Made by a program: the position numbers and the translations under genes. 63,701 nt of DNA from Candidatus Woesearchaeota archaeon (lineage in GTDB: Archaea; Nanobdellota; Nanobdellia; Woesearchaeales; 21-14-0-10-32-9). Numbering within the stretch: the first letter of the stretch is position 1; each line of letters opens with the position of its first letter. Below are positions 1 through 63,701 of the stretch, piece by piece. The notes beneath the pieces were generated by a model. It made no database searches. It was not told the origin of the DNA and saw only the letters and a program-made list of their open reading frames with translations. The stretch is taken from the NCBI GenBank assembly GCA_020854775.1, contig JAHKLZ010000019.1:1-63701 (forward strand). Direction: 5' to 3'.

Positions 1-19
1 AAATTATTTCATTTAACAT
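1..19 (+). repeat. Partial copy of island repeat edge
   Basis: The first 19 bases are identical to the stretch entering repeat copy C (62406-62424), including the terminal box ATTTAAC. The inner arm GGGTTTAGAG and the rest of the element do not follow. This may be a remnant edge or chance in AT-rich sequence. Confidence 0.3.
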
Positions 20-95
20 AGATTAAGTCTACTTCGTTGTGGTGTTCGTGTTTTGTTTTGGGGAAAGTTTTATATTGTGTTTTGTTTTGTGTTTG

Positions 96-719
96 ATGAA
101 AGGTTTATTGGTGTTTGGGGATAGTATAACTCTTGGTAGGGGTGTTGCTCCTTGTAGGGGTTGGGCTGGGTTTTTGAAGGATTATTTTGAGGCTCAGGAT
201 ATTCATAATGTTCTTTATAACTTGGGTGTTCCTGGTGATTCTTCTCGTGACTTGTTGGGTAGGTTCGGGATTGAGGCTGAGGCTCGTGTTAAATATATTC
301 GTGAGTCTGATAAGTACATAATATTAATTGGTATTGGTGTGAATGATTCTAGGGGTATGGGTTCTCCTGATGATTTTTGTGTTTCTTTGGATGAGTATTT
401 TTTGAATGTTAAGAAAATTGTTGGGTTGGCTAAGTCTTTTACGAAGGATGTTGTTCTTGTTAGTTTGGTTCCTGTTGATGAATCCTTGATGCCTTTTGAG
501 AACACTTTTTTTAGTAATGAGGTTATTAAAAAATATAATGAATCTCTTTTAAGTATTTCTGAGGAGTTAGGTGTTTTGTATTGTGATGTTTTTAATGAAT
601 TTGTTAATAGGGATTATTCTGTTTTGTTATTTGATGGTGTTCATCCTAACAAAGATGGTTATGAATTTATGTATTCTGTGATTAAGAATTTCTTGGTGGA
701 ACACAAATTAATTAATTAG
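96..719 (+). CDS. SGNH/GDSL-family hydrolase
   Basis: Probable esterase/lipase-type serine hydrolase of the SGNH fold, 207 residues. Block I is seen as FGDSITLGRG near the N-terminus with the nucleophilic Ser. A block III-like GIGVNDS follows, and the catalytic Asp/His pair sits in DGVHPNKDGY near the C-terminus. I chose ATG 96 because the family normally starts only a few residues before the GDS motif. The frame is open upstream from about 39, but that extension is Cys/Phe-rich and looks untranslated. No signal peptide remains with this start, so it is probably cytoplasmic. The substrate cannot be told; tesA/lysophospholipase-like proteins are the closest general type. It stands alone ahead of a minus-strand gene. 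Confidence 0.85.
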   Translation: MKGLLVFGDSITLGRGVAPCRGWAGFLKDYFEAQDIHNVLYNLGVPGDSSRDLLGRFGIEAEARVKYIRESDKYIILIGIGVNDSRGMGSPDDFCVSLDEYFLNVKKIVGLAKSFTKDVVLVSLVPVDESLMPFENTFFSNEVIKKYNESLLSISEELGVLYCDVFNEFVNRDYSVLLFDGVHPNKDGYEFMYSVIKNFLVEHKLIN

Positions 720-750
720 TCTTATTTGTCTTTGGTGTTTTAAGAAATAT

Positions 751-978
751 TTATTTTGCTACTATGAGTGTGCTTGTTAGTCTTACTTCTTCTTTGTTTC
801 TTACTTTTTCTAGTACGAATCTTGCTACTGATTCTGGTTCTGGTGCTTTTACTTTTATTATTAAGTCCCATTCCCCGAATAATATGTGTGCTTCTTGTAC
901 TTCTTCTAAGTCTCGGAATTCTTCGACTATGTCTTCTACTCCTGATTCATCTAGTGCTACTAATATGTATGCATACAT
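751..978 (-). CDS. Stand-alone Lrp/AsnC RAM (ligand-binding) domain protein
   Basis: 75 residues, with the alpha/beta pattern of the AsnC_trans_reg (RAM/ACT-like) domain and no helix-turn-helix. MYAYILVALD opens the first strand, then the HILFGEWDLIIKVKA strand-turn-strand, and TSTLIVAK at the end. Such single-domain proteins form dimers or octamers and bind amino acids; in archaea they are thought to modulate full-length Lrp regulators. Two full-length Lrp-like regulators occur in this window, at 2374-2844 and 32126-32647. A GAGGTGG Shine-Dalgarno lies six bases before the ATG, which supports this start. The opposite-strand open frames over the gene are shadows. Confidence 0.85.
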   Translation of the reverse strand: MYAYILVALDESGVEDIVEEFRDLEEVQEAHILFGEWDLIIKVKAPEPESVARFVLEKVRNKEEVRLTSTLIVAK

Positions 979-1065
979 GAAAAACCACCTCGCTTCGTTA
1001 TTAATAATTCTTTTTGAATTATAAAGTTTATCTAATTATTATGTTTTTTTTTGGTTTTTTTCAAA

Positions 1066-1081
1066 ATGTTTTTATAATATC
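1066..1081 (+). promoter_or_regulatory. TATA-type promoter of the peroxiredoxin gene
   Basis: An AT-rich box with core TTTATAATAT lies about 35-45 bases before the peroxiredoxin ATG, in the divergent spacer with the RAM-domain gene. A GAGGTTG ribosome site follows before 1114. Confidence 0.5.
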
Positions 1082-1113
1082 GCGAATTCCTTTTTTTTTG
1101 TGAGGTTGATAAC

Positions 1114-1674
1114 ATGATGATAGGAAAAAAAGTTGATGATTTCTCTGCGGAAGTTTTTCATAATGACGAAATTAAAAAGATTAAATTATCTGATTATAAA
1201 GGTAAGTGGTTGGTTTTATTGTTTTATCCTGCGGATTTCACTTTTGTTTGTCCTACTGAGTTAGAGGAGGCTGCTGATTCTTATGAGGATTTTAAGAAGG
1301 AGAACGCTGAGATTCTTAGTGTTAGTACTGATACTGCTTTTGTTCATAAGGCGTGGCATGATAATTCTCCTGCTATAAAGAAGATTAAGTATCCTATGAT
1401 TGCTGATCCTACTGGTAATATTTGTAGGCAGTTTAATACTTATTTGGCTGAGGAAGGATTATCTCTTAGGGGGAGTTTCATCATTGATCCTGATGGTATT
1501 TTGAGAGCGATGGATGTTCATGATAATAGTATTGGTAGGAATATTCAGGAAATTCTTAGGAAGCTTCAAGCTTCTAAGTTTGTTAGTGAGAATCAGGGCT
1601 TGGTTTGTCCTGCGAGTTGGAAGCCTGGTTCTAAGACTTTGAAGCCTGGCATGGATTTGGTTGGTAAATTATGA
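1114..1674 (+). CDS. ahpC: Typical 2-Cys peroxiredoxin (AhpC/Prx1 type)
   Basis: Thiol peroxidase that reduces H2O2 and organic peroxides in the cytoplasm, 186 residues, the usual length for AhpC. The peroxidatic Cys is in DFTFVCPTE with the catalytic Thr of PxxxT/SxxC placed normally. The resolving Cys is in GLVCPASWKPG near the C-terminus, so it is a two-cysteine enzyme. Two adjacent ATGs (1114, 1117) could start it; GAGGTTG upstream fits either. It overlaps the following SDR by four bases (ATGA), so the two are translationally coupled. No AhpF or dedicated thioredoxin reductase is nearby; the reductant is unknown. Confidence 0.93.
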   Translation: MMIGKKVDDFSAEVFHNDEIKKIKLSDYKGKWLVLLFYPADFTFVCPTELEEAADSYEDFKKENAEILSVSTDTAFVHKAWHDNSPAIKKIKYPMIADPTGNICRQFNTYLAEEGLSLRGSFIIDPDGILRAMDVHDNSIGRNIQEILRKLQASKFVSENQGLVCPASWKPGSKTLKPGMDLVGKL

Positions 1675-2330
1675 AACAAAGAATGGCTGTTGTTACTGGT
1701 GGTGAGCAAGGTCTTGGTTTTGCTCTCTCGGAGTTATTGTTAAGTGAAGGATTTAAAGTTTTTAGTTTTGATTTAAAGAAGTCTTCGAGTAGGGATAACA
1801 AGTTTTTTTTGAAAGTGGATGTTTCTGATGAGAAACAAGTTATTGGTGCTTTTAAAAAAATTAGTAGCGTTGATGTCTTGATAAATAACGCAGGGATTAT
1901 GCGTCGTTCTTCTACTTTTAATTCTTCGGTTAAAGATTTTGATTTATTATTTGATGTGAATGTTAAGGGTGCGTGGTTAGTGACGAAGCATGCTTTGCAT
2001 AAGTTGAATAAGAACGCTCGAGTATTAATGATTTCTTCAAGGCATTCTTCTCTTCCTAATAATCCTGGTTTGTATGGGTTGTCTAAGAAGACTCTTGAAT
2101 TATTAGGAGAGTTGTTAGAAAAGGAGCCTTTGGTTTTAAAGAATAATGTCGTTGTGAAAACCGCGATTCTTGGTCCTTTTAAGACTAAGCTCTCTATGGT
2201 TGGTTATACTAAGGATGAGTATGCTAGTCGTAAGAATTTGCTTGATAAAGAAGTTGTTGCTGAAAAGGTTTTTAGATTAATTTTTTCTAAGAAGAAAAAA
2301 CTGGTTTATAAGAATGGTTTGAAAAAATAA
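1671..2330 (+). CDS. Short-chain dehydrogenase/reductase (SDR)
   Basis: NAD(P)-dependent oxidoreductase of the classical SDR fold, 219 residues. The cofactor loop is GGEQGLGFAL (TGxxxGxG variant with GGE), followed by NNAG and an active-site YGLSK (YxxxK). A Ser in MISSRHSS sits in the expected place ahead of the Tyr. The substrate cannot be read from sequence. It overlaps the peroxiredoxin by ATGA, so it is in the same transcript; a redox or detoxification role is inference from that pairing. A hairpin just after the stop probably ends the transcript. Confidence 0.88.
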   Translation: MKQRMAVVTGGEQGLGFALSELLLSEGFKVFSFDLKKSSSRDNKFFLKVDVSDEKQVIGAFKKISSVDVLINNAGIMRRSSTFNSSVKDFDLLFDVNVKGAWLVTKHALHKLNKNARVLMISSRHSSLPNNPGLYGLSKKTLELLGELLEKEPLVLKNNVVVKTAILGPFKTKLSMVGYTKDEYASRKNLLDKEVVAEKVFRLIFSKKKKLVYKNGLKK

Positions 2331-2332
2331 AA

Positions 2333-2372
2333 GGTCCTGCTTTTTATTATTGGTGAGGGTTTTAGCAGGACC
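2333..2372. terminator. Hairpin between convergent genes
   Basis: GGTCCTGC (2333-2340) is the exact reverse complement of GCAGGACC (2365-2372), with a 24-base T-rich loop. It occupies nearly the whole gap between the SDR stop and the stop of the convergent Lrp-like gene. It could act as a bidirectional 3'-end signal. The long loop makes this less certain. Confidence 0.55.
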
Positions 2373-2373
2373 G

Positions 2374-2844
2374 TCATAGCTGTGTTCTTATAGGGTATTC
2401 TTGTTTTCCGGATAGGAATTCTTCTCTTTTCAGATCTTCCATTATGAAGAACTCTTTTTTTTGTAATGGCTCGAATGCTTCGAGGCTCTTCATGAATTCG
2501 TCCATCTCGTTCATGTTTTTAAATATTGTTTCGACGAGGAAGTCGTATCCGTTATTAATTCTGTATATTGTGTTTACCTTCGTATTTTTTATTAAGAATC
2601 GTTGTAGTTCTTCTTTGTTATTTTTGCTCGCACTTATTAATATTTGGTTTCTGATTTCGTATCCGAGTTTTCTGAAGTCTATTATGGCTGTGCTTTTCTT
2701 AATTAGTTGTCTTGTTTCGTAATCTTTTAGTTTATCGAATATTGTGCTTACAGGTATCTTGGTGAGCTTGCTTAGTTTTGTTAGGCTTATTCTGGCGTTG
2801 CTTCGGAAGTGGCTTAATAAAATCATTTCTTTTTCTTTTAACAC
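2374..2844 (-). CDS. Lrp/AsnC-like transcriptional regulator
   Basis: 156 residues. The N-terminal HTH covers about residues 5-55 (ISLTKLSKLTKIPVSTIFDKL, with a recognition helix starting at the IPVS turn). The C-terminal half is a RAM-like alpha/beta domain (residues 65-140). The start is GTG, chosen because AAGGAGGTTGA lies seven bases upstream. This is a feast/famine-type DNA-binding protein whose effector is unknown. Its upstream region holds three copies of TTTTCTGAAAC and a small palindrome, which are candidate autoregulatory sites. It is convergent with the peroxiredoxin-SDR operon. Confidence 0.85.
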   Translation of the reverse strand: MLKEKEMILLSHFRSNARISLTKLSKLTKIPVSTIFDKLKDYETRQLIKKSTAIIDFRKLGYEIRNQILISASKNNKEELQRFLIKNTKVNTIYRINNGYDFLVETIFKNMNEMDEFMKSLEAFEPLQKKEFFIMEDLKREEFLSGKQEYPIRTQL

Positions 2845-2930
2845 TTTTTTTCAACCTCCTTGGTTAGTTTTTGTGTTTCTCACCTTTTTTGTGTTTACTC
2901 AAATTATTTTGATATTGAAACATATAATCA

Positions 2931-3059
2931 TTTTTTCTGAAACTTAAACCGTTGTTTCAACGATTTTCTGAAACAAATTCGTTTTTTCATCTTAATAATA
3001 GAAGTAGTATACTTTTTACTATATTATTTAGTCATAACTTGATTTTTTTCTGAAACAAA
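2931..3059. promoter_or_regulatory. Repeated TTTTCTGAAAC motif and palindrome
   Basis: TTTTCTGAAAC occurs three times (about 2933-2943, 2965-2974, 3046-3056) upstream of the Lrp-like gene. A perfect inverted repeat CGTTG-TTT-CAACG lies at 2950-2962. Three same-sense copies plus a palindrome in about 130 bases look like binding sites for one regulator, most simply the adjacent Lrp-like protein. Confidence 0.45.
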
Positions 3060-3061
3060 TC

Positions 3062-3832
3062 TTAGTTTCCTAGTTTCCTAAAGAATGCGAGAAACGCTGT
3101 GTGTGAGAAATCTTTTGTTACAGGCCTTGAAACCTTTTCTGAGATGCTCCAATCTCGTTCTATTATTTCGTTGATTTCTTCTAAGAAAAAGTTTTTTGGT
3201 TTGTTAATTGTTACTTCTCTTATTTGCATAACGTTAGGAGAATAAACAACTAAGTATCCGCCTATTTTAAGAACTTTAATAGCGGTTTCCCAAGCTTTCC
3301 AAGGTTCTGGTACGTCTAACGTGAAAACATCGTATTTTTCTTGAGAAAAATGTTCTGGTTCGTATATGTCTTTAAGTTCTGCTTCTACGTTGTTAAGATT
3401 TAATTTTTTTATGTTTTTATTAACAATGTCTAAGTTTTTTTGGGAAACATCGAATGTATGCACTTCTTTTGCTATTTTTCCTAAGAAACAACATAATCCT
3501 CCGCTTCCAGCACCTGCATCGATTATTATTGATTCCTTGTTTATGCCTGTCTTCGTAATTATTGGGCCTATGTCTTTCTTTGTTATTGTTTGCGCGCCCC
3601 TAGTCATCTTTGAATATTCATCATTAAAATCTGATTGTATTAAGTAAACATCGTGTTTATTCACTTTGATAAAGCCTTCTTTTGTCAAATCTTCTTTTGT
3701 TAGTATTCCTGCTCCGAAATTGAAGTCTTTATCAGTATTTACGACGTGTTTTTCAAAAGAATCAAGATTTCTTTTTCTGCCTTTATCGTCTTCAAAGGAG
3801 TATGGTAATTTGTATATTGTTTTCTTAGTCAT
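3062..3832 (-). CDS. trmI: tRNA (adenine-58-N1)-methyltransferase
   Basis: SAM-dependent enzyme that makes m1A (m1A57/58 in archaea) in the T-loop of tRNA and acts as a tetramer. It has 256 residues. A small N-terminal domain precedes a Rossmann methyltransferase. Motif I is DAGAGSGGLC, the following acidic motif is TFDVSQ, and motif IV is TLDVPEPWKAW (DxPxPW is typical of the GCD14/TrmI family). The C-terminus has HTAFLAFFRK. The TRGAQTITKKDIG segment is the family's PKD-type signature. It is transcribed divergently from the tRNA-Arg gene through a shared AT-rich promoter region. Confidence 0.93.
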   Translation of the reverse strand: MTKKTIYKLPYSFEDDKGRKRNLDSFEKHVVNTDKDFNFGAGILTKEDLTKEGFIKVNKHDVYLIQSDFNDEYSKMTRGAQTITKKDIGPIITKTGINKESIIIDAGAGSGGLCCFLGKIAKEVHTFDVSQKNLDIVNKNIKKLNLNNVEAELKDIYEPEHFSQEKYDVFTLDVPEPWKAWETAIKVLKIGGYLVVYSPNVMQIREVTINKPKNFFLEEINEIIERDWSISEKVSRPVTKDFSHTAFLAFFRKLGN

Positions 3833-3857
3833 TTTGGTTAAGTAATTCTGTGAGTTT

Positions 3858-3880
3858 TATAAAATTTTATAAATAAAACA
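3858..3880. promoter_or_regulatory. Divergent TATA region for trmI and tRNA-Arg
   Basis: The segment contains AAAATTTTATAAATAAA. On the + strand the TATA core is about 25 bases before the first base of the mature tRNA. On the - strand it is 30-40 bases before the trmI ATG. One symmetrical box or two overlapping boxes could serve both genes. Confidence 0.5.
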
Positions 3881-3897
3881 GGATTTCAGGAATTTAA

Positions 3898-3972
3898 GGG
3901 CCGGTAGCCTAGCCTGGATAGGGCGACAGCCTTCTAAGCTGTAGATCGGGGGTTCGAATCCCTCCCGGCTCA
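3898..3972 (+). tRNA. tRNA-Arg (anticodon UCU)
   Basis: Cloverleaf folded by hand. The acceptor stem GGGCCGG pairs with CCGGCTC (one G-U), with discriminator A at 3972. The D arm uses GCC and GGC, the anticodon stem ACAGC/GCTGT holds loop CTTCTAA with anticodon TCT, and the T arm GGGGG-TTCGAAT-CCCTC carries the invariant TTCGA. There is no encoded CCA and no intron. It decodes AGA, the favoured Arg codon in AT-rich genes. Twenty-seven bases spanning its 3' end are repeated downstream (see next entry). Confidence 0.97.
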
Positions 3973-4043
3973 TTTTTTTTAAGTTTTGCGTAAAAAAATT
4001 AGTTTGGGAGGTTTCTCAAGTTTTTTTTTGGATTTGAGTTTAT

Positions 4044-4070
4044 CTCCCGGCTCATTTTTTTTAAGTTTTG
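4044..4070 (+). repeat. Direct repeat of the tRNA-Arg 3' end
   Basis: The 27 bases 4044-4070 are identical to 3962-3988, that is, the last 11 bases of the tRNA plus the T-run and 8 more bases downstream. The copies start 82 bases apart. A duplicated tRNA 3' end is what site-specific integration leaves, but there is no integrase and only about 55 bases between the copies. It may be a deletion scar or a local duplication. Confidence 0.8.
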
Positions 4071-4079
4071 TTTTTTAAA

Positions 4080-5267
4080 TTATAAGAATCCTCGAACAAT
4101 CACAAGTGGTGTATTTGCATCTCCACTTCCTGTAACTAAATCGGCGAGTGATGCAACTAAGTTTTCTATTTTTCTTGGTGTCGTGCCTTGTGCTGCGAAT
4201 CCGTTCTTATTTTGTTTTTCAACAAACATCCTTTTTTCATCTTCGATAATGCTTTCAATTTCTTCTCTTGTTTTTCCTTCATTGTATAATTTTTGCATGA
4301 GATATTTTGTTTTTACGCCGAGTCTGTTTCTATTTTTTATATTAGATGTGCATCCAAAAGCGGACACTGGGTCTGCGAGCTCATATATTCCTGATTCTGG
4401 ATCTTTATACGCGCCATCCCCATTTATTATAACTTCTATGTTTTTTCCGAATTTTTCTTTAACCATCATTTTTATTTCTTCACATATTAAATCCGCGCTA
4501 TGTGGGCATAATTTTAATTGTTCAGTTACAGGATCTAAAATGTTCGAACCGAGAAGTCCCCATTCAGAATATACTTTTTGTTTAGGATCTGAACAAATAT
4601 CTCTTAGTGTAATAACATTAGTGTAGCCTTTGCTTTTTATAGCTTCAACAAATTCATTTCGAACATGAACATTACTAACTAATATTCCGTCAGGATTTTT
4701 ATTAACTATATAATTAGTGGAATTTGCAAGATATATTTCAACATCACATCCTTCTTCTCTAACGATTTTTTCATAAAAATCAATATAATCCATTCCAGTC
4801 TCAGGATGGTATAATCTATTATTACCTAGCTCTTTCGTCGTTATAATATCATCATAAGTCTTATTTAACTTTTTTAGTGTGTTTTTTGTTGTGATTGGAT
4901 TTCCTTGTTCATCATCAATAAATTTTAGTTGTATTATTACTTTTCCTTTTGGTACTGCTTTTGCTATTGCTTTTAATATCATTGAAAATCTATTTCTTGA
5001 AAGAATAGGATGAACTATGCCTATAGTCGAATCTTTTTTTAAATTTAATTTTTGTCTTATCTCTAAAGATACATCTTCAAGTTTTACAACGTTTTGTTGC
5101 GTAATTGCGACTACTGCTTCAGTCACACATAAAATATCTGTATCTTTAATCATATCAGGATTTTTTTCAATAGTTCTTTTCACAACATCTAGAATATTAT
5201 CGTCAAAAGTTATTATTCCTGTTTTCACACCGAACGCTACTACACCTACATTATCTGTTATGTGCAT
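4080..5267 (-). CDS. CofE-like coenzyme F420-0:L-glutamate ligase family protein
   Basis: 395 residues, related to the CofE family (ligases forming gamma-glutamyl amide bonds using GTP). Recognised from DILCVTEAVVAI near residue 45, the EWGLLGSNI region, NGDGAYKDPESGIYELADP and the C-terminal TPRKIENLVASLADLVTGSGDANTPLVIVRG. It is longer than a classical CofE (about 250 residues), with an insertion in the middle. No other F420 biosynthesis gene is nearby, apart from the N-terminal CofD-fold part of the 32648-35449 fusion, which looks like YvcK. Function as a true F420 ligase is therefore doubtful; another amide ligase reaction is possible. Confidence 0.75.
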   Translation of the reverse strand: MHITDNVGVVAFGVKTGIITFDDNILDVVKRTIEKNPDMIKDTDILCVTEAVVAITQQNVVKLEDVSLEIRQKLNLKKDSTIGIVHPILSRNRFSMILKAIAKAVPKGKVIIQLKFIDDEQGNPITTKNTLKKLNKTYDDIITTKELGNNRLYHPETGMDYIDFYEKIVREEGCDVEIYLANSTNYIVNKNPDGILVSNVHVRNEFVEAIKSKGYTNVITLRDICSDPKQKVYSEWGLLGSNILDPVTEQLKLCPHSADLICEEIKMMVKEKFGKNIEVIINGDGAYKDPESGIYELADPVSAFGCTSNIKNRNRLGVKTKYLMQKLYNEGKTREEIESIIEDEKRMFVEKQNKNGFAAQGTTPRKIENLVASLADLVTGSGDANTPLVIVRGFL

Positions 5268-5359
5268 ATCATTTCCCCCGTCGTTATTAATTGCTTAACA
5301 ACCCGATTATTATTTTATTATTATTTTAAAAACTTTTCTTTTATTATCTCAGCAGACTT

Positions 5360-5376
5360 ATACATTTATAATTAAT
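5360..5376 (+). promoter_or_regulatory. TATA box of the radical SAM gene
   Basis: ATACATTTATAATTA ends about 23 bases before the ATG at 5398. This implies a near-leaderless transcript, as for several other genes in the left part of the window. Confidence 0.55.
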
Positions 5377-5397
5377 GCTTATTTTCTAATTTTTATC

Positions 5398-6717
5398 ATG
5401 AAGAAATTATTGTTTGTTTATCCTCCGTTTTGTACTCCGGCGAGTCCGCCTTATTCTATTACTAATCTTTATTCTTTGTTTAAAGATTGTGTTGATGTGT
5501 CTGTTCTTGATTTAAACGTTGAGTTTCATAACACTTTTTTTCTTGATTACAAAGATTATTTTAAAAAAAAGGAGTGGGTTGATTATAATGATGTGTCTAA
5601 GAAGTGTAGGGAGGATTTTGCTGATTGTTATTTTAGGAATCATGAATTAATTCTTGCTAATAAGGATCCTCAAGGTTTTGAAGAATTACTAGGTTTAATA
5701 CTTGAGAAGAAACCTGATTTTGTCGCGTTTAGTATTGTTTATTCCAGTCAAGTTTTTTATGCTTTTGCTTTGATAAAGAAGTTGAAAGAGCTTAATATTA
5801 AGACTGTTGTTGGTGGCCCCGCGGTTAGTGATAAATTGAAGGAAACGTCTGATTTGTTTTTTAATAACGAAGAGGATTTGGCTAATTATTTGAATGTTAA
5901 TATCAAAAAGTCTTTTTTGGATTTTTCTATTTTTGATTTGGATAAGTACTTTGTTCCTGAGACTGTACTTCCTTTAAAGACGAGTTCTACTTGTTATTAT
6001 AAGGGGTGCGCGTTTTGTTCTCATTATTCTAATGATAAGTACGTTGAGTATGATTTGTTGTTTTTGGATAAAACGTTAAGTAATAATTCTGCTAAGAATT
6101 ATTTTTTGATTGATGATATGATTCATTCTAAGCGTTTATTGGATTTGGCGAAGCTGTTTAAGAAACACGGTGTTAATTGGGCTTGTCAATTAAAACCCAC
6201 TAAGGATTTTTCAAAAGAAATACTTCAAGAGTTGAAGAGTTCTGGTTTGAAATTCGTTATGTGGGGTGTTGAGTCTGGTAGTAACAAGGTTTTGAAAGCG
6301 ATGAATAAATTTTTAACTAAAGAGGAATCTTCCTTGATTCTTAAGAATTCTAAAGAATCAGGCGTTATTAATAGTGTTTTTATCATGTTTGGTTTTCCTA
6401 CTGAAACCAAGCAGGATTTTCTTGAAACCATTGATTTTTTGAAAGAAAATAAGGATTATGTTGACTTAGTTTCTACTTCTGTTTTTGGTCTTCAACGTGG
6501 AACCTTAGTTTATAAGAATCCTGAACGATTTAGCATAACTAAGATATTTGAGGAAAAAAGAACTTTGCTTGGTTCAAAAATATCTTATGAGGTTTCTGAG
6601 GGTTTATCTACTGTTGAAGCTATGAGGCTTAGAAAGTCTCATCTTAAGTTTATTGAGTCTGTTAATAAGCTTCCTAGGAAGTTGAGTTTTTTTAGGGAGC
6701 ACATGTTTTTTTATTAG
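5398..6717 (+). CDS. Radical SAM protein with N-terminal B12-binding-like domain
   Basis: 439 residues. The N-terminal 150 residues look like the Rossmann cobalamin-binding module (LLFVYPPFCTP, FVAFSIVYSS, KTVVGGPAVS), though without a clear DxHxxG. The radical SAM core follows, with the 4Fe-4S motif CYYKGCAFC near residue 200 (CX4CX2C spacing, as in the CYWxxCxFC subgroup). It continues with a WACQLKP strand and MWGVESGSNKVLKAMNK, the usual GVES segment. It probably does radical chemistry (methyl transfer, methylthiolation or rearrangement) on an unknown substrate. No pathway partners are adjacent, so substrate assignment is not possible. Confidence 0.85.
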   Translation: MKKLLFVYPPFCTPASPPYSITNLYSLFKDCVDVSVLDLNVEFHNTFFLDYKDYFKKKEWVDYNDVSKKCREDFADCYFRNHELILANKDPQGFEELLGLILEKKPDFVAFSIVYSSQVFYAFALIKKLKELNIKTVVGGPAVSDKLKETSDLFFNNEEDLANYLNVNIKKSFLDFSIFDLDKYFVPETVLPLKTSSTCYYKGCAFCSHYSNDKYVEYDLLFLDKTLSNNSAKNYFLIDDMIHSKRLLDLAKLFKKHGVNWACQLKPTKDFSKEILQELKSSGLKFVMWGVESGSNKVLKAMNKFLTKEESSLILKNSKESGVINSVFIMFGFPTETKQDFLETIDFLKENKDYVDLVSTSVFGLQRGTLVYKNPERFSITKIFEEKRTLLGSKISYEVSEGLSTVEAMRLRKSHLKFIESVNKLPRKLSFFREHMFFY

Positions 6718-6722
6718 TTTTT

Positions 6723-6738
6723 CAAAACATTTATTAAG
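6723..6738 (+). promoter_or_regulatory. TATA box of Nudix gene
   Basis: AAAACATTTATTAAG lies about 25 bases before the ATG at 6762. This supports that start over the upstream in-frame ATG at 6747. Confidence 0.5.
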
Positions 6739-6761
6739 TTCTTTTTTTGTTTTCTTTTTTT

Positions 6762-7169
6762 ATGAGTGATGTTCCCAGGGTGGGTGTTGCAGTTATTCTT
6801 ATTAAGGATGATTTGGTTCTTGTTGGTAAGCGTTTGAATTCTCATGGTTCTGGTTGTTGGGGTTTTCCTGGTGGTCACTTGGAGTTTAATGAATCAATTC
6901 ATGACTGTGCTGTTAGGGAGGTTTTTGAGGAGACTGGTTTGGAAGTTAAGAATGTTAGGGATTTTGTTTTTACTAATGATTTTTTTGTTGATGTCAGAAA
7001 ACATTTTGTTACTCTTTTTGTTCTTGCTGATTATGTTTCTGGCACTCCTAAGGTTTTGGAGCCTGATAAGTGCGAGGAGTGGTGTTGGTTTTCTTGGGAT
7101 GATTTGCCTAAGCCTCTTTTTTTACCTATTGAGAATCTTTTAAAGAAAAATGTTAATCCTTTTAATTAA
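6762..7169 (+). CDS. Nudix hydrolase
   Basis: 135 residues. The full Nudix box spans GGHLEFNESIHDCAVREV plus FEETG, matching GX5EX7REUXEEXGU, so the Mg-binding catalytic helix is intact. It hydrolyses a nucleoside diphosphate linked to some moiety. The N-terminal VGVAVILIKDD and the small size resemble MutT/DCTP pyrophosphatase-type housecleaning enzymes (the GGCWGFPGGHLE style is common in ADP-ribose and dNTP pyrophosphatases). I use ATG 6762; an in-frame ATG at 6747 would add FSFF, which fits poorly with the TATA position. A second Nudix protein lies at 41628-42014. Confidence 0.9.
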   Translation: MSDVPRVGVAVILIKDDLVLVGKRLNSHGSGCWGFPGGHLEFNESIHDCAVREVFEETGLEVKNVRDFVFTNDFFVDVRKHFVTLFVLADYVSGTPKVLEPDKCEEWCWFSWDDLPKPLFLPIENLLKKNVNPFN

Positions 7170-7199
7170 TTTTTTTTTGGGGTTAATTAGTTGTTTTGA

Positions 7200-7218
7200 A
7201 GAAACATTTATATAAATA
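7200..7218 (+). promoter_or_regulatory. TATA box of nucleotidyltransferase gene
   Basis: GAAACATTTATATAAAT sits about 35-50 bases before the ATG at 7252. A GGGGGTG Shine-Dalgarno follows, so this transcript has a short leader. Confidence 0.6.
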
Positions 7219-7251
7219 TGTTGCTTGCTTATAATGGTTGGGGGTGTTTTT

Positions 7252-8226
7252 ATGAAGTTAATTGTTCCTATGGCGCGTAAAAAAATCAAGGATACTTCTA
7301 AATTTATGCCTCCTAGTCCTTTGCTTTGTTTAAGTGGTAAGCCTGTTCTTGTTAGGGTTCTTGAAGTTGTTAAATCTTTAAAGATTTCTGAGGTTATTTT
7401 CATTGTTGATAAAGATGATGTTGATCTTAAGAGGATTGTTTCTAAGAATTTTAAGTTTAAAACAAAGTATATTCTTCAAAGAGATCAGAAAGGTGTTGCT
7501 CACGCGATTTATGGTGCTAAAAAGTTTGTTGGTGATGAGCCTTGTTTGATTTTGTTTGCTGATTCTATTGTTAAGGCTGATTTGAAATCTTTAGATAAGG
7601 TTAAGGCTGATGCGGTTATTTGGACTAAGCAAGTTCATGATCCTAGGGACTTCGGCGTTGTTTTTATTCATAATGGCTCGGTTTCTAGGTTGATTGAGAA
7701 GCCTGATTCTCCTGTTTCTGATTTGGCTATGGTTGGTTTGTATTATTTTAAGAAATCTGATCAATTATTTGAGGCTATTGCTTATTTGATTAAGAATAAG
7801 ATTTTAACTAAAGGTGCTTATCAATTAACGGATGCTCTTCAAATAATGATTAATAAGGGTAACGTGATAGTTAATAGGAATGTTGTTTCTTGGCTTGATT
7901 GTGGGTCTAAGAAAAGATTGTTGGATGCTAATAAGTTTTTGTTGAAAGGTAATAAGTTTTCTTCTAATTCTAAGGATTCTGTTTTTATTAATCCTGTTTT
8001 TATTGGTAAGGGCGCGGTTATTTCTGGTTCGGTTATTGGGCCTAATGTGTCTGTGGGTATGAATGCTAAGATTCATAATTCTGTTGTTAGTAATTCTGTG
8101 ATTTGTGAGGATTCTGTTATTGATAGTAATATTTTGGTTGAAAGTTTTATTGGTCGTGGTTCTAAGATTTATGGTTCTTCTAAAATAGTTAATGTGAGGG
8201 ATCGTGGAGTTGTGCGTGATGAATGA
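7252..8226 (+). CDS. Sugar nucleotidyltransferase with hexapeptide (LbH) domain, divergent active-site loop
   Basis: 324 residues with two domains. Residues 1-215 have the sugar-phosphate nucleotidyltransferase fold (LIVPMA opening, SGKPVLVRVLEVV, LQRDQKGVAHAIYGA, LFADSIVKAD, GVVFIHNGSVSRLIEKP). From about 235 a left-handed beta-helix of hexapeptide repeats follows (VFIGKGAVISGSVIG, VSVGMNAKI). It resembles ADP-glucose/UDP-sugar pyrophosphorylases. The nucleotide-binding loop GxGTR is absent: after VPMA comes RKKIKDTSKF. GGGGGTG five bases before ATG 7252 supports the start; an upstream TTG is less likely. It overlaps the glucosidase gene by eight bases (ATGAATGA), which points to a joint role in glycogen or polysaccharide metabolism. 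Confidence 0.82.
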   Translation: MKLIVPMARKKIKDTSKFMPPSPLLCLSGKPVLVRVLEVVKSLKISEVIFIVDKDDVDLKRIVSKNFKFKTKYILQRDQKGVAHAIYGAKKFVGDEPCLILFADSIVKADLKSLDKVKADAVIWTKQVHDPRDFGVVFIHNGSVSRLIEKPDSPVSDLAMVGLYYFKKSDQLFEAIAYLIKNKILTKGAYQLTDALQIMINKGNVIVNRNVVSWLDCGSKKRLLDANKFLLKGNKFSSNSKDSVFINPVFIGKGAVISGSVIGPNVSVGMNAKIHNSVVSNSVICEDSVIDSNILVESFIGRGSKIYGSSKIVNVRDRGVVRDE

Positions 8227-9928
8227 ATCTTGTTCTTTTTATACGTGTGAGCAAGGTAGTTATTTTATTCATTCTTTGAAGGATTTCTCAGCTTATCAAG
8301 GGTGGTGTGTGTTTTTTGATAAGAATTGGGATTTGTTTAAAGTTATTGATTTGATTTCTTCTGATTTTAATGTTTTTTTTTCTGATAAGACTTTGTTGTT
8401 GGAGCGTGATTCTTCTGCTGATTTCTTTGTTGATTTAGATTTTAGGTTTGTTCATGATTTTGATTCTAAGGGTAGAATTTATGAGGTTTATGAGAAAAAT
8501 GATTCTTTAATTGTTAAGTACACTAAGTTCTTTGATGATTCTTTATCAGAAGTTGTTTTTTCTAGGTTCTTAGCTATTAAGGGTTTGGGTTCTTATGATT
8601 TGTTAAAGAATTGGATTAAGAAATTTTATTCGTATGATGCTGAGCGTGGTTCTTTGTCTGAATTGTTTGTTTTTCGTTTGCTTCGTTCTAATTCTAAAAA
8701 GATTAGTTTTGGTTTTGGTTTAAATGAGGAAGAAGCAATTGTTAATTCTTTGGTTAAGCCCGTTGTTAAAAAAAGAAACGATTTATTTGTGGATAATAAT
8801 GTTCAGAAGAAATTATTTGATGAGTACAAGCAAGCTTTGTTATCTGTTGATAATGCTTTTTCTTCTTGTGTGAAAAATGTTAATCATGAGTTCATGATTT
8901 TTGCGGGTTATCCTTGGTTCTTCCAAGTTTGGGGTAGGGATGAATGTATTTCTTTGGTTGGTTTGTTTTCTCAGAAAAAGTTTGATGTTGCTAAGAAAAT
9001 CATGATTAGGAATCTTAGAAGTGTTAATAAGGGGATTTTGCCTAATCGTCTTCCTGAGAGTGTTCTTGGGAGTGCGGATGCTACGGGTTGGTTATTTCAG
9101 AGAATATTTTTGTTTTTGAAAATTTCTAAGAATAAGGATTTTGGTTTTTCTGATAAGGAATTGTTGTTGGTTGAGGAGAAGCTTGATGAATTCATTGCTT
9201 ATTGTAGGAATAATTCTTCTAATGGTTTGGTTTTGAATGGTCCTAAGGAGACTTGGATGGATACTGATGTTGGTGTTGATTCTAGGGAGGGTGCTAGGGT
9301 TGAGATTCAGGCTTTGTTTTTGTCTGCTCTTGAATTAAAGAAGTATCTTAGGAGTTTGGTTGGTGATTCTGATTCTGTTTTTAAGTTTAGGAACAAGATT
9401 CGTAATAGGAAAACTTTGATTAGAAAACAATTAATTAAAGATAAGGTTATTCGTGATGGTATTAATGATGGTTCTTTGGATTTGTCTGTTAGACCTAATG
9501 TTTTTCTTGCGTATTATATTTATCCTGGTTTGGCTATGAAGCATCAGTGGTCTGAGACTTTTGATTTTGTTCTTAAGGAATCTTGGCTTGATTGGGGTGG
9601 TGTGTCTAGTATTGGTAAGAATCATGATTTGTTTGTTGATACTTATTCTGGGATGAATAATGAGAGTTATCATCATGGTGATTCTTGGTTTTTTATTAAT
9701 AACGTTGTTGCTTTGGTTCTTTATGATTTTGATGCTAAGAAGTACAGGAACAAGATTTTGAAGATTAGAAAGGCTAGTGTTCATGAATTGTTGTATTCTG
9801 GGTTTGTTGGTTTTTGTGCTGAGGTTAGTTCTGCTAAGAAACTTGAATCTAAGGGTTGTTTGTCTCAGGCTTGGAGTTCTGCTACTTTGTTAGAATTGTT
9901 GTTAAAAACTAAGAATATTAGAATTTGA
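8219..9928 (+). CDS. Glycogen-debranching-type amylo-alpha-1,6-glucosidase (GDE_C, GH133-like)
   Basis: 569 residues. The C-terminal two-thirds is an (alpha/alpha)6 glucosidase recognised by YPWFFQVWGRDECISL (conserved WGRD), NRLPESVLGSADATGW, KETWMDTDVGVDSREGARVEIQALFL (catalytic-region TWMD and GxxVEIQAL) and HGDSWFFINN. The N-terminal ~200 residues match the family's beta-sandwich domain. It removes alpha-1,6-linked glucose from branched glucans in the cytoplasm; no signal peptide is visible. The gene starts inside the end of the nucleotidyltransferase gene, so the two are coupled. Confidence 0.88.
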   Translation: MNESCSFYTCEQGSYFIHSLKDFSAYQGWCVFFDKNWDLFKVIDLISSDFNVFFSDKTLLLERDSSADFFVDLDFRFVHDFDSKGRIYEVYEKNDSLIVKYTKFFDDSLSEVVFSRFLAIKGLGSYDLLKNWIKKFYSYDAERGSLSELFVFRLLRSNSKKISFGFGLNEEEAIVNSLVKPVVKKRNDLFVDNNVQKKLFDEYKQALLSVDNAFSSCVKNVNHEFMIFAGYPWFFQVWGRDECISLVGLFSQKKFDVAKKIMIRNLRSVNKGILPNRLPESVLGSADATGWLFQRIFLFLKISKNKDFGFSDKELLLVEEKLDEFIAYCRNNSSNGLVLNGPKETWMDTDVGVDSREGARVEIQALFLSALELKKYLRSLVGDSDSVFKFRNKIRNRKTLIRKQLIKDKVIRDGINDGSLDLSVRPNVFLAYYIYPGLAMKHQWSETFDFVLKESWLDWGGVSSIGKNHDLFVDTYSGMNNESYHHGDSWFFINNVVALVLYDFDAKKYRNKILKIRKASVHELLYSGFVGFCAEVSSAKKLESKGCLSQAWSSATLLELLLKTKNIRI

Positions 9929-10361
9929 CTAAGTCTCCTATATTTGCGTGATGATTAGTTCGTATGTTGTCTATGCTGTATACTTTTTTTTCTTCTTTGT
10001 TGTATAATTTTACGTCTATTATTTTTCCTGGTGTTAGTTTTTGTTTTAGTTGTTCTGCTTGGTTTTGGTAACTTTCTGCGTGTCCTAATAGTATTTTGAA
10101 TTTGTTTGTTGTGTTAAAGTATAATGTGTCTTGTTTTCCGTTGATTATGTCTTTCACGTATAGTTCTGTTAAATCTTTGTTTGAGAATTTTCCTCCTATA
10201 ACTTCGACTCTCGTTGTGGGTCTTGAAATGTGATATCCTGTGTTTAGTAGTAGTGCTAGAGCTATTGTTAGAAGTATTTTTCCTGAGTAACTTTTTTCTT
10301 TTTCTTCTTGTTTCTCAGTAGTTATTGGTTCGCTTATTAATTCAGAAATTTCCGAGCTCAT
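9918..10361 (-). CDS. Membrane-anchored protein of unknown function
   Basis: About 147 residues. A charged N-terminus rich in Glu and Ser is followed by one membrane helix (ILLTIALALLLNTGYHI, about residues 28-45). A roughly 100-residue domain with alternating polar beta strands follows (TRVEVIGGKF, YFNTTNKFKILLG, KIIDVKLYNKEEKKVYSI). I do not recognise the family. I prefer ATG 10361 over GTG 10367 because AAGGGTG ends four bases before it. A TATA box (ACTATATAAATATTTC, about 10380-10396) precedes it. Its 3' end overlaps the convergent glucosidase gene by 11 bases. Confidence 0.7.
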   Translation of the reverse strand: MSSEISELISEPITTEKQEEKEKSYSGKILLTIALALLLNTGYHISRPTTRVEVIGGKFSNKDLTELYVKDIINGKQDTLYFNTTNKFKILLGHAESYQNQAEQLKQKLTPGKIIDVKLYNKEEKKVYSIDNIRTNHHANIGDLVKF

Positions 10362-10505
10362 AAGCACCCTTAATGAATATTACTATATAAATATTTCTAT
10401 TTTTTAAGAAGTTTTGTTATGAATTTAAGCACTAAAAAGTAATTTTTGGTTTTAAAAGATGCTTTAAATGATTTTATGGTTATTTTTTTTGTTTTTAAAA
10501 TGATG

Positions 10506-10549
10506 AAAAAGGCTTATTAAACTTTTATTTTTTCAAAATAAGCTTTTTT
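10506..10549. other. 13-bp inverted repeat in a gene-free divergent spacer
   Basis: AAAAAGGCTTATT (10506-10518) and AATAAGCTTTTTT (10537-10549) pair over 13 positions with one G-U and an 18-base loop. The spacer 10368-10700 otherwise holds the two divergent promoters and no gene; the aIF6-side promoter is TTTTTTATACG near 10668-10678. The hairpin ends in a T-run on either strand, so it could be a 3'-end signal of a short unseen RNA or a regulator site. Confidence 0.45.
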
Positions 10550-10700
10550 AAACTTTTTATGCTTTTTTTATGTTTACTGATTAAATATTCTAGTATACAT
10601 TTTTTTACTTTTTGTTTTTTGTTGTATTTGTTTATTTTCTTGTTTTTTTGTATTTGTTAAACAAAGTTTTTTATACGCGCAGTTTTTTCTTTGTGTTAAA

Positions 10701-11375
10701 ATGCATGTATTAACAACTAATTTTAAAGGAATACACAACATAGGTCTTTATGGTTTTGCTAATGACAAATTCGCGTTACTTGGTAAAGAAATTCCTGATG
10801 ATGTGTCTGAAGAAATAGGCAAAGTCTTAAAAGTGCCTGTTCATAAAATTTCTATTGCGGGAACTTCTTTGATAGGTGTTTTTGTTGCGGGAAACAATAA
10901 CAGAATAATTGTGCCTAGTATAATTTTTGATGAAGAAAAAAATGCTTTGAAAGAAGCAGGTATTGATTTTGAAGTTTTTGAAACTAAATTGACTTGTCTT
11001 GGTAATAACATGATAGTTGGTGAAAATAAAGCTATTGTTAGTAAAGAATTCAGTGAAGCTGAAGAAAAAAGAATTGCTAAAGCTTTAGAAGTAGAAACTC
11101 TAAGAGAAAAGCTTGGTGGTATTTTTTCTATTGGTAGCTTAGTTGTTCTTAATTTGGCTAAGAAAAAATCTTTGATGAGTAATGATTTTGATAGGGAAGA
11201 TCAGAAATTAATCGAGAAAACTTTTGACGTGGTGGCTACGCCTGGCTCTGTTAACATGGGTAGTCCTTATGTTAGGGCGGGCATTATTTGTAATGGTAAT
11301 GGTTTCATTGTTGGTTCTAATTCGGGAGGTCCTGAGATTACTAACGCGGATGAAGCCCTTGGTTTTTTGGAGTAA
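10701..11375 (+). CDS. eif6: Translation initiation factor aIF6
   Basis: 224 residues, the usual length. This ribosome anti-association factor binds uL14 of the large subunit. It is recognised by the five-fold repeat fold and family signatures: FKGIHNIGLYGFAND at the start, GNNNRIIVPSI, LGNNMIVGENKAIVSKE, and the C-terminal TPGSVNMGSPYVRAGIICNG with GFIVGSNSGGPEI. A TATA box lies about 25 bases upstream. It heads an aIF6-pfdA-ftsY operon that is conserved in many archaea; the L18a/LX gene often found between aIF6 and prefoldin is missing here, with only three bases between the genes. Confidence 0.96.
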   Translation: MHVLTTNFKGIHNIGLYGFANDKFALLGKEIPDDVSEEIGKVLKVPVHKISIAGTSLIGVFVAGNNNRIIVPSIIFDEEKNALKEAGIDFEVFETKLTCLGNNMIVGENKAIVSKEFSEAEEKRIAKALEVETLREKLGGIFSIGSLVVLNLAKKKSLMSNDFDREDQKLIEKTFDVVATPGSVNMGSPYVRAGIICNGNGFIVGSNSGGPEITNADEALGFLE

Positions 11376-11378
11376 AAA

Positions 11379-11735
11379 ATGAATCAGCAAGAGTATCAAC
11401 AATTAGTTGAGGAAATTAATTATTATCAGGATTTGCTTAATCAAGTAGAAGCCAGTCTTAACAATCTTAAAAAAACTAGGGAAGACTTAGAGGAATTTAA
11501 AAAAGAACAAAGCAAACAAGTTCTTGCACCTATTGCTACTGGTGTTTATGTTGAAGCTGAATTAAAGAATAAGGATTTGTTTGTTAATGTTGGTTCAGGT
11601 ATTGTTTCTAAGAAATCCGTTGATGAGGCTATTGATATAATTAATAGGCAAGAGCAAGAAATTCTTGTTGATCAAGATAAAGTTATTAAGAAAATCGAAG
11701 AGTGTTATGGTTTTTTGCAAAAAAAGGGTGATTGA
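11379..11735 (+). CDS. pfdA: Prefoldin subunit alpha
   Basis: 118 residues. Two coiled-coil helices flank a beta-hairpin: the first helix is about residues 1-45 (ending EDLEEFKKEQ), the hairpin core is VLAPIATGVYVEAELKNKD with LFVNVGSGIVSKKS, and the second helix is 78-115. Six subunits (2 alpha, 4 beta) form the jellyfish chaperone that hands unfolded proteins to the chaperonin. No beta subunit is in the window. Spacing to aIF6 is three bases and the gene abuts ftsY, so the three are co-transcribed. A group I GroEL is encoded at 51776-53389, which is not prefoldin's normal partner. Confidence 0.93.
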   Translation: MNQQEYQQLVEEINYYQDLLNQVEASLNNLKKTREDLEEFKKEQSKQVLAPIATGVYVEAELKNKDLFVNVGSGIVSKKSVDEAIDIINRQEQEILVDQDKVIKKIEECYGFLQKKGD

Positions 11736-11737
11736 TT

Positions 11738-12976
11738 TTGTTTGGTTTTTTAAAGCGTAAACTTGGTGACGTTGTTAAAAAATTTTCTAAGGAAGTAGAA
11801 GATGAATCTGAAGTAATTGAAGTAGTTGATGAACTTAAAAGTGATGAAGTTGTTGCTCAGGATTCTAAGGATGTTAAGAAAAAAGGTGTTGTTAAGGATT
11901 CTTCTAATGTTAAATCAAAGAAAAAAGTTTCTAAGCCAATAGTTGAGAAAGATGTTGTTAAAGAAAAGGTTGAAGAAGATGTCGTTGAAGAAGTAAGTGA
12001 ATCAGCTGATTCAATTGATGAATCAGTCCAAGAAAAAAGTGTTGAAGAAATTAAAAGTGATGATGTTGTTGAAAAAGAAGTTGTTGATGTTGAATCTTCT
12101 AAGAAAGGTTTTTTTTCTAAGTTCAAAGAGACTTTTACTAAGATTAAGTTGTCTGATGAAAAATTTGAGGAATTATTTTGGGATTTAGAAGTTGCTCTTT
12201 TAGAGAATAATGTCGCGTTAGAAGTTATTCAGAAAATCAAGGATGATTTGAAGAATGATTTGACTCAGGATAAGATTTCTAGGAAGAATGTTCAAGATAC
12301 TATTCTTGATTCGCTTAGGAATTCCATAAAAGAAGTTTTGTCTGTTGAAAAAATTGATTTTTTGAAAAAAGTAAATAGTAAGAAGCCTTTTGTTATAGCG
12401 GTCATTGGTGTTAATGGTTCGGGTAAGACTACTACTATTGCTAAGCTTTGTTATTATTTGAAAAAGAATAATAAGTCTTTAGTGCTCGCGGCTGCTGATA
12501 CTTTTAGGGCTGCTGCTATTCAGCAAATTGAGCATCATGCTCAGAATCTTGATGTTAAATTAATTAAGCATGATTATAATTCTGATCCTTCCGCTGTGGC
12601 TTTTGATGCGATTAGGCACGCTGAAGCTAAGAATCTTGACGTCGTCGTGATTGATACAGCGGGTAGACTTCATAGTAATGATAATTTGATGAATGAGTTG
12701 AAGAAGCTTGTTCGTGTTAATAAGCCTGATCTTAAGTTGTTTGTTGGGGAAAGTATTACTGGTAATGATTGTGTTGAGCAAGCTCGTAAGTATGATGAAA
12801 TTATTGGTATTGATGCTATTGTTCTTAGTAAAGCTGATATTGATGAGAAAGGTGGCGCGGCTCTTAGTATTAGTTATGTGACTAAGAAGCCTGTTTTGTT
12901 TATTGGTACTGGTCAGAATTATGAGGATTTGGAGATTTATGATGAACAAAAAATTCTTAGTAATCTCGGAATTTAG
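11738..12976 (+). CDS. ftsY: Signal recognition particle receptor FtsY
   Basis: SRP receptor GTPase, about 412 residues. A long acidic/Lys region (about residues 15-130) likely docks at the membrane. The N helical bundle and G domain follow with G1 GVNGSGKTTTIAKL, DTFRAAAIQQIEHHA (insertion box), DTAGR (G3), LSKADIDEKGGAALS (G4, with SKAD in place of the usual TKxD) and GTGQNYEDL (G5 region). It guides ribosome-SRP complexes to the translocon. I chose TTG 11738 because GGGTGAT lies six bases upstream and the product begins MFGFLKRKL, as archaeal FtsY usually does; the initiator overlaps the end of pfdA almost exactly. Confidence 0.95.
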   Translation: MFGFLKRKLGDVVKKFSKEVEDESEVIEVVDELKSDEVVAQDSKDVKKKGVVKDSSNVKSKKKVSKPIVEKDVVKEKVEEDVVEEVSESADSIDESVQEKSVEEIKSDDVVEKEVVDVESSKKGFFSKFKETFTKIKLSDEKFEELFWDLEVALLENNVALEVIQKIKDDLKNDLTQDKISRKNVQDTILDSLRNSIKEVLSVEKIDFLKKVNSKKPFVIAVIGVNGSGKTTTIAKLCYYLKKNNKSLVLAAADTFRAAAIQQIEHHAQNLDVKLIKHDYNSDPSAVAFDAIRHAEAKNLDVVVIDTAGRLHSNDNLMNELKKLVRVNKPDLKLFVGESITGNDCVEQARKYDEIIGIDAIVLSKADIDEKGGAALSISYVTKKPVLFIGTGQNYEDLEIYDEQKILSNLGI

Positions 12977-13093
12977 TTGTTTTGATTCTTATTTTGCTTA
13001 AATAAACCATAAAATTTATATTGTATTATTTTTTTCAAGGTGTATAGTCCAAAATTTTTTTGATTAAGATTTTTGGGGGTCAGAGGTGATCTT

Positions 13094-13810
13094 TTGAAAA
13101 AAGTTAAATACGCAAAGAAAAAAAATAGTTCTGTAAAAGTAAGTGAACATAAGCACAGCGGTGTTTGTTGTGGTCATTCTGTTTGGATGATTGCTTCAGT
13201 TGCTTTAGGTGTTTTGTTTGTGGCTTCTTTGATTCTTGGCTTGACTGGTGTTCTTTCAAGTAAGGAGTCTGGTTTGTCTCAGTCAAGAGCTGAAGCTAAG
13301 GCTAACGAATACGTTAATTTGTTGTCTAATCCTGAAATGCCTCTTAATATAGTTGGTGTTGAGAAAGATAGTGGTTTATTCAGAATTGATTTAACAGTGC
13401 AAGGTCAGCGTTTAGCTTGGTATATGTCTCCTGATGGTTCTTTGTTCATTCCGGATGTTTTCTCTTTGGATGATATAAGAATGATTGTGGGTCAGCAACA
13501 ATTACAAGAGCAACAAGCTCAACCTCAACTTGCTAGTTATTCTAATGAGGAAGTTGAATCTTTAGTTTCTTGTTTGGCTGATAAAGACTTCGTTATTTAT
13601 GGTGCTGACTGGTGTGGTTATACTAATCAAGTATCTTCTTTATTTGGTGGTGCTGATATTAGTAGTATTTACGTTGAATGTACCGTTGAGGATGCTTTGT
13701 GTAATGAGAATGAAATAACGGGTTATCCTACTATTAAGATTGGTGGTCAAGTAGTGAATGTTCAACGTTCTCTTGCTGGTTTCGCTGAAGCTACTGGTTG
13801 CGCAATTTAA
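13094..13810 (+). CDS. Membrane-anchored thioredoxin-fold protein lacking the second active-site Cys
   Basis: 238 residues. A Lys-rich cytoplasmic N-terminus is followed by CCGHSV and one membrane helix (MIASVALGVLFVASLILGL, about residues 35-55). A linker domain comes next, and then a C-terminal thioredoxin-like domain (about 165-238). The redox site reads YGADWCGYTNQ, that is, CxxT rather than CxxC; a later pair of Cys (VECTVEDALC) may substitute, as in VKOR-linked thioredoxin domains. GYPTIKIGGQ supplies the cis-Pro strand. The TTG start at 13094 is preceded by GAGGTGAT. The domain is predicted outside the cell, probably in disulfide chemistry; that role is inference. Confidence 0.75.
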   Translation: MKKVKYAKKKNSSVKVSEHKHSGVCCGHSVWMIASVALGVLFVASLILGLTGVLSSKESGLSQSRAEAKANEYVNLLSNPEMPLNIVGVEKDSGLFRIDLTVQGQRLAWYMSPDGSLFIPDVFSLDDIRMIVGQQQLQEQQAQPQLASYSNEEVESLVSCLADKDFVIYGADWCGYTNQVSSLFGGADISSIYVECTVEDALCNENEITGYPTIKIGGQVVNVQRSLAGFAEATGCAI

Positions 13811-13892
13811 TTCTTTTTTTTTCTTTTTTTTCGTATTTTTTCTGGTGACTTAATCAAAAACCTTATTAATGAGTTTTTATTCTTTTTTTGTT

Positions 13893-15053
13893 ATGGTTAC
13901 GTATTCTCATTCTAGGCTTTCTACTTATGAGCAATGTACTTTGAGGTATAAATATGCTTATATTGATAAAATAAAAACAGAAGTGAGTACTACTGTTGAG
14001 GCTTTTATGGGTGATATGGTTCATCAGTCTTTAGAGAAGCTTTACAAAGATTTGAAGTTTGAAAAATTAAATTCTTTGCAGGACTTGTTAGATTTTTTTG
14101 ATGATCTATGGGTTAGTAATTGGTCTGATGACATAATAATTGTTAAAGAGGATTATTCTCAGGAGAATTATCGTGAGTTGGGTAAGCGCATGATTTCTGA
14201 TTATTATAATAAGTTTGTTCCTTTTAATCAGGCTAGGACTATTGGTTTGGAAACTCAGAATTATTTGGATTTGAGTGATGATTATAAGATTCATGTTCGT
14301 ATTGATAGGTTGGCTAGTCCTAAGGAAGGTGTTTATGAGATTCATGATTTTAAGACTAATTCTAATCTTAAGACTCAGGAGGAATTGGATCAGGATAGGC
14401 AACTTGCTATTTATGCTTTAGGTGTTAAGAGTATGTATCCTGACGCGAAGGAAATTATTCTTGTTTGGCACTTTTTGGCTTTTAATAAGGAGATGCGTAG
14501 TAGTAGGACTGATTTGGAGTTGGAAAATCTTAGGTGTGAAACGATTGATTTGATTAAGAAGATTGAGTCTGAGACTGTTTTTGTTCCTAAACCTTCTGGT
14601 TTGTGTGATTATTGTCAGTTTAAAAGTATTTGTCCTGAGTGGAGTCACTTGTTTGAGGAAGATGAAATTAAGAAAGAAGAAGGTTCTAAGTTAGTTGATG
14701 AGTATGGAGAATTAAAAAAGCAGGAGAAGGAGTTACAAAAAAGAATTGAGGATGTGAATAAAAAAATTATGGCTTATGCTGATAAGTATGATTTTAAAAG
14801 AGTTCACGGTGATAAGTATTCGGTTCTTATTTGGTCTAAGGAAGCGATGAAGTTCCCGGGTAAGGATGATGAGCTTCGTTCTAAGTTTAAGGATGCTTTG
14901 AAGGCTCTTAATTTGTTGGAGAAGTATTCTGATGTTAGTAATTGGGATTTGGAAAAAGATTTTGAGTATTTGAATGAGATTGAGAAGCAAGTTCTTTCTC
15001 ATTTTGGTAATAAGCAAAGAATTTCTAGGTTGTATGTTTCTGATAAGAAATAA
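13893..15053 (+). CDS. PD-(D/E)XK nuclease of RecB/Cas4 type
   Basis: 386 residues. The nuclease core is RLSTYEQCTLRYKYAY (first Fe-S Cys), GDMVHQSLEKLY (motif I), VRIDRLASPKEGVYEIHDFK (D...DxK catalytic strand), QLAIYALG (QxxxY) and the Cys trio CDYCQFKSICPEW. The four Cys probably hold a 4Fe-4S cluster, as in AddB/Cas4. A C-terminal coiled segment and about 80 further residues follow. The family acts on DNA ends in repair, replication or CRISPR adaptation. No cas1/cas2 or helicase gene is nearby, so a general DNA repair role is more likely. ATG 13893 is preferred over an upstream in-frame ATG at 13869 that would add a hydrophobic stub. Confidence 0.85.
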   Translation: MVTYSHSRLSTYEQCTLRYKYAYIDKIKTEVSTTVEAFMGDMVHQSLEKLYKDLKFEKLNSLQDLLDFFDDLWVSNWSDDIIIVKEDYSQENYRELGKRMISDYYNKFVPFNQARTIGLETQNYLDLSDDYKIHVRIDRLASPKEGVYEIHDFKTNSNLKTQEELDQDRQLAIYALGVKSMYPDAKEIILVWHFLAFNKEMRSSRTDLELENLRCETIDLIKKIESETVFVPKPSGLCDYCQFKSICPEWSHLFEEDEIKKEEGSKLVDEYGELKKQEKELQKRIEDVNKKIMAYADKYDFKRVHGDKYSVLIWSKEAMKFPGKDDELRSKFKDALKALNLLEKYSDVSNWDLEKDFEYLNEIEKQVLSHFGNKQRISRLYVSDKK

Positions 15054-15054
15054 T

Positions 15055-15420
15055 TCATAGAGTTTTTAGTGTTTTGTTTTCTGAGCTTACTATTCTTATT
15101 CCTGTTCCTATTCTTAGTATCGCTGATATTATTGCCATGTGTTCTTTTCCTGTTCCTGATGATAAATTTATTGCTACGTCGTTGAAGCCTATTTCTTTTT
15201 TTAGTTCTGTGAGTCCTATGACTATTTTATCTCTTAGTATTTCTATGGGTTCGCTTAGTTCTATTTCTATGAACTTTATTTCTTTGTTGGTTTTGTAGTT
15301 TTCTTTTCCGAACTTGTTAGTTATTAAGTATATTTTTTTCCATTCTTCTGAGTTTATTAATTCTTTTACGTTATTCCAAGTTCCTTTTCCTGTTGTTAGG
15401 CAAGCTACTAATATTCCCAT
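15055..15420 (-). CDS. Small CARF-like Rossmann-fold protein
   Basis: 121 residues. The pattern is ILVACLTTGKGTWNNV, a KKIYLITNKFG strand, a middle acidic helix, then INLSSGTGKEHMAIISAIL and GIRIVSSEN. The spacing and the (S/T)GTGK-type loop followed by a long helix resemble CARF domains and archaeal HFX_2341-type regulators, which bind nucleotide ligands. There is no HTH or effector domain attached and no CRISPR array or cas gene in the window. Its 3' end abuts the nuclease gene on the other strand. Ligand binding is inference; another Rossmann-type fold is possible. Confidence 0.6.
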   Translation of the reverse strand: MGILVACLTTGKGTWNNVKELINSEEWKKIYLITNKFGKENYKTNKEIKFIEIELSEPIEILRDKIVIGLTELKKEIGFNDVAINLSSGTGKEHMAIISAILRIGTGIRIVSSENKTLKTL

Positions 15421-15472
15421 TCTTGTTATTTGTGAATTTGTTTTATTTAATAAATATTGTTAGTTTTTTTTT

Positions 15473-15492
15473 TCAAACATTTTAAATAGTGT
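15473..15492 (+). promoter_or_regulatory. TATA box of the DUF1385 gene
   Basis: TTCAAACATTTTAAATAGTG lies about 20-40 bases before the ATG at 15512, again the motif type used across the left part of this window. Confidence 0.5.
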
Positions 15493-15511
15493 TTTTGTTT
15501 TCTTTTTCTTT

Positions 15512-16408
15512 ATGAAGGTCAGAATTGGTGGTCAAGCAGTTGTTGAAGGAGTAATGATGCGTTCTGATAACTTTATCAGTACGGCGGTTAGAACTGAGAA
15601 AGGCGAGGTTAAAAAAAGGACTAGGCGGTTCAATTCTTTGACTGAGAAACATAGATTTCTTGGTTTGCCTTTTGTTCGTGGCGTATTTATGCTCTTCGAA
15701 TTGATGGGTATTGGTTTAAAAGAGATTTCTTGGTCTGCTGAGCAAGCAGGTGAGGATGAGCCTCTTACTAAGAAGGAAATGTTTTTTACTTTTGCTTTGT
15801 CTTTATTATTGGTTTTATCTATTTTTAAGTTGCTTCCTTGGTTCTTGGCTAATTTCTTTACTGGTTCTTCTTCTCTTGTCGGGGTTAATGTTGTTGATGG
15901 TATTTTAAAATTGCTTATTTTCATTATTTATTTGTTTTTGATTTCTTTACTTCCTGATGTTAAGCGTTTATATGAGTATCATGGCGCGGAGCATAAGGTT
16001 GTTGCTTGTTATGAGTCTGGTTTGAAGCTTACGCCTAGTAACGCGAATAAGTTTTCTAGGCTTCATCCTAGGTGTGGTACTACTTTTGTTTTCGTTGTTT
16101 TTTTGATTGGTATTCTTGTTTATTTGTTGATTCCTCTTAATACTGGTTTTTGGGGTAATTATTTTATTAGGATTATGTTGTTGCCTTTGATTGCGGGTAT
16201 TTCTTATGAGTTGTTAAGGCTTGAGGGTAAGTATTATTGTAAGAGTAGAATTGTTAGGATTTTGATGTGGCCGGGTATTCAGTTTCAACGTTTAACTACT
16301 AGGAATCCTTCTTTGAAGCAGTTGAGCGTTGCGATTACTTCTCTTAATGAATGTATTAAGTCTGAGAATTCTTTGAAGAGCAAGAAGTCTTTGAAGAAAA
16401 AATCTTAA
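15512..16408 (+). CDS. YqhQ-like DUF1385 membrane protein
   Basis: 298 residues. It opens with IGGQAVVEGVMMRSD, the DUF1385 signature, continues with FLGLPFVRGVFML, and has four or five membrane helices (about residues 90-112, 130-150, 190-215, 225-245). EYHGAEHKVVACYESG and SRLHPRCGTTFVF between helices hold conserved His, Glu and Cys that look like a metal or catalytic site. The family is common in Firmicutes and appears in DPANN archaea; biochemical function is not established. Its last four bases overlap the convergent coiled-coil gene. Confidence 0.9.
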   Translation: MKVRIGGQAVVEGVMMRSDNFISTAVRTEKGEVKKRTRRFNSLTEKHRFLGLPFVRGVFMLFELMGIGLKEISWSAEQAGEDEPLTKKEMFFTFALSLLLVLSIFKLLPWFLANFFTGSSSLVGVNVVDGILKLLIFIIYLFLISLLPDVKRLYEYHGAEHKVVACYESGLKLTPSNANKFSRLHPRCGTTFVFVVFLIGILVYLLIPLNTGFWGNYFIRIMLLPLIAGISYELLRLEGKYYCKSRIVRILMWPGIQFQRLTTRNPSLKQLSVAITSLNECIKSENSLKSKKSLKKKS

Positions 16409-16827
16409 TTTTTTTGTTTTTTTAATTGTCGGTCTAATTCGTCTCTGTATATGTATTCTTCGTATTTTGTGTTGTCTATTCTTTTATCTAATTTGTCTAG
16501 TAGTGGCTTTTTTACTATTTCTTTGAAGTCTTTGCTTATTTCTTTTTTTAATTTCTCTGTTTTTATTATTAATTCTTTTACTTGGTTTATTGTTTGTTTT
16601 TGTTCTTCTAAGTCTTGCTTTGTAATTTTTTTGAAGTCTTTTATTCTTATTTCTTTTTCTTCGAAGTCTTTATCTAATAGGTTTACTTGGTCTACTAAGA
16701 AATTGTGTCTTTCTATTAGTATTTTTAATTGTTCTATTTTTTTTTCTCTTTCTGGATTACTAGGATATTTTTTGGGTGGTTGTTTTTGTTCTTCGTTTTG
16801 TTCTGTTTTTTGTTGTTCTGGTTCCAT
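16405..16827 (-). CDS. Coiled-coil protein of unknown function
   Basis: 140 residues, almost entirely charged and Gln-rich. A disordered N-terminus with PEQQKTEQNEEQKQPP is followed by a continuous heptad region from about residue 28 to 125. There is no membrane helix and no enzyme motif. It could be a structural or scaffolding partner. The two genes that follow on the other strand also encode coiled-coil proteins. Family not recognised. Confidence 0.6.
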   Translation of the reverse strand: MEPEQQKTEQNEEQKQPPKKYPSNPEREKKIEQLKILIERHNFLVDQVNLLDKDFEEKEIRIKDFKKITKQDLEEQKQTINQVKELIIKTEKLKKEISKDFKEIVKKPLLDKLDKRIDNTKYEEYIYRDELDRQLKKQKN

Positions 16828-16944
16828 TTAGGGTTTATTGATTTTCTCTGATATAAAAACGTTGTTTATAAACTTTTGAATGGTGACAAATCTTTTTATA
16901 CTCTTTAATAAGTTATATTTTAAAGACTTTTTTGATTTTTTTTT

Positions 16945-16962
16945 TAGTTACATTTATAAAGA
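16945..16962 (+). promoter_or_regulatory. TATA box upstream of the coiled-coil pair
   Basis: AGTTACATTTATAAAGAAA lies about 70-80 bases before the GTG start at 17029. It therefore implies a leader of roughly 45-50 bases that ends in a GGTGGTGA ribosome site. Confidence 0.5.
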
Positions 16963-17028
16963 AAAAGATAAATCAAGTTTTTGTTATAGTACGATTGATT
17001 TTTTCGAAAAAAAAGGGTGGTGAGTATA

Positions 17029-18921
17029 GTGGACGAGATTATTCCTCCGAAGCCTCCAGAGGGGCAAGATGAGAATTTAACTGATGTTAACGAAGTAAAA
17101 GAAGAAGGTTCTTCTGAGGGTGATTCTAAGCCTAAAAAAGGATTGTTTGGAAGATTATTTGGTTCTAAAAAAGAAGATGATAAAAGTTCTGAGAAACTAG
17201 TTGAGTCTAAGAAACAAGAAGAAGTTGTTAAAGATGAAAGTTCTGATGATAAGTCTGATGTTTCTATTCCTGATGAGTCTAAGGATTCTGAGGATGATTT
17301 GTTTTCAGAAAGTGAGTCTGATAAAGAAATAAAAATTGAGGGTTCTGAGGATGATTTGTTTAAGGGTCCTAGCGAAGTCTTAGAAGGGGATGATGTTTCT
17401 GAGTCTTCTGATGTTATTGTTAAGCAAGAGGATCTTGAGAATATTCGTGCTGCTCTTGGTGTTTATGAAAAATCTAATAAGTCTGTTAGGGAAAAATTTG
17501 AGGATGATCCTGATAGTTTTTCTGATGATAAATCTGGTGAAGCTAATGATGAGGGTCATGATTGGCTTGGTGAAGCTAATAATGATGATTCTTTGTTTAC
17601 TGCTGAGTCTACTGAGAAGTCTAAGGCTGAGGTTGTTAAGAAGCCTGTTAAGAAAGTAGAGAAGAAAGTTGAAAAACCTAAAGAGTCTAAGAAAGACGTT
17701 GAGAAGTCTAAGGCTGAGGTTGTTAAGAAGGTTGAGAAAAAGGTTGAGAAGAAAGTTGTTAAGCCTGTTAAAAAAATCACTCCTAAAAAAGTCGCTAAAC
17801 CAGTTAAGAAAGCAAGTGGTGATGATTTGCCTGTTTTTGATTCTAAGAAGATTAAATCTTCAAAGTCTAGTGTTAAGATTTCTAAGGAAATCGTTAAGGA
17901 CGCGGATTATTCTTTTGATAATTTGAGGAATTTGTCTGAGAAAAGAATTGAAAAACTAATTAAGACTGCTGCATCTAAGAAGAAGAGTGATTTCTTAGAT
18001 AAGAAGAGAGAAAAATTATTGTTGATGAATTTTGAGAAGCAAGTTAAACAAATTGTTTCTAAGAATATTAACTTGGTTGCTAAAGAAGAAAAGAAGTTCT
18101 TAGGTGTTATTGATAAGAAGTCTGTTGAGCTTGATAAAAAGGTTGATGTTGCTGATAAGAAGCTTAATGATTTGTTGAAGAAGGAAGAATCTGTTAAAGT
18201 TAGCATTGTTAAGCTTAATAAGGATTTGTCTGATTTGAACAAGAATATTTCTTCTAAGAAAGTTGATGTTCAGAAGCTTGATAAAGTTGTTGCTTCAAGG
18301 AAGGATGAGTTGAAGAAGCTTGATGTTAAAAAAGTTGATTTGAATAAACAATTAACTGCTTTGGATAACGCGTTAAAAACTGCTAAGGTTAATAATAAGA
18401 AGGCTTTGGATGAGTTGAAGAAGGATTTTGCTAATAAGAAGTTATCTTTAGAGAAAGAACATAAGAGTCTTTTATCTAAGCTTGTTGGTGCTAAGAAGGA
18501 TTTAACTTTAACTATTAAGAAGATGGAAGATGTTAAGAAGGAAACTAAGGATGCTTTGACTAAGTTAGCTTTGAAGGAGAGAACTGTTGATGAGAAGTCT
18601 TTGAATCTTCAAAAGTTGATTGAGGAAGAGAAGAGGGTTCTTGATTTGTTGAAGGAGTCTGAGGAGGGTCATGCTTATGATTCTGATTTTGATGATGAAG
18701 CAGATGAAGGTTTTGATTCTGATGAATTTGATTCTCATGAATTAGATGGTTTGATTACTAAGTGTGATGACTTGGTTAGTGAGGGCTTGATTGATGAGGC
18801 TAAGCTTTTGTATAATGATATTAGGCAGGCTTTTTTATCTGTTGAGTTATCATTTGATGAAAAGGAGGATTTGAAGTTAAGGATTAAGGAGCTCTATGAT
18901 AAGATTTTGAGTTCTTCTTAA
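17029..18921 (+). CDS. Large acidic/Lys-rich coiled-coil protein with C-terminal helical domain shared with next gene
   Basis: About 630 residues. The start is GTG 17029, five bases after GGTGGTGA. The N-terminus DEIIPPKPPEGQ is followed by a short basic motif KPKKGLFGRLFGSKKED, a long acidic region, then Lys/Val repeats of the type VEKKVEKPKES (about 200-265). A long coiled coil spans about 330-545. The last 55 residues (CDDLVSEGLIDEAKLLYNDI onward, ending KELYDKIL) match the C-terminus of the protein at 18949. There is no enzyme motif. It may be a structural or membrane-linking protein; the GLFGRLFG motif could be amphipathic. Function unknown. Confidence 0.72.
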   Translation: MDEIIPPKPPEGQDENLTDVNEVKEEGSSEGDSKPKKGLFGRLFGSKKEDDKSSEKLVESKKQEEVVKDESSDDKSDVSIPDESKDSEDDLFSESESDKEIKIEGSEDDLFKGPSEVLEGDDVSESSDVIVKQEDLENIRAALGVYEKSNKSVREKFEDDPDSFSDDKSGEANDEGHDWLGEANNDDSLFTAESTEKSKAEVVKKPVKKVEKKVEKPKESKKDVEKSKAEVVKKVEKKVEKKVVKPVKKITPKKVAKPVKKASGDDLPVFDSKKIKSSKSSVKISKEIVKDADYSFDNLRNLSEKRIEKLIKTAASKKKSDFLDKKREKLLLMNFEKQVKQIVSKNINLVAKEEKKFLGVIDKKSVELDKKVDVADKKLNDLLKKEESVKVSIVKLNKDLSDLNKNISSKKVDVQKLDKVVASRKDELKKLDVKKVDLNKQLTALDNALKTAKVNNKKALDELKKDFANKKLSLEKEHKSLLSKLVGAKKDLTLTIKKMEDVKKETKDALTKLALKERTVDEKSLNLQKLIEEEKRVLDLLKESEEGHAYDSDFDDEADEGFDSDEFDSHELDGLITKCDDLVSEGLIDEAKLLYNDIRQAFLSVELSFDEKEDLKLRIKELYDKILSSS

Positions 18922-18948
18922 TTCTTTTTTTTTGGGGGGTGTTTTTTT

Positions 18949-19620
18949 TTGTCTGGGTCTGATGATAAGAATTTTTATTTGTTGAATGGAATGGTTCTTT
19001 CTAGTTTGAAGGATTTGGAAGATGAAATAAAAAGGAATATTGGTGGGTCTAATGTTGAGAATTTTGAGCATCATGTTTTGTCTGGTAGGAATGATTATGC
19101 TAGTTGGGTTAGACATGTTTTTCATAAAAAAGAGTTAGCGAATAAGTTGGATAAGTGTTTTTCTCCTGTTGATTTTTTAAAGGTTCTAAGTAAGAATACT
19201 GCTAATAAGGGTGTTGTTAAAAAAGTTGTTAAGAAGTCTGTTAAGAAATCTGAGAAGAAGGTTGAGAAGCGTGTTGTTAAGTCTGTTAAAAAAACTGTTA
19301 AGAAGCCTGTTAATAAGGTTGATGATATTTCTGATAGTAGGAAAGTTCTTGAAAATGTTAAGAAATTAGTTCATAAAAGAAAGAATAATAAATTTGTTAA
19401 GAAGAAAAAAGTTGTTCAGGGTCATTCTCAAGTTGTTTTGTTGAATGAGAAAATTGAGGCTTGTAAAGAATTAGCAACTCTTGGCTTGATGAAAGAATCT
19501 ATGTTGTTGTATAATGAGTTAAGAAAGCAATTCGTTAAGATGAAGCTTGCTCCTTCTGAGAACGAAGCGTTTAGGAAAGATATTAAGGATTTGTATTTTT
19601 TTATTAAAGAAAGGTCTTAG
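18949..19620 (+). CDS. DUF5752-like domain plus Lys-rich linker and shared C-terminal helical domain
   Basis: 223 residues, TTG start preceded by a GGGGGG-TG run. Residues 5-75 (FYLLNGMVLSSLKDLEDEI, FEHHVLSGRNDYASWVRHVF, ELANKL) have the pattern of DUF5752: a feature-plus-Lys strand, then a helix, FxHHV, NDxxxW. A Lys/Val repeat linker (about 90-125) follows. The C-terminal 55 residues (ACKELATLGLMKESMLLYNEL, then DIKDLYFFIKE) are paralogous to the end of the preceding protein. The two genes are 27 bases apart and clearly form one unit, possibly a complex through the shared domain. The gene's 3' end overlaps rtcA by four bases. Confidence 0.72.
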   Translation: MSGSDDKNFYLLNGMVLSSLKDLEDEIKRNIGGSNVENFEHHVLSGRNDYASWVRHVFHKKELANKLDKCFSPVDFLKVLSKNTANKGVVKKVVKKSVKKSEKKVEKRVVKSVKKTVKKPVNKVDDISDSRKVLENVKKLVHKRKNNKFVKKKKVVQGHSQVVLLNEKIEACKELATLGLMKESMLLYNELRKQFVKMKLAPSENEAFRKDIKDLYFFIKERS

Positions 19621-20651
19621 TTGCAAGTTATGTATCCTTCTTTTGTTGTTGTTATTTTTTTATTTAGAAATTTTTCTGCTACGTATATGTTTGATTCTAA
19701 GTGTCTTGATAAATGTTTGTCTATAGGTATCGTTTTTATTCTTCCTTTTGTTATTGCTAAGAAAGGTATTACTTGATCAGCGAAGAACTCGTCTATTGGT
19801 ATGTCTTGTTCAATCAGTTTTTTGAATTCGCTTACTACTTCTTCACTCATTGTTTCTTTCATTTTAGGAGATACTCTGTATGTTCCTGTTCTGAATATTT
19901 TTCCTTCTTCTTGTTCAAATATTCCATATAATAAAAGGCCTGAACCCGTACTTTCTGCTTCTGCGTATGTTCTCGTTATGTTTATTGGAACTTTAAAATC
20001 TGTTAGTTGTGATATTACGTTGTTTGCTTCTTCGTCTGCGAAGTTTAGTTCTTCTAAGTCTTTTGATGCGTTGCTCGCTCCTTTTATTGTTATTAATCTT
20101 CCTGGCTTATCAAGTATTAAGGGGTCTAATTTGAGGTTTTTGAATCCTTCTATTTTCAGTGTTATTTCCCCTCTTCCTTTTGGGTAATACCCTCTTTTTA
20201 GTAATTTGCATTCGAATCTTCCTTGATTCTCGAAGAATGGCAAGAATACTTCTTTGAAGTAATCATATCCTGGGCTCCATGCTACGTCGGTTCCTCCTTT
20301 TATGTTAAAAGAAAATTTTTTTCCTGATAATATGCATGGTAAGAATATTGATTGTATAACTAAGAATATTGAGCCTGCGCTTCCTATGTCTACGTTCACG
20401 TTTTTTGAACTTATTTCTCCTGGGTAAAATTCTAATTCGTACGCGCCTCTTTTTAGACCTACGACTTTCGCGTTGCATATTTCTTTTGCTAGAATAACTG
20501 AGGTTAGTCCTTGACTGTTTAGTCCTGGTTTCTTTCTTTGTCGTCTTATATTAGTGATTCTGAAGGGTTGTTTTGTGTGTATGCTTAGTGCGAGGCTCAT
20601 TCGGAGTATGCTTCCTCCTCCTTCTGCGTGTGATCCGTCTATTTCTATCAT
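19617..20651 (-). CDS. rtcA: RNA 3'-terminal phosphate cyclase
   Basis: 344 residues. It converts RNA 3'-phosphates to 2',3'-cyclic phosphates through AMP-enzyme and RNA-AMP steps. Signatures are GSHAEGGGSILRMSLALS at the N-terminus, RKKPGLNSQGLTSV, the GSAGSIFLVIQ segment, RGYYPKGRGEI and the C-terminal SRHLESNIYVAEKFL, in which His is the residue adenylated in E. coli RtcA. Length and order fit archaeal RtcA. No RtcB or RNA repair partner is next to it. It converges with the coiled-coil operon. Confidence 0.95.
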   Translation of the reverse strand: MIEIDGSHAEGGGSILRMSLALSIHTKQPFRITNIRRQRKKPGLNSQGLTSVILAKEICNAKVVGLKRGAYELEFYPGEISSKNVNVDIGSAGSIFLVIQSIFLPCILSGKKFSFNIKGGTDVAWSPGYDYFKEVFLPFFENQGRFECKLLKRGYYPKGRGEITLKIEGFKNLKLDPLILDKPGRLITIKGASNASKDLEELNFADEEANNVISQLTDFKVPINITRTYAEAESTGSGLLLYGIFEQEEGKIFRTGTYRVSPKMKETMSEEVVSEFKKLIEQDIPIDEFFADQVIPFLAITKGRIKTIPIDKHLSRHLESNIYVAEKFLNKKITTTKEGYITCN

Positions 20652-20723
20652 TGTTACTTAGAACTTATTTATTATTTATCAATATTATTAATTTTTTTGT
20701 TTATGTATTGCATTATGAATGTA

Positions 20724-21248
20724 TTATTTTTCTTTGTTTTGCGTTATTTTGTTTTTTATTATTCTTTTTATTCTTCTTTTTAATTTATAATTTTTTAAGT
20801 GTTTCTTAGAATTTATTATTAATAAAATTGTTAATATTAATAGGGTGGTGGTTATTGCTATTATTTGTGTTATCTTTTGTTTTTTGTTTTCTACGTGGAA
20901 TGATTCTTTTGTTGTTACTTCTCTTTCGTTTGGTAAAATCATTTTTGCGTGCAATACGTATTTTCCGGGTTCGCTGTCTTTGGGTATTTTGAAGGTTCTT
21001 ACGAAGTTTGCTTGTGTTTCTATTGCTACAGTTTCTTGTTTAGTATATATTATTTCATTTGATGGATTCGTTATTTGGAATTGTAGTATGACATCTATTC
21101 TTCCTGTGCTTGCCAGGTTTAATAATTTTATACTTGTTAGGAGTTCTTCTCCCGTGTTTATTTTTTTGTAATTTTCTGGTATTGTTAAGTCTATGTTTGA
21201 AGATACGTATTCTTGTGCGTGCACTGTTATGCTTAGTAGCAAGGTCAT
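20724..21248 (-). CDS. Secreted/membrane-anchored Ig-like protein; start displaced by an A9-run frameshift
   Basis: 174 residues from ATG 21248. A hydrophobic N-terminus ends in VHAQ (signal cleavage), then comes a beta-sandwich domain (IDLTIPENYKKINTGEELL, GRIDVILQFQI, EPGKYVLHAKM) and one membrane helix (IIAITTTLLILTILLII) with a very basic tail. This is the same architecture as the C-terminal part of the Kelch protein at 28708-29694. The natural start is almost certainly ATG 21282, which overlaps the previous stop as ATGA. The frame from there is lost because nine A residues follow the ATG where eight would give MKKNKTILIILMTLLLS. See findings. Confidence 0.7.
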   Translation of the reverse strand: MTLLLSITVHAQEYVSSNIDLTIPENYKKINTGEELLTSIKLLNLASTGRIDVILQFQITNPSNEIIYTKQETVAIETQANFVRTFKIPKDSEPGKYVLHAKMILPNEREVTTKESFHVENKKQKITQIIAITTTLLILTILLIINSKKHLKNYKLKRRIKRIIKNKITQNKEK

Positions 21249-21278
21249 CAGGATTATTAGTATTGTTTTGTTTTTTTT

Positions 21279-21749
21279 TCATTTTTTTACTTCGTCGAAA
21301 AAGTTGAATATTTTGTTTAGGAGTTCTTCTCCTTTTGTTTTTGGACTTAACGCAATGATTTCTGTGTCTTTGGTGTTTTGTTCGGTTATTTCTTTTATTA
21401 GTCTTGCTACTTTGTTTTCGTTATTGTAAATTAGTAAGGTTGATAATGTATCTATTATTAAGTATTTTTTTCCAGGTATGTTTTTTAGAAAATAGTTTAT
21501 TGCTGTGCTTAGTGTTTCTGTTTCTGTTGGGTGTATCACTATTTTGTCTTGTGTTTGTTCTGTTGATACGCAGTCTATGAAGAATAATCTTTGTGTGTTT
21601 ATATTTTCTTTTTTTAGCGATGATTCTAATGATTCGTGTGGTTTATTCAAAGAAACGTATAAGCCGTATTCGTTTTTTCGTTGTTTTATTTGCTTATTTG
21701 TCTCTGTTTGTATTTTTTCTACGGGCAGGATTATTAGTTCAGAGGTCAT
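21279..21749 (-). CDS. KaiC/RecA-like domain protein without a P-loop
   Basis: 156 residues. The fold looks like the RecA/KaiC core: GLYVSLNKPHESLESSL, RLFFIDCVSTEQ, and a Walker B-like KYLIIDTLSTLLIYN. No Walker A (GxxxxGKT) precedes it, so ATP hydrolysis is unlikely; it resembles archaeal DUF835/DUF7504-type signalling proteins. A TATA box (AAAATATATAAACC on the minus strand, about 21772-21785) gives it its own promoter. It sits directly downstream of the response regulator and overlaps the secreted protein gene, so a role in the same signal pathway is reasonable inference. Confidence 0.65.
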   Translation of the reverse strand: MTSELIILPVEKIQTETNKQIKQRKNEYGLYVSLNKPHESLESSLKKENINTQRLFFIDCVSTEQTQDKIVIHPTETETLSTAINYFLKNIPGKKYLIIDTLSTLLIYNNENKVARLIKEITEQNTKDTEIIALSPKTKGEELLNKIFNFFDEVKK

Positions 21750-21798
21750 CTTAATTTCTTTGTCCTATACGGTTTATATATTTTGTTTTTTTGTTTTT

Positions 21799-22158
21799 TC
21801 ATGCTAGCATCTTATTGACTCTGTTTATCAAGTCTGTTTTTGTGAACGGTTTAGTTATGTATTCTGAAACGCCTGATTTCATTAAATCATTTTTTCGTTC
21901 TACGGATACGGGTATAGCGCTTAAGAATGCATATTTTGCTTTTATTTTTGATTTTTTTAAGTGTTCAAAGATGTCCCATCCTGACATGTCTGGTAACATT
22001 ATATCTAGTAATATGCAGTCAAAATTGTGTTTTTTGGCTTCTGTTAGTCCTTCTTGTCCTGTGGGTTTCGTCGTCACGTCGAATCCTGCTTTTGTCAGGA
22101 TTATTTTTACTGCTTCAGCAGTGTCTTGGTTGTCTTCTACGTACAATATTTTTTTCAT
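21799..22158 (-). CDS. Single-domain response regulator (CheY-like)
   Basis: 119 residues, receiver domain only. The acidic pair is in LYVEDNQD, the phospho-acceptor Asp in CILLDIMLPDMSG, the switch Ser in AFLSAIP and the conserved Lys in YITKPF, so all catalytic residues are present. With no output domain it must act by protein-protein contact. It lies 15 bases after the sensor kinase and has its own AGGAGGT ribosome site, so the kinase at 22174-26457 is the obvious phosphodonor. Confidence 0.95.
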   Translation of the reverse strand: MKKILYVEDNQDTAEAVKIILTKAGFDVTTKPTGQEGLTEAKKHNFDCILLDIMLPDMSGWDIFEHLKKSKIKAKYAFLSAIPVSVERKNDLMKSGVSEYITKPFTKTDLINRVNKMLA

Positions 22159-22173
22159 TTTTTTGTACCTCCT

Positions 22174-25100
22174 TTAGGTGTTTTTTTTGTTTTTTTTGAT
22201 CATTTTTTTTATTCTGTCGTCGAATTTCTCAAATGGATCAGGCAAGTTCTCTTTTGTGGTTTCTGTTTTTTTTATGGTTGTTTTTATTGGTAATGTAAAG
22301 ATAAATTTTGTTCCTTTTCCATATGTGCTTTCAACTCTTATTGTTCCTCCGTGCGCTTCTATTATTTTTTTGGTTATTGCTAAGCCCAGTCCTGTTCCTC
22401 CGTATCGTCTTGATATTGACGCATCTACTTGGTAGAATTTCTGGAATAAATTATTTATTTTGTCTTTGGGTATGCCTATGCCTGTGTCTTCCACGCTTAT
22501 TTCTACGTTTTTATCTTGTTTCTTTGTTCTTATGGTTATTGTTCCTTTTTCTGTGAATTTTACGGCGTTTGTTAACAAATTGTTTAGAATTTGGTTTAAT
22601 CTTGTGTCGTCCACGTCTATTATTCCTTCGTATCCTAGTTCTAGTTTTAATTTTAGGTCTTTTTGTTTTACTAGTATTTCTAGTTCTTTGGTTGTATTGA
22701 TTATTAGTTCTTTCAATAAAATAGGGGAGGTTGTTAATTCGAATTTTCCTGATTCCATCCTTGATATTTCTAATAAATTGTTAATTAATATTTTTAGTTG
22801 GTCACTGTTTCTTTTTATTGCGTCTAAGCTTTTTAGTTCTTGTTCGTTTAAGCTTGAGTTATAATCACTTATTACTTCTAGGTGTGCATTCATCGCTGTC
22901 AGAGGAGTTTTTAATTCGTGTGATACTATGTTTAAAAATTCTGTTTTTGATTTATCTAATTCTTTTAGTTCTTCGTTCGCGTTTTCTAGGTCTTTGTTTA
23001 ATTTTTTGAAATCGGTTAATATGTGTAGTATTGCTTTCTTTGTTTTTTCTTCCTTTTCTACTTTATTACTTAATTCTTTTGTGTTTTCAATTATTTCTTT
23101 TCTTAGGTGTCTTGTTAAAAAAATATTAAGTATTATTCCTAGTATTAATATGAGTAATATGCTTATTATTGCGAATATTTTTTGAAAATTCATGTATTTA
23201 TTTATGTCGTTTAGTGTTGTCTCTTTGTGTTCTATATTTATGAATTTCCAATCTTTATTTTTTATGTTAAATTCTTTTATTATTGTTATTGATTCTTCTG
23301 TTTTTACATTATCTAAGGAGTTTTGTAGTTGTTCATAAGTTTGTTTATATACTAATATGTCTTGTATGTTTTTTCCTATTTCTTCTTTTTGATTTGAATA
23401 AATAATTACGTTGTTTGAATCTACTAAGTATAATTCTTCGTATAATTTTTCTGTGCCTTCAAGGAATAATTCTGATATTTTATCTAGGTTTATTAAATAA
23501 GCAATTGTTCCATCATATTCTCCATTTCTTATTACAGGTGCGTGTAGAGTTATTCCTTGGAATCCTTCTACTGCTTCAAAAGAATCGCTTAGCACAGGTT
23601 CTAACGTGTTTTTTATTTCTTTCATGTGCTCTTGATAACTTATATCTGCTCCTATTGATCCTTTATCTAAAGGATACATGTTAACTATGTGTCCTGTTTT
23701 ATTTATTCTATAAGATGCGTAGCTTATTTCTTTATTTCTTTGATGAGAAAAATATAATATGTTTTGTGTTTGTTCAGAACCGGGTTCTTCATTAGTTATT
23801 ATTGCTGATACTACTTCTAGATCAATTATTAAGTATTCTAGTTGTTGTTTTATTATTTTAACGTTTTTTTCTAGTAATATGTTGTTGAATTCTATTTTGT
23901 TTTCTATGGTTAAATCTTTTATGTTCTCTGTTGATTGCCAAGAGCTGTATATGAATAGAACAGATATTATTAAGAAAAATAGTACTCCTATGATTATTGT
24001 TGATTTTTGTTTAAACATCATTATTTTTAAGGATATTAAGATTAACCATAAGCTGTAATTTAGTATTATTAAGGAGAATATTAATAAGGGGAAGTCTATT
24101 AAGTTAAATGAGTAGATTGTTCCGTTTATTATTATGATTGTTATTATGATTGTTAGTAAATTTATTAACATGTTTTTTTCTTGTTTGGTTATTTTTATTC
24201 TTTGTTTTAGCATTAGGTAAATCATTGTTGAAATATATGTTGTTAGGACTATTATTAATAGCGGGTAAAGTGTGCCTGTTATTTCTTGTATGTTGTGTTT
24301 ATGCACTATTACGTCTGATATGTATTTGTTTGAGAAAAGTATTATGGTGATTGCTGTTACGTGTATTAAGTACAGCGCTTTCTTAAAATATTTGTTTATT
24401 GCTATTCTCAGTACTTTGAATAATAAGAATATTAGTGTTAGTAAGAGTGTTAAGCTTAATACATGTAATAGTCTTGCTAAAAATAAGGGTTTTATTAAAA
24501 AAGTGGGTGAATAAAATATTTCCATTAGTAAGAATATAAATAAAATGAATGATGTGATGTAATATGTTAAATATTTTTTTGTGTATTCTTTGTCTTTTTT
24601 TATTGGTTTCGATGTTAGGAATATGTATTGTGAGAATATGACTATTATTAATATTAATATGTATATTATGTCTTGGTATGTTATGCTTATGAACTTTGTT
24701 TTTTGTTCTTTTGTTTCTGTAGTAGGTATCCATTCCTTTTTTATTGTTTGGTATGTTCCGTCAGATATTATTTTTGATAGTCCTTCATTTAGTAAGAATA
24801 GTAGTTCTCTGTTTCCTTTTTGTACTGCGAATGTAAAGTCTTGTCTGAAATCATAGAGTGTGAATGCTTTTTCTATGTTTTCTATTTCTAGTTCTTTTAA
24901 TAGTTGTTGTCCTACTAATTCTTGTATTATGATTGCGTCGTGTTTTCCTTGGTTTAGTAATTGGAATGCTTCTGCGAATGTTTCTGTGCACGTTATTTTA
25001 TTTGATATTTTTTCTCTTTTTGCGTATTCTTCTGCGTTGTCTTTGCACATGACTAGTACTTCTTTGTTTTTTAGGTCTTCTAAATTGTTGATTTTTTGAT

Positions 25101-26457
25101 TTGTTCTTGTGAATACTGCTCCGTACAACGTGATGTAGGGTACTGTGAAGTCATATATTTGTTCTCTTTCAGGTGTTCTTCCTACTAGGGGTAGTACTTG
25201 TATTTTTCCTTCTGCTAAATCTTGTTTTATTTCGTTCCATGGTCCTGCGTAGAAACTTACTTCTAATCCTAAAGAATTCATGGTTGCTTTTAGCAGTTCC
25301 ACAGAAAATCCTGTGATTGAGCCATCTTCATTAATAACTGAGAAAGGGGGATAATCATATTCTGTTGCTGATTTTATTATTTTTTGTTTATGTGTTTCTT
25401 GTTCTTCATCTAAGTATATTGTTACTGAGACTGCTAATCCTGCGTCGTCAACTGTTTTTGTTTGTATGATTTTATTATACATGTACTTTGAACGTTTTTC
25501 TCCGTTTGGTTCTATCCATTCATAGTATCCTTTAGCGTCTCGTTTTCCGCTTATTGTATGTTTGGCTATTTCCCAGAATCCAGGAGATGTTTCTTTTAAT
25601 ACATTATAATCTATTCCTTCATATTCAGGGTTATGGTGAAAAATGTTTATCATTGTGTCGTAATCGTAGAGTACTGTGTATCCTTCACCTATTGTTTTTT
25701 GTACGGCTATTTCTCTGAATTTTTCATCTTTTTTTAGTTCTTCTAACGTTTTAGTATTAGTTTCTAAGTACATTTCTATTTGTTTTGTTACTTCGTCTAC
25801 TTTTTGTTCTAACACATTTTTTATTCTATTAGAAAAATCATTTATTGAGTAGTGTTCAACGTATTTTGTTCCTGTTTCTTCATCAACATAATTTGTTACA
25901 ACTATTAACAATTTTTTTCCGTCTTTGGTTTGTTGTTGTATGCAAGTCATGTACAAAAATTTATTTGTTAATTTATTGTCTTCTTCGTACCACTTATAGA
26001 ATCCGTAAACGTCTTTACATGTTCCTAGTACTTCTTGAAACAAAGCCCATATATCTGGGAGATCTTCTTTTAATACAGATAAGTTTTTGTTTATGAGATT
26101 TTTTTGGGGGTGAAAATATATTTGTCCTGTTTCGGCATCTAGCATAGTTGTGTATCCTGTTTCTCCTACTTGTTGTACGGCTATGCTTTGAAATACTTCG
26201 TTTTCTTGTAATTCCTTTATTGTTTCAGGATTATTTTTTAAGTATTCATTTATTTCATAAGCTATGGTTTTGGCTTTAAGTTTTAATTCGAGTTCTTGTA
26301 AATCTTCTATTTCTAGTTCTTGTTCTTCTTGTATTTTGAAAGTCGAAGCAGATATTTTGTTAGAACTTTGTTCTTCTATTAAGATTATAGGTATTAATAT
26401 TATTAAGAAGATTATGCTTAGTGATAACAATCTTTTTTGAGTTTTTTGTTTCATCAT
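22174..26457 (-). CDS. Large multi-sensor histidine kinase (Cache-like, SBP_bac_3, 7TM-like, Cache, HisKA, HATPase)
   Basis: 1427 residues. A TM helix near 10-27 is followed by two related Cache-like units (about 60-200 and 210-355; VGETGYTTMLDAETGQIYFHP in the first). An SBP_bac_3 amino-acid-binding-like domain (about 366-572; EYDYPPFSVINEDGSITGFS) comes next, then a block of 6-8 TM helices (about 589-840). A further extracellular Cache domain spans about 850-1060, followed by a TM helix near 1090-1114 and a coiled coil. The HisKA domain carries the phospho-His in NIVSHELKTPLT (about 1180), and HATPase_c follows (N box NNLLTNAVKF, G1 DTGIGIP, G2 GGTGLGL). It is a complete kinase predicted to sense small molecules at three extracellular modules and to signal to the response regulator downstream. 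Confidence 0.93.
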   Translation of the reverse strand: MMKQKTQKRLLSLSIIFLIILIPIILIEEQSSNKISASTFKIQEEQELEIEDLQELELKLKAKTIAYEINEYLKNNPETIKELQENEVFQSIAVQQVGETGYTTMLDAETGQIYFHPQKNLINKNLSVLKEDLPDIWALFQEVLGTCKDVYGFYKWYEEDNKLTNKFLYMTCIQQQTKDGKKLLIVVTNYVDEETGTKYVEHYSINDFSNRIKNVLEQKVDEVTKQIEMYLETNTKTLEELKKDEKFREIAVQKTIGEGYTVLYDYDTMINIFHHNPEYEGIDYNVLKETSPGFWEIAKHTISGKRDAKGYYEWIEPNGEKRSKYMYNKIIQTKTVDDAGLAVSVTIYLDEEQETHKQKIIKSATEYDYPPFSVINEDGSITGFSVELLKATMNSLGLEVSFYAGPWNEIKQDLAEGKIQVLPLVGRTPEREQIYDFTVPYITLYGAVFTRTNQKINNLEDLKNKEVLVMCKDNAEEYAKREKISNKITCTETFAEAFQLLNQGKHDAIIIQELVGQQLLKELEIENIEKAFTLYDFRQDFTFAVQKGNRELLFLLNEGLSKIISDGTYQTIKKEWIPTTETKEQKTKFISITYQDIIYILILIIVIFSQYIFLTSKPIKKDKEYTKKYLTYYITSFILFIFLLMEIFYSPTFLIKPLFLARLLHVLSLTLLLTLIFLLFKVLRIAINKYFKKALYLIHVTAITIILFSNKYISDVIVHKHNIQEITGTLYPLLIIVLTTYISTMIYLMLKQRIKITKQEKNMLINLLTIIITIIIINGTIYSFNLIDFPLLIFSLIILNYSLWLILISLKIMMFKQKSTIIIGVLFFLIISVLFIYSSWQSTENIKDLTIENKIEFNNILLEKNVKIIKQQLEYLIIDLEVVSAIITNEEPGSEQTQNILYFSHQRNKEISYASYRINKTGHIVNMYPLDKGSIGADISYQEHMKEIKNTLEPVLSDSFEAVEGFQGITLHAPVIRNGEYDGTIAYLINLDKISELFLEGTEKLYEELYLVDSNNVIIYSNQKEEIGKNIQDILVYKQTYEQLQNSLDNVKTEESITIIKEFNIKNKDWKFINIEHKETTLNDINKYMNFQKIFAIISILLILILGIILNIFLTRHLRKEIIENTKELSNKVEKEEKTKKAILHILTDFKKLNKDLENANEELKELDKSKTEFLNIVSHELKTPLTAMNAHLEVISDYNSSLNEQELKSLDAIKRNSDQLKILINNLLEISRMESGKFELTTSPILLKELIINTTKELEILVKQKDLKLKLELGYEGIIDVDDTRLNQILNNLLTNAVKFTEKGTITIRTKKQDKNVEISVEDTGIGIPKDKINNLFQKFYQVDASISRRYGGTGLGLAITKKIIEAHGGTIRVESTYGKGTKFIFTLPIKTTIKKTETTKENLPDPFEKFDDRIKKMIKKNKKNT

Positions 26458-26459
26458 TT

Positions 26460-28700
26460 TTATTTTTTTAATTGTTTTTTTAGTTCTTTGTTTTCTTTTT
26501 CTAGTTCTATCATTTTTAATTCTCTGTCAACAGTAGCGTCTTTAAAATCTTCTAATTCTTTTATGTGTTTTTTTAGTTCGTATTCGTATTCTTTTAAGTT
26601 GGTGATGTCGTATTTCATAGCTATGTAATTTATTATGTTTTTTTCTTCATCGAATAAAGGAGTTATTGTTACCCTTTCAATGTATTCTTCTCCGTTTTTT
26701 CTTTTATTAGTTATTTCTCCTTGCCATATTTTTCCTTCAGATATTGTTCGCCACATTTCTTCGTAGAATTCTTTTGATTGTTTGCCTGATTTGAGTATTT
26801 TAGGATTTTTTCCTAGCACTTCTTTAAGGGCGTATCCTGTAATTTTTTCGAAATAAGGATTTACGTATTCTATGCTTCCATTCACTTTAGTTATAACTAT
26901 GCTTTCTGAAGCTTTTTCTACCATGCTCAAGAATTTTCTTTGTAAATAAATCATGTCTTTTTTTATTTTTTTATCTTGTTCAAGATTCTTTACGAATATT
27001 ATTCCTTTCCACTTCTTTGGATTTTTTTCTAGTATTCCGCAACTTATTTCTGAAAGAAATGTAGTTTTATTTTTTGTTATGAATTCTAGTTGTTGTTTTT
27101 CTGCTTCTGTTTCTAAACAAGTTTTTCTTAAGAATTTGTAAAATGTTTTTTTGTTTTTTAAATTCAGTATTTTTGTTAAGAATATGTTTTTTTCTTTTAA
27201 TTCATTTTCTTCGTATTTTAACCATTTTATTAGTCTGTTGTTTAATTCTAGGATTTTTCCTTTTCCATTTATGAGAATTATTCCTTCAGGGGAATTGTTA
27301 AAAATGTTTTCGAATTTTTTTTCGCTTGCTTCTAATGATTCTTCTGTTATTTTTTTCTCTATTAAATTAGATAAGAACTCAGTTATTAGTTTCAGTATGA
27401 ATATTTGTTCTTTTGTGAATTCATGTTTTTTATTAACTGAGTCTAGTCCTAGGAATCCGTATATTTCTTCATATTTGTTTATTATTGGAACGCATATTAA
27501 TGATTTTATTTGTTGTTTTTTGAATATTTTTTTTTCTTTTCTTGCTTGCAGAGGTAATTTGTCAACATCTTTTATGTTTGTTGGTTGTTTTGTTTTTATT
27601 TTTTTGAGCCACCAGGGCATGGTGCTTGTTTTTATATTTTGTAATTTGTTTATTTGTGGTTTTGTTTGTTTATTGTACCATTCGTGAGTATTTGTCATAT
27701 AAGTCATGTCTTTGTTGAATCTGAAAATGTAGCTTCTGTCCATGTTTAGGCTTTTTCCTAGATTTGTTAATGTTGTGTTTATTGTTTTATCAAAATCTTT
27801 TAGTGTTGTTTTTACGTACTTAGAAGTTATGTTAATAGCTGTTTTTTGTAGTTCTATTTGTTTTTTCTTTTCTTCTTCGCTTTTTTTTAGTTGTTCTTGT
27901 GTTTTGTGTTTTTCTGTTTCATCTATTATTGTGCATATCATTCCGTCATATTTTTTGTTTTTTGTTTTTGGTATTAGCCATCCTGTTTGGTAAGTTTCTT
28001 TTTTTGGGGTTATAACAAGCGCTTCATAGTATTGTGGTTTTAGTGTTTTTTTTGCTTTTTTGTAGTAGGGTAAGAATTCTTTTGTTGTTTTTTCAGGAAA
28101 ATCTTTTATTATATGTAGTCCTATTGCTTTTGTTGTTGTTACATCGCTTATTTTTTCCATTCCTTCGCTAAAAAAAATTATTTTGTCTTCTTTATTTGTT
28201 ACCCATATTCCTTCTTTTAGTGTGGAAATTGTTTCTTCGTAGAATTGTTTTGTTTTCTCAAGTTCTTGTTTTGTTTTTTCTTGTTCTGTTATGTCTTGAT
28301 TTACTACTATCGCGCCTAATAATTTTTTTTTATTCATTATTGGTGCTGTGTAATTTGATATTATTTTAGTTTTACCATCGAACGCGTCTATTTCTATTAA
28401 TTCGTTTGTGATTGTTTTTTTTTGTGTTATTGTTTTGTATAATGCCCATTCTTTTGGTTTTATTTCTTTTCCTGTGGGGTGATGTCTTGCTTTGAAAACT
28501 CCGTATTCTGATGGTGGAACTTTTGGTTCGGCTCCCCATATTTTTATGCCTGCAGGATTTCCTTTTATTAGTTTTCCTTTTTCGTCTGCGTACCACAAAC
28601 CCAGAGGTATTATTTCGAATATTTTGTTTAGCGTTTTATCTGTTAATTCATAACTTTTTAGTTTCTCATCTTCATTCAGGTTTTTTTTGGTTTTTTTCAT
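26460..28700 (-). CDS. Multi-PAS/GAF sensor protein without kinase domain
   Basis: 746 residues, soluble. The order is PAS (about 22-135; LGLWYADEKGKLIKGN), PAS (about 150-265; GIWVTNKEDKIIFFSEG), GAF (about 285-450; SYIFRFNKDM, KSLICVPIINKYEEIYGFLG), PAS (about 465-585; EGIILINGKGKILELNN) and PAS plus PAC (about 590-705; GSIEYVNPYFEKITGYALKE, then TPLFDEEKNIINYIAMKYDIT). It ends in a coiled coil with RELKMIELEKEN, a segment that normally precedes HisKA in archaeal kinases, but no kinase follows. The stop is two bases from the start of the giant kinase gene, so it may act as a separate input subunit of that kinase. Confidence 0.9.
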   Translation of the reverse strand: MKKTKKNLNEDEKLKSYELTDKTLNKIFEIIPLGLWYADEKGKLIKGNPAGIKIWGAEPKVPPSEYGVFKARHHPTGKEIKPKEWALYKTITQKKTITNELIEIDAFDGKTKIISNYTAPIMNKKKLLGAIVVNQDITEQEKTKQELEKTKQFYEETISTLKEGIWVTNKEDKIIFFSEGMEKISDVTTTKAIGLHIIKDFPEKTTKEFLPYYKKAKKTLKPQYYEALVITPKKETYQTGWLIPKTKNKKYDGMICTIIDETEKHKTQEQLKKSEEEKKKQIELQKTAINITSKYVKTTLKDFDKTINTTLTNLGKSLNMDRSYIFRFNKDMTYMTNTHEWYNKQTKPQINKLQNIKTSTMPWWLKKIKTKQPTNIKDVDKLPLQARKEKKIFKKQQIKSLICVPIINKYEEIYGFLGLDSVNKKHEFTKEQIFILKLITEFLSNLIEKKITEESLEASEKKFENIFNNSPEGIILINGKGKILELNNRLIKWLKYEENELKEKNIFLTKILNLKNKKTFYKFLRKTCLETEAEKQQLEFITKNKTTFLSEISCGILEKNPKKWKGIIFVKNLEQDKKIKKDMIYLQRKFLSMVEKASESIVITKVNGSIEYVNPYFEKITGYALKEVLGKNPKILKSGKQSKEFYEEMWRTISEGKIWQGEITNKRKNGEEYIERVTITPLFDEEKNIINYIAMKYDITNLKEYEYELKKHIKELEDFKDATVDRELKMIELEKENKELKKQLKK

Positions 28701-28707
28701 TTTTTTA

Positions 28708-29694
28708 CTACGGCTTTTTTTGTGGTAAATTTATGTATCTAAAGAAATTTAGTAATATTAAGGTAATGGTTATTGTAAGTGCTAAGAATATATTTAGTAG
28801 TATAGTTCTTGTTTTATTATTTATTAATTTATTATCTTGTTCTACGACGAATTCTATTTTTGCTTGTGCGGGTTCTGTTTGTCCTTCATATTCTAAGTTA
28901 ACAAAAACTGTGTAAGTTCCTGGTTCTAAGTGTTCTGTGTTTATGCTTTTTAAGAATTCGCTTTGGGTTTCTATCATTAATGATTCTTTTTCTTCATAAA
29001 TGATGTAGTTCTGAGAATTTTTTATTGTGTATTCAACTCTTGCTTCTACTTGTCCTGGTAATCCTAGGTTTATTAATCCAAGTATTAAATCTAAGTTTTT
29101 ACCTTGTTTTACTAATTTATTTACTGATTCTAAGTATATATCAAACAATACTGGTTTTATTTCTGTTTCGTTTGTTTTGTTTGTTTCTTCAATGATTTCT
29201 TCTTCAATGATTTGAGTTTCTTCAATTTGTCTGTTTATTCCTCTTGAAACTGATACGGCTGATCCGCTACTCGTAGGTGTTATTGTGCAAGATTCTGCTT
29301 CTGAAGGTCTTGGTCCGGCTTCACAGCTTGGTTCTTTTTTTTCACAACTTCTTGTTTTTAATCCTCCTTCGCATGAGCTCCAAGAAGTACATTGCCAATC
29401 AGTTAAACAAATGGTTTCTTCAATTTCTTCATTAATGATGTATTTGTATACTTTATTATTTCTAGTAGTTGTATCAGGAAGTGTTCCTCCTGCTAAATAA
29501 ATTGTTCCATTAACAGAAGTTACGCTTACTTCACCCATGCGTTGAGGTAGTATGCTGTTTATTGTCCAGGAATCTTTGTTAATATTGTATTTGAATACAT
29601 AATTAACGATTTCCCAGTCTTCATCCCAGCCTCCTAGTGTGAATACGTTGTTATTCGCGCTTGTTACTCCGTGATACGCTAAGCCTCGTGGCAT
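28708..29694 (-). CDS. C-terminal part of a frameshifted surface Kelch protein
   Basis: 328 residues from the first ATG, but the frame is open further upstream to 29943. There it encodes more Kelch repeats (IYDIETDSWSKGADLP, NSIYIVGGVNYNEG) that continue the protein at 29937-31724. This part has the last Kelch blades, a thrombospondin-type-1-like Cys segment (TDWQCTSWSSCEGGLKTRSC), a Thr/Ser/Glu linker, and an Ig-like domain. It ends in one membrane helix with a short basic tail. I read the two pieces as one gene, 28708-31724, split by one missing G in a G7 run. The Ig-plus-TM end resembles the protein at 20724-21248. Confidence 0.75.
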   Translation of the reverse strand: MPRGLAYHGVTSANNNVFTLGGWDEDWEIVNYVFKYNINKDSWTINSILPQRMGEVSVTSVNGTIYLAGGTLPDTTTRNNKVYKYIINEEIEETICLTDWQCTSWSSCEGGLKTRSCEKKEPSCEAGPRPSEAESCTITPTSSGSAVSVSRGINRQIEETQIIEEEIIEETNKTNETEIKPVLFDIYLESVNKLVKQGKNLDLILGLINLGLPGQVEARVEYTIKNSQNYIIYEEKESLMIETQSEFLKSINTEHLEPGTYTVFVNLEYEGQTEPAQAKIEFVVEQDNKLINNKTRTILLNIFLALTITITLILLNFFRYINLPQKKP

Positions 29695-29936
29695 GTCAGG
29701 ACCTTGTTTCCAAGAATTATTTTCTATGTTGTATATGAATAATGTTGATTCGGGTAATCCATCACCTTCGTTGTAATTAACACCTCCTACTATGTATATG
29801 CTATTATTTTCTCCGATTACTGCTCCTGCTACTCCGTAGTATCCTTCTCTTGATATGGGTAAGTCTGCGCCTTTACTCCAAGAATCAGTTTCTATGTCGT
29901 ATATGTGTGTGTTGTTTGTTGTTTCATATCCTAAAT

Positions 29937-31724
29937 CTACACTTCCCCCCCTATCAAATATATTTTTCCATTTATTGCTACCATTCCATAATCAAATATG
30001 TCATTTGGTGCGTTTTTTCCATAAGTCCAAGAATCATTTTCTATATCATATATTTGCATGATTGATGAGCTTACTGAAGGTCCTATGTATATTTTGTTAT
30101 CGTAATGTGCTATTCCTGATCCGCTTGCAGGTTCTAACATGTTACTTCTTTGGCTCCAAATCTTTGTTTCTAAGTCATATACCCAATTATTATTCGCGTT
30201 TGGAGAAGTTGTTGTGAAACCTCCCATTAAGTATAATTTGTTGTTTGCTTCTGTTAATAGTAACATGCTTGCGCCTTCGCTATAATTTCCAGGAAGATTT
30301 GATTCTTGTATCCACGTTTCGTAATAATCACAACTTCCTGGTTCTGTCGCGTTTTCTTTGTAATTAATCGCGTTTGAATATATACAACCTACTATTGTTT
30401 GTTCTTCTGTTATTTCAAATGTTATTTGTTGTGTTAAATTCATTGTGTCATTTATCACCCAGATATAATTCTTAGGAGTTAAATTATGGATTGTTGTTGT
30501 GTCATTAAAAATTATTATTTCTTGGTTTTCTTCATCATATAAAGTGTAAGGTTTTATTCCTCCTGTCACGTTTATTTGTATAGTTCCATTCTCTCGCTTG
30601 ACTGTGTAATTTTCGTAGTAAGTAGCATTAACAGTTTTGTATGTTATGTTTAAAGAATAAATACAAGTTTCATCATCTTCATTAGCACTAGGATCATAAT
30701 TATCTGCATTAATATCTGTGCAACCATATATGATGGGTTCTTCTGCGTAACTATAATTAGACCATCCAAGAACATCGAAACTAATATGATCAGAACCATA
30801 AGTAATATTTTCACACTTATCTACATCACATAGTTCTCCGTTTCTATAAATAACATAATTATTAGGTTCAATAACGTTCGTGAAATTTATTTTTGCAGAT
30901 TGATTTTCAAATTTGGCAGTATTTCCATATACCCAAGTAGTTCCAACTAAGAAATCTGTTTCTTCTATTGTGTTGTTTAACCTATCATTAATCTTAATTT
31001 TCACGTGTGTATCCTCGAATACGAAAGAACAAGTGCCCCATTGAGGTTGTAATTGATTTTGATTTTCAAAACCACTATTCAAATCAAAATTAGTAGGTTT
31101 GCTTATTATGTTCGTAGCACACCAATCACTAATGTCTTGATTAAAATTATCAGCACCATCAAACATGCTGTGCATGTCGGTGACGCTGCTTGTGTCCCAT
31201 TTACTGATGTCTTGATTAAAATATGAGGCATAAGTAAACATCCAGCTCATGTCGGTGACGCTGCTTGTGTCCCATTTACTGATGTCTTGATTAAAATGTG
31301 TGCCTCCAAACATGCTGTGCATGTCGGTGACGCTGCTTGTGTCCCATTTACTGATGTCTTGATTAAAACCACTGCCTTCAGCGAACATCCAGCTCATATT
31401 GGTGACGCTGCTTGTGTCCCATTTACTGATGTCTTGATTAAAAGAAGCTCCTTCAAATAAATAACTCATATCAGTAACGTGACTAGTACAAATAGTGGTA
31501 TAATTATCAGAATTAACATCCATGGCTCTTAACATAGTATTATCAACAACGGTGTAAGTAATATCGTTGATTATTCTTGTTTCTCCTATGTTTGCTTCAA
31601 GACAAAAAATAGTTCCGTTTTCTTCGTTTATAGAATAAGCTGCGCTTAATGTAGTAATTAGACTCATAGTTAATATTATTATAAGCGTTGTTAATATTAC
31701 CTTATTATTTTTTTGCATGTTCAT
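29937..31724 (-). CDS. N-terminal part of a frameshifted surface protein (DUF285 repeats plus Kelch)
   Basis: 595 residues. A signal peptide ([20 protein letters not shown]) is followed by a CxNGTIFC-like segment and then five near-identical DUF285/BspA-type repeats ([16 protein letters not shown] unit). Next come Asn-rich linkers with many N-glycosylation sequons, a [22 protein letters not shown] calcium-binding-like motif written here as [17 protein letters not shown], and the first Kelch blades ([17 protein letters not shown]). It stops abruptly after IGGEV because the G7 run at 29945-29951 shifts the frame. A large exported, glycosylated surface or adhesion protein is likely. It heads the sensory operon. 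Confidence 0.78.
29945..29951 (-). other. G7 homopolymer frameshift site
   Basis: On the minus strand GATAGGGGGGGAAGTG reads IGGEV-stop. One extra G gives [13 protein letters not shown] and stays open through further Kelch repeats to 28708. I translated every codon from 29943 to 29692 in the shifted frame and found no stop. Confidence 0.85.
31133..31470 (-). repeat. Tandem 72-75-bp DNA repeats encoding DUF285 units
   Basis: Four copies of a unit beginning GTGACGCTGCTTGTGTCCC on the + strand start at 31180, 31255, 31327 and 31402 (steps 75, 72, 75). About 42 bases per unit are identical or nearly so at the DNA level, which points to recent duplication or gene conversion, not ancient protein repeats. 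Confidence 0.85.
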
Positions 31725-31769
31725 TTTTTGTTTCGGTTCTAATTTTTTTGTTGAGTTAATTCTTCTTTG

Positions 31770-31973
31770 TTATTTTTTTAAGGTGTATATTTTTGCCATG
31801 CCTACTTTTCTCATGTTTACTTTTCTCGCGCCTTCTAGTTTAGCCAAGTTTAATCTGGTTATGAATCTGTTTTTCTTCATGTGTTCAGATAACTCTGTTA
31901 TTGTTAATCCGTTCTTGTTTTTTTTAAGAATGGTCACGATGTTGTTAACAATATTGTTGTCATTGTCGTTCAT
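31770..31973 (-). CDS. Small winged-helix DNA-binding protein
   Basis: 67 residues. A single HTH/winged helix: IVTILKKNKNGLTITELSEHM, then recognition helix KNRFITRLNLAKLEGA, then the wing VNMRKVGMAKIYTL. This pattern is common in archaeal one-domain regulators encoded beside sensor kinases. It lies 45 bases upstream of the surface-protein gene on the same strand, so it is probably in the same transcript and may be the transcriptional output of the sensory cluster. Start ATG 31973. Confidence 0.75.
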   Translation of the reverse strand: MNDNDNNIVNNIVTILKKNKNGLTITELSEHMKKNRFITRLNLAKLEGARKVNMRKVGMAKIYTLKK

Positions 31974-32125
31974 TACTTTGTTCTATTCTTTTTTGTTATT
32001 ATAAACATTCTCGTTAATTTTTACTTCTTTTTCGAATATTTAGTTGAATTTTTAAACGGTAAATTTATAAACAAAAAAACTTGAGATAGTTTAATAATTA
32101 AATAAAAACAAAAGGGATGTGCGTT

Positions 32126-32647
32126 ATGTGGCTTACTAAAAATGAAAAAGCAGTTCTAAATTTACTTTTAGATGATGCTAACATCTCAGACATTTTTATA
32201 GCTGAGAAACTTAAGATTTCTAGTCAAGCAGTAGGACGTATAAAAAAGCGCCTCGAAAAAGACATAATAAGAGGCTACACAATTAATTTAAATTCTAAAC
32301 TTTTAGGGGTTAACATCGTCGCGTTATTTAAAATTTCGTTTAATCAATCAATTGAAAACTTCGATGTTTCTTCATTGGAAAAAAAACTTAAAGAACTGCC
32401 TGAGGTAACTATGATGTTTAAAACATTATCTGGTAGTCATGACTATATTTTTCTTGCATCTTTTTCTAACCTGGATGACTTGGAGAAATTTGTAACTGAG
32501 AAACGTAATGGTAAGCCTTTTGATTCTTTTTTTATTATTAAAGAATTAATCGCGTTACCTAATAGTTGTGTTTTGAAAAAGTCTGAGAAAAATCTTCTTA
32601 AGAAGATGATTGATGATTGCAGAACTAAATCCGCGGATTTTAAATAA
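32126..32647 (+). CDS. Lrp/AsnC family transcriptional regulator
   Basis: About 173 residues. The HTH spans residues 1-50 (KNEKAVLNLLLDDANISDIF, KISSQAVGRIKKRLEKD) and joins through GYTINLNSKLLG, a typical Lrp linker, to a RAM-like ligand domain (VNIVALFKISF, TMMFKTLSGSHDYIFLASF). An in-frame ATG nine bases upstream is a possible start; I prefer the second because the upstream one directly abuts the GGG that could serve as ribosome site. A TATA box AAATTTATAAACA lies near 32057-32068. The stop abuts the stop of the convergent fusion gene at 32648. Confidence 0.85.
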   Translation: MWLTKNEKAVLNLLLDDANISDIFIAEKLKISSQAVGRIKKRLEKDIIRGYTINLNSKLLGVNIVALFKISFNQSIENFDVSSLEKKLKELPEVTMMFKTLSGSHDYIFLASFSNLDDLEKFVTEKRNGKPFDSFFIIKELIALPNSCVLKKSEKNLLKKMIDDCRTKSADFK

Positions 32648-35449
32648 TCATAAATTAGAAGTTATGTTTATGATTTTGTTTAAAGAATCTCCTTTTTCTA
32701 ATGAGAATATGAGTGTGTTAGCGCCTTCTTCTTTCGCTATTCTCAGATCTTTTTCGTAGTTGTCTCCTATGAATAAGCATTCATTAGCACTTACGTCTAA
32801 TTCTTTCAGTACTAATTCAATGTATTTTTTGTTTGGTTTCATTGTTCTTACGTCTTCGCTGCATATTACGCTGTCAAAGAAGCTTCGTAGTCTAAATTTG
32901 TTTAACTTAGCTGTTAATAAGTCTTTTGAGTCCTCAGTGACTAAGGCTATTTTGTAATCGCTTAGCACAGGAATCACTTCTTTGAATCCAGGACTTAATA
33001 CTAAGTTCTTAATGAGTGTTTCTTTGAATAAAGAATAGCCTTTTTCTACGTTATTAAATCCTAGTTTTTTTGATAATAATTCGTATGAATATGTTCTTTT
33101 TCGTTTCTTAGGATTTTTTTCTTTTATTAATTCTGATACTATTTTTTTCCATTCATTGTATAAGAGTTCAGGATTTTTTTTGATTTGTTTCGCGAAGAAC
33201 TTCATCGCTGACATATCCGCGTTTTTAGCACTTGACTTGGTTTGATAAATAGTGTTATCAGCATCAAATATTATTGCTCTTAACAATAAGTCTTTAACGA
33301 TGTTATTTTTTACGGTTTTGTTTGGAAAAATCATTCTACCTGGTTCACTGCATAAATTATTTTTTATTACGCAGTCAGAAGCGCAGAATAATCCTAATTC
33401 GTTTTTTCCAGAAGGTACATATTTGTCTTTACAGTAAACTTCCACGTTTTGTTTCTTAACTTTTGTATAAAAGTTCTTACCGATGATTGTGTTTTTTCCT
33501 ATTACGCTACTTATTATCTTAGAGTTTTCTCCTATTTTCACGTTTTTATTTATTACTGATTTTGATATGGTGCAATTGTTATTTATGGTTCCTTCAATAG
33601 CGCTGTAATTATTTATTACTACGTTATTCTTTATTTCTGCGTCTTTTCCTATAAAAACACCTTTTCCTATCTTAACGTTTTTCCCTATTTTTTTACTTAA
33701 TATGATTGTTCCAAATTTCTTCGCGAATAATTTATGAGCTTCTAATATGTTCCACGCTCTACCCACATCTACTCTTTCTCCTTTGAATATCCAATACGAA
33801 GCTTTTCCTTTCTTTCTCAAAACGTATTCGGCAGGAGGTAGTACTTCTTCAATACCTATTTCATCTACTGCTTTAAAGAATAAAGATCCATTAACTAATA
33901 CTAAGCCCACGTTTGCTAGGTTTGATGGAAAATTCTTTTTTGGCTTCTCAACTATTTGTACTAATTCATCATTTTTGAATTTGGCAATCCCGTATTCTTC
34001 AGGTTTCTTAACTTTTCTTAACGTAACGACACAATCAACCCCTGGTTCTTGATTAAACTTATCTAACAATTCTTGTGTTTGATCCGTTGAAGCTATGCTA
34101 TCACCGTACTTAACCAAGAAATAATCATTTTCAAGAAAAGAACGTGCACAAAGCAAAGCATTAACAGGTCCTTTTTGTTCTGTTTGCAAAAAGAACTTAA
34201 AACTCACATTCTTAACGGATCCATTTCTTTTTTTTAGCTCAGAAACATATTCTGTGTTCACATAATTTCTTATGTCATTAATATTTTCGTTATTACAAAT
34301 AAAAACAATATCTTCTATTCCGTTACTAATCATTTCATCAGCGTGATGAGCTATTAAAGGCTTACCATAGAAACGAATCATTTCCTTAGATTCCTTGATA
34401 GAAAAAGGTTTCATCCGGCTTCCTTTCCCTGCAACTAATATTGCTCCTTTAACTTTTTTTCTTGCTAATCCAATAATTGAATTAGCTAACTTCTTAGAAT
34501 CATGCCTTATATACAAAGGCTTACCATATTCTTCTTCTGCTTCCTCTTGTATTAAGTCATTAACAACGACTTTCTTAACTATTTTAGAAATCTTATTTAT
34601 CTGCTCATCGCTCACAAACAAATACTTAGAACCCGCGTTTTCATATCTTTTAATAAGTTTTTTCTCAGGAGGCTTACCATTAACAACTACGAAGTCCAAA
34701 ACGTTTTTTCCTAAGTACTTCTCTATTTCTTTAACGTGCATGAATAAATCAAAATCATCAGTTACGCCTATTTGAGTAGCTGCGTTAACAACATAAATCT
34801 TTCTAGCTTTAGAATTCTTAATAGCTTCAACCATTCCTTTAGGTAATAAATTAACAATAACAGAAGTGTATAAACCTCCAGGTCCTACAACTATTAAATC
34901 TGCGTCTTTTATTTCTGAAACGCATTCAGGATTAACCTTGGCATTCTTATTTTTTAAAAACAAATTAGTTATTCTTTTTTTTGAATCGTAACTCCTAGAA
35001 ATACTTGCTTCTCCTTCCAATATTTTTCCATTACTTAATACTGCACAGACATGAGTGTTACTAAGCGTGCTAGGAAGAACTTTTCCATCTATTTTAAGAA
35101 TCTTAGAAGCATCCCTTATCGCCTTAGAAAAATCATTATTGTTAAGCTTCGTAAGCGCGGTTATTAGTAAATTCCCGAAATTCATTCCGTGATAAGAAGA
35201 ATCATTTTTTTCAGATTCAAATCTGAATTTGAACAAATCCTTCATTAACTTAGGAGAATTTGACAAAGAAACCATACAATTTCTTAAATCTCCAGGTGCT
35301 AATATGTCGAATTCATCCCTTAAAACACCTGTGCTCCTACCACTATCAGTAACAGCTACTATCGCCGTCAAATCAGAAGTATACCTTCTAAGACCTGACA
35401 ACAAAACACTTTGCCCTGTGCCGCCCCCGATGCACACAATTTTAACCAT
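32648..35449 (-). CDS. Three-domain fusion: YvcK/CofD-fold + sugar nucleotidyltransferase-LbH + HAD phosphatase
   Basis: 933 residues in one uninterrupted frame. Residues 1-315 are YvcK-like (VKIVCIGGGTGQSVLLSGL, VTDSGRSTGVLRDEF, PGDLRNCMVSLS, YHGMNFGNLLITAL), a UDP-sugar-binding fold related to CofD. Residues 333-570 are a nucleotidyltransferase with an intact loop (ILVAGKGSRMKPFS, YGKPLIAHHAD, FFLQTEQKGPVNALLCA, YGDSIASTD). Residues 576-670 are hexapeptide beta-helix. Residues 725-933 are a HAD hydrolase (AIIFDADNTIYQT, LVTEDSKD, CLFIGDNYEKDLRIAKEEGA). It likely makes or controls a nucleotide sugar and removes a phosphate in the same route. Whether the YvcK part is catalytic or regulatory is open. 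Confidence 0.88.
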   Translation of the reverse strand: MVKIVCIGGGTGQSVLLSGLRRYTSDLTAIVAVTDSGRSTGVLRDEFDILAPGDLRNCMVSLSNSPKLMKDLFKFRFESEKNDSSYHGMNFGNLLITALTKLNNNDFSKAIRDASKILKIDGKVLPSTLSNTHVCAVLSNGKILEGEASISRSYDSKKRITNLFLKNKNAKVNPECVSEIKDADLIVVGPGGLYTSVIVNLLPKGMVEAIKNSKARKIYVVNAATQIGVTDDFDLFMHVKEIEKYLGKNVLDFVVVNGKPPEKKLIKRYENAGSKYLFVSDEQINKISKIVKKVVVNDLIQEEAEEEYGKPLYIRHDSKKLANSIIGLARKKVKGAILVAGKGSRMKPFSIKESKEMIRFYGKPLIAHHADEMISNGIEDIVFICNNENINDIRNYVNTEYVSELKKRNGSVKNVSFKFFLQTEQKGPVNALLCARSFLENDYFLVKYGDSIASTDQTQELLDKFNQEPGVDCVVTLRKVKKPEEYGIAKFKNDELVQIVEKPKKNFPSNLANVGLVLVNGSLFFKAVDEIGIEEVLPPAEYVLRKKGKASYWIFKGERVDVGRAWNILEAHKLFAKKFGTIILSKKIGKNVKIGKGVFIGKDAEIKNNVVINNYSAIEGTINNNCTISKSVINKNVKIGENSKIISSVIGKNTIIGKNFYTKVKKQNVEVYCKDKYVPSGKNELGLFCASDCVIKNNLCSEPGRMIFPNKTVKNNIVKDLLLRAIIFDADNTIYQTKSSAKNADMSAMKFFAKQIKKNPELLYNEWKKIVSELIKEKNPKKRKRTYSYELLSKKLGFNNVEKGYSLFKETLIKNLVLSPGFKEVIPVLSDYKIALVTEDSKDLLTAKLNKFRLRSFFDSVICSEDVRTMKPNKKYIELVLKELDVSANECLFIGDNYEKDLRIAKEEGANTLIFSLEKGDSLNKIINITSNL

Positions 35450-35524
35450 TAATACTTGTCATTGTTATCTTATTTTTATAATTTGTTCTTTTCAAACAAT
35501 TTTTTAATAATTCTCGCACTTAAG

Positions 35525-35542
35525 AGTAAACTTTATATATTC
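35525..35542 (+). promoter_or_regulatory. TATA box of the pilin-like anchor gene
   Basis: GTAAACTTTATATATTC lies about 20-35 bases before the ATG at 35562, consistent with a near-leaderless transcript for the two secreted-protein genes. Confidence 0.5.
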
Positions 35543-35561
35543 AATAAAATAAAACAATTAA

Positions 35562-36326
35562 ATGATTAATTTTAGGGGTAAGAGGGCTCAAATAACTATT
35601 TTTGTTATTCTAGGAATTTTATTAGTTGTTGGATTAGTTTTGTTTCTTTCTTTGAGAAAAACTGATTCTTCGGTTGATTTTACTGGGCAAGCTGATTTAA
35701 ACGCTGTTTTGGCTAATATTAATAGTTATTCTACTAATTGTTTTGATAATGTTGTTGATAAAAGTGTTAAAGATGTTTTGTTACAGGGAGGATATTATGA
35801 TTTAAGTGAAGTGAATCATGAATTGATTGGTTCTTTTTCTATTCCTTATTATTTTAAGGACTACACAAAGATCGTGCCTTCTGAGGAAAGAGTTCTTGAA
35901 TCTATAAGGTTAATGATTATTGATAACTTTGATTCTTGTGTTGATGATTATTCGGCTTTTGATGATTTTGATATTGAAATCGTTAAACAAAGTACTTCTG
36001 CAAATATTGAATCTGATAACGGTTTATTAATATCTTTAAATCCTAATTTAGTCGTTGTTAAAAATGATTTATCTATTGATGTTGAGGGTTTAACAAAATT
36101 CGTTGTGTTAGATGTTAATTCTTTGCTTTTGGCTGCTGAAGAAATTATTGATTCGCATATTGGTTTTGATCAAGGTTATGTTAGTTTGACTAGGATTTCC
36201 GCAGCGGTTAATAATCACGGATTGTTTTTTAATGCTTTAAGTTATGAGGATAGTGTTGTTTTATTATTGAAAAATAGTGTTGATTCAAGTAACGTATTAG
36301 TTTTTATGTTTGAGTTAAATAATTAA
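35562..36326 (+). CDS. Secreted protein with class III (pilin-like) signal anchor
   Basis: 254 residues. The N-terminus FRGKRAQITIFVILGILLVV is the KRxQxTIF pattern used by archaeal type IV pilin-like proteins: a short basic leader, a processing site before QITIF, and a hydrophobic helix that can polymerise or anchor. The remaining ~220 residues are exported, acidic, with two Cys and alternating strands. I do not recognise the domain. It is 25 bases upstream of another exported protein (36352-39060); the two probably act together on the cell surface. Confidence 0.75.
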   Translation: MINFRGKRAQITIFVILGILLVVGLVLFLSLRKTDSSVDFTGQADLNAVLANINSYSTNCFDNVVDKSVKDVLLQGGYYDLSEVNHELIGSFSIPYYFKDYTKIVPSEERVLESIRLMIIDNFDSCVDDYSAFDDFDIEIVKQSTSANIESDNGLLISLNPNLVVVKNDLSIDVEGLTKFVVLDVNSLLLAAEEIIDSHIGFDQGYVSLTRISAAVNNHGLFFNALSYEDSVVLLLKNSVDSSNVLVFMFELNN

Positions 36327-36351
36327 TTATTAGATGTGATGGTTGAAGAAA

Positions 36352-39060
36352 ATGAATGTGAAAAAATTTGTTGATGTGAATTCGTTAAGAACTTTGTTGT
36401 TCTTTGTTACTTTTTTTTCTTTGTTTTTTGTTCAAGTAGTTTCTGCTCAGAATTTTGAGTACAGAGTAGGTGCTTATATTGATAAATTAGAACTTGTACT
36501 TCATGATATGGGTTGTACTTATGTTGATGGTGGTAAAGAATATAATTTGTTGAAAACTAATCTTGATGCTTATAAGTATCTTAAACCTAAGCCTTTTGGT
36601 TCTTCTTGGGAAGAATATATTAGGGATTATGATTTTGAACCTTATGATTGTGTTGGAACTCCTGTTTATTTGGGGGCTAGGACTTCTGTGAAAGAAGTTG
36701 ATCATGGTAGATATCCTCGTTGGATAAGATTAGATAATGATGATACTTATGATAGGTTTTTAGAAGGAGAATTAATGCCTGAAACTGAGCAAGGTCCTAT
36801 TGAATACGTGATTTTAGATACTAGAAAAGTTGATTTGAAAAGTGTAACTAATGAGTTGTTGTTTGATTTAATAATTGGTGAAGGTGTATTTGAGCTTCCT
36901 AGAAGAAATGTTTCTTATAGGTATGGTCCTATGATTACATCTGTACCAATTAGTAGTGCGCCTTTTGTAGTTACGTTGACTTGGGATTCTATTAATGATC
37001 AAATCTTTGTTTATGAAGTGGATGATGAATCTGTTTTGTTAAATGAATTAACTAAGAGGCTTGAATCAAATCAGAATCAAATTATTGATTTGTTTAATTA
37101 TTATAAGGATGATAATTTGTATATGGCTAAGGGCGCTGAAGTTGTTAGAAGAAAGTTTTGGGAGCATCATGGTTTTTATGATTATGATTCTGTTTGTTCT
37201 TATGATAAGGATTCTTTGAAAGATTTGAAGTATTATGATTATTATTTTTGTGATGGTAATCAAGTAATTCTTCCTTCTAAACAATATGTGGATTGGATCG
37301 CGGATGCTAGTACTAATCAAGACTTAAAAAATGATATAAGGTTTAGTTTTTATCATGAATTATTGGCTGATGAATTGGTTAAAAAAAATCCTAACATTGT
37401 GAATGCTTTGAATGAGTTACGCAATTTAGATTTTTGTGAAAGGGTTTTAAGGGCTGATATTCTTGGTAATGATCCTAGTTTTAGAGGGGCCTTTTTAGAG
37501 TTGGATGATATGAGACGAATTTTAGGGAATCATATAACTCTTGAAGAGTTTGATTTACTTAGAATTAATTCTTTTAATAGACACGTTTTATTGGAAGGAT
37601 GTGATTTGAGCAAAGTTACTCTTGCGGGTGCTGGAGAAACAACTATTGTTGGAGGTACTAAGTTCGGTGTTAGAAATTATGCTTTTCTTCCTAGTTTGTT
37701 GTTGAGGAACTTAGATTTGTACATTTATGAGGATGTGAATCCTAGTAATCTTATTGCTTGGGCTAAGTTGAATTATTCTGCGTATAATGCTTCCAATATT
37801 AACAATCCTTTTGAAATGGTTTTTACTCCTCTTTACAAAGGTAATTATCCTGTTATTGATTCTGGATTAAAAACAGAGGTTCTGCCTAGGCCTTTAGTTG
37901 TGTATCAAGATAATTTTAAGCCTTCTTTTACTTTTTTTAGTGATGCTAGAATAGTATCTATTGAAAAAGGCGTTGTTAATCTTCAGGATAAGTTTATTAA
38001 TAATGATAGAAAGATTTCTTTTAATTTGGCTGCTTTAAGTCATACTGGTTCTGCTATAAGGTCTAATCCTGAAGTTGTTACTGCTGGTTGTCTTAGGGTT
38101 TTAGATAATGATTTTTGTGATTCTTTTATTAATATAAGGTTTGAAAATGATTTTTTAGTTATTAATATTGATGGTTCTTCGGGTGATGTTGATATTAATA
38201 ATTATATTAATTCAGGTTCAGGCATGGGTCGTTATAAATTAGAGCTTTCAGGTTCTGTTGATAATCCGGTTACTTTAATTAATGGTGATAAGACTTATGA
38301 GATTACTGGCGATGTTGAAATAAATATTGCTTCTGTGACTTCGAAAGCAGGCAGTACTGATCTCACTGTGAATAAGGATTTTAGATTGCAAGAAATGACT
38401 GTTAGTGTTAATAAGGGTGATTTTATTGTTTCTGAAAGTAATAATAAGTATATTTTGGCTGAGGGTAGTGACGCTAAGATTTATTCAATTTTAGAAAATA
38501 AGAATAATGAATGGGTTTTAGAAGGTTCTTCGGGTTCTATTTTGTTAGAGCAAGGTTCTGTTGAGATGATTCAGAACGGGGTATCTGTTATTCATACTAG
38601 TTCTACTCAGCCTGTGCTTATTAATGATGAATCTAATCCTTTTTCTCGTAGAGGTATTGATTCTGGTTCTTTGAGTGTTCCTGAAATAATTGCTAATTAT
38701 GATGATCCTTTGAATGTTATTTCTTTGAAACAAAATAATTATGTTGTTAGTGAATTCTCAGATTTTAAAGGAGTTTTTAGAACGAGTTTTGATCCTTTGA
38801 CGTATATGGAATTACATGGTAATTTGGGTGAAGGCGCAGTTATTGGTTTTAATAATGGTTGGGATATTTATAGGGATGGTGAGGAACTTGTTTTTGTTAA
38901 TTCAAAGTTTCATGCTACTAATACTGGTGGTGCTTTGGAAGATGAGTTATTAATGTTTATTTCTCCTCCTCCGCCTGACGCGATTATTAAGATGGGTGAT
39001 AAGAATACTAAATTGAATCAGGATACTTTTAGTCAATTATTATCTCTTTTGGCTCAATAA
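36352..39060 (+). CDS. Large exported protein of unknown function
   Basis: About 902 residues. A signal peptide (TLLFFVTFFSLFFVQVVSAQ) is followed by a Trp/Tyr/Asp-rich domain to about residue 500 with several Cys (FCERV, DCSYDK-like segments) and HELLADELV, which is not a complete HExxH. The C-terminal third is rich in short beta strands with Asn/Gly (DVEINIASV, FIVSESNNKYILAEGS). No C-terminal anchor is visible, so it may be released or bound to the preceding pilin-like protein. A TTG nine bases upstream is an alternative start. Family not recognised. Confidence 0.75.
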   Translation: MNVKKFVDVNSLRTLLFFVTFFSLFFVQVVSAQNFEYRVGAYIDKLELVLHDMGCTYVDGGKEYNLLKTNLDAYKYLKPKPFGSSWEEYIRDYDFEPYDCVGTPVYLGARTSVKEVDHGRYPRWIRLDNDDTYDRFLEGELMPETEQGPIEYVILDTRKVDLKSVTNELLFDLIIGEGVFELPRRNVSYRYGPMITSVPISSAPFVVTLTWDSINDQIFVYEVDDESVLLNELTKRLESNQNQIIDLFNYYKDDNLYMAKGAEVVRRKFWEHHGFYDYDSVCSYDKDSLKDLKYYDYYFCDGNQVILPSKQYVDWIADASTNQDLKNDIRFSFYHELLADELVKKNPNIVNALNELRNLDFCERVLRADILGNDPSFRGAFLELDDMRRILGNHITLEEFDLLRINSFNRHVLLEGCDLSKVTLAGAGETTIVGGTKFGVRNYAFLPSLLLRNLDLYIYEDVNPSNLIAWAKLNYSAYNASNINNPFEMVFTPLYKGNYPVIDSGLKTEVLPRPLVVYQDNFKPSFTFFSDARIVSIEKGVVNLQDKFINNDRKISFNLAALSHTGSAIRSNPEVVTAGCLRVLDNDFCDSFINIRFENDFLVINIDGSSGDVDINNYINSGSGMGRYKLELSGSVDNPVTLINGDKTYEITGDVEINIASVTSKAGSTDLTVNKDFRLQEMTVSVNKGDFIVSESNNKYILAEGSDAKIYSILENKNNEWVLEGSSGSILLEQGSVEMIQNGVSVIHTSSTQPVLINDESNPFSRRGIDSGSLSVPEIIANYDDPLNVISLKQNNYVVSEFSDFKGVFRTSFDPLTYMELHGNLGEGAVIGFNNGWDIYRDGEELVFVNSKFHATNTGGALEDELLMFISPPPPDAIIKMGDKNTKLNQDTFSQLLSLLAQ

Positions 39061-39129
39061 CTTTTTTTTCTTTTTTTTTCGAAACTTTTTTAATATCTTT
39101 TTCTTTCTAGTTGTGTAGGTGGTATTTTT

Positions 39130-40623
39130 ATGAGTGATGAATCTAATAAGTCGTCCGGCGTTGCTCTTGTTGAGGAGCGTTTGAGGAAGCTTGATGAGTT
39201 AAGGAATCAGGGTATTAATCCTTATCCTTATACTTTTGATGTTACGTCTTTTGCTGATGAGATTAAGAAGAAGTATGCTTATTTGAAGCCTGAAGAAAAA
39301 GTTGAGGATGTTGTTTCTGTTGCGGGCAGGGTTGTTTTGTTTCGTCGTATGGGTAAGGCTTCTTTTATTACGATTCGTCAGGATTCTGGGGATTTGCAGT
39401 TATATATTAGGAGTGAGGATGTTGGGTCTGATAATTATGATTTGATTAAGAAGTTTGATCTTGGTGATTTTATTGGTGCTTCTGGTTCTGTTTTTAAGAC
39501 TAGGATGGGTGAAGTAACTGTTTATGTTCAAAAGTTTGAAATGCTTTGTAAGGCGATTAAGCCTTTGCCTGATAAGTATCATGGTTTGCAGGATCAGGAG
39601 TTGAAGTATAGGAAGAGGCATTTGGATTTGATTATGAGTCCTTCTTCTAAGGATGTTTTGACTAAGCGCATGCTTATTCTTAAGTATATTCGTGAGTTCT
39701 TGGATGCGCGAGGTTTCTTGGAGGTTGAGACGCCTGTTCTTCATACTCTTTATGGGGGGGCCGCGGCGAAGCCTTTTAAGACGTTTCATAATACTTTGAA
39801 GATGGATTTGTTTCTTAGGATTAGTCCTGAGTTGTATCTTAAGCGTTTAATTGTTGGTGGTTACGAAAAGGTTTATGATATTAATAAGAATTTTCGTAAT
39901 GAGGGTATTGATGCTACTCATAATCCTGAGTTCACGATGCTTGAGTTGTATGAGGCTTACGCGGATTATCAGGACATGATGCGTTTGACTGAGGAGCTTT
40001 ATGAGTTTGTTGCTTTGAAGATTAATGGTTCTACTAAGGTTAATTTCAAGGGTAAGGAGATTGATTTGAAGGCTCCGTGGAAGCGCGTGACTATGCTTGA
40101 TTCTGTTAAGGAGCACGCGGGTATTGATGCTTCGTCTATGTCTGTTGATGATTTGAAAAAATTTGTTAGGGATAAAAGGGTGGAGTTTGATAAGGAGGAG
40201 ACTTGGGGTAATTTCGTTTTGGCTATTTTTGAGCATTTCTGTGAGGATAAGTATGATGATCCTGTTTTTGTTATTGATCATCCTGAGGAGTCTACGCCTT
40301 TGTGTAAGAAGCATAAGACTGATTCTCGTTTGATTGAGCGTTTTGAGCCGTTTTGTTGTGGTATGGAGCTTGCTAATGCTTATTCTGAATTAAATGATCC
40401 TTTGCATCAGCGTAAATTATTGGAGGATCAGGCTCGTCAATTAAAGTTGGGTAATGAGGATGCTAATCCTTTGGATGAGGATTTCTTGGAGGCTATTGAG
40501 CAGGGTATGCCTCCTACGGGTGGTTTAGGTATTGGTGTTGATAGGTTGGCTATGCTTATTCTTGGTCAAGAATCTATTCGTGACATCTTGTTTTTTCCTA
40601 CTATGAAGCCCGAGAAAAAATAG
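39130..40623 (+). CDS. lysS: Lysyl-tRNA synthetase, class II
   Basis: 497 residues. It charges tRNA-Lys with lysine in two ATP-dependent steps. The N-terminal OB-fold anticodon domain spans about 55-150 (SVAGRVVLFRRMGKASFITI, KALPDKYHGLQD-type linker). The class II core has motif 1 around TKRMLILKYIREFLDARGF, motif 2 FRNEGIDATHNPEFTMLELY and motif 3 TGGLGIGVDRLAML. Many euryarchaea use the unrelated class I LysRS; this class II bacterial-like enzyme is frequent in DPANN. GTGTAGGTGG precedes the ATG. It converges with a membrane protein gene with no gap. Confidence 0.96.
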   Translation: MSDESNKSSGVALVEERLRKLDELRNQGINPYPYTFDVTSFADEIKKKYAYLKPEEKVEDVVSVAGRVVLFRRMGKASFITIRQDSGDLQLYIRSEDVGSDNYDLIKKFDLGDFIGASGSVFKTRMGEVTVYVQKFEMLCKAIKPLPDKYHGLQDQELKYRKRHLDLIMSPSSKDVLTKRMLILKYIREFLDARGFLEVETPVLHTLYGGAAAKPFKTFHNTLKMDLFLRISPELYLKRLIVGGYEKVYDINKNFRNEGIDATHNPEFTMLELYEAYADYQDMMRLTEELYEFVALKINGSTKVNFKGKEIDLKAPWKRVTMLDSVKEHAGIDASSMSVDDLKKFVRDKRVEFDKEETWGNFVLAIFEHFCEDKYDDPVFVIDHPEESTPLCKKHKTDSRLIERFEPFCCGMELANAYSELNDPLHQRKLLEDQARQLKLGNEDANPLDEDFLEAIEQGMPPTGGLGIGVDRLAMLILGQESIRDILFFPTMKPEKK

Positions 40624-41418
40624 TTATTTCTTTATTTTTTTGTTTTCTTTTTTGTTTTTTAGTCCTTCGTATAGGTGAACTGCGAAGATTACTATGAATA
40701 ATGTTACTAGTAGTTGAGTCGCGTTTGTTATTAGTATAGATATTATTTGTGACGTTGTGCTTAGTCCGGTTGCTATCGCTGTTTTTCCTTCTATTGCTAT
40801 TAGTGTTGTTCCTATGGTTATGGTTATGGTCATCATGATTATCATCGCGATTAGACCTATTAGTAGTATTTTTCCGAATGTTTTCCACCAATTATTTTTT
40901 ACTAAATAGAAGCTTTGTTTCATGCTTTTTATTATTTTTTCGTCTTTGTCTACTATTATGTATTGTGCGAACATCCAGTAAACTGAGAATATTATTCCTG
41001 GTATTATTAATAACGCGTACAAAGGTATTAATAATATGAATACTAGTGCTGTCAGGCCTATTAGTCTTAAGTAGTACTTTGAGCTTTTTTTTACTGCTTC
41101 TTTTATTGTTTTTGTTTTCTTATTTTTTAACAATATGTATAGTATTGTTACTAGTCCTACCATGTTTATTAAGAATAATATTAGGCTTAAAGCGCTGTGT
41201 TTTATTAGTTCTTGTATTATGATGTTCCAGTTAAGTGTTTGTGTTAATTCATTAACTATTAATGATTCATCTATTTGTGTTAGTATTGAGTATATGTTGT
41301 ATATTGTGTAGGGTAAGAATTGAAATATTAAGAGTATTATTGAGAATGTTTTGAAGTTCTCTTTATATGTTTTCCAGGTTTTATTAAATAAGTATTCTAA
41401 TTTTGTTTTGTTTTCCAT
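40624..41418 (-). CDS. Multi-pass membrane protein (GPDPase membrane-domain/YciC-like)
   Basis: 264 residues with about six membrane helices. It opens LFNKTWKTYKENFKTFSIIL, a signature seen in DUF975/YciC and glycerophosphodiesterase membrane-domain proteins. It continues with PLYALLIIPGIIFSVYWMFAQYIIVDKDEKIIKSMKQSFYLVKNN (given here in part), the loop before NWWKTFGKILLIG that recurs in that group. Function is unknown; membrane organisation or lipid handling has been suggested for relatives. A TATA box on the minus strand lies near 41440-41455. Confidence 0.8.
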   Translation of the reverse strand: MENKTKLEYLFNKTWKTYKENFKTFSIILLIFQFLPYTIYNIYSILTQIDESLIVNELTQTLNWNIIIQELIKHSALSLILFLINMVGLVTILYILLKNKKTKTIKEAVKKSSKYYLRLIGLTALVFILLIPLYALLIIPGIIFSVYWMFAQYIIVDKDEKIIKSMKQSFYLVKNNWWKTFGKILLIGLIAMIIMMTITITIGTTLIAIEGKTAIATGLSTTSQIISILITNATQLLVTLFIVIFAVHLYEGLKNKKENKKIKK

Positions 41419-41456
41419 GTTTTTTTTATTTGTGGTTCTTTGTTTATAAATTTTTC

Positions 41457-41610
41457 CAAATAGTAGTCAACGACAAAAATAAGTTATAATGTCTAGCGAA
41501 CCCTCTAATATATATTCGACACGTATAAGACTCGTTGGTGTCATCAAAAGAATAAATAGATGTGAGCACATTATAAGAAACTTAAGTTGCTGAACTATAG
41601 TAATTTCACG
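41457..41610 (-). other. Gene-free spacer with possible structured RNA
   Basis: The 209-base gap between the Nudix stop and the membrane-protein start is less AT-skewed than most spacers here. On the minus strand a TATA-like AATTTATAAACAA (about 41621-41633) precedes it. Nested complementary segments CAACGA/TCGTTG, GTCT/AGAC and CGAA/TTCG can close around 41465-41550. I find no C/D-box pair and no tRNA. A short RNA gene is possible but unproven. Confidence 0.3.
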
Positions 41611-41627
41611 AATGTTGAATAAGTTGT

Positions 41628-42014
41628 TTATAAATTATTATTTAGCATTTCTTTGTAGAACGGTTGCCAAAAGTTTATTTTGTTAATATCTTCTTTTTTG
41701 TACCATTTAAAGGATTGGTGTTCTTTGCTGATTATTACTTCGTATGGTTCTTTAACTTTTGCTAAATAAAAAACTCCGTACTTTTTTTCATCAGTGAAAA
41801 TAGTTGTGTGTATTGGTTTTAAATCATGAACTTCTAATCTTGTTTCTTCTTTTATTTCTCGTATTAATCCTTCTTTTGCTTGTTCTCCTTCATCTAATCT
41901 TCCTCTTGGGAAGTGCCAAGAATTTATAGGTTCGTTAAATTGCAACATTAAGAATTCATTCTTAGAATTAGTTATTATTGCGTATTCTCCTATTTTTGTT
42001 TTCATATGCGTCAT
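41628..42014 (-). CDS. Nudix hydrolase (diadenosine-polyphosphate/MutT type)
   Basis: 128 residues. The Nudix box GRLDEGEQAKEGLIREIKEE plus TRLEV is complete. The N-terminal IGEYAIITNSKNEFLMLQ and WHFPRGRLDEGE (FPRG before the box) resemble Ap4A hydrolases and related housecleaning enzymes. In-frame starts exist at 42014 and 42005 with no clear ribosome site. The gene starts one base after the Nif3-like gene, so the two form an operon. Confidence 0.88.
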   Translation of the reverse strand: MTHMKTKIGEYAIITNSKNEFLMLQFNEPINSWHFPRGRLDEGEQAKEGLIREIKEETRLEVHDLKPIHTTIFTDEKKYGVFYLAKVKEPYEVIISKEHQSFKWYKKEDINKINFWQPFYKEMLNNNL

Positions 42015-42015
42015 T

Positions 42016-42867
42016 TTACATGTCTTCTATTACTGGTTCATCATTTACGAATTCTGATTCTAATCCTAATTCTTTAAAATAAGTAGTCATTGATATACAA
42101 GCAAATTTCTCCGTTGAGTAATGCGTACCTCCTAGTATGTTCATCTTGTTTTTCTTTGCGAATTCATGTGCTGGTTTTGATCTTTCATTTAATAGAGTTA
42201 TTCCGGTTATGAAAGTATTAGTATTTTCTCTTAATGCGTCATCTAAGTATTCTGCTTCGTTTCCTCCTCCAGCTATTATTGCGATTCTTCCATTCTTTAT
42301 TTCTTTTGTTCCGTATTCATAAAGACTTACTTCGTGCCCTAACACTTCTAACATTTTTTCTTTTAGTTCTTGAACATCAACAAGATTGGTTTTGGCGATT
42401 ACTCCGCTCATTCCTCCTAAGTAAGGCGAGAAGGGTTTTTCAACTATTAATCCGAGTGCTTTAGCTAAACTATTACTAGTAGAATGCTCTCCATAATTAT
42501 CTAAAGGTGAATGCAAGTTATATATTGATATTTTTTGTTCTTTGAATTTTTCTAGTAATTCAGGTTTCATTTCTTGAAACACATTCGGCGCTTTGGTTAT
42601 ATCCCAATCAGCTGGGTGGTGAACAAATAATAACGCGTTAGTCACGTTTTCAGCTATTATTTTTTGCATTACTTTCTCTGATGGAAAAACAGAGGTGTAA
42701 ACTTTATTAATTTCATCTGTGAAATCACATACTAAGCCTATGCTTCTTTTTTTGTATTCTTCAGTCACGTATCTTTGTATGTTCTTTATGTTTTCTTCCC
42801 AGTCATCACTCATTTCCTGAGTTATGAAGTCTTTTTCAAGTCTTTCATATAATTTTTTTGATTTCAT
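42016..42867 (-). CDS. Nif3-like (DUF34) metal-binding protein
   Basis: 283 residues. The family's metal-site signatures are present: FVHHPADWD near residue 75, YNLHSPLDNYGEHSTSNSLA near 120, and the C-terminal GGTHYSTEKFA. A central insertion-type segment (PYLGGMSGVIA, IAIIAGGGNEAEYLDDAL) matches the NIF3 core. These proteins form metal-containing hexameric rings; GTP cyclohydrolase I type 2 is the database name but the activity is not well established. It is upstream of and co-transcribed with the Nudix gene. Confidence 0.92.
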   Translation of the reverse strand: MKSKKLYERLEKDFITQEMSDDWEENIKNIQRYVTEEYKKRSIGLVCDFTDEINKVYTSVFPSEKVMQKIIAENVTNALLFVHHPADWDITKAPNVFQEMKPELLEKFKEQKISIYNLHSPLDNYGEHSTSNSLAKALGLIVEKPFSPYLGGMSGVIAKTNLVDVQELKEKMLEVLGHEVSLYEYGTKEIKNGRIAIIAGGGNEAEYLDDALRENTNTFITGITLLNERSKPAHEFAKKNKMNILGGTHYSTEKFACISMTTYFKELGLESEFVNDEPVIEDM

Positions 42868-42976
42868 ATATTTGTTTAAAGTTAGTTGTTTTTAATATTT
42901 TTCCTGTTTTTTCCGAAATTCTTCCGATTTTTGTAATCAAAACATTTTTAAGGTTCTTATTTAATCTTTGTTTCTT

Positions 42977-45235
42977 ATGTCAGAATTAATTATAACAGAA
43001 AAACCTAGTTCGGCAAAGAAAATAGCTGAGTCATTAGCCGACGGTAAACCTAAGAAAGAAGTTGTTAATGGAGTTACTATTTTTTCTTTAACTCATGGAA
43101 AAACAGATATAAGAGTTGTTAGCGCGGTTGGTCATCTTTATACTTTAGCTGAGAAAGTTAAGAGTTTTGCTTATCCTGTTTTTGATATTGAGTGGAGACC
43201 TATTCACTTAGTTAATAAAAAAGCAGTTTTTTCTAAGAAGTACTTAGATGTTATTAAGAAAGAATCTAAAAAAGCTAAGAGCTTCGTTGTTGCTTGCGAT
43301 TATGACATCGAAGGAGAAGTTATTGGTTTGAATATTGTTCGTTTTGTTTGTAATCAAAAAGACGCGTCTCGTATGAAATTCTCCACATTAGTTAAAGAGG
43401 ATGTTATAAAGTCTTATGATAATAAACTTCCTAGTCTTGATTGGGGTCAAGCTTTAGCGGGTGAAACTCGTCACTTTCTTGATTGGCTTTACGGTATAAA
43501 TATTAGTCGTGCTCTTTCTACTTCTGTTAAGAAAGCTGGCGCGTTTAAGATTCTTAGTAGTGGTCGTGTTCAAGCTCCAGCTCTTAAAATAGTTGCTGAT
43601 AAAGAAAAAGAAATTCAAGCTTTTAAGCCTGTTCCATTCTGGCAAGTTGTTCTTGAACTTAACAAAAAGATTAAGTTTGACGCTATTCATGAAAAAGACA
43701 AGTTCTGGGATGAAAAAGAAGCAAAAACTGTTTTTAACAAAGTTAAAGATAAAAAAGATTGCGTCGTTGAATCTTTATCTAAGAAGAAGTTTGCTCAACA
43801 AGCACCTTTTCCTTTTGATCTTGGTTCTTTACAAAGTGAGGCTTACAAATTATTCGGAATTTCTCCTAAGGCGACTTTGCAATGTGCTCAGAGTCTTTAT
43901 CTTCAAGGTTTAACATCGTATCCTAGAACTTCTTCTCAGAAGCTTCCTAAAGAACTTAATCTTAGTAAAGTGATTAGTGATTTGGCTAAGAATCCTGAGT
44001 ACAAAAACAGCGCTGAATTTTTGTTATCTAAGAAGTTATTAAAGCCTAATGAAGGTAAGAAAGATGATCCTGCGCACCCTGCGATTTTTCCTACAGGTTC
44101 TAAGGGTAAGATTAGTGATGATCGTGAAAAAAAAGTTTATGATTTAATAGTTAAGCGTTTCTTTGCGTGCTTTGGTGAGCCTGCGATTAGGGAAACTGTT
44201 ACTGCTAAATTCGTTGTTGCCGAAGAATTATTTGTTTCTAAAGGTACGTCTACTCTTGTTAAGGGTTGGCATGAATTATACGAACCTTATGTTAAACTCA
44301 GCGAGGATGAATTACCTGTTCTTCAAAAAGATGATGTTGTTGTTATTAAGAAATCTGATTTGTTATCTAAGGAAACTCAACCTCCTAAGCGTTTCACACC
44401 TGCTTCTTTAATTTCCGAACTTGAAAAGAAAGGTCTTGGTACTAAGGCTACTAGGGCGGACATAGTTGAAGCTTTGTATGATCGTGGTTACGTAATTGAG
44501 AAATCTATTCAAGTTACTCAACTAGGTATGCACACGGTTCACGTAATGGAGAAATACTTTAAAGAACTAACTGATGAAGAATTCACTAGGGATGTAGAAG
44601 ATCAAATGGAGCTTATTCGTAGTAAAAAAAAGAAGCCTGAAGATGTTCTTGATGATGCTAAAAAGAACTTAATGGTTATTCTTGATAAGATTAAGAAGCA
44701 CGAAAAATCTATTGGTGAAGAATTATTAAGTGCTAATAAAGAAACTCAAGATACTAAGAATTTGCTTGGTCCTTGTCCTCTTTGCGAGGAAGGTTCAATC
44801 ATGATTAAGCGTGGCAAGTTTGGTTTGTTTGCTGCGTGTAGTAAGTATCCTGATTGTAAAGAAACTTTTAATTTACCTAAGCAAGGATTAGTTAAACCAA
44901 CAGGTAAGATTTCTCCTCTTGGTTATCCTATTATTAGTTTATTTGTTAAAGGTAAAAGGCCTGTTGAGTTAAGTTTGAATCCTGAAGAAAATAATCATCT
45001 TGATGAAAAAACAGAAGAAGAATATCGTTCTATAAAAGAAGGTAGTGTTGATAAGAATTGTGAGAAGTGCGGTGCTCCTATGCGTGTTATGAACAGTATT
45101 TACGGAGAATTTCTTGGTTGTACTAATTATCCTAAGTGTCGTCACACGGAAAGTCCTAATGGTCATAACAAAAATGGTTCTAATGGTGTTGTTAAAACTG
45201 AGAATAAGGAATCTAAAGAAATTATTAAAGATTAA
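42977..45235 (+). CDS. topA: DNA topoisomerase I (type IA)
   Basis: 752 residues. It relaxes negative supercoils by a 5'-phosphotyrosine single-strand break. The N-terminal Toprim domain has ITEKPSSAKKIAESL and the DxDxE site VACDYDIEGEVIG. The active-site Tyr is in GLTSYPRTSSQ (about residue 314). TPASLISELEKKGLGTKATRADI is the conserved C-terminal core signature. Two four-Cys zinc ribbons follow (CPLCEE...CSKYPDC at about 600-635; CEKCGAP...CTNYPKC at about 694-725), then a disordered tail. ATG 42977 is preferred over 42968. It overlaps the protease stop by four bases. Confidence 0.96.
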   Translation: MSELIITEKPSSAKKIAESLADGKPKKEVVNGVTIFSLTHGKTDIRVVSAVGHLYTLAEKVKSFAYPVFDIEWRPIHLVNKKAVFSKKYLDVIKKESKKAKSFVVACDYDIEGEVIGLNIVRFVCNQKDASRMKFSTLVKEDVIKSYDNKLPSLDWGQALAGETRHFLDWLYGINISRALSTSVKKAGAFKILSSGRVQAPALKIVADKEKEIQAFKPVPFWQVVLELNKKIKFDAIHEKDKFWDEKEAKTVFNKVKDKKDCVVESLSKKKFAQQAPFPFDLGSLQSEAYKLFGISPKATLQCAQSLYLQGLTSYPRTSSQKLPKELNLSKVISDLAKNPEYKNSAEFLLSKKLLKPNEGKKDDPAHPAIFPTGSKGKISDDREKKVYDLIVKRFFACFGEPAIRETVTAKFVVAEELFVSKGTSTLVKGWHELYEPYVKLSEDELPVLQKDDVVVIKKSDLLSKETQPPKRFTPASLISELEKKGLGTKATRADIVEALYDRGYVIEKSIQVTQLGMHTVHVMEKYFKELTDEEFTRDVEDQMELIRSKKKKPEDVLDDAKKNLMVILDKIKKHEKSIGEELLSANKETQDTKNLLGPCPLCEEGSIMIKRGKFGLFAACSKYPDCKETFNLPKQGLVKPTGKISPLGYPIISLFVKGKRPVELSLNPEENNHLDEKTEEEYRSIKEGSVDKNCEKCGAPMRVMNSIYGEFLGCTNYPKCRHTESPNGHNKNGSNGVVKTENKESKEIIKD

Positions 45236-48200
45236 TCATTTTGTTGTTGTTTTATACGCTTAATTATTATCGCGCTTATTATAATTAATTGTGTTGTTAT
45301 TACAAATATCAAAAAAATCTTATTTGTTTTATCAGTTTTTATTTTCTCAATTTCTTCTCTTTCTTCATGTGTTAATTTAGGGTCTTCTATTTGTTTTTTT
45401 GTTTCTGTCTCCTTTACTCCTATAATGAAATAACTGAATCCTTGCGTTATTGAATTATATTTTATTGTTGTTTCTGTTTCTTCTTTTATTATTGTTATTA
45501 ATTCTTCCCATTCTTCGTTGTATCTGTAAAGTCTTATTTTTTCAGCGCTAGTATTTTCTTTCTTTATCCATGTTTTTTCCACTTCGAATTCTATTATTGT
45601 TTCTGTTTGATTTAATTCATTAAGGTTGTCTAATGCTTTTATTTCATATAATTTATAGATTCTTCCCTGAAAAAAATTTATTTCTTTTATTTTTTCCTGA
45701 GTTATTTCTTTTATGGTTATGCTGTTTTTATTATCGGATAATATTTTTATTTCTTTTTCTTCATCAACTTGTTGTTCTTCTGTTTTCTTTTCAGCAGGGG
45801 GTATTGAAAATGAAGTTGTCGTTGTTTCTCCTCCACCTCCTGATGAACTAGAAGAAGGTTTTGTTATTATTTTTATGTTGAAGTAATTACTTTCTTCACT
45901 TAGATTATTTTTATTTGATAATATTTTTGTTTCTTGGTTTAATTCATCCTGACTTAATATTACTAGTTCATCATTATTTACTTCATAAGGTATTTCTTCG
46001 TTGCTTAACTCATAATTTGGGTATTCTCCTTGTAAATAATAATCAAAATATTCTTTTAAATTTATTCTTAATTCTTCATTTTTATATCCTTCTTTATCCG
46101 TCAAGTTTTTTATTAAAATCATAAAAGGTTCTGGCATGATTTGTATATTCCAAGTATTGTTAGTCTTTGTTTTATTATTTGTGGATTCAACGAATAATGT
46201 ATGATTTCCTGTTTCTTTTATTGTTGCATTAAATAAATAAGTTTCATTGTTGTTCTTGGTTTCGTTGTTTAGTTTCCAAGTAGTATTTATAGTTCTATTA
46301 AAAACGTCTCGCGTTTCAAAAACAAATAATTTTGTTTCATTAAATTCTAAAGTTATATTGTTTGTTTCTGGCGTAACGTTAATTATTGTGAGGGGTGCTG
46401 GGTTTATAGTTATGTTCCATTCTTTTGTTGAATTTCCTTCATCATTAATAACTATTAATTGTAAAAAAACATTTTCTTTTCCAGTCGCATTAAAAACATA
46501 AAATTCAGAGATGTTTTCTGTGTTGTTTTCAATCCACATAATTGTCAGGTTTCCAGCTATAGGATTATAACTTTCTTGAGTGAATAGAATTGTTTCATTT
46601 TCATAAATTTCTAGGATGGTTTCGTTAGGATCTGTGCTTGTTATTATAGGTATGGGGTTTATCACGTTTATAACTAAATTAATGGTTTTATTAATTAAAT
46701 AATCAGTTTTTTGTTGTTCTGCACTCACATTGTATGTTCCTACATTTAAAGAAATATTTTCTGCTTCTGTTTTATTTTTTATTTCATTATTTATTTTTAT
46801 TATTTCATTTCCTGATGATTTGTTGATGCTGATGTTATAAAAACCAGGATAACCGGTAAAATTATTTTTTTCTCCATTAATAAATAATTCAAATAAAGGT
46901 TCTGTTTTATAATAAATTTCATTCAAATTATTAGTGAAGCCGTGTTCATTCAAAGAAGTTAAATTAAGGATGTGTTTTCCTAGATTCGTAAAATTATTAG
47001 TTGTTAAATTTATTTGTCCTGTTTTTTCAGTTATGTTAATTAAGGTAATATTGTTTTCATCAATTAAAAAAAGGTTGGTTTCATAGTCTTTATTGCTTTT
47101 TGTTAACCATTGAATTAAAGAATAATTATTTGTGTTGTTTATTAATAAATTAGAACTGATATTTATTTCTACTTCAGGTGTTCTGTTATCAATGATTAAA
47201 ACAGATGATAAAGCTTGCAAGAAGGTATAATTATGATTTGTTTCCGAATCTTCTAATAAGTTTCCTTCATTTACAAGTATGTTTTTTACTTCACTATTAT
47301 TTAACTGTTTTTGATTTATTAAGATATTTGCTTGTTGCATCAAAGATATTACTCCTGATACGTGAGGGGTGGCCATAGAAGTTCCTGAACTAGTCTTTGT
47401 TCCTGTTAAATGAGTTGATGTTATGCTAGCTCCTGGTGCCGCAATTAAATAATCATAATTTACGCCTCTGTTCGCACTCGAAGCATAAGAATTATTGCCT
47501 TGTGTTGAGGTTACAGGTATGACTCTGCTTATGCAAGCAGGGAAATTAACACCTGTGTAATTACCATTATTTCCTGAAGCAACTACAACACTCATATTCT
47601 TATTTATGGCTGTATGTATTATTTCTGCTTCTCCAGGATAAGAAGAATCACAATGATTAGGAAATGTTATATTTGCGCCTGCACTTATACTAATTACGCT
47701 TATGTTATATGTTTCTTTGTTATCTGAACACCAAATTATTCCTAACATCAATGTGGATAATGAACCTCCACCTGTACTATTAAACGCTTTAACTGCTAAA
47801 AGACGAGTATCTGGAGCAACTCCTATTACGGATCCGTTCGCAGCTATTATTCCCGCAACGTGAGTTCCATGCCCTTGATCATCTAAAACATTATTAGATC
47901 CTTCTATTGTGTTTCTTCCACCTAACACTTTTGAACAATTACCTGACTCGTACTCTTGAGTTGTACAACCACCTAAAGATTCATGCTCATAATTTATTCC
48001 GGTGTCTATTACGCAAACTGTTTGATTTCTTCCTGTTATGTTAGTTCCTAATATTTGTAATTTATTTGTTTCTTTACTACTTATAAAATGAGTGCTTTGA
48101 CTTAAAAAAACATTTATAGGTTCATCATATCTTATTCTTTTTATGTTTCTTTGATTTTTTAATTCTTCTAATTCTTGCAAGGTTAATTCCACTACGTACA

Positions 48201-48483
48201 TATTGCTTTTTTCTTCTATTATTAACGCGTTTATACCTTTATTACTCAGAGTATCTTTTACTTTTTCATTATTACTCATTATCAAGCTTTTTCTAGGTAA
48301 ATCATTTTCAGATATTATTACTCTTACTCTTTCTTGATTTTCTAACTTTTTTATTATTAAATTATCTATTATAGGTTTTTCATCTAGAACTACATATCCT
48401 AATATGTCTCCTATCATAAAAGCACTAATTACTAGAAATGTCAAAGCCACATAGGAACTAATTATTTTTTTTTTCTGATTCAT
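45232..48483 (-). CDS. Exported subtilisin-like (S8) protease with Ig-like repeats and PGF-pre-PGF-like domain
   Basis: 1083 residues. An N-terminal TM or signal segment (SSYVALTFLVISAFMIGDIL) precedes an inhibitor-like prodomain to about 140. The S8 domain follows with Asp in VCVIDTGINYEHES (about 158), His in DQGHGTHVAGIIA (about 205) and Ser in GTSMATPHVSGV (about 368). A long Asn/Thr-rich Ig-like region with many sequons spans about 430-850, then a Ser/Gly linker (SSSSSGGGGETTTT). A PGF-pre-PGF-like domain (about 935-1020; ending GFSYFIIGV) is followed by a membrane helix and a basic tail. It is probably a surface-anchored glycoprotein protease that degrades or matures extracellular proteins. 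Confidence 0.93.
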   Translation of the reverse strand: MNQKKKIISSYVALTFLVISAFMIGDILGYVVLDEKPIIDNLIIKKLENQERVRVIISENDLPRKSLIMSNNEKVKDTLSNKGINALIIEEKSNMYVVELTLQELEELKNQRNIKRIRYDEPINVFLSQSTHFISSKETNKLQILGTNITGRNQTVCVIDTGINYEHESLGGCTTQEYESGNCSKVLGGRNTIEGSNNVLDDQGHGTHVAGIIAANGSVIGVAPDTRLLAVKAFNSTGGGSLSTLMLGIIWCSDNKETYNISVISISAGANITFPNHCDSSYPGEAEIIHTAINKNMSVVVASGNNGNYTGVNFPACISRVIPVTSTQGNNSYASSANRGVNYDYLIAAPGASITSTHLTGTKTSSGTSMATPHVSGVISLMQQANILINQKQLNNSEVKNILVNEGNLLEDSETNHNYTFLQALSSVLIIDNRTPEVEINISSNLLINNTNNYSLIQWLTKSNKDYETNLFLIDENNITLINITEKTGQINLTTNNFTNLGKHILNLTSLNEHGFTNNLNEIYYKTEPLFELFINGEKNNFTGYPGFYNISINKSSGNEIIKINNEIKNKTEAENISLNVGTYNVSAEQQKTDYLINKTINLVINVINPIPIITSTDPNETILEIYENETILFTQESYNPIAGNLTIMWIENNTENISEFYVFNATGKENVFLQLIVINDEGNSTKEWNITINPAPLTIINVTPETNNITLEFNETKLFVFETRDVFNRTINTTWKLNNETKNNNETYLFNATIKETGNHTLFVESTNNKTKTNNTWNIQIMPEPFMILIKNLTDKEGYKNEELRINLKEYFDYYLQGEYPNYELSNEEIPYEVNNDELVILSQDELNQETKILSNKNNLSEESNYFNIKIITKPSSSSSGGGGETTTTSFSIPPAEKKTEEQQVDEEKEIKILSDNKNSITIKEITQEKIKEINFFQGRIYKLYEIKALDNLNELNQTETIIEFEVEKTWIKKENTSAEKIRLYRYNEEWEELITIIKEETETTIKYNSITQGFSYFIIGVKETETKKQIEDPKLTHEEREEIEKIKTDKTNKIFLIFVITTQLIIISAIIIKRIKQQQND

Positions 48484-48554
48484 AAAACCTCCTTAAAATT
48501 TTTCTTTTCTTTAATAAGAAATATTAAAATAAATATATAATTATTGTCATTTTA

Positions 48555-49637
48555 TTAATCTAAGTAATTAATTATTTCGTCTGATACTTTAATCATTGTT
48601 TCTAATTCTTTTTTTAATTCGTTTTTGTCTTCTTCTTTTATGTCGCTGGATTTGAAGAAATTCATTTTTGTTTTTCTAAGTATTCTTCCGGGAGCGTAGA
48701 AAACAACTGCGTTTTCTGCAAACAAAACAGATAATCCGTTCGTTGAGCGTCTAGTAAAGAATCCATTTCCTTTTTTTTTGTAATCAGATATTTTTACTAG
48801 TTCTTCTTGCACTCTAGGTGTTAATATCTGGGTTATGTTCATGTGTTTATCTGTTTTTTTTCCTTTGTATGAGAAAGCGAATGTGTCGTTAAACTTTATG
48901 GATTCTGTTTTTATTTTTTTGTTCGTGAAAAAATTTGCTATTTTGCTAATCACTCCTTCAGGGTATAAATAAAATCTTGATTCTAGTCTTCTTGGTAGTT
49001 TTATTATGAAGTAATGATCTGTGAATTTTTGATGCTTCGTGTTTCCTTTGTTGTCTCTGCTTACTCTTGTGTAATTAAATAATCCTGATGTGAAATTGTG
49101 TTTTTTCCCGTTTATATTAGTGGTTCCCCAGAATATGTCTTCTAAGTTTTGATCTTGATCGCCTCTGTTGAAGACTTCGGTGTATTTATGGGCGTAATCT
49201 CTCCATAATTTGTGATTTTTATCAGGCCAATACAAGTAATTATTTTCTTTTGCTACTTCTAATTTTATTAAGTCTCTTCTTATTGATTGTACTTTGAAGT
49301 GAAATACTATTAATAAAATAAATGATCCTATGATTATTAATGTGTTCATTATGAAAAAAGATGTTTGGGTATAATGGCTTAGAAGTCTTGATATTGTAAA
49401 GGCTAGTATTATTATTCCTATTATTTTTAAAAAAGTTTTTTTTACGTATCCGGGATTATTTTTTAGGAATAAGTACTTAGCGTGATTCTTTACGTTTTTT
49501 TCTTTTATTAAAGAAACAACTGGTGATTTTCCTGTGGGGTCCCATTCTTCGTGGTTTTGAGGTAAGTTAGAATATAGTTCTTTTTTTGCTTGTTCTATAT
49601 GTTCTTCTTTTGCTAAGTTTAGAAATCCGAAAACCAT
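48555..49637 (-). CDS. DUF3137-like membrane protein paired with LemA
   Basis: 360 residues. Two membrane helices lie close together (about 90-135: IIGIIILAFTISRLL and FIIMNTLIIIGSFILLIVF-like). A soluble domain follows containing GKKHNFTSGLFNYTRVSRD, YFIIKLPRRLESRFYLYP and a C-terminal TRRSTNGLSVLFAENAV. DUF3137 proteins are typically encoded next to LemA, and the gene starts two bases after lemA here, which supports the call. Function unknown; membrane-stress or surface assembly roles have been proposed for LemA neighbours. Confidence 0.78.
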   Translation of the reverse strand: MVFGFLNLAKEEHIEQAKKELYSNLPQNHEEWDPTGKSPVVSLIKEKNVKNHAKYLFLKNNPGYVKKTFLKIIGIIILAFTISRLLSHYTQTSFFIMNTLIIIGSFILLIVFHFKVQSIRRDLIKLEVAKENNYLYWPDKNHKLWRDYAHKYTEVFNRGDQDQNLEDIFWGTTNINGKKHNFTSGLFNYTRVSRDNKGNTKHQKFTDHYFIIKLPRRLESRFYLYPEGVISKIANFFTNKKIKTESIKFNDTFAFSYKGKKTDKHMNITQILTPRVQEELVKISDYKKKGNGFFTRRSTNGLSVLFAENAVVFYAPGRILRKTKMNFFKSSDIKEEDKNELKKELETMIKVSDEIINYLD

Positions 49638-49639
49638 GT

Positions 49640-50197
49640 TTATTCATTCACCAATATTTTTTTAGATTCTCTTTCTTTAGTTTCATATAATTTTTCTTGT
49701 TTGAAACTAAAAAGTTTAGCTAATAAGTTACTAGGAAATATTTCTATTTTGGTGTTGTAACTCGTTACGTTCTCGTTATAAATTCTTCTTGAAGCAGCGA
49801 TTTGATCCTCTGTGTTTCTTAATTGTTTTTGTAAATCCAAAAAATTCTTGTTAGCTTTTAAGTCAGGATAATTCTCTGATACTGCGAATAATGATTTGAC
49901 TGCGCTGTTTAGTTCACTTTCTGTGTTGGCCATTTTTTGGACGTCTTTTCTTTTTCTTGCTTCTTCTAAGTGCGATCTTGCTTTCGTAACTTCTTCCATG
50001 ATTGTTTTTTCGTGTTTTGCATATCCTTTAACAACGCTTACAAGGTTAGGTATTAAGTCTGTTCTTCTTTTTAATTGAACATCTATTCCTGAGAATGATT
50101 TTTTCACGTAATTCTTCATGGTTATTAAGCGATTATAGGTGAATATGAACCATGCTAGAATTATTAGTAGTATTATTAAAATTGTTTGGTTATCCAT
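49640..50197 (-). CDS. lemA: LemA family protein
   Basis: 185 residues, the usual LemA length. An N-terminal membrane helix (TILIILLIILAWFIFTYNRL) is followed by the family core VKKSFSGIDVQLKRRTDLIPNLV and VVKGYAKHEKTIMEEVTKAR, the ENYPDLKANKNFLDLQKQL signature, then ENVTSYNTKIEIFPSNLLA. The N-terminus faces out and the rest forms an antiparallel helical bundle. ATG 50197 places the helix at the very N-terminus as in homologues; an upstream in-frame start at 50248 would add an unlikely leader. It forms an operon with the DUF3137-like gene. Confidence 0.93.
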   Translation of the reverse strand: MDNQTILIILLIILAWFIFTYNRLITMKNYVKKSFSGIDVQLKRRTDLIPNLVSVVKGYAKHEKTIMEEVTKARSHLEEARKRKDVQKMANTESELNSAVKSLFAVSENYPDLKANKNFLDLQKQLRNTEDQIAASRRIYNENVTSYNTKIEIFPSNLLAKLFSFKQEKLYETKERESKKILVNE

Positions 50198-50278
50198 GTA
50201 AGGTTTTAAACAAGGTTTATTTATAAATATTATTTTTTCCACACACATATTTTAACCATTATTAAGTGATTAAAAAAA

Positions 50279-50292
50279 ACATATTTAAATAC
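50279..50292 (+). promoter_or_regulatory. TATA box of the interrupted + strand gene
   Basis: ACATATTTAAATACTT ends about 20 bases before ATG 50314. Its presence supports a real gene starting there although the frame breaks soon after. Confidence 0.5.
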
Positions 50293-50313
50293 TTGGTGTC
50301 TTAATATTTATTT

Positions 50314-50861
50314 ATGATGAACAACAGAATACTAAACAAATTCATTAATGAATATGATTTAGATAAAAAAATGTTTTATCAATAGTATCAACAAAAGAAT
50401 TAGCTCAACTAAAAACTTGGGGTTACAACGTAGAAGACTTACTTAATCATTTAAGTGATAATCACAATAAATTATTACATGGCTCAAGAAAAGAAATTAA
50501 AGAAGGATATCTTATGTCTAAAGCAGGAAATATTTACGCATCAAATATAGCGTCTACAGCTATGATGAAAGCAATAATATCGAACGAAGACCTAAGTTTT
50601 CCGGGCTTAGAATATTCTTATTTCATTAACAAATTAAACCTTTTAAAAATAAAGATTCACGGAATAAACAATCAAACAATAGGGGAATCAGGATTCGTTT
50701 ACGTAATTAATAACACTCAAGGATTTAAGAATAGTCCTGCTTATTCCTGGCAATACGTAAGTAAAGAAGAAAAAATACCTATCGCTGCGATAATACCAAT
50801 ACAAAGAAAAGATTTCACATATCAAATAATTGACGTAACTAACAAAAAAATAATACAATAA
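50314..50861 (+). pseudogene. Frameshifted gene, possible ART-fold protein
   Basis: ATG 50314 reads MMNNRILNKFINEYDLDKK and then stops at codon 24. Adding one A to the A7 run at 50365-50371 joins it to the frame that continues VLSIVSTKELAQLKTW to 50861, giving about 182 residues. The downstream part alone would start at 50514. LLHGSRKEIKEGYLM followed by NIYASNIASTAMMKAI resembles small ADP-ribosyltransferase-fold proteins (HGS strand, then IYAxxxxxxAxxxAI); that fold call is tentative. Codon use is richer in A-ending codons than in the genes to the left. It is either a real lesion or a consensus error. Confidence 0.6.
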
Positions 50862-50947
50862 TTACTAATAAAAAATTACTGATCAAAATATTCATTTTTT
50901 CTTAAATAGTCCAATAATTTAAAGAAAACACTTTTCAACTCAAGGAA

Positions 50948-51397
50948 TTATTCAGACCATCCTTTCCAATCTTGCTTATAATCCAATTCATGAATTTCTG
51001 CATCTAAAGCATCTATTGCTTTTGCGAATTTCGATTCTAAAGTTTTTTGTTCTTCATATTCAGTAAATAGTTTTAGGAATTTATTGTTTAATGGAGTTGG
51101 TAATTCTGTATGTAATAATTTCATTGCTTTTTTTTCTTTCTCAGATTTATCTAATCTTTTAATTTCAGGATGTAATGGTGAATCTCCAGCTTCAATTTCT
51201 ACAACATCATGATACATTAAAAGTTCATAAACTTTTAATCTGTCTAAATTAAAATTATTTCTAGAAAGAAAAAAATCAGCAAGGATTAAACAACTCCAAG
51301 AATGTTCAGCAGTACTTTCTTTTCTATCTTCAACTGAATTGAAACGATAAACTGTTTTTAATTTATTAAAGATTCTGAATTTGTGAATATCTTCCAT
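50948..51397 (-). CDS. HD-domain phosphohydrolase (YfbR/HDDC2-like)
   Basis: 149 residues. The metal ligands are ESTAEHSW (His), MYHDVVEIEAGD (HD) and the distal Asp in AKAIDALDAEI, the layout of HD_3 5'-deoxynucleotidases of the YfbR/YGK1 type. It probably dephosphorylates deoxyribonucleoside monophosphates in nucleotide-pool control. The last residues KQDWKGWSE place it close to the family's normal end, though relatives are often about 40 residues longer. A TATA-like AAATAGTTTCAAATA precedes the start on the minus strand. Confidence 0.88.
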   Translation of the reverse strand: MEDIHKFRIFNKLKTVYRFNSVEDRKESTAEHSWSCLILADFFLSRNNFNLDRLKVYELLMYHDVVEIEAGDSPLHPEIKRLDKSEKEKKAMKLLHTELPTPLNNKFLKLFTEYEEQKTLESKFAKAIDALDAEIHELDYKQDWKGWSE

Positions 51398-51459
51398 ATA
51401 AATAGATTATTTGAAACTATTTAATAAATATATAGAAAGCCTTTAGAAAAATATATTTC

Positions 51460-51738
51460 ATTTAACATCGGGGTTTAGAGAAGTTTTTGTGACAGCAAAA
51501 ATTTGGGTGTAGTGAGGTACAACCGAACGAAACCTCTAAATCCTTGTTAAATACTTCCGATAGGAACGAGGGATAACTGCGAGTGGTTTTTTGCGAAGCA
51601 AAAAAATCCTGAAGAGTAAAATTTCCATTTTTAATAAATTCGACCGTAGGGAGTGTATATGTGCGTAGCACTGGGGAGTTCCGTTCCTTCAAAAGAGCAA
51701 ATGCGACACATCAAGAACAAGTATCTGGGGGCGAGAAG
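51460..51738 (+). repeat. Island repeat copy A (attC-like core plus hairpin tail)
   Basis: Core 51460-51552 (93 bp): outer boxes ATTTAAC (51460-51466) and GTTAAAT (51546-51552), inner arms GGGTTTAGAG (51471-51480) and CTCTAAATCC (51534-51543), and a hairpin TTTTTG/CAAAAA inside. The tail to 51620 is nearly identical to copy B and contains TTCC-GATA-GGAA and the mini-hairpin TTTTTTGCGAAGCAAAAAA. Further on are CC-GTA-GG and GTGC-GTA-GCAC hairpins, and an end ACAAGTATCT similar to B. The spacer 51398-51775 holds no gene. Strand is given as written; it is near-palindromic. Confidence 0.85.
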
Positions 51739-51775
51739 AATATATCAAAATAAATAAATTAAAAAATAGTGATCC

Positions 51776-53672
<1,897 letters not shown>

Positions 53673-53695
53673 TTTTCATACCTCCAATTATTTTT

Positions 53696-53839
53696 TTAAA
53701 TGTTTAATTCCCTTTTTGGTGAGATCCACTTTTGTACATCGTTTTCCTCAAGCATTTTGAATTCAAGTTTGTCTAATGACTATTTGTATAGTTTTCCAGC
53801 TAGTTTTATGTTGTAGTTGCTTTTTCTTTGTTCACACAT
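53696..53839 (-). pseudogene. Tiny ORF interrupted by an in-frame TAG
   Basis: ATG 53839 overlaps the previous stop as ATGTGTGA. The frame reads MCEQRKSNYNIKLAGKLYK, then TAG (53784-53782), then SLDKLEFKMLEENDVQKW and ISPKRELNI before TAA at 53698-53696. Without the TAG it would be a 47-codon protein. It fills the gap between the HPF-like gene and groES. It could be a decayed small gene or chance; it is too short to judge. Confidence 0.35.
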
Positions 53840-54245
53840 ATTGACTGCCTCTTTGAAATTGATTGATAGAATTTGAAAAGAAAACATTAGGTTTTGAATT
53901 TTGAATCGTTGATTCCAGCAACACTTCAAGTTCCAAGTTTTGCAATACATCTTCTACTGCGTTGTATTCATCAATTCCTTGACCCGTTACAATTACTGTC
54001 TTGTTATTTATCTTGACATGAACATCGCATCTGATGATGTTTTTTTTAATTGGCTGTTCTGTGAAATAAATAGAGATTTCATTTATAGAATTAAGATTAT
54101 TCTGTTCTTCCAAAAATTGTTTAATATTTTGTTTAACCCACATATAATCAATAGAGGGCACTTCTGATTCTATTTGTATATCTTTTTTAGAAATAGGTTC
54201 TGTCATTATTTTTTTTAAACTTTGTAATTGCGTTAGTTGAGTCAT
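53832..54245 (-). CDS. Possible ribosome-hibernation-factor (HPF/RaiA)-like protein
   Basis: 137 residues. The middle reads NEISIYFTEQPIKKNIIRCD, VHVKINNKTVIVTGQGIDEY and NAVEDVLQNLELEVLLES. This beta-beta-helix pattern with a D(E)YxAxxxxxxxLexqL-type helix recalls HPF/YfiA proteins, which bind and dimerise resting ribosomes. The N-terminal 30 residues and the Ser/Asn-rich tail are not typical, so the call is tentative. A very strong AGGAGGTGAT lies before ATG 54245. Placement among groES, groEL and hsp20 suggests a stress role. Confidence 0.5.
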   Translation of the reverse strand: MTQLTQLQSLKKIMTEPISKKDIQIESEVPSIDYMWVKQNIKQFLEEQNNLNSINEISIYFTEQPIKKNIIRCDVHVKINNKTVIVTGQGIDEYNAVEDVLQNLELEVLLESTIQNSKPNVFFSNSINQFQRGSQYV

Positions 54246-54292
54246 ATAAAATCACCTCCTAATATTATGATTTTGTATGTTTCAAATAAAGC

Positions 54293-54320
54293 AAAAAAGC
54301 AGAAACAGGGTTTCTGCTTT
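54293..54320 (-). terminator. Intrinsic-terminator-like hairpin after hsp20
   Basis: AGCAGAAAC (54298-54306) pairs perfectly with GTTTCTGCT (54310-54318) around a 3-base loop, extended by two A-T pairs. On the minus strand it is followed directly by a run of T, the form of a bacterial rho-independent terminator. It lies between hsp20 and the next minus-strand gene. Confidence 0.75.
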
Positions 54321-54418
54321 GCTAAAATTTTTTGTGGAGTCTAGAAATTTTTAGTTTTAAATCCCTAAACAACCATTTTAATTTTAATCTCCAGTTTGAC
54401 AGTTTCATTTTTATCCCT

Positions 54419-54910
54419 CTATTTAATTTGTAGGAGTTTCTTTTTCTTCTCTTCAATTTTCAATTTTGGAACTGTTATTTTTAGGACTCCGTCTTTGTAC
54501 TCCGCATTTGCTTTGTCGGGGTCTACACTATTTGGCAGTGCAAAGCTTCTGTAAAATCCTGCAAAGCTTCTTTCGAGTCTATACATGCCTTTTTTCTTAT
54601 CTTCTTCTTTAAGCTCATTTTTCTTTTCTGCTTTAATTTCAATAGCATCTTCCGTAACGTTTACTTTAATATCTTTTTTATCAACGCCGGGCATGTCTAC
54701 TTCTGCAATAACTTCTTTATCTGTTTCATATAGATCAGATACTGGTGCTTTATAGTTACTTGATACTAATCCTTTGTTTTTCCCAGACCCATCTTCTAGT
54801 AAAAAATTGTTTCCGATTAATGGTTCAGTGTCGAAAAAATTGCTAAATATTGAGTCCATTTGTTCTTGCATTCTTCTCATTTCATCCCAAATTGAATATC
54901 TTCTTTGCAT
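54419..54910 (-). CDS. hsp20: Small heat-shock protein (Hsp20/alpha-crystallin)
   Basis: 163 residues. It is an ATP-independent holdase that forms large oligomers. The alpha-crystallin domain (about 60-150) has KAPVSDLYETDKEVIAEVDMPG, DIKVNVTEDAIEIKAEK, the long L5/6 loop, RSFAGFYRSFALPNSVD and the A/G-x-L motif DGVLKITVPK, with an IxI-like tail. The N-terminal region starts MQRRYSIWDEMRRMQEQMD, as in many bacterial and archaeal class A sHSPs. GGAGGTGC precedes the ATG. A GTTGAGC palindrome sits in its promoter and a regulator gene of heat-shock type is divergent. Confidence 0.95.
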   Translation of the reverse strand: MQRRYSIWDEMRRMQEQMDSIFSNFFDTEPLIGNNFLLEDGSGKNKGLVSSNYKAPVSDLYETDKEVIAEVDMPGVDKKDIKVNVTEDAIEIKAEKKNELKEEDKKKGMYRLERSFAGFYRSFALPNSVDPDKANAEYKDGVLKITVPKLKIEEKKKKLLQIK

Positions 54911-54945
54911 TGTGATGCACCTCCATTTTGTTTTGAATTGTTTTG

Positions 54946-54962
54946 GTTGAGCTTAGCTCAAC
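54946..54962. promoter_or_regulatory. Palindromic operator in the hsp20 promoter
   Basis: GTTGAGC-TTA-GCTCAAC is a perfect 7-bp inverted repeat 36-52 bases before the hsp20 ATG, just downstream of a TATA-like AATTTATACTA on the minus strand. It therefore lies at or after the start of transcription, where a bound repressor would block expression. The divergent regulator at 55086 is the obvious candidate. It does not match bacterial CIRCE. Confidence 0.65.
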
Positions 54963-55085
54963 AAATAGTATAAATTAACTTTTATTTAAATTTTTCTATT
55001 TTTAATGCTATAAATCAAGTTATAATTAATTCATTTCATTATTTTAGCGAAACATTTAAATATTATTTATGTAATAAAAATTTTT

Positions 55086-55499
55086 ATGTCTCAACAAATC
55101 ATACTAAGAAATTTGCAAAGACCAAAAGATATCGATGTAACTGAAGATATTGAATGGCTTGGAAATAGCTTTGGCTTTAGTGCAGGAAGAGATACAGAGA
55201 AAGTAACTGCTCAAATTTTAAAGAACGTGCTTCAAGAGGTTGCACTCGAGGGGTCAACTTCAACAGAAAAGATAGCTGAAGACCTTGATCTATCCAGCCA
55301 AAGAGTAAATTATCATTTAAGAACTCTGATGGATGCGGGATTTTTATTTAGGGAAAAAAGACTTATTTTTGTAAGACAAGGAAGTGTAAAGTCAGCTGTT
55401 GAAGAAATGAGACGTGATGCAAACAGAATCTTTGACAATCTTTCAAAAATAGGAGAAGAAATAGATGAAGCACTTGGCTTTAGAAACCGACAAAGCTAA
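55086..55499 (+). CDS. HTH regulator of archaeal heat-shock type
   Basis: 137 residues. QRPKDIDVTEDIEWLGNSFG and FSAGRDTEKVTAQILKNVL form a helical N-terminal part. A winged HTH follows (TSTEKIAEDLDLSSQRVNYHLRTLMDAGFLF given in part; the recognition helix begins LSSQRVNYHL), with wing FREKRLIFVRQGS and a C-terminal helix. The PKDI(D/E)xDxEW...GRDxxK opening is shared with archaeal regulators found next to sHSP genes. It is divergent from hsp20 across a spacer with a perfect palindrome, so repression of hsp20 and itself is likely. A TATA box AACATTTAAATATT precedes it. Confidence 0.8.
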   Translation: MSQQIILRNLQRPKDIDVTEDIEWLGNSFGFSAGRDTEKVTAQILKNVLQEVALEGSTSTEKIAEDLDLSSQRVNYHLRTLMDAGFLFREKRLIFVRQGSVKSAVEEMRRDANRIFDNLSKIGEEIDEALGFRNRQS

Positions 55500-55559
55500 C
55501 TATTTCCAAAAATGATGCTAATAAGACTTTAGCATTTTCTCTTATGTCAAAGGAGGTGT

Positions 55560-56552
55560 ATGGGCTTGAATAAGGAAATACAGGAGTTAAATGAAAAGGC
55601 AAAAAAATACTCGGAAAAATTACAAAAGGTCCATTCTGAAATAAGTAAAGTAATTGTTGGACAAGATAAAATCATAGAGAAATTACTTATTGCATTAATT
55701 TCTAACGGTCATGTTCTTATTGAGGGAGTGCCTGGTCTTGCTAAGACTTTAATGATTAAAACTTTATCTGAATGTCTTGATAGCGATTTTGCAAGATTAC
55801 AATTTACACCAGATCTTCTTCCAGCAGATATAACTGGAACAAAAATTTATGATCACAAAAACGGAACATTCAAAACAGTACAAGGACCAATATTTACAAA
55901 CTTCATTTTAGCTGATGAAATTAATAGAGCCCCGCCAAAAGTTCAATCAGCACTTCTTGAAGCAATGCAAGAAAAACAAGTAAGTATTCAAGGAGAAACA
56001 ATAATTCTGCCAAAACCGTTTATGGTGTTAGCAACTCAAAACCCTATAGAAAGTGAGGGAACATACAAATTACCAGAGGCACAAATAGATCGTTTTATGT
56101 TTAAACTATTAATTGATTATCCCGATATTAATGGTGAAGAAGAAATAATTGAACGATTTACAGAAGGTATTAAAATAAGCATTTCTAAAAATTTAACTGC
56201 TAAACAAATACTCGAAATGCAAGAATTCAATCAAAAAATATATGCAGATAAAAAAATTAAACGATACGTAGCAGAACTTGTAGATGCAACAAGACATCCA
56301 GAAAAATACGGACTTGACTTAAACGGAAGTATAGAGTATGGCGCTTCGCCAAGAGCCTCGCTTTGGCTCATATTAGCTGCTAAAGCTCATGCAATTTTGA
56401 AAGGAAGAGGGTATGTAAAGCCTGAAGATGTAAAATCAATTGCGTATGATGTTTTAAGACACAGAGTTCTTTTAACATATGAAGCTGAAGCAGAAGAAAA
56501 TACGAGTGATGAAATAATAACGCACATACTTGATAAAGTAAAAGTTCCATAA
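55560..56552 (+). CDS. moxR: MoxR-family AAA+ ATPase
   Basis: 330 residues. Walker A is in GVPGLAKTLMIKTL, Walker B in FILADEINRAPPKVQSALLEAMQE (shown in part; LADEINR), sensor 1 in VLATQNPIESEG, and sensor 2 in SPRASLWLILAAKA. It acts as a chaperone-like ATPase that activates VWA-domain substrates, and the three genes after it are those partners. AAGGAGGTG precedes; ATG 55560 is very close to it and TTG 55566 is an alternative start. It heads a four-gene operon that resembles the bacterial Bat locus. Confidence 0.95.
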   Translation: MGLNKEIQELNEKAKKYSEKLQKVHSEISKVIVGQDKIIEKLLIALISNGHVLIEGVPGLAKTLMIKTLSECLDSDFARLQFTPDLLPADITGTKIYDHKNGTFKTVQGPIFTNFILADEINRAPPKVQSALLEAMQEKQVSIQGETIILPKPFMVLATQNPIESEGTYKLPEAQIDRFMFKLLIDYPDINGEEEIIERFTEGIKISISKNLTAKQILEMQEFNQKIYADKKIKRYVAELVDATRHPEKYGLDLNGSIEYGASPRASLWLILAAKAHAILKGRGYVKPEDVKSIAYDVLRHRVLLTYEAEAEENTSDEIITHILDKVKVP

Positions 56553-56571
56553 CAAGTGAGGTTTGTTTAGA

Positions 56572-57453
56572 ATGCTTCAGACAAAAGAGGTAATTGCACA
56601 AGTAAAAAAAATAGAGATTGCAACCAAACATTTAGTTGATGGTTTAATGGCTGGCAATTACCACTCCATCTTTAAAGGACAAGGAATAGAATTTTCTGAA
56701 ATAAGAGATTATCGACCAGGAGATGATATAAGAGCAATTGACTGGAAAGTAACTGCAAGATTTAATCATCCATTTATTAAAGAATTTATTGAAGAAAGGG
56801 ATTTAAGAGTTTTTTTTGCATTTGATTTTTCTGCTTCTGGAAACTTTGGGAACATTGTAGAAAAGAGAAGAAAAGCAATAGAAATGACTGCCACACTCAT
56901 GTTTTCAGCATTAAGAAACAATGACAATGTCGGTTTGTTCGTATTTACTGATGGTGTTGAAAAATATATTCCTGCAAGAAAAGGCAGAAGACACGTTCTA
57001 AAACTTATCAGTAGTTTAGTAACTCATGAACCTCAATCAAAAGCGACTAATATTAAAAAATCTTTATCTTACATTACTAATGTAATAAAGAAAAGAAGCA
57101 TCTTATTTATCATATCCGATTTTTATTCTGAAGATTTTGCAGGAGCCTTAACTGCTCTAAGAAATAGGCATGATGTTATTGCAATAAAAGTAGGAGATAA
57201 TAGAGAATCTGAGCTTCCCGATATTGGACTTATTCAATTGGAAGATGAAGAAACAGGAGAGCAAATTCTTTTGGATACTTCAGATAAAGAATTTAGAGAA
57301 AATTATACTAAAGTTATGAAAACACAAAACAATAAACTTGAAGTTCTTTTCAAAAAACATAAAATAGATACAGTAGAAGTAACAACTGATGAAGCTTATG
57401 AAATACCTTTACGTAAATTCTTTAGAACAAGACAAAAAAAGGTGATATCATAA
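56572..57453 (+). CDS. DUF58 domain protein
   Basis: About 293 residues. GNYHSIFKGQGIEFSEIRDY and RPGDDIRAIDWKVTARFNHP is the DUF58 signature. The rest is a VWA-like fold (VFFAFDFSASG, GLFVFTDGVEKYIPARKG, ILFIISDFYSED) in which the MIDAS DxSxS is replaced by DFSAS. DUF58 proteins work with MoxR and membrane VWA proteins in cell-envelope complexes. ATG 56572 has GTGAGGT nine bases upstream; an in-frame TTG at 56563 is less likely. Its last base is the first base of the next gene. Confidence 0.93.
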   Translation: MLQTKEVIAQVKKIEIATKHLVDGLMAGNYHSIFKGQGIEFSEIRDYRPGDDIRAIDWKVTARFNHPFIKEFIEERDLRVFFAFDFSASGNFGNIVEKRRKAIEMTATLMFSALRNNDNVGLFVFTDGVEKYIPARKGRRHVLKLISSLVTHEPQSKATNIKKSLSYITNVIKKRSILFIISDFYSEDFAGALTALRNRHDVIAIKVGDNRESELPDIGLIQLEDEETGEQILLDTSDKEFRENYTKVMKTQNNKLEVLFKKHKIDTVEVTTDEAYEIPLRKFFRTRQKKVIS

Positions 57454-58403
57454 TGGCAGGATTTGAATCACCTTGGGTATTAGTATTTTTGTTTTTTATT
57501 CCCTTGTTGTTTTATGTTTATAAGAGAATTATTGATAAAAAGAAAAAAGATGCTATAAAATTTAGTAATATTGGGTTTATTAAATCTGCCCTTGGAGATA
57601 AAAAGAAATCAAAAAGAAATGATGTATTATTTTATATCGCACTTTTGGTTTTAGTGTTTATGATTATTGGCTTTGCCAATCCTCACATCCCCTTAAAACA
57701 AGCAAGAGAAGGGGTCAATGTAGTTTTAGTTCTTGATGTGTCTGGAAGTATGCAGGCAACAGATTATAAACCAAATAGACTTGAAGCTATGAAAAGTTCT
57801 GCAGAACTACTCATAAAAGACCTTGAAGAAAAAGATCATATAGGAATCATCACATTTGAATCAGGTGCAACGACTGCTGCTTATTTAAGTCCATATAAAG
57901 AAAAAGCAATTCAAAAACTTAGAAGTATAAGTCTGCGAGAAGGAAGAACTGCGATAGGGGATGGACTTGCAATGGGGGTTGACATGGCAACTTCAATACC
58001 AAACAAGAAAAAAGTAATTATTTTATTAAGCGATGGAGTTAATAATGCAGGAGTAATAAGTCCAGAAGAAGCAATTTTATTTGCACGAAATAATAATATT
58101 CAAGTTCATACTATAGGTATGGGTTCAGCTGGAGAAGTAATTCTTGGTTATGATTGGTTTGGAAGACCACAATATGCAGAATTTGATGCCGCGACATTAA
58201 AAAAGATTGCTGAAGAAACCGGAGGCAAATATTTTGAATCAGTTGATGAAAAAACACTAAATAATATTTATGATAATTTAAATGATGAAATAAAAAGAGA
58301 AAAAGAAGAAACTAACATAAAAGATTGGTTCTTTATTGCATCAATGATAACTTTTTTGACATATTTATATTTACGATATGGGGGAAAGAGGATAATACAA
58401 TGA
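57453..58403 (+). CDS. BatA-like VWA membrane protein
   Basis: 316 residues. An N-terminal BatA region with TM helices (WVLVFLFFIPLLFYVY; VLFYIALLVLVFMIIGFAN) is followed by a VWA domain with an intact MIDAS (VLDVSGSMQATD, T in EGRTAIGDG, D in LLSDGVNNAG). A C-terminal TM helix (WFFIASMITFLTYLYL) ends it. In bacteria BatA is tied to aerotolerance and envelope integrity. The start overlaps the DUF58 stop and the end overlaps the next gene as ATGA, so all four are coupled. Confidence 0.93.
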   Translation: MAGFESPWVLVFLFFIPLLFYVYKRIIDKKKKDAIKFSNIGFIKSALGDKKKSKRNDVLFYIALLVLVFMIIGFANPHIPLKQAREGVNVVLVLDVSGSMQATDYKPNRLEAMKSSAELLIKDLEEKDHIGIITFESGATTAAYLSPYKEKAIQKLRSISLREGRTAIGDGLAMGVDMATSIPNKKKVIILLSDGVNNAGVISPEEAILFARNNNIQVHTIGMGSAGEVILGYDWFGRPQYAEFDAATLKKIAEETGGKYFESVDEKTLNNIYDNLNDEIKREKEETNIKDWFFIASMITFLTYLYLRYGGKRIIQ

Positions 58404-59989
58404 AATTTTTTCAACATTTCAAGCATACATCAAAGATGTATACAATGAATCGAAAAATCGTGTTTATTATCGTACTTTTTATGCTAGCAACTCCTTTGGT
58501 GTCTGCTAAAGATATAACTATTTCATTAGATCAATCAGAATACTATTTTACAATCGGTGAAGATGCAATAATTAATTTGCAATCAGAGAACACTTACAAA
58601 GAACAAATAAATGGCATGTTAAGTTATACAATAACCCAATCGATAAATCAAGGTAATTTTCAATACTCCAGCTCAAACACGAAATCAACCTCTTTTTCAG
58701 TTGATAAAGGAGAAACACAAATACCCATTAGTTTTGGAACTTCAGATACTCCAATGACTTTAGCTATTACATTACAGTTTTCATATACTAAAGATGAATT
58801 AAGAATTGTAAATTTAGACAATATCAAAATACACTTTGTAAGTGATGAATCACAAAAAAATAATCAACAAAACCAAGTAAGTAGTTCTTCTCAAGTTGCA
58901 TCTGAATCTACTCAACAACAAAATGATCCTTTTGCACAACAAGAACAAAGAATGCAACAAATGATTGATCAAATGTTTGGCAACCAGCAACAGCAACAAC
59001 CACAAAGTGCACAGCAAAAACTGCAAAACAATCAATTATCACAGGATAGTTCTGCTCTCAAACAACAGATGGAAAAACAGATTCAAGAACAACAACAAAT
59101 GAAAGAGGAATTTCAAAAATCATTAGCACAAAACCAGGAATTTCAAAAAGAACACCAAGAATTATTAAATCAAGGATATAATCTAACTAATGCTAATTTT
59201 AATCCTTCCTCCAATAACACAGGCAATTTTGAGTTAGAATATCAAAAACCTAATGGAGAAGAAGCAACTCTGCAAGGTCAAATGAATAATGGAGAGATAC
59301 AAAACATCCAAAAATATACGGCGGAATTAAGACAACAAATGATGGATAAACTTCAAGAAAATAAGCAATTCCAAGAATATCAAAAACAGCTTCAAGAACA
59401 AGGTTATTTACAGCAAGATATGCATTTTACACAAGAACAAAACAAAACAAACGTACAACTAAACTATATGAATCAAAATAATGAGACAGCAAGCATAACA
59501 GCAGAGATAGTGAATAATACAGTTCAAAATGTAGAATTACAAAATGGAGAAAAAGAAAAGAAAAATTATTGGTGGGTTCTACCAGTTATTATTCTCCTTG
59601 CATTAGTAGGATATTTTGCATACAAAAAACTTCATCAAAAACCCGAACCAGAGTCTGTTATTAAAAAGAAAATCGAAAAGCCATATGACTACAAGAAAGA
59701 AAGTTTAAAGTTACTTGAAAAATCTAAAAAAGAATTTGCTTTTAAAAAATATAAAGACGCTTACGGAACGGCAGGGCAAGCATTAAGACTATATTTAAGC
59801 TATGAAAACAAGCTCAACAAAGAAATAACTAATGATGAACTAATAGATTATTTAAAACAAAATAAAAAGAGCCATAAAGAAATTAAAGAATGTTTTGATC
59901 TGTGTTCATTAGTGGAATTTGCAAAATATGAAGCTAATAAGAAAGATTTTGAGAGAATTATAGATATCGCAACTAATATTATTGCATAA
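58400..59989 (+). CDS. BatD-like exported protein with Gln-rich region, C-terminal TM and cytoplasmic helical domain
   Basis: 529 residues. ATG 58400 overlaps the previous stop as ATGA. A signal or TM segment (IVFIIVLFMLATPLVSAKDI) is followed by a beta-sandwich domain to about residue 150. A very Gln-rich stretch (about 160-250) and coiled or repeated segments (FQKEHQELLNQGYNL, FQEYQKQLQEQGYL) come next. A membrane helix (WWVLPVIILLALVGYFAY) precedes a ~100-residue helical domain (KKYKDAYGTAGQALRLYLSY, then ITNDELIDYLKQ) like those at the end of BatD/DUF4129 proteins. It completes the Bat-type operon. A hairpin follows at 60067-60107. Confidence 0.75.
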   Translation: MKFFQHFKHTSKMYTMNRKIVFIIVLFMLATPLVSAKDITISLDQSEYYFTIGEDAIINLQSENTYKEQINGMLSYTITQSINQGNFQYSSSNTKSTSFSVDKGETQIPISFGTSDTPMTLAITLQFSYTKDELRIVNLDNIKIHFVSDESQKNNQQNQVSSSSQVASESTQQQNDPFAQQEQRMQQMIDQMFGNQQQQQPQSAQQKLQNNQLSQDSSALKQQMEKQIQEQQQMKEEFQKSLAQNQEFQKEHQELLNQGYNLTNANFNPSSNNTGNFELEYQKPNGEEATLQGQMNNGEIQNIQKYTAELRQQMMDKLQENKQFQEYQKQLQEQGYLQQDMHFTQEQNKTNVQLNYMNQNNETASITAEIVNNTVQNVELQNGEKEKKNYWWVLPVIILLALVGYFAYKKLHQKPEPESVIKKKIEKPYDYKKESLKLLEKSKKEFAFKKYKDAYGTAGQALRLYLSYENKLNKEITNDELIDYLKQNKKSHKEIKECFDLCSLVEFAKYEANKKDFERIIDIATNIIA

Positions 59990-60066
59990 TGTTCTTATTT
60001 CATTATAAAATATACCTTTTCGAGCAACGAAGTTACAAGTGAATATGTCTGAAAGACCTAAGGAAC

Positions 60067-60107
60067 CCTCTATTTTTTGTTTCTTTTTTTCTAAAAAAGA
60101 AAAGAGG
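60067..60107 (+). terminator. Hairpin after the Bat-type operon
   Basis: CCTCT (60067-60071) pairs with AGAGG (60103-60107), and inside it TTTCTTTTTT pairs with AAAAAAGAAA. It lies about 80 bases after the operon stop and just before repeat copy B. A 3'-end function is plausible. The open frame over it on the other strand (59909-60133) is not a gene. Confidence 0.5.
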
Positions 60108-60124
60108 AATTCAAATTTTATTGA

Positions 60125-60342
60125 ACTTAACATCGGGGTTTAGAGAAGTTTTGCCGTAGGCAAAATTTGGGTGTAGTGAGGTGCAACCGAACGAAACCTC
60201 TAAATCCTTGTTAAATACTTCCGATAGGAACGAGGGATAACTGCAAGTGGTTTTTTGCGAAGCAAAAAAATCCCGAAGAGTTATTTTCAAAGGCGTCCAA
60301 TCTAAAGGAAGAAGTGATACTTAAAGGACAAGCATCTAGGAC
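60125..60342 (+). repeat. Island repeat copy B
   Basis: Core 60125-60216 (92 bp): outer boxes ACTTAAC (60125-60131) and GTTAAAT (60210-60216), both exact matches to RYYYAAC and GTTRRRY. Inner arms are GGGTTTAGAG and CTCTAAATCC, and the central hairpin TTTTGCC-GTA-GGCAAAA is perfect and differs from copy A with compensating changes. The tail to 60284 matches copy A with few differences and repeats TTTTTTGCGAAGCAAAAAA. Near its end GGACAAGCATCTAGG parallels A. The spacer 59990-60398 holds only the terminator and this repeat. Confidence 0.85.
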
Positions 60343-60398
60343 GATTTTATTTTTATCAAGCACGAAAGTGCCTTCTAATGAATACATCAAGGCGAAAA

Positions 60399-61469
60399 CT
60401 ATTTTTCATATATTTGTTTAAGATTAGTTAATGTTAAAGGTTTATTTCCTAAACTTAATTGCTCCGCGTTTTGAGAGAAACTTTGTATGTATGATAAGCA
60501 TAATTTTTTCATTCTATTATTATTTTGATAACTTGATAAATATTCTTTTTGAAGATTAGATTTTCGTTTATTATATTCGATTATCTTTTGTGAAATTGGT
60601 TTTTCTAAAATAGTTTTTTTGTATTGGTTGAAAGTATTTTCATCTCCAAAGATTAATTTTCCAGAAAACATCGCATCAGTAAGAGCAATATCTAAATTAT
60701 CTCTTCGATTTTGAAAATCTTCTCTGTTTAATTCCGCAATATCGAGCCATCCATTAAAATATTGATTTGAAGAATTACTTGAAACGATACATAAATCAAT
60801 ATCACTTTCAGGTTTTTGAGAACCATAAAGAACAACAAAATCAACATTACCAAAATTAGAACCATATAATTTTTTAACAACATCTAAAACTTTATTTTCA
60901 TCGTAATGTTTAGGAAAACCCATCTGAGAAATTAAACCAAATCTTGAAAGCCGACTTTCAGCATCTTCGAAGAATTCAAAAAGTTGTGCATAATCCCCTC
61001 TTAAACCATTCTTTTTAGAAATCCATACTTTAGAATTTTCAGTTTCTTGGCAAAGTAAAGCTTCAAGCCAAACAGCAAAACCCTCATAATTGTGAATATT
61101 ATGTTTAGCAATACCAAACATTTGTTCTTGCGAGTTAATTTTATCAAACATAAAACTTTTTTCATCACCATTATTCTGAATTAGTTCAGTAAGTTTTTTT
61201 CCAATCTGGGAGTGTTCAACAAATAAACCATGACCATACAATTCATGAAAAATATTACTAGTCAAAAAAGAACTATCAGTTCTAACATAAGCAGAAAATG
61301 AAGCAGGAACATAAATCCCAGAACTATTCATATCAAAATTATTAGTTTGACAAAACTCTTGCCAATTTTCAAAAGAATAAGGTTTAAGTTTCGATTTTTT
61401 AATATCAAAACCAAACTCAGAAGTAACAAAAGAAGAAGCACCAGTTAATAATAAATCAAGAGAGGTCAT
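60399..61469 (-). CDS. Metallopeptidase-like (HELYGH) and Pol-beta nucleotidyltransferase fusion
   Basis: About 356 residues. The N-terminal half contains IFHELYGHGLFVEHS (about residue 75) followed by NYEGFAVWLEALL about 45 residues later. HExxxH plus a downstream Glu recalls the zinc site HELLGH of dipeptidyl peptidase III (M49), though no other M49 feature is seen. From about residue 205, FVVLYGSQKPESDIDLCIVS is the GSx(n)DxD signature of the Pol-beta/MNT minimal nucleotidyltransferase fold, followed by helical residues. Such nucleotidyltransferases modify toxins or RNA in MNT-HEPN systems. I use ATG 61469; GTG 61496 would overlap the previous gene. The combination is unfamiliar to me. Confidence 0.65.
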   Translation of the reverse strand: MTSLDLLLTGASSFVTSEFGFDIKKSKLKPYSFENWQEFCQTNNFDMNSSGIYVPASFSAYVRTDSSFLTSNIFHELYGHGLFVEHSQIGKKLTELIQNNGDEKSFMFDKINSQEQMFGIAKHNIHNYEGFAVWLEALLCQETENSKVWISKKNGLRGDYAQLFEFFEDAESRLSRFGLISQMGFPKHYDENKVLDVVKKLYGSNFGNVDFVVLYGSQKPESDIDLCIVSSNSSNQYFNGWLDIAELNREDFQNRRDNLDIALTDAMFSGKLIFGDENTFNQYKKTILEKPISQKIIEYNKRKSNLQKEYLSSYQNNNRMKKLCLSYIQSFSQNAEQLSLGNKPLTLTNLKQIYEK

Positions 61470-61476
61470 TTTTGAT

Positions 61477-61794
61477 CTATTTCTTAATAAATTCACAATT
61501 CTCTTGAATGAAAGTAGTTAGTTTATCTCTTGATTCTGTTTGAATATATAAAAATATTTTATCACAACCTATAACTTGAAAAATTTTGTTCTTTTTTTCA
61601 CCATAAGTCATTGAAGAATCTTTCTCGTCCATTATTTTAGGATCATTACCCATATAATCTTGAATGTCTGGAATTTTTATTCCTAAAGTTTTTAATAATT
61701 TGAATAAAAAAGTATAATATGGTTCCTGTTTTTTTAAAATTAATTCAACATAATCTTCCCTATTACTAATTCCAACAATTTTTTGTTTTTCCAT
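61477..61794 (-). CDS. Unknown protein, partner of the fusion gene
   Basis: About 105 residues. It begins MEKQKIVGISNREDYVELIL, with a central basic helix (YYTFLFKLLKTLGIKIPDIQ) and a C-terminal alpha/beta part (KNKIFQVIGCDKIFLYIQTE, TTFIQENCEFIK). There is no membrane helix or known motif. It ends 7 bases before the fusion gene and follows the gene at 61829-62188, so the three form one operon between repeats B and C. ATG 61794 is chosen over an in-frame TTG at 61806. Family not recognised; an antitoxin or adaptor role is only a possibility. Confidence 0.55.
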   Translation of the reverse strand: MEKQKIVGISNREDYVELILKKQEPYYTFLFKLLKTLGIKIPDIQDYMGNDPKIMDEKDSSMTYGEKKNKIFQVIGCDKIFLYIQTESRDKLTTFIQENCEFIKK

Positions 61795-61828
61795 TTTTAA
61801 ATCCAATAAATAAAAAAATAAAGAGTGT

Positions 61829-62188
61829 TTACTCTTTATCTTTAAACAAGTAACTCAAATCAATTTTGTGTGCATCTCCTAGAGCTTTTGCACTAAAATC
61901 TTTTTTTGCACCAAATAAATCATAATTAATATGGATAGTACTATCATGCTGACTAAAGTCATATCTTTCTTGAAGACCATTACCTAAATCTTTTCTAATA
62001 TTACCTTGTGATCCTGTTTGGAATCCACTTCCCATAGAACCAATTGGATTAAATGGTTTTGGTGAATCAAAACTATATAGTTGTGTTGTTCCGCCTGTGT
62101 ATGTATCTATTGTTTGATACATTCTATTTCGTGGAATATTTGGTACAAAAGTGGTTTCTAACATTTGTTCTAGAGCTTGACTTGCCAT
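61829..62188 (-). CDS. Unknown protein at the head of the B-C module
   Basis: 119 residues. A short N-terminal helix (ASQALEQMLETTF) is followed by a Gly/Ser/Pro-rich, low-complexity centre (TYTGGTTQLYSFDSPKPFNP, GSMGSGFQTGSQGN) and a C-terminal strand-rich end (DSTIHINYDLFGAKKDF, DLSYLFKDKE). There is no signal peptide or enzyme motif. GAGGGGGT lies before the ATG. A palindrome overlaps the predicted start of transcription, so the module is probably autoregulated. Family not recognised. Confidence 0.55.
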   Translation of the reverse strand: MASQALEQMLETTFVPNIPRNRMYQTIDTYTGGTTQLYSFDSPKPFNPIGSMGSGFQTGSQGNIRKDLGNGLQERYDFSQHDSTIHINYDLFGAKKDFSAKALGDAHKIDLSYLFKDKE

Positions 62189-62213
62189 TTTTGTTTTACC
62201 CCCTCAAAATTTT

Positions 62214-62229
62214 TCAGTCATTTGACTGA
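62214..62229. promoter_or_regulatory. Palindromic operator of the B-C module
   Basis: TCAGTCA-TT-TGACTGA is a perfect inverted repeat 26-41 bases before the ATG at 62188. On the minus strand a TATA box CTTTATATATTTC (about 62248-62260) lies roughly 20-30 bases further upstream, so the palindrome covers the expected start of transcription. That is the usual place of an autorepressor site in toxin-antitoxin operons. Confidence 0.6.
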
Positions 62230-62414
62230 CAATTATTACTAAAAAATTGAAATATATAAAGTTTATGTTGATTTTTTCGGAAGATATTTGGAACTCTTGA
62301 AATATTTTCGATATCCTCAAAAATAATTGTTTTTGTTGGATTTTCGGAAATAGTTTTCTCGCTTTTATATAATAAAATTGTCCCCTTCCACCTTTAGCCA
62401 CTAAAAATTATTTC

Positions 62415-62582
62415 ATTTAACATCAGGGATAAAAGAAGTTTTTCTGGAACGAAGTGGAAGAAAAATTTGGGAAAATTCAGCAGGAATTTTCCTCTAAATC
62501 CTTGTAAAATTCCCCTGACCGTAGGGAGAGCCTGCAAGGCGTGGGTCGAGGAGCGAAGTGACGAAGAAGTCTGTCTTAGCCC
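62415..62582 (+). repeat. Island repeat copy C
   Basis: Core 62415-62510 (96 bp): outer boxes ATTTAAC (exact) and GTAAAAT (one change from GTTRRRY). It has the right inner arm CTCTAAATCC, a degenerate left inner arm, a TTTTTCT/AGAAAAA hairpin and a perfect GGAAAATTC-AGCAG-GAATTTTCC hairpin. The tail has CC-GTA-GG and GCCT-GCA-AGGC mini-hairpins. It ends in TCTGTCTTAGCCC (62570-62582), which is inverted at 63539-63551. The spacer 62189-62586 otherwise contains the promoter and operator of the B-C module; open frames across it are not genes. Confidence 0.82.
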
Positions 62583-62586
62583 GTTC

Positions 62587-63495
62587 TTATCTTTTGTAAT
62601 ATTTTTCAAATATTTTTAAACAAACACCTATATTTTCAGAATACCAGTTTTCTATAGAATCTAATTCGGTGTAAATACTATGTGAAAAACTTGGTGTGTT
62701 TGTGATGAAATCATAATATTTTTTTAAATATTCTTCATTTTTTAATTCTGCTTCATAATATTTTTCTTGAAGCAATAGCATTATTAATTCTCTGTAAATT
62801 TCTTCAATTTCAATTAATTGGTCATATTCTTGAAGTTCTTCTTTAGAATATTTTTGAATGCCTGTATTGTTTATTTTTATTTCTACTTGTTTTAAATCTC
62901 TTAATGTTTTTTGAGATTCATCCAATTTTTTTAAAGCTTCATAATATTTTTCGTTTTCAACATTTAAAACAGTTAACGCTTCTTCATTTTCATATTTTTC
63001 TTGCAAACTAATTTTTTCTTTAATTAACTCTGTCCAAATATGATAAGAATTCATATTGTTCAAACAATCTTCTAATTTATTTTTGTTATCTGCATAATCA
63101 TCTATTTTAGAATGGATTTCATCTAAAATGATTTTCTGAGATTCGGATAATTTGTTAAGATTAGATTCGCTTTCAGCATTTAAAAACACACTTGTCAACT
63201 CTTCAAAAGAGTTCATATCTTTTTTTAATTCGTTTTCAATATTCTTCATATTTGTAAGGTATGTGTTTGTTATAAATGCAAGATTAACTAATCGATCAAA
63301 ACCATGATTTAAATTATAATTATATAAATCAGTATTTATATTACTTAAATATACATCCATTTGATTATTTATGTTTTCCAGACTTTCTGCAAAATAATCA
63401 AGTTCTTTTTGTTGTTCACAACCAGTTAATATAATTAAACACAAAATAGAAATTAAAAAAATAGATTTGCCGAATTTTAAGTTTTTAGAGCTCAT
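62587..63495 (-). CDS. Bacterial-type lipoprotein with long coiled coil
   Basis: 302 residues. The signal peptide (SIFLISILCLIILTGCEQQ) ends in a lipobox LTGC, so the mature protein would begin at a lipid-modified Cys. The rest is helical and charged with heptads through most of its length (EELTSVFLNAESESNLNKLS, KKLDESQKTLRDLKQVEIKI); no domain is recognised. TATA TATTTATATAAATATTTC lies just upstream (about 63511-63530). The gene is bracketed by a perfect 13-bp inverted repeat and flanked by repeat copies C and D, so it looks like a discrete cassette. Confidence 0.72.
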   Translation of the reverse strand: MSSKNLKFGKSIFLISILCLIILTGCEQQKELDYFAESLENINNQMDVYLSNINTDLYNYNLNHGFDRLVNLAFITNTYLTNMKNIENELKKDMNSFEELTSVFLNAESESNLNKLSESQKIILDEIHSKIDDYADNKNKLEDCLNNMNSYHIWTELIKEKISLQEKYENEEALTVLNVENEKYYEALKKLDESQKTLRDLKQVEIKINNTGIQKYSKEELQEYDQLIEIEEIYRELIMLLLQEKYYEAELKNEEYLKKYYDFITNTPSFSHSIYTELDSIENWYSENIGVCLKIFEKYYKR

Positions 63496-63538
63496 ATTAC
63501 AATATTTAAGAAGTATTTATATAAATATTTCTTTTTTA

Positions 63539-63701
63539 GGGCTAAGACAGATTGGATTTTACATCAGGATTTAGAGAAGTTTTCGGAACGAAGTGGAAGA
63601 AAAATTTGGGAAAATTCAGCAAGAATTTTCCTCTAAATCCTTGTTAAATGAGGGTGAGCGAAGCGAAAGGCTGCAAGCCGTCCCCGAGGATTTGCGAAGC
63701 A
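63539..63701 (+). repeat. Island repeat copy D (runs off the window)
   Basis: GGGCTAAGACAGA (63539-63551) is the inverted partner of the end of copy C. The core is 63556-63649 (94 bp): boxes ATTTTAC (one change) and GTTAAAT (exact), inner arms GGATTTAGAG and CTCTAAATCC (perfectly complementary), then GGAAAATTC-AGCAA-GAATTTTCC. The tail has GC-GAA-GC and GGCT-GCA-AGCC mini-hairpins. The window ends inside another, ATTTGCGAAGCA. Confidence 0.82.

Follow-up and report, generated by a model that had tools for sequence, protein, structure and literature searches.

The fusion gene and its domains

The locus raises the question of what a sugar nucleotidyltransferase (NT) and a HAD phosphatase do on one archaeal polypeptide together with a YvcK/GlmR domain. 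It lies in the window, by which we mean the whole analysed stretch of 63,701 nucleotides from a Candidatus Woesearchaeota archaeon, whose genome (G000) has a size of 1.18 Mb and an estimated completeness of 100%. The gene occupies positions 32648..35449 on the minus strand and encodes 933 amino acids (aa) in a single unbroken ATG frame. It is a stand-alone gene, flanked by a divergent gene starting at 35562 and by an Lrp-like gene on the opposite strand ending at 32647, and no further YvcK/CofD gene was found in a search of the whole G000 genome.

The sequence-only reading of this frame had placed three domains in it, and all of them were recovered by Pfam/NCBIfam matches, as well as in a second full-length copy in another genome (G462). 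The matches cover aa 4–328 for YvcK/CofD (PF01933, 300 bits), aa 334–575 for NTP_transferase (PF00483, 103 bits), about aa 587–660 for hexapeptide repeats (PF00132) and about aa 723–918 for HAD (PF13419, 77 bits; PF00702). All three domains belong to known families or are closely related to them, while the architecture is a new arrangement; no description of it, or of the related archaeal/CPR gene set, was found in the open-access literature.

Nucleotidyltransferase and beta-helix

The NT core comprises aa 331–575 (33725..34459, minus strand), and the alignment places its nucleotide-binding loop GKGSR, read as intact from the outset, at aa 341–345 (34415..34429, minus strand). The catalytic residues G341-K-G-S-R345, K355, Q422, D450, E501-K502 and D561 are all present and conserved throughout the fused clade, so that the complete residue set of archaeal GlmU (GxGxR, K, Q, D, EKP and a second D) is found here, with a TIGR03992 score of 153.6 bits against a cut-off of 292. 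The Q-x-E-Q-x-G and YGD motifs, which we take to resemble those of GlmU, favor a uracil or thymine nucleotide; the NT residues do not separate with certainty UTP from dTTP, or GlcNAc-1-P from Glc-1-P.

In a model of the NT-beta-helix-HAD part (mean pLDDT 91), the closest PDB folds were those of the archaeal bifunctional GlmU ST0452 (TIGR03992; 2ggo, 5z09, 5z0a; TMt 0.72–0.76), of which some were solved with UTP or GlcNAc. The fusion shares with ST0452 the combination of NT and left-handed beta-helix and the NT catalytic residues, but differs from it by a shortened helix, the sub-cut-off score, the fusion itself and the loss of the acetyltransferase residues. The helix extends over about aa 586–710 (33320..33694, minus strand), and at the site of the catalytic His and Tyr of GlmU-type acetyltransferases (aa 640–651; 33497..33532, minus strand) it reads GENSKIISSVIG. 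Unfused GlmU-type relatives retain His, Tyr and Asn (GHFSYIGDSVIG...ANRR in L124), whereas all six fused proteins with a beta-helix have lost them and carry E/K/V at these columns. The acetyltransferase roles of the three residues are presumed from work on GlmU and from the alignment to the unfused proteins. To judge from these columns, the beta-helix noted by the sequence-only reading is present, but it is not an active acetyltransferase domain and, with those residues gone, would now be only structural.

A different condition was observed in a group of GlmU-like proteins encoded beside HAD and glmS/GlmM/yvcK (L158, L160, L163, L164, L167, L168 (1339–2550) and L134): acetyltransferase His and Asn are kept, the metal-binding Asp of the NT is missing, and these proteins are possibly acetyltransferase-only enzymes. 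The window encodes a second NT (7225–8226, plus strand; likely start at the ATG near 7255), which had been said to lack the loop and does so, reading MKLIVPMARKKIKD against MAGRGTRLRPFT in a same-genus relative (G249). The GxGxR loop is likewise not intact in the family member from G086. Since this gene adjoins one for a glycogen debranching enzyme, it may encode a GalF-like non-catalytic NT. Elsewhere in the window, a histidine kinase of 1427 aa, which carries the sensor domains SBP_bac_3 and dCache (22174–26457, minus strand) and is unusual in a DPANN genome of 1.2 Mb, is encoded next to a PAS/GAF protein (26460–28700).

Split gene sets in relatives

The same parts are encoded as neighboring genes in many relatives. 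In the Woesearchaeota genome G393 (CALCXY010000117.1, L132/L153), genes for YvcK, NT-HAD, GlmS, a GNAT acetyltransferase and a further HAD follow each other in one direction, and the yvcK and NT-HAD frames overlap by ATGA exactly where the window gene is fused. A micrarchaeon (L164) has overlapping genes in the fused order, glmS-yvcK-NT-HAD, and other arrangements included NT-yvcK-HAD in two Colwellbacteria (CPR; L159, L160), GlmM-NT-HAD in Nanoarchaeia (L157), glmS-GlmM-NT-HAD in Aenigmatarchaeota (L158) and NT-HAD-GlmM in Nanohalarchaeota (L167). Other fusions of the same parts were HAD-YvcK (L074, L075) and an NT-HAD adjoining YvcK (L122). The neighbors were assigned by NCBIfam as GlmS (c3, 796 bits) and as GlmM-type (c17, 365 bits, below the cut-off of 439), and by Pfam as GNAT; from its gene position, the latter may be a GNA1-like glucosamine-6-phosphate acetyltransferase.

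An NT was encoded on the same strand at a distance of up to 3.5 kb at 38 of the phylum's 69 YvcK loci (fused copies counted), a HAD at 41 and glmS at 16; NT and HAD were both present at 34 loci and at least one of the partners at 47. When ORFs near to and far from YvcK on the same stretches were compared, NT made up 38/592 vs 2/362 (Fisher p 1.3e-6), HAD 40/592 vs 4/362 (p 2e-5) and glmS 16/592 vs 0/362 (p 9e-4), values which overstate independence because many of the YvcK loci come from one family (f9). The link of NT to YvcK was found in nine families (f4, f9, f15, f16, f50, f54, f92, f103, f111) and also outside the phylum. The glmS, GNAT, GlmM, NT and HAD neighbors indicate that the module belongs to UDP-GlcNAc synthesis, which sharpens the general nucleotide-sugar role first suggested. 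In the family f2, two-part NT-HAD fusions (L137 5839–7209, L138, L136) adjoin a gene for an AP_endonuc_2 TIM-barrel protein and not glmS, with a PAP2 phosphatase also beside the fusion in L137.

Pathway reading and the product in G000

We consider it probable, at roughly 0.6, that the window gene arose by fusion of a conserved gene set of the UDP-GlcNAc pathway, with a GlmU-type NT, a UDP-sugar sensor acting in cis and a phosphatase of the same pathway on one chain. The NT would convert UTP and a sugar-1-phosphate, ancestrally GlcNAc-1-P, to UDP-GlcNAc and pyrophosphate, acetylation being probably an earlier step performed in the relatives by GNAT. The YvcK/GlmR domain would bind the product UDP-sugar and act in cis as the feedback sensor of the pathway, and the HAD would hydrolyze a phosphate of the same pathway, most likely hexosamine phosphate or UMP, either as a relief valve or as a by-product remover.

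The sequence-only reading had gone further and seen a self-contained branch point, which was not supported: GlmS, UDP-GlcNAc 2-epimerase (PF02350) and a GlcNAc-1-P transferase of PF00953 were all missing in searches of the G000 genome, as was any SIS-domain isomerase scoring above cut-off, and the single GlmM-type phosphohexomutase is encoded by a separate gene. GlmS is absent from four of the six genomes with an NT-HAD fusion (G000, G037, G377, G311), two of them less than 90% complete. It follows that G000 may make a product other than UDP-GlcNAc, that the sensor lacks a classical target there and would have to work in cis or through a different partner, and that GlcNAc-1-P would have to be salvaged unless the product is UDP-glucose or another hexose derivative.

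This last option leads to the most serious competitor, in which the G000 enzyme makes UDP-glucose (or a dTDP/UDP-hexose) sensed by YvcK, UDP-GlcNAc being only the ancestral product. The missing glmS in the four genomes agrees with it, as do the one GlmM-type phosphohexomutase, the glycogen debranching enzyme encoded in the window and the binding of UDP-Glc by B. subtilis YvcK (PMC5482804). We nevertheless regard it as rather less probable, because GlmS, GNAT and GlmM are the operon partners in relatives, the closest fold, ST0452, was solved with GlcNAc, and G462, with the same full fusion, possesses both GlmS and UDP-GlcNAc 2-epimerase.

YvcK/GlmR domain

The sensor proposed in the UDP-GlcNAc-pathway reading comprises aa 1–330 (34460..35449, minus strand) and scored 306 bits with TIGR01826, the family of the Gram-positive UDP-GlcNAc-binding checkpoint protein YvcK/GlmR, against a cut-off of 196. 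In a full-chain model (mean pLDDT 76), this part matched B. halodurans YvcK (2hzb/2o2z) with TMt 0.94–0.96, but CofD/FbiA (2-phospho-L-lactate transferase), with which it shares the superfamily fold, only with 0.60–0.68. The archaeal glmR homologue has been described as CofD (PMC7525490); for the window protein, a member of the YvcK subfamily, this identity was rejected, as TIGR01819 was not among the best 25 models (thus below 41 bits, cut-off 257) and the fold is nearer to YvcK.

In B. subtilis GlmR, the residues T14, N218, Y265 and R301 were tested for UDP-GlcNAc binding (PMC5482804), and the alignment shows that they are kept in the fusion as T11, N222, Y269 (34643..34645) and R315 (34505..34507, both on the minus strand); N, Y and R were each present in 70 of the 73 YvcKs compared. 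The domain is therefore likely to be a UDP-sugar sensor, as was first suggested. The catalytic Asp pair, in contrast, is incomplete: the position of B. subtilis D38-D39 (PMC13046274, PMC10128056) is taken by D35-S36 (35342..35347, minus strand), so that the first Asp, together with N200, is retained and the second is replaced by Ser. The second Asp was found in only 36 of the 73 archaeal/CPR YvcK members, and Asn stands at this position in G462 as well as in S. epidermidis YvcK (2ppv).

GlmR of Listeria, S. aureus and B. subtilis forms UDP-GlcNAc from UTP and GlcNAc-1-P (PMC10128056). A second uridylyltransferase, rather than mainly a sensor, could hence be suspected in the YvcK domain, and the retained D35 and N200 would fit; however, B. 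subtilis GlmR requires both consecutive Asp (PMC13046274), the second of which is replaced here by Ser and in G462 by Asn, and the same chain already carries an intact NT, which makes such a function unlikely. Compensation by YvcK for partners with a dead NT was also considered but found no support, since the YvcKs beside such NTs lack the second Asp as well.

Gram-positive GlmR makes UDP-GlcNAc-dependent contacts with GlmS and YvcJ (PMC7525490). Fold, family score, UDP-sugar-binding residues and a link to glmS, functional in GlmR and genomic in the relatives of the fusion, are thus common to both, whereas the window domain is fused to NT and HAD, belongs to an archaeal host whose genome has no glmS, and has its second catalytic Asp replaced. 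Other traits of bacterial GlmR are the stimulation of GlmS and a genomic association with yvcJ/rapZ. Among other YvcKs, those of family f18 (L073, L080, L084, L139) were 425–430 aa long, being extended at the N-terminus by about 115 aa. The extension tested, that of L080, gave no Pfam match; the start of a further f18 copy (L133) looks membrane-spanning.

HAD domain

The HAD phosphatase domain, correctly placed next to the NT by the sequence-only reading, comprises aa 722–920 (32690..33286, minus strand) and has its motifs intact: DADNT, T838 (TED), K871 and GDNYEKD correspond to the DxDxT, S/T, K and GDxxxD of HAD hydrolases. Four motifs and the overall fold are shared with HAD IA hydrolases (TIGR02253/PH0459/YjjG/N-acylneuraminate-9-phosphatase), but the fused HAD remains below the subfamily cut-off (TIGR02253, 99.8 bits against 169.75) and falls within a clade with the signature FDADNTLY, tied to NT and UDP-GlcNAc genes. 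Many HADs of f9 operons seemed to have lost motif I, but in the three cases inspected this was due to wrongly called start codons.

Some operon HADs (L111) weakly resemble beta-PGM, and the fused HAD has a weak similarity to the model of the pyrophosphatase PpaX, which would suit a beta-PGM-like phosphosugar mutase or a pyrophosphatase feeding or driving the NT instead of a phosphatase for small by-products. Such a role is improbable, as the fused HAD best matches hydrolases of the TIGR02253/YjjG/NANP type and a GlmM-type mutase is already encoded in G000. An assignment of this HAD phosphatase to the UDP-GlcNAc pathway was not found in the open-access papers searched.

Reality and history of the fusion

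The second full-length fusion was the only further one among 353 genomes of the order. It belongs to another Woesearchaeota family (G462), consists of 941 aa and shares 62% identity with the window protein over aa 1–922. The alignment has no gap at either junction, with ARKKVKGAILVAGKG / PRKKVKGVILVAGKG at one and LLLRAIIFDADNTIY in both proteins at the other, and the two proteins group together as sisters in each of the domain trees for YvcK, NT and HAD (support 0.994–1.0); around the gene there is no synteny between G000 and G462. An assembly or sequencing artefact by a missing stop codon, to which the lack of the fusion in same-family genomes might have pointed, is refuted by this independent genome with the same architecture and ungapped junctions, and the three-domain fusion is real. 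Absent junctions in homologues together with a missing stop codon here, or lost catalytic residues in two of the three domains, either of which would have spoken against the sequence-only reading, were thus not encountered: the junctions recur in the second genome, and those residues are conserved in NT and HAD.

The search for the same domain order in other DPANN genomes also produced four Woesearchaeota (G311, G393, G037, G377) in which a two-part NT-beta-helix-HAD fusion measures about 595 aa and YvcK is encoded apart, and the closest named relatives with NT-HAD fusions are Candidatus Woesearchaeota. The six fused NTs formed one clade (support 0.996) and so did the six fused HADs (support 0.957), indicating that NT and HAD were joined first and YvcK later. 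YvcK and NT-HAD are absent from ten other genomes of the family of G000, so that loss or transfer shaped the distribution; gene GC and GC3 are ordinary for the window and give no sign of recent transfer, which is therefore suggested only by this absence. An alignment-based contig scan detected 57 loci, while the same scan with a single protein as the query gave no match, and the viral contigs scanned contained nothing but generic NT matches.

Implications

GlmR has been noted in some archaea, and its action outside Gram-positive bacteria is little known (PMC13046274). Taken together, the fusion and the operons with split genes link YvcK of archaea and CPR bacteria directly with UDP-GlcNAc enzymes, and likewise with a HAD phosphatase. 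More tentatively, the window protein might be a self-regulated UDP-sugar synthase, in which GlmR, thought to act on GlmS in bacteria, would gate, in cis, both uridylyltransferase and phosphatase, the organism having no GlmS; and the glmS-glmR-NT-HAD module common to DPANN archaea and CPR bacteria might control amino-sugar supply. With both on one polypeptide, the coupling of sensor and enzyme can be tested in vitro.
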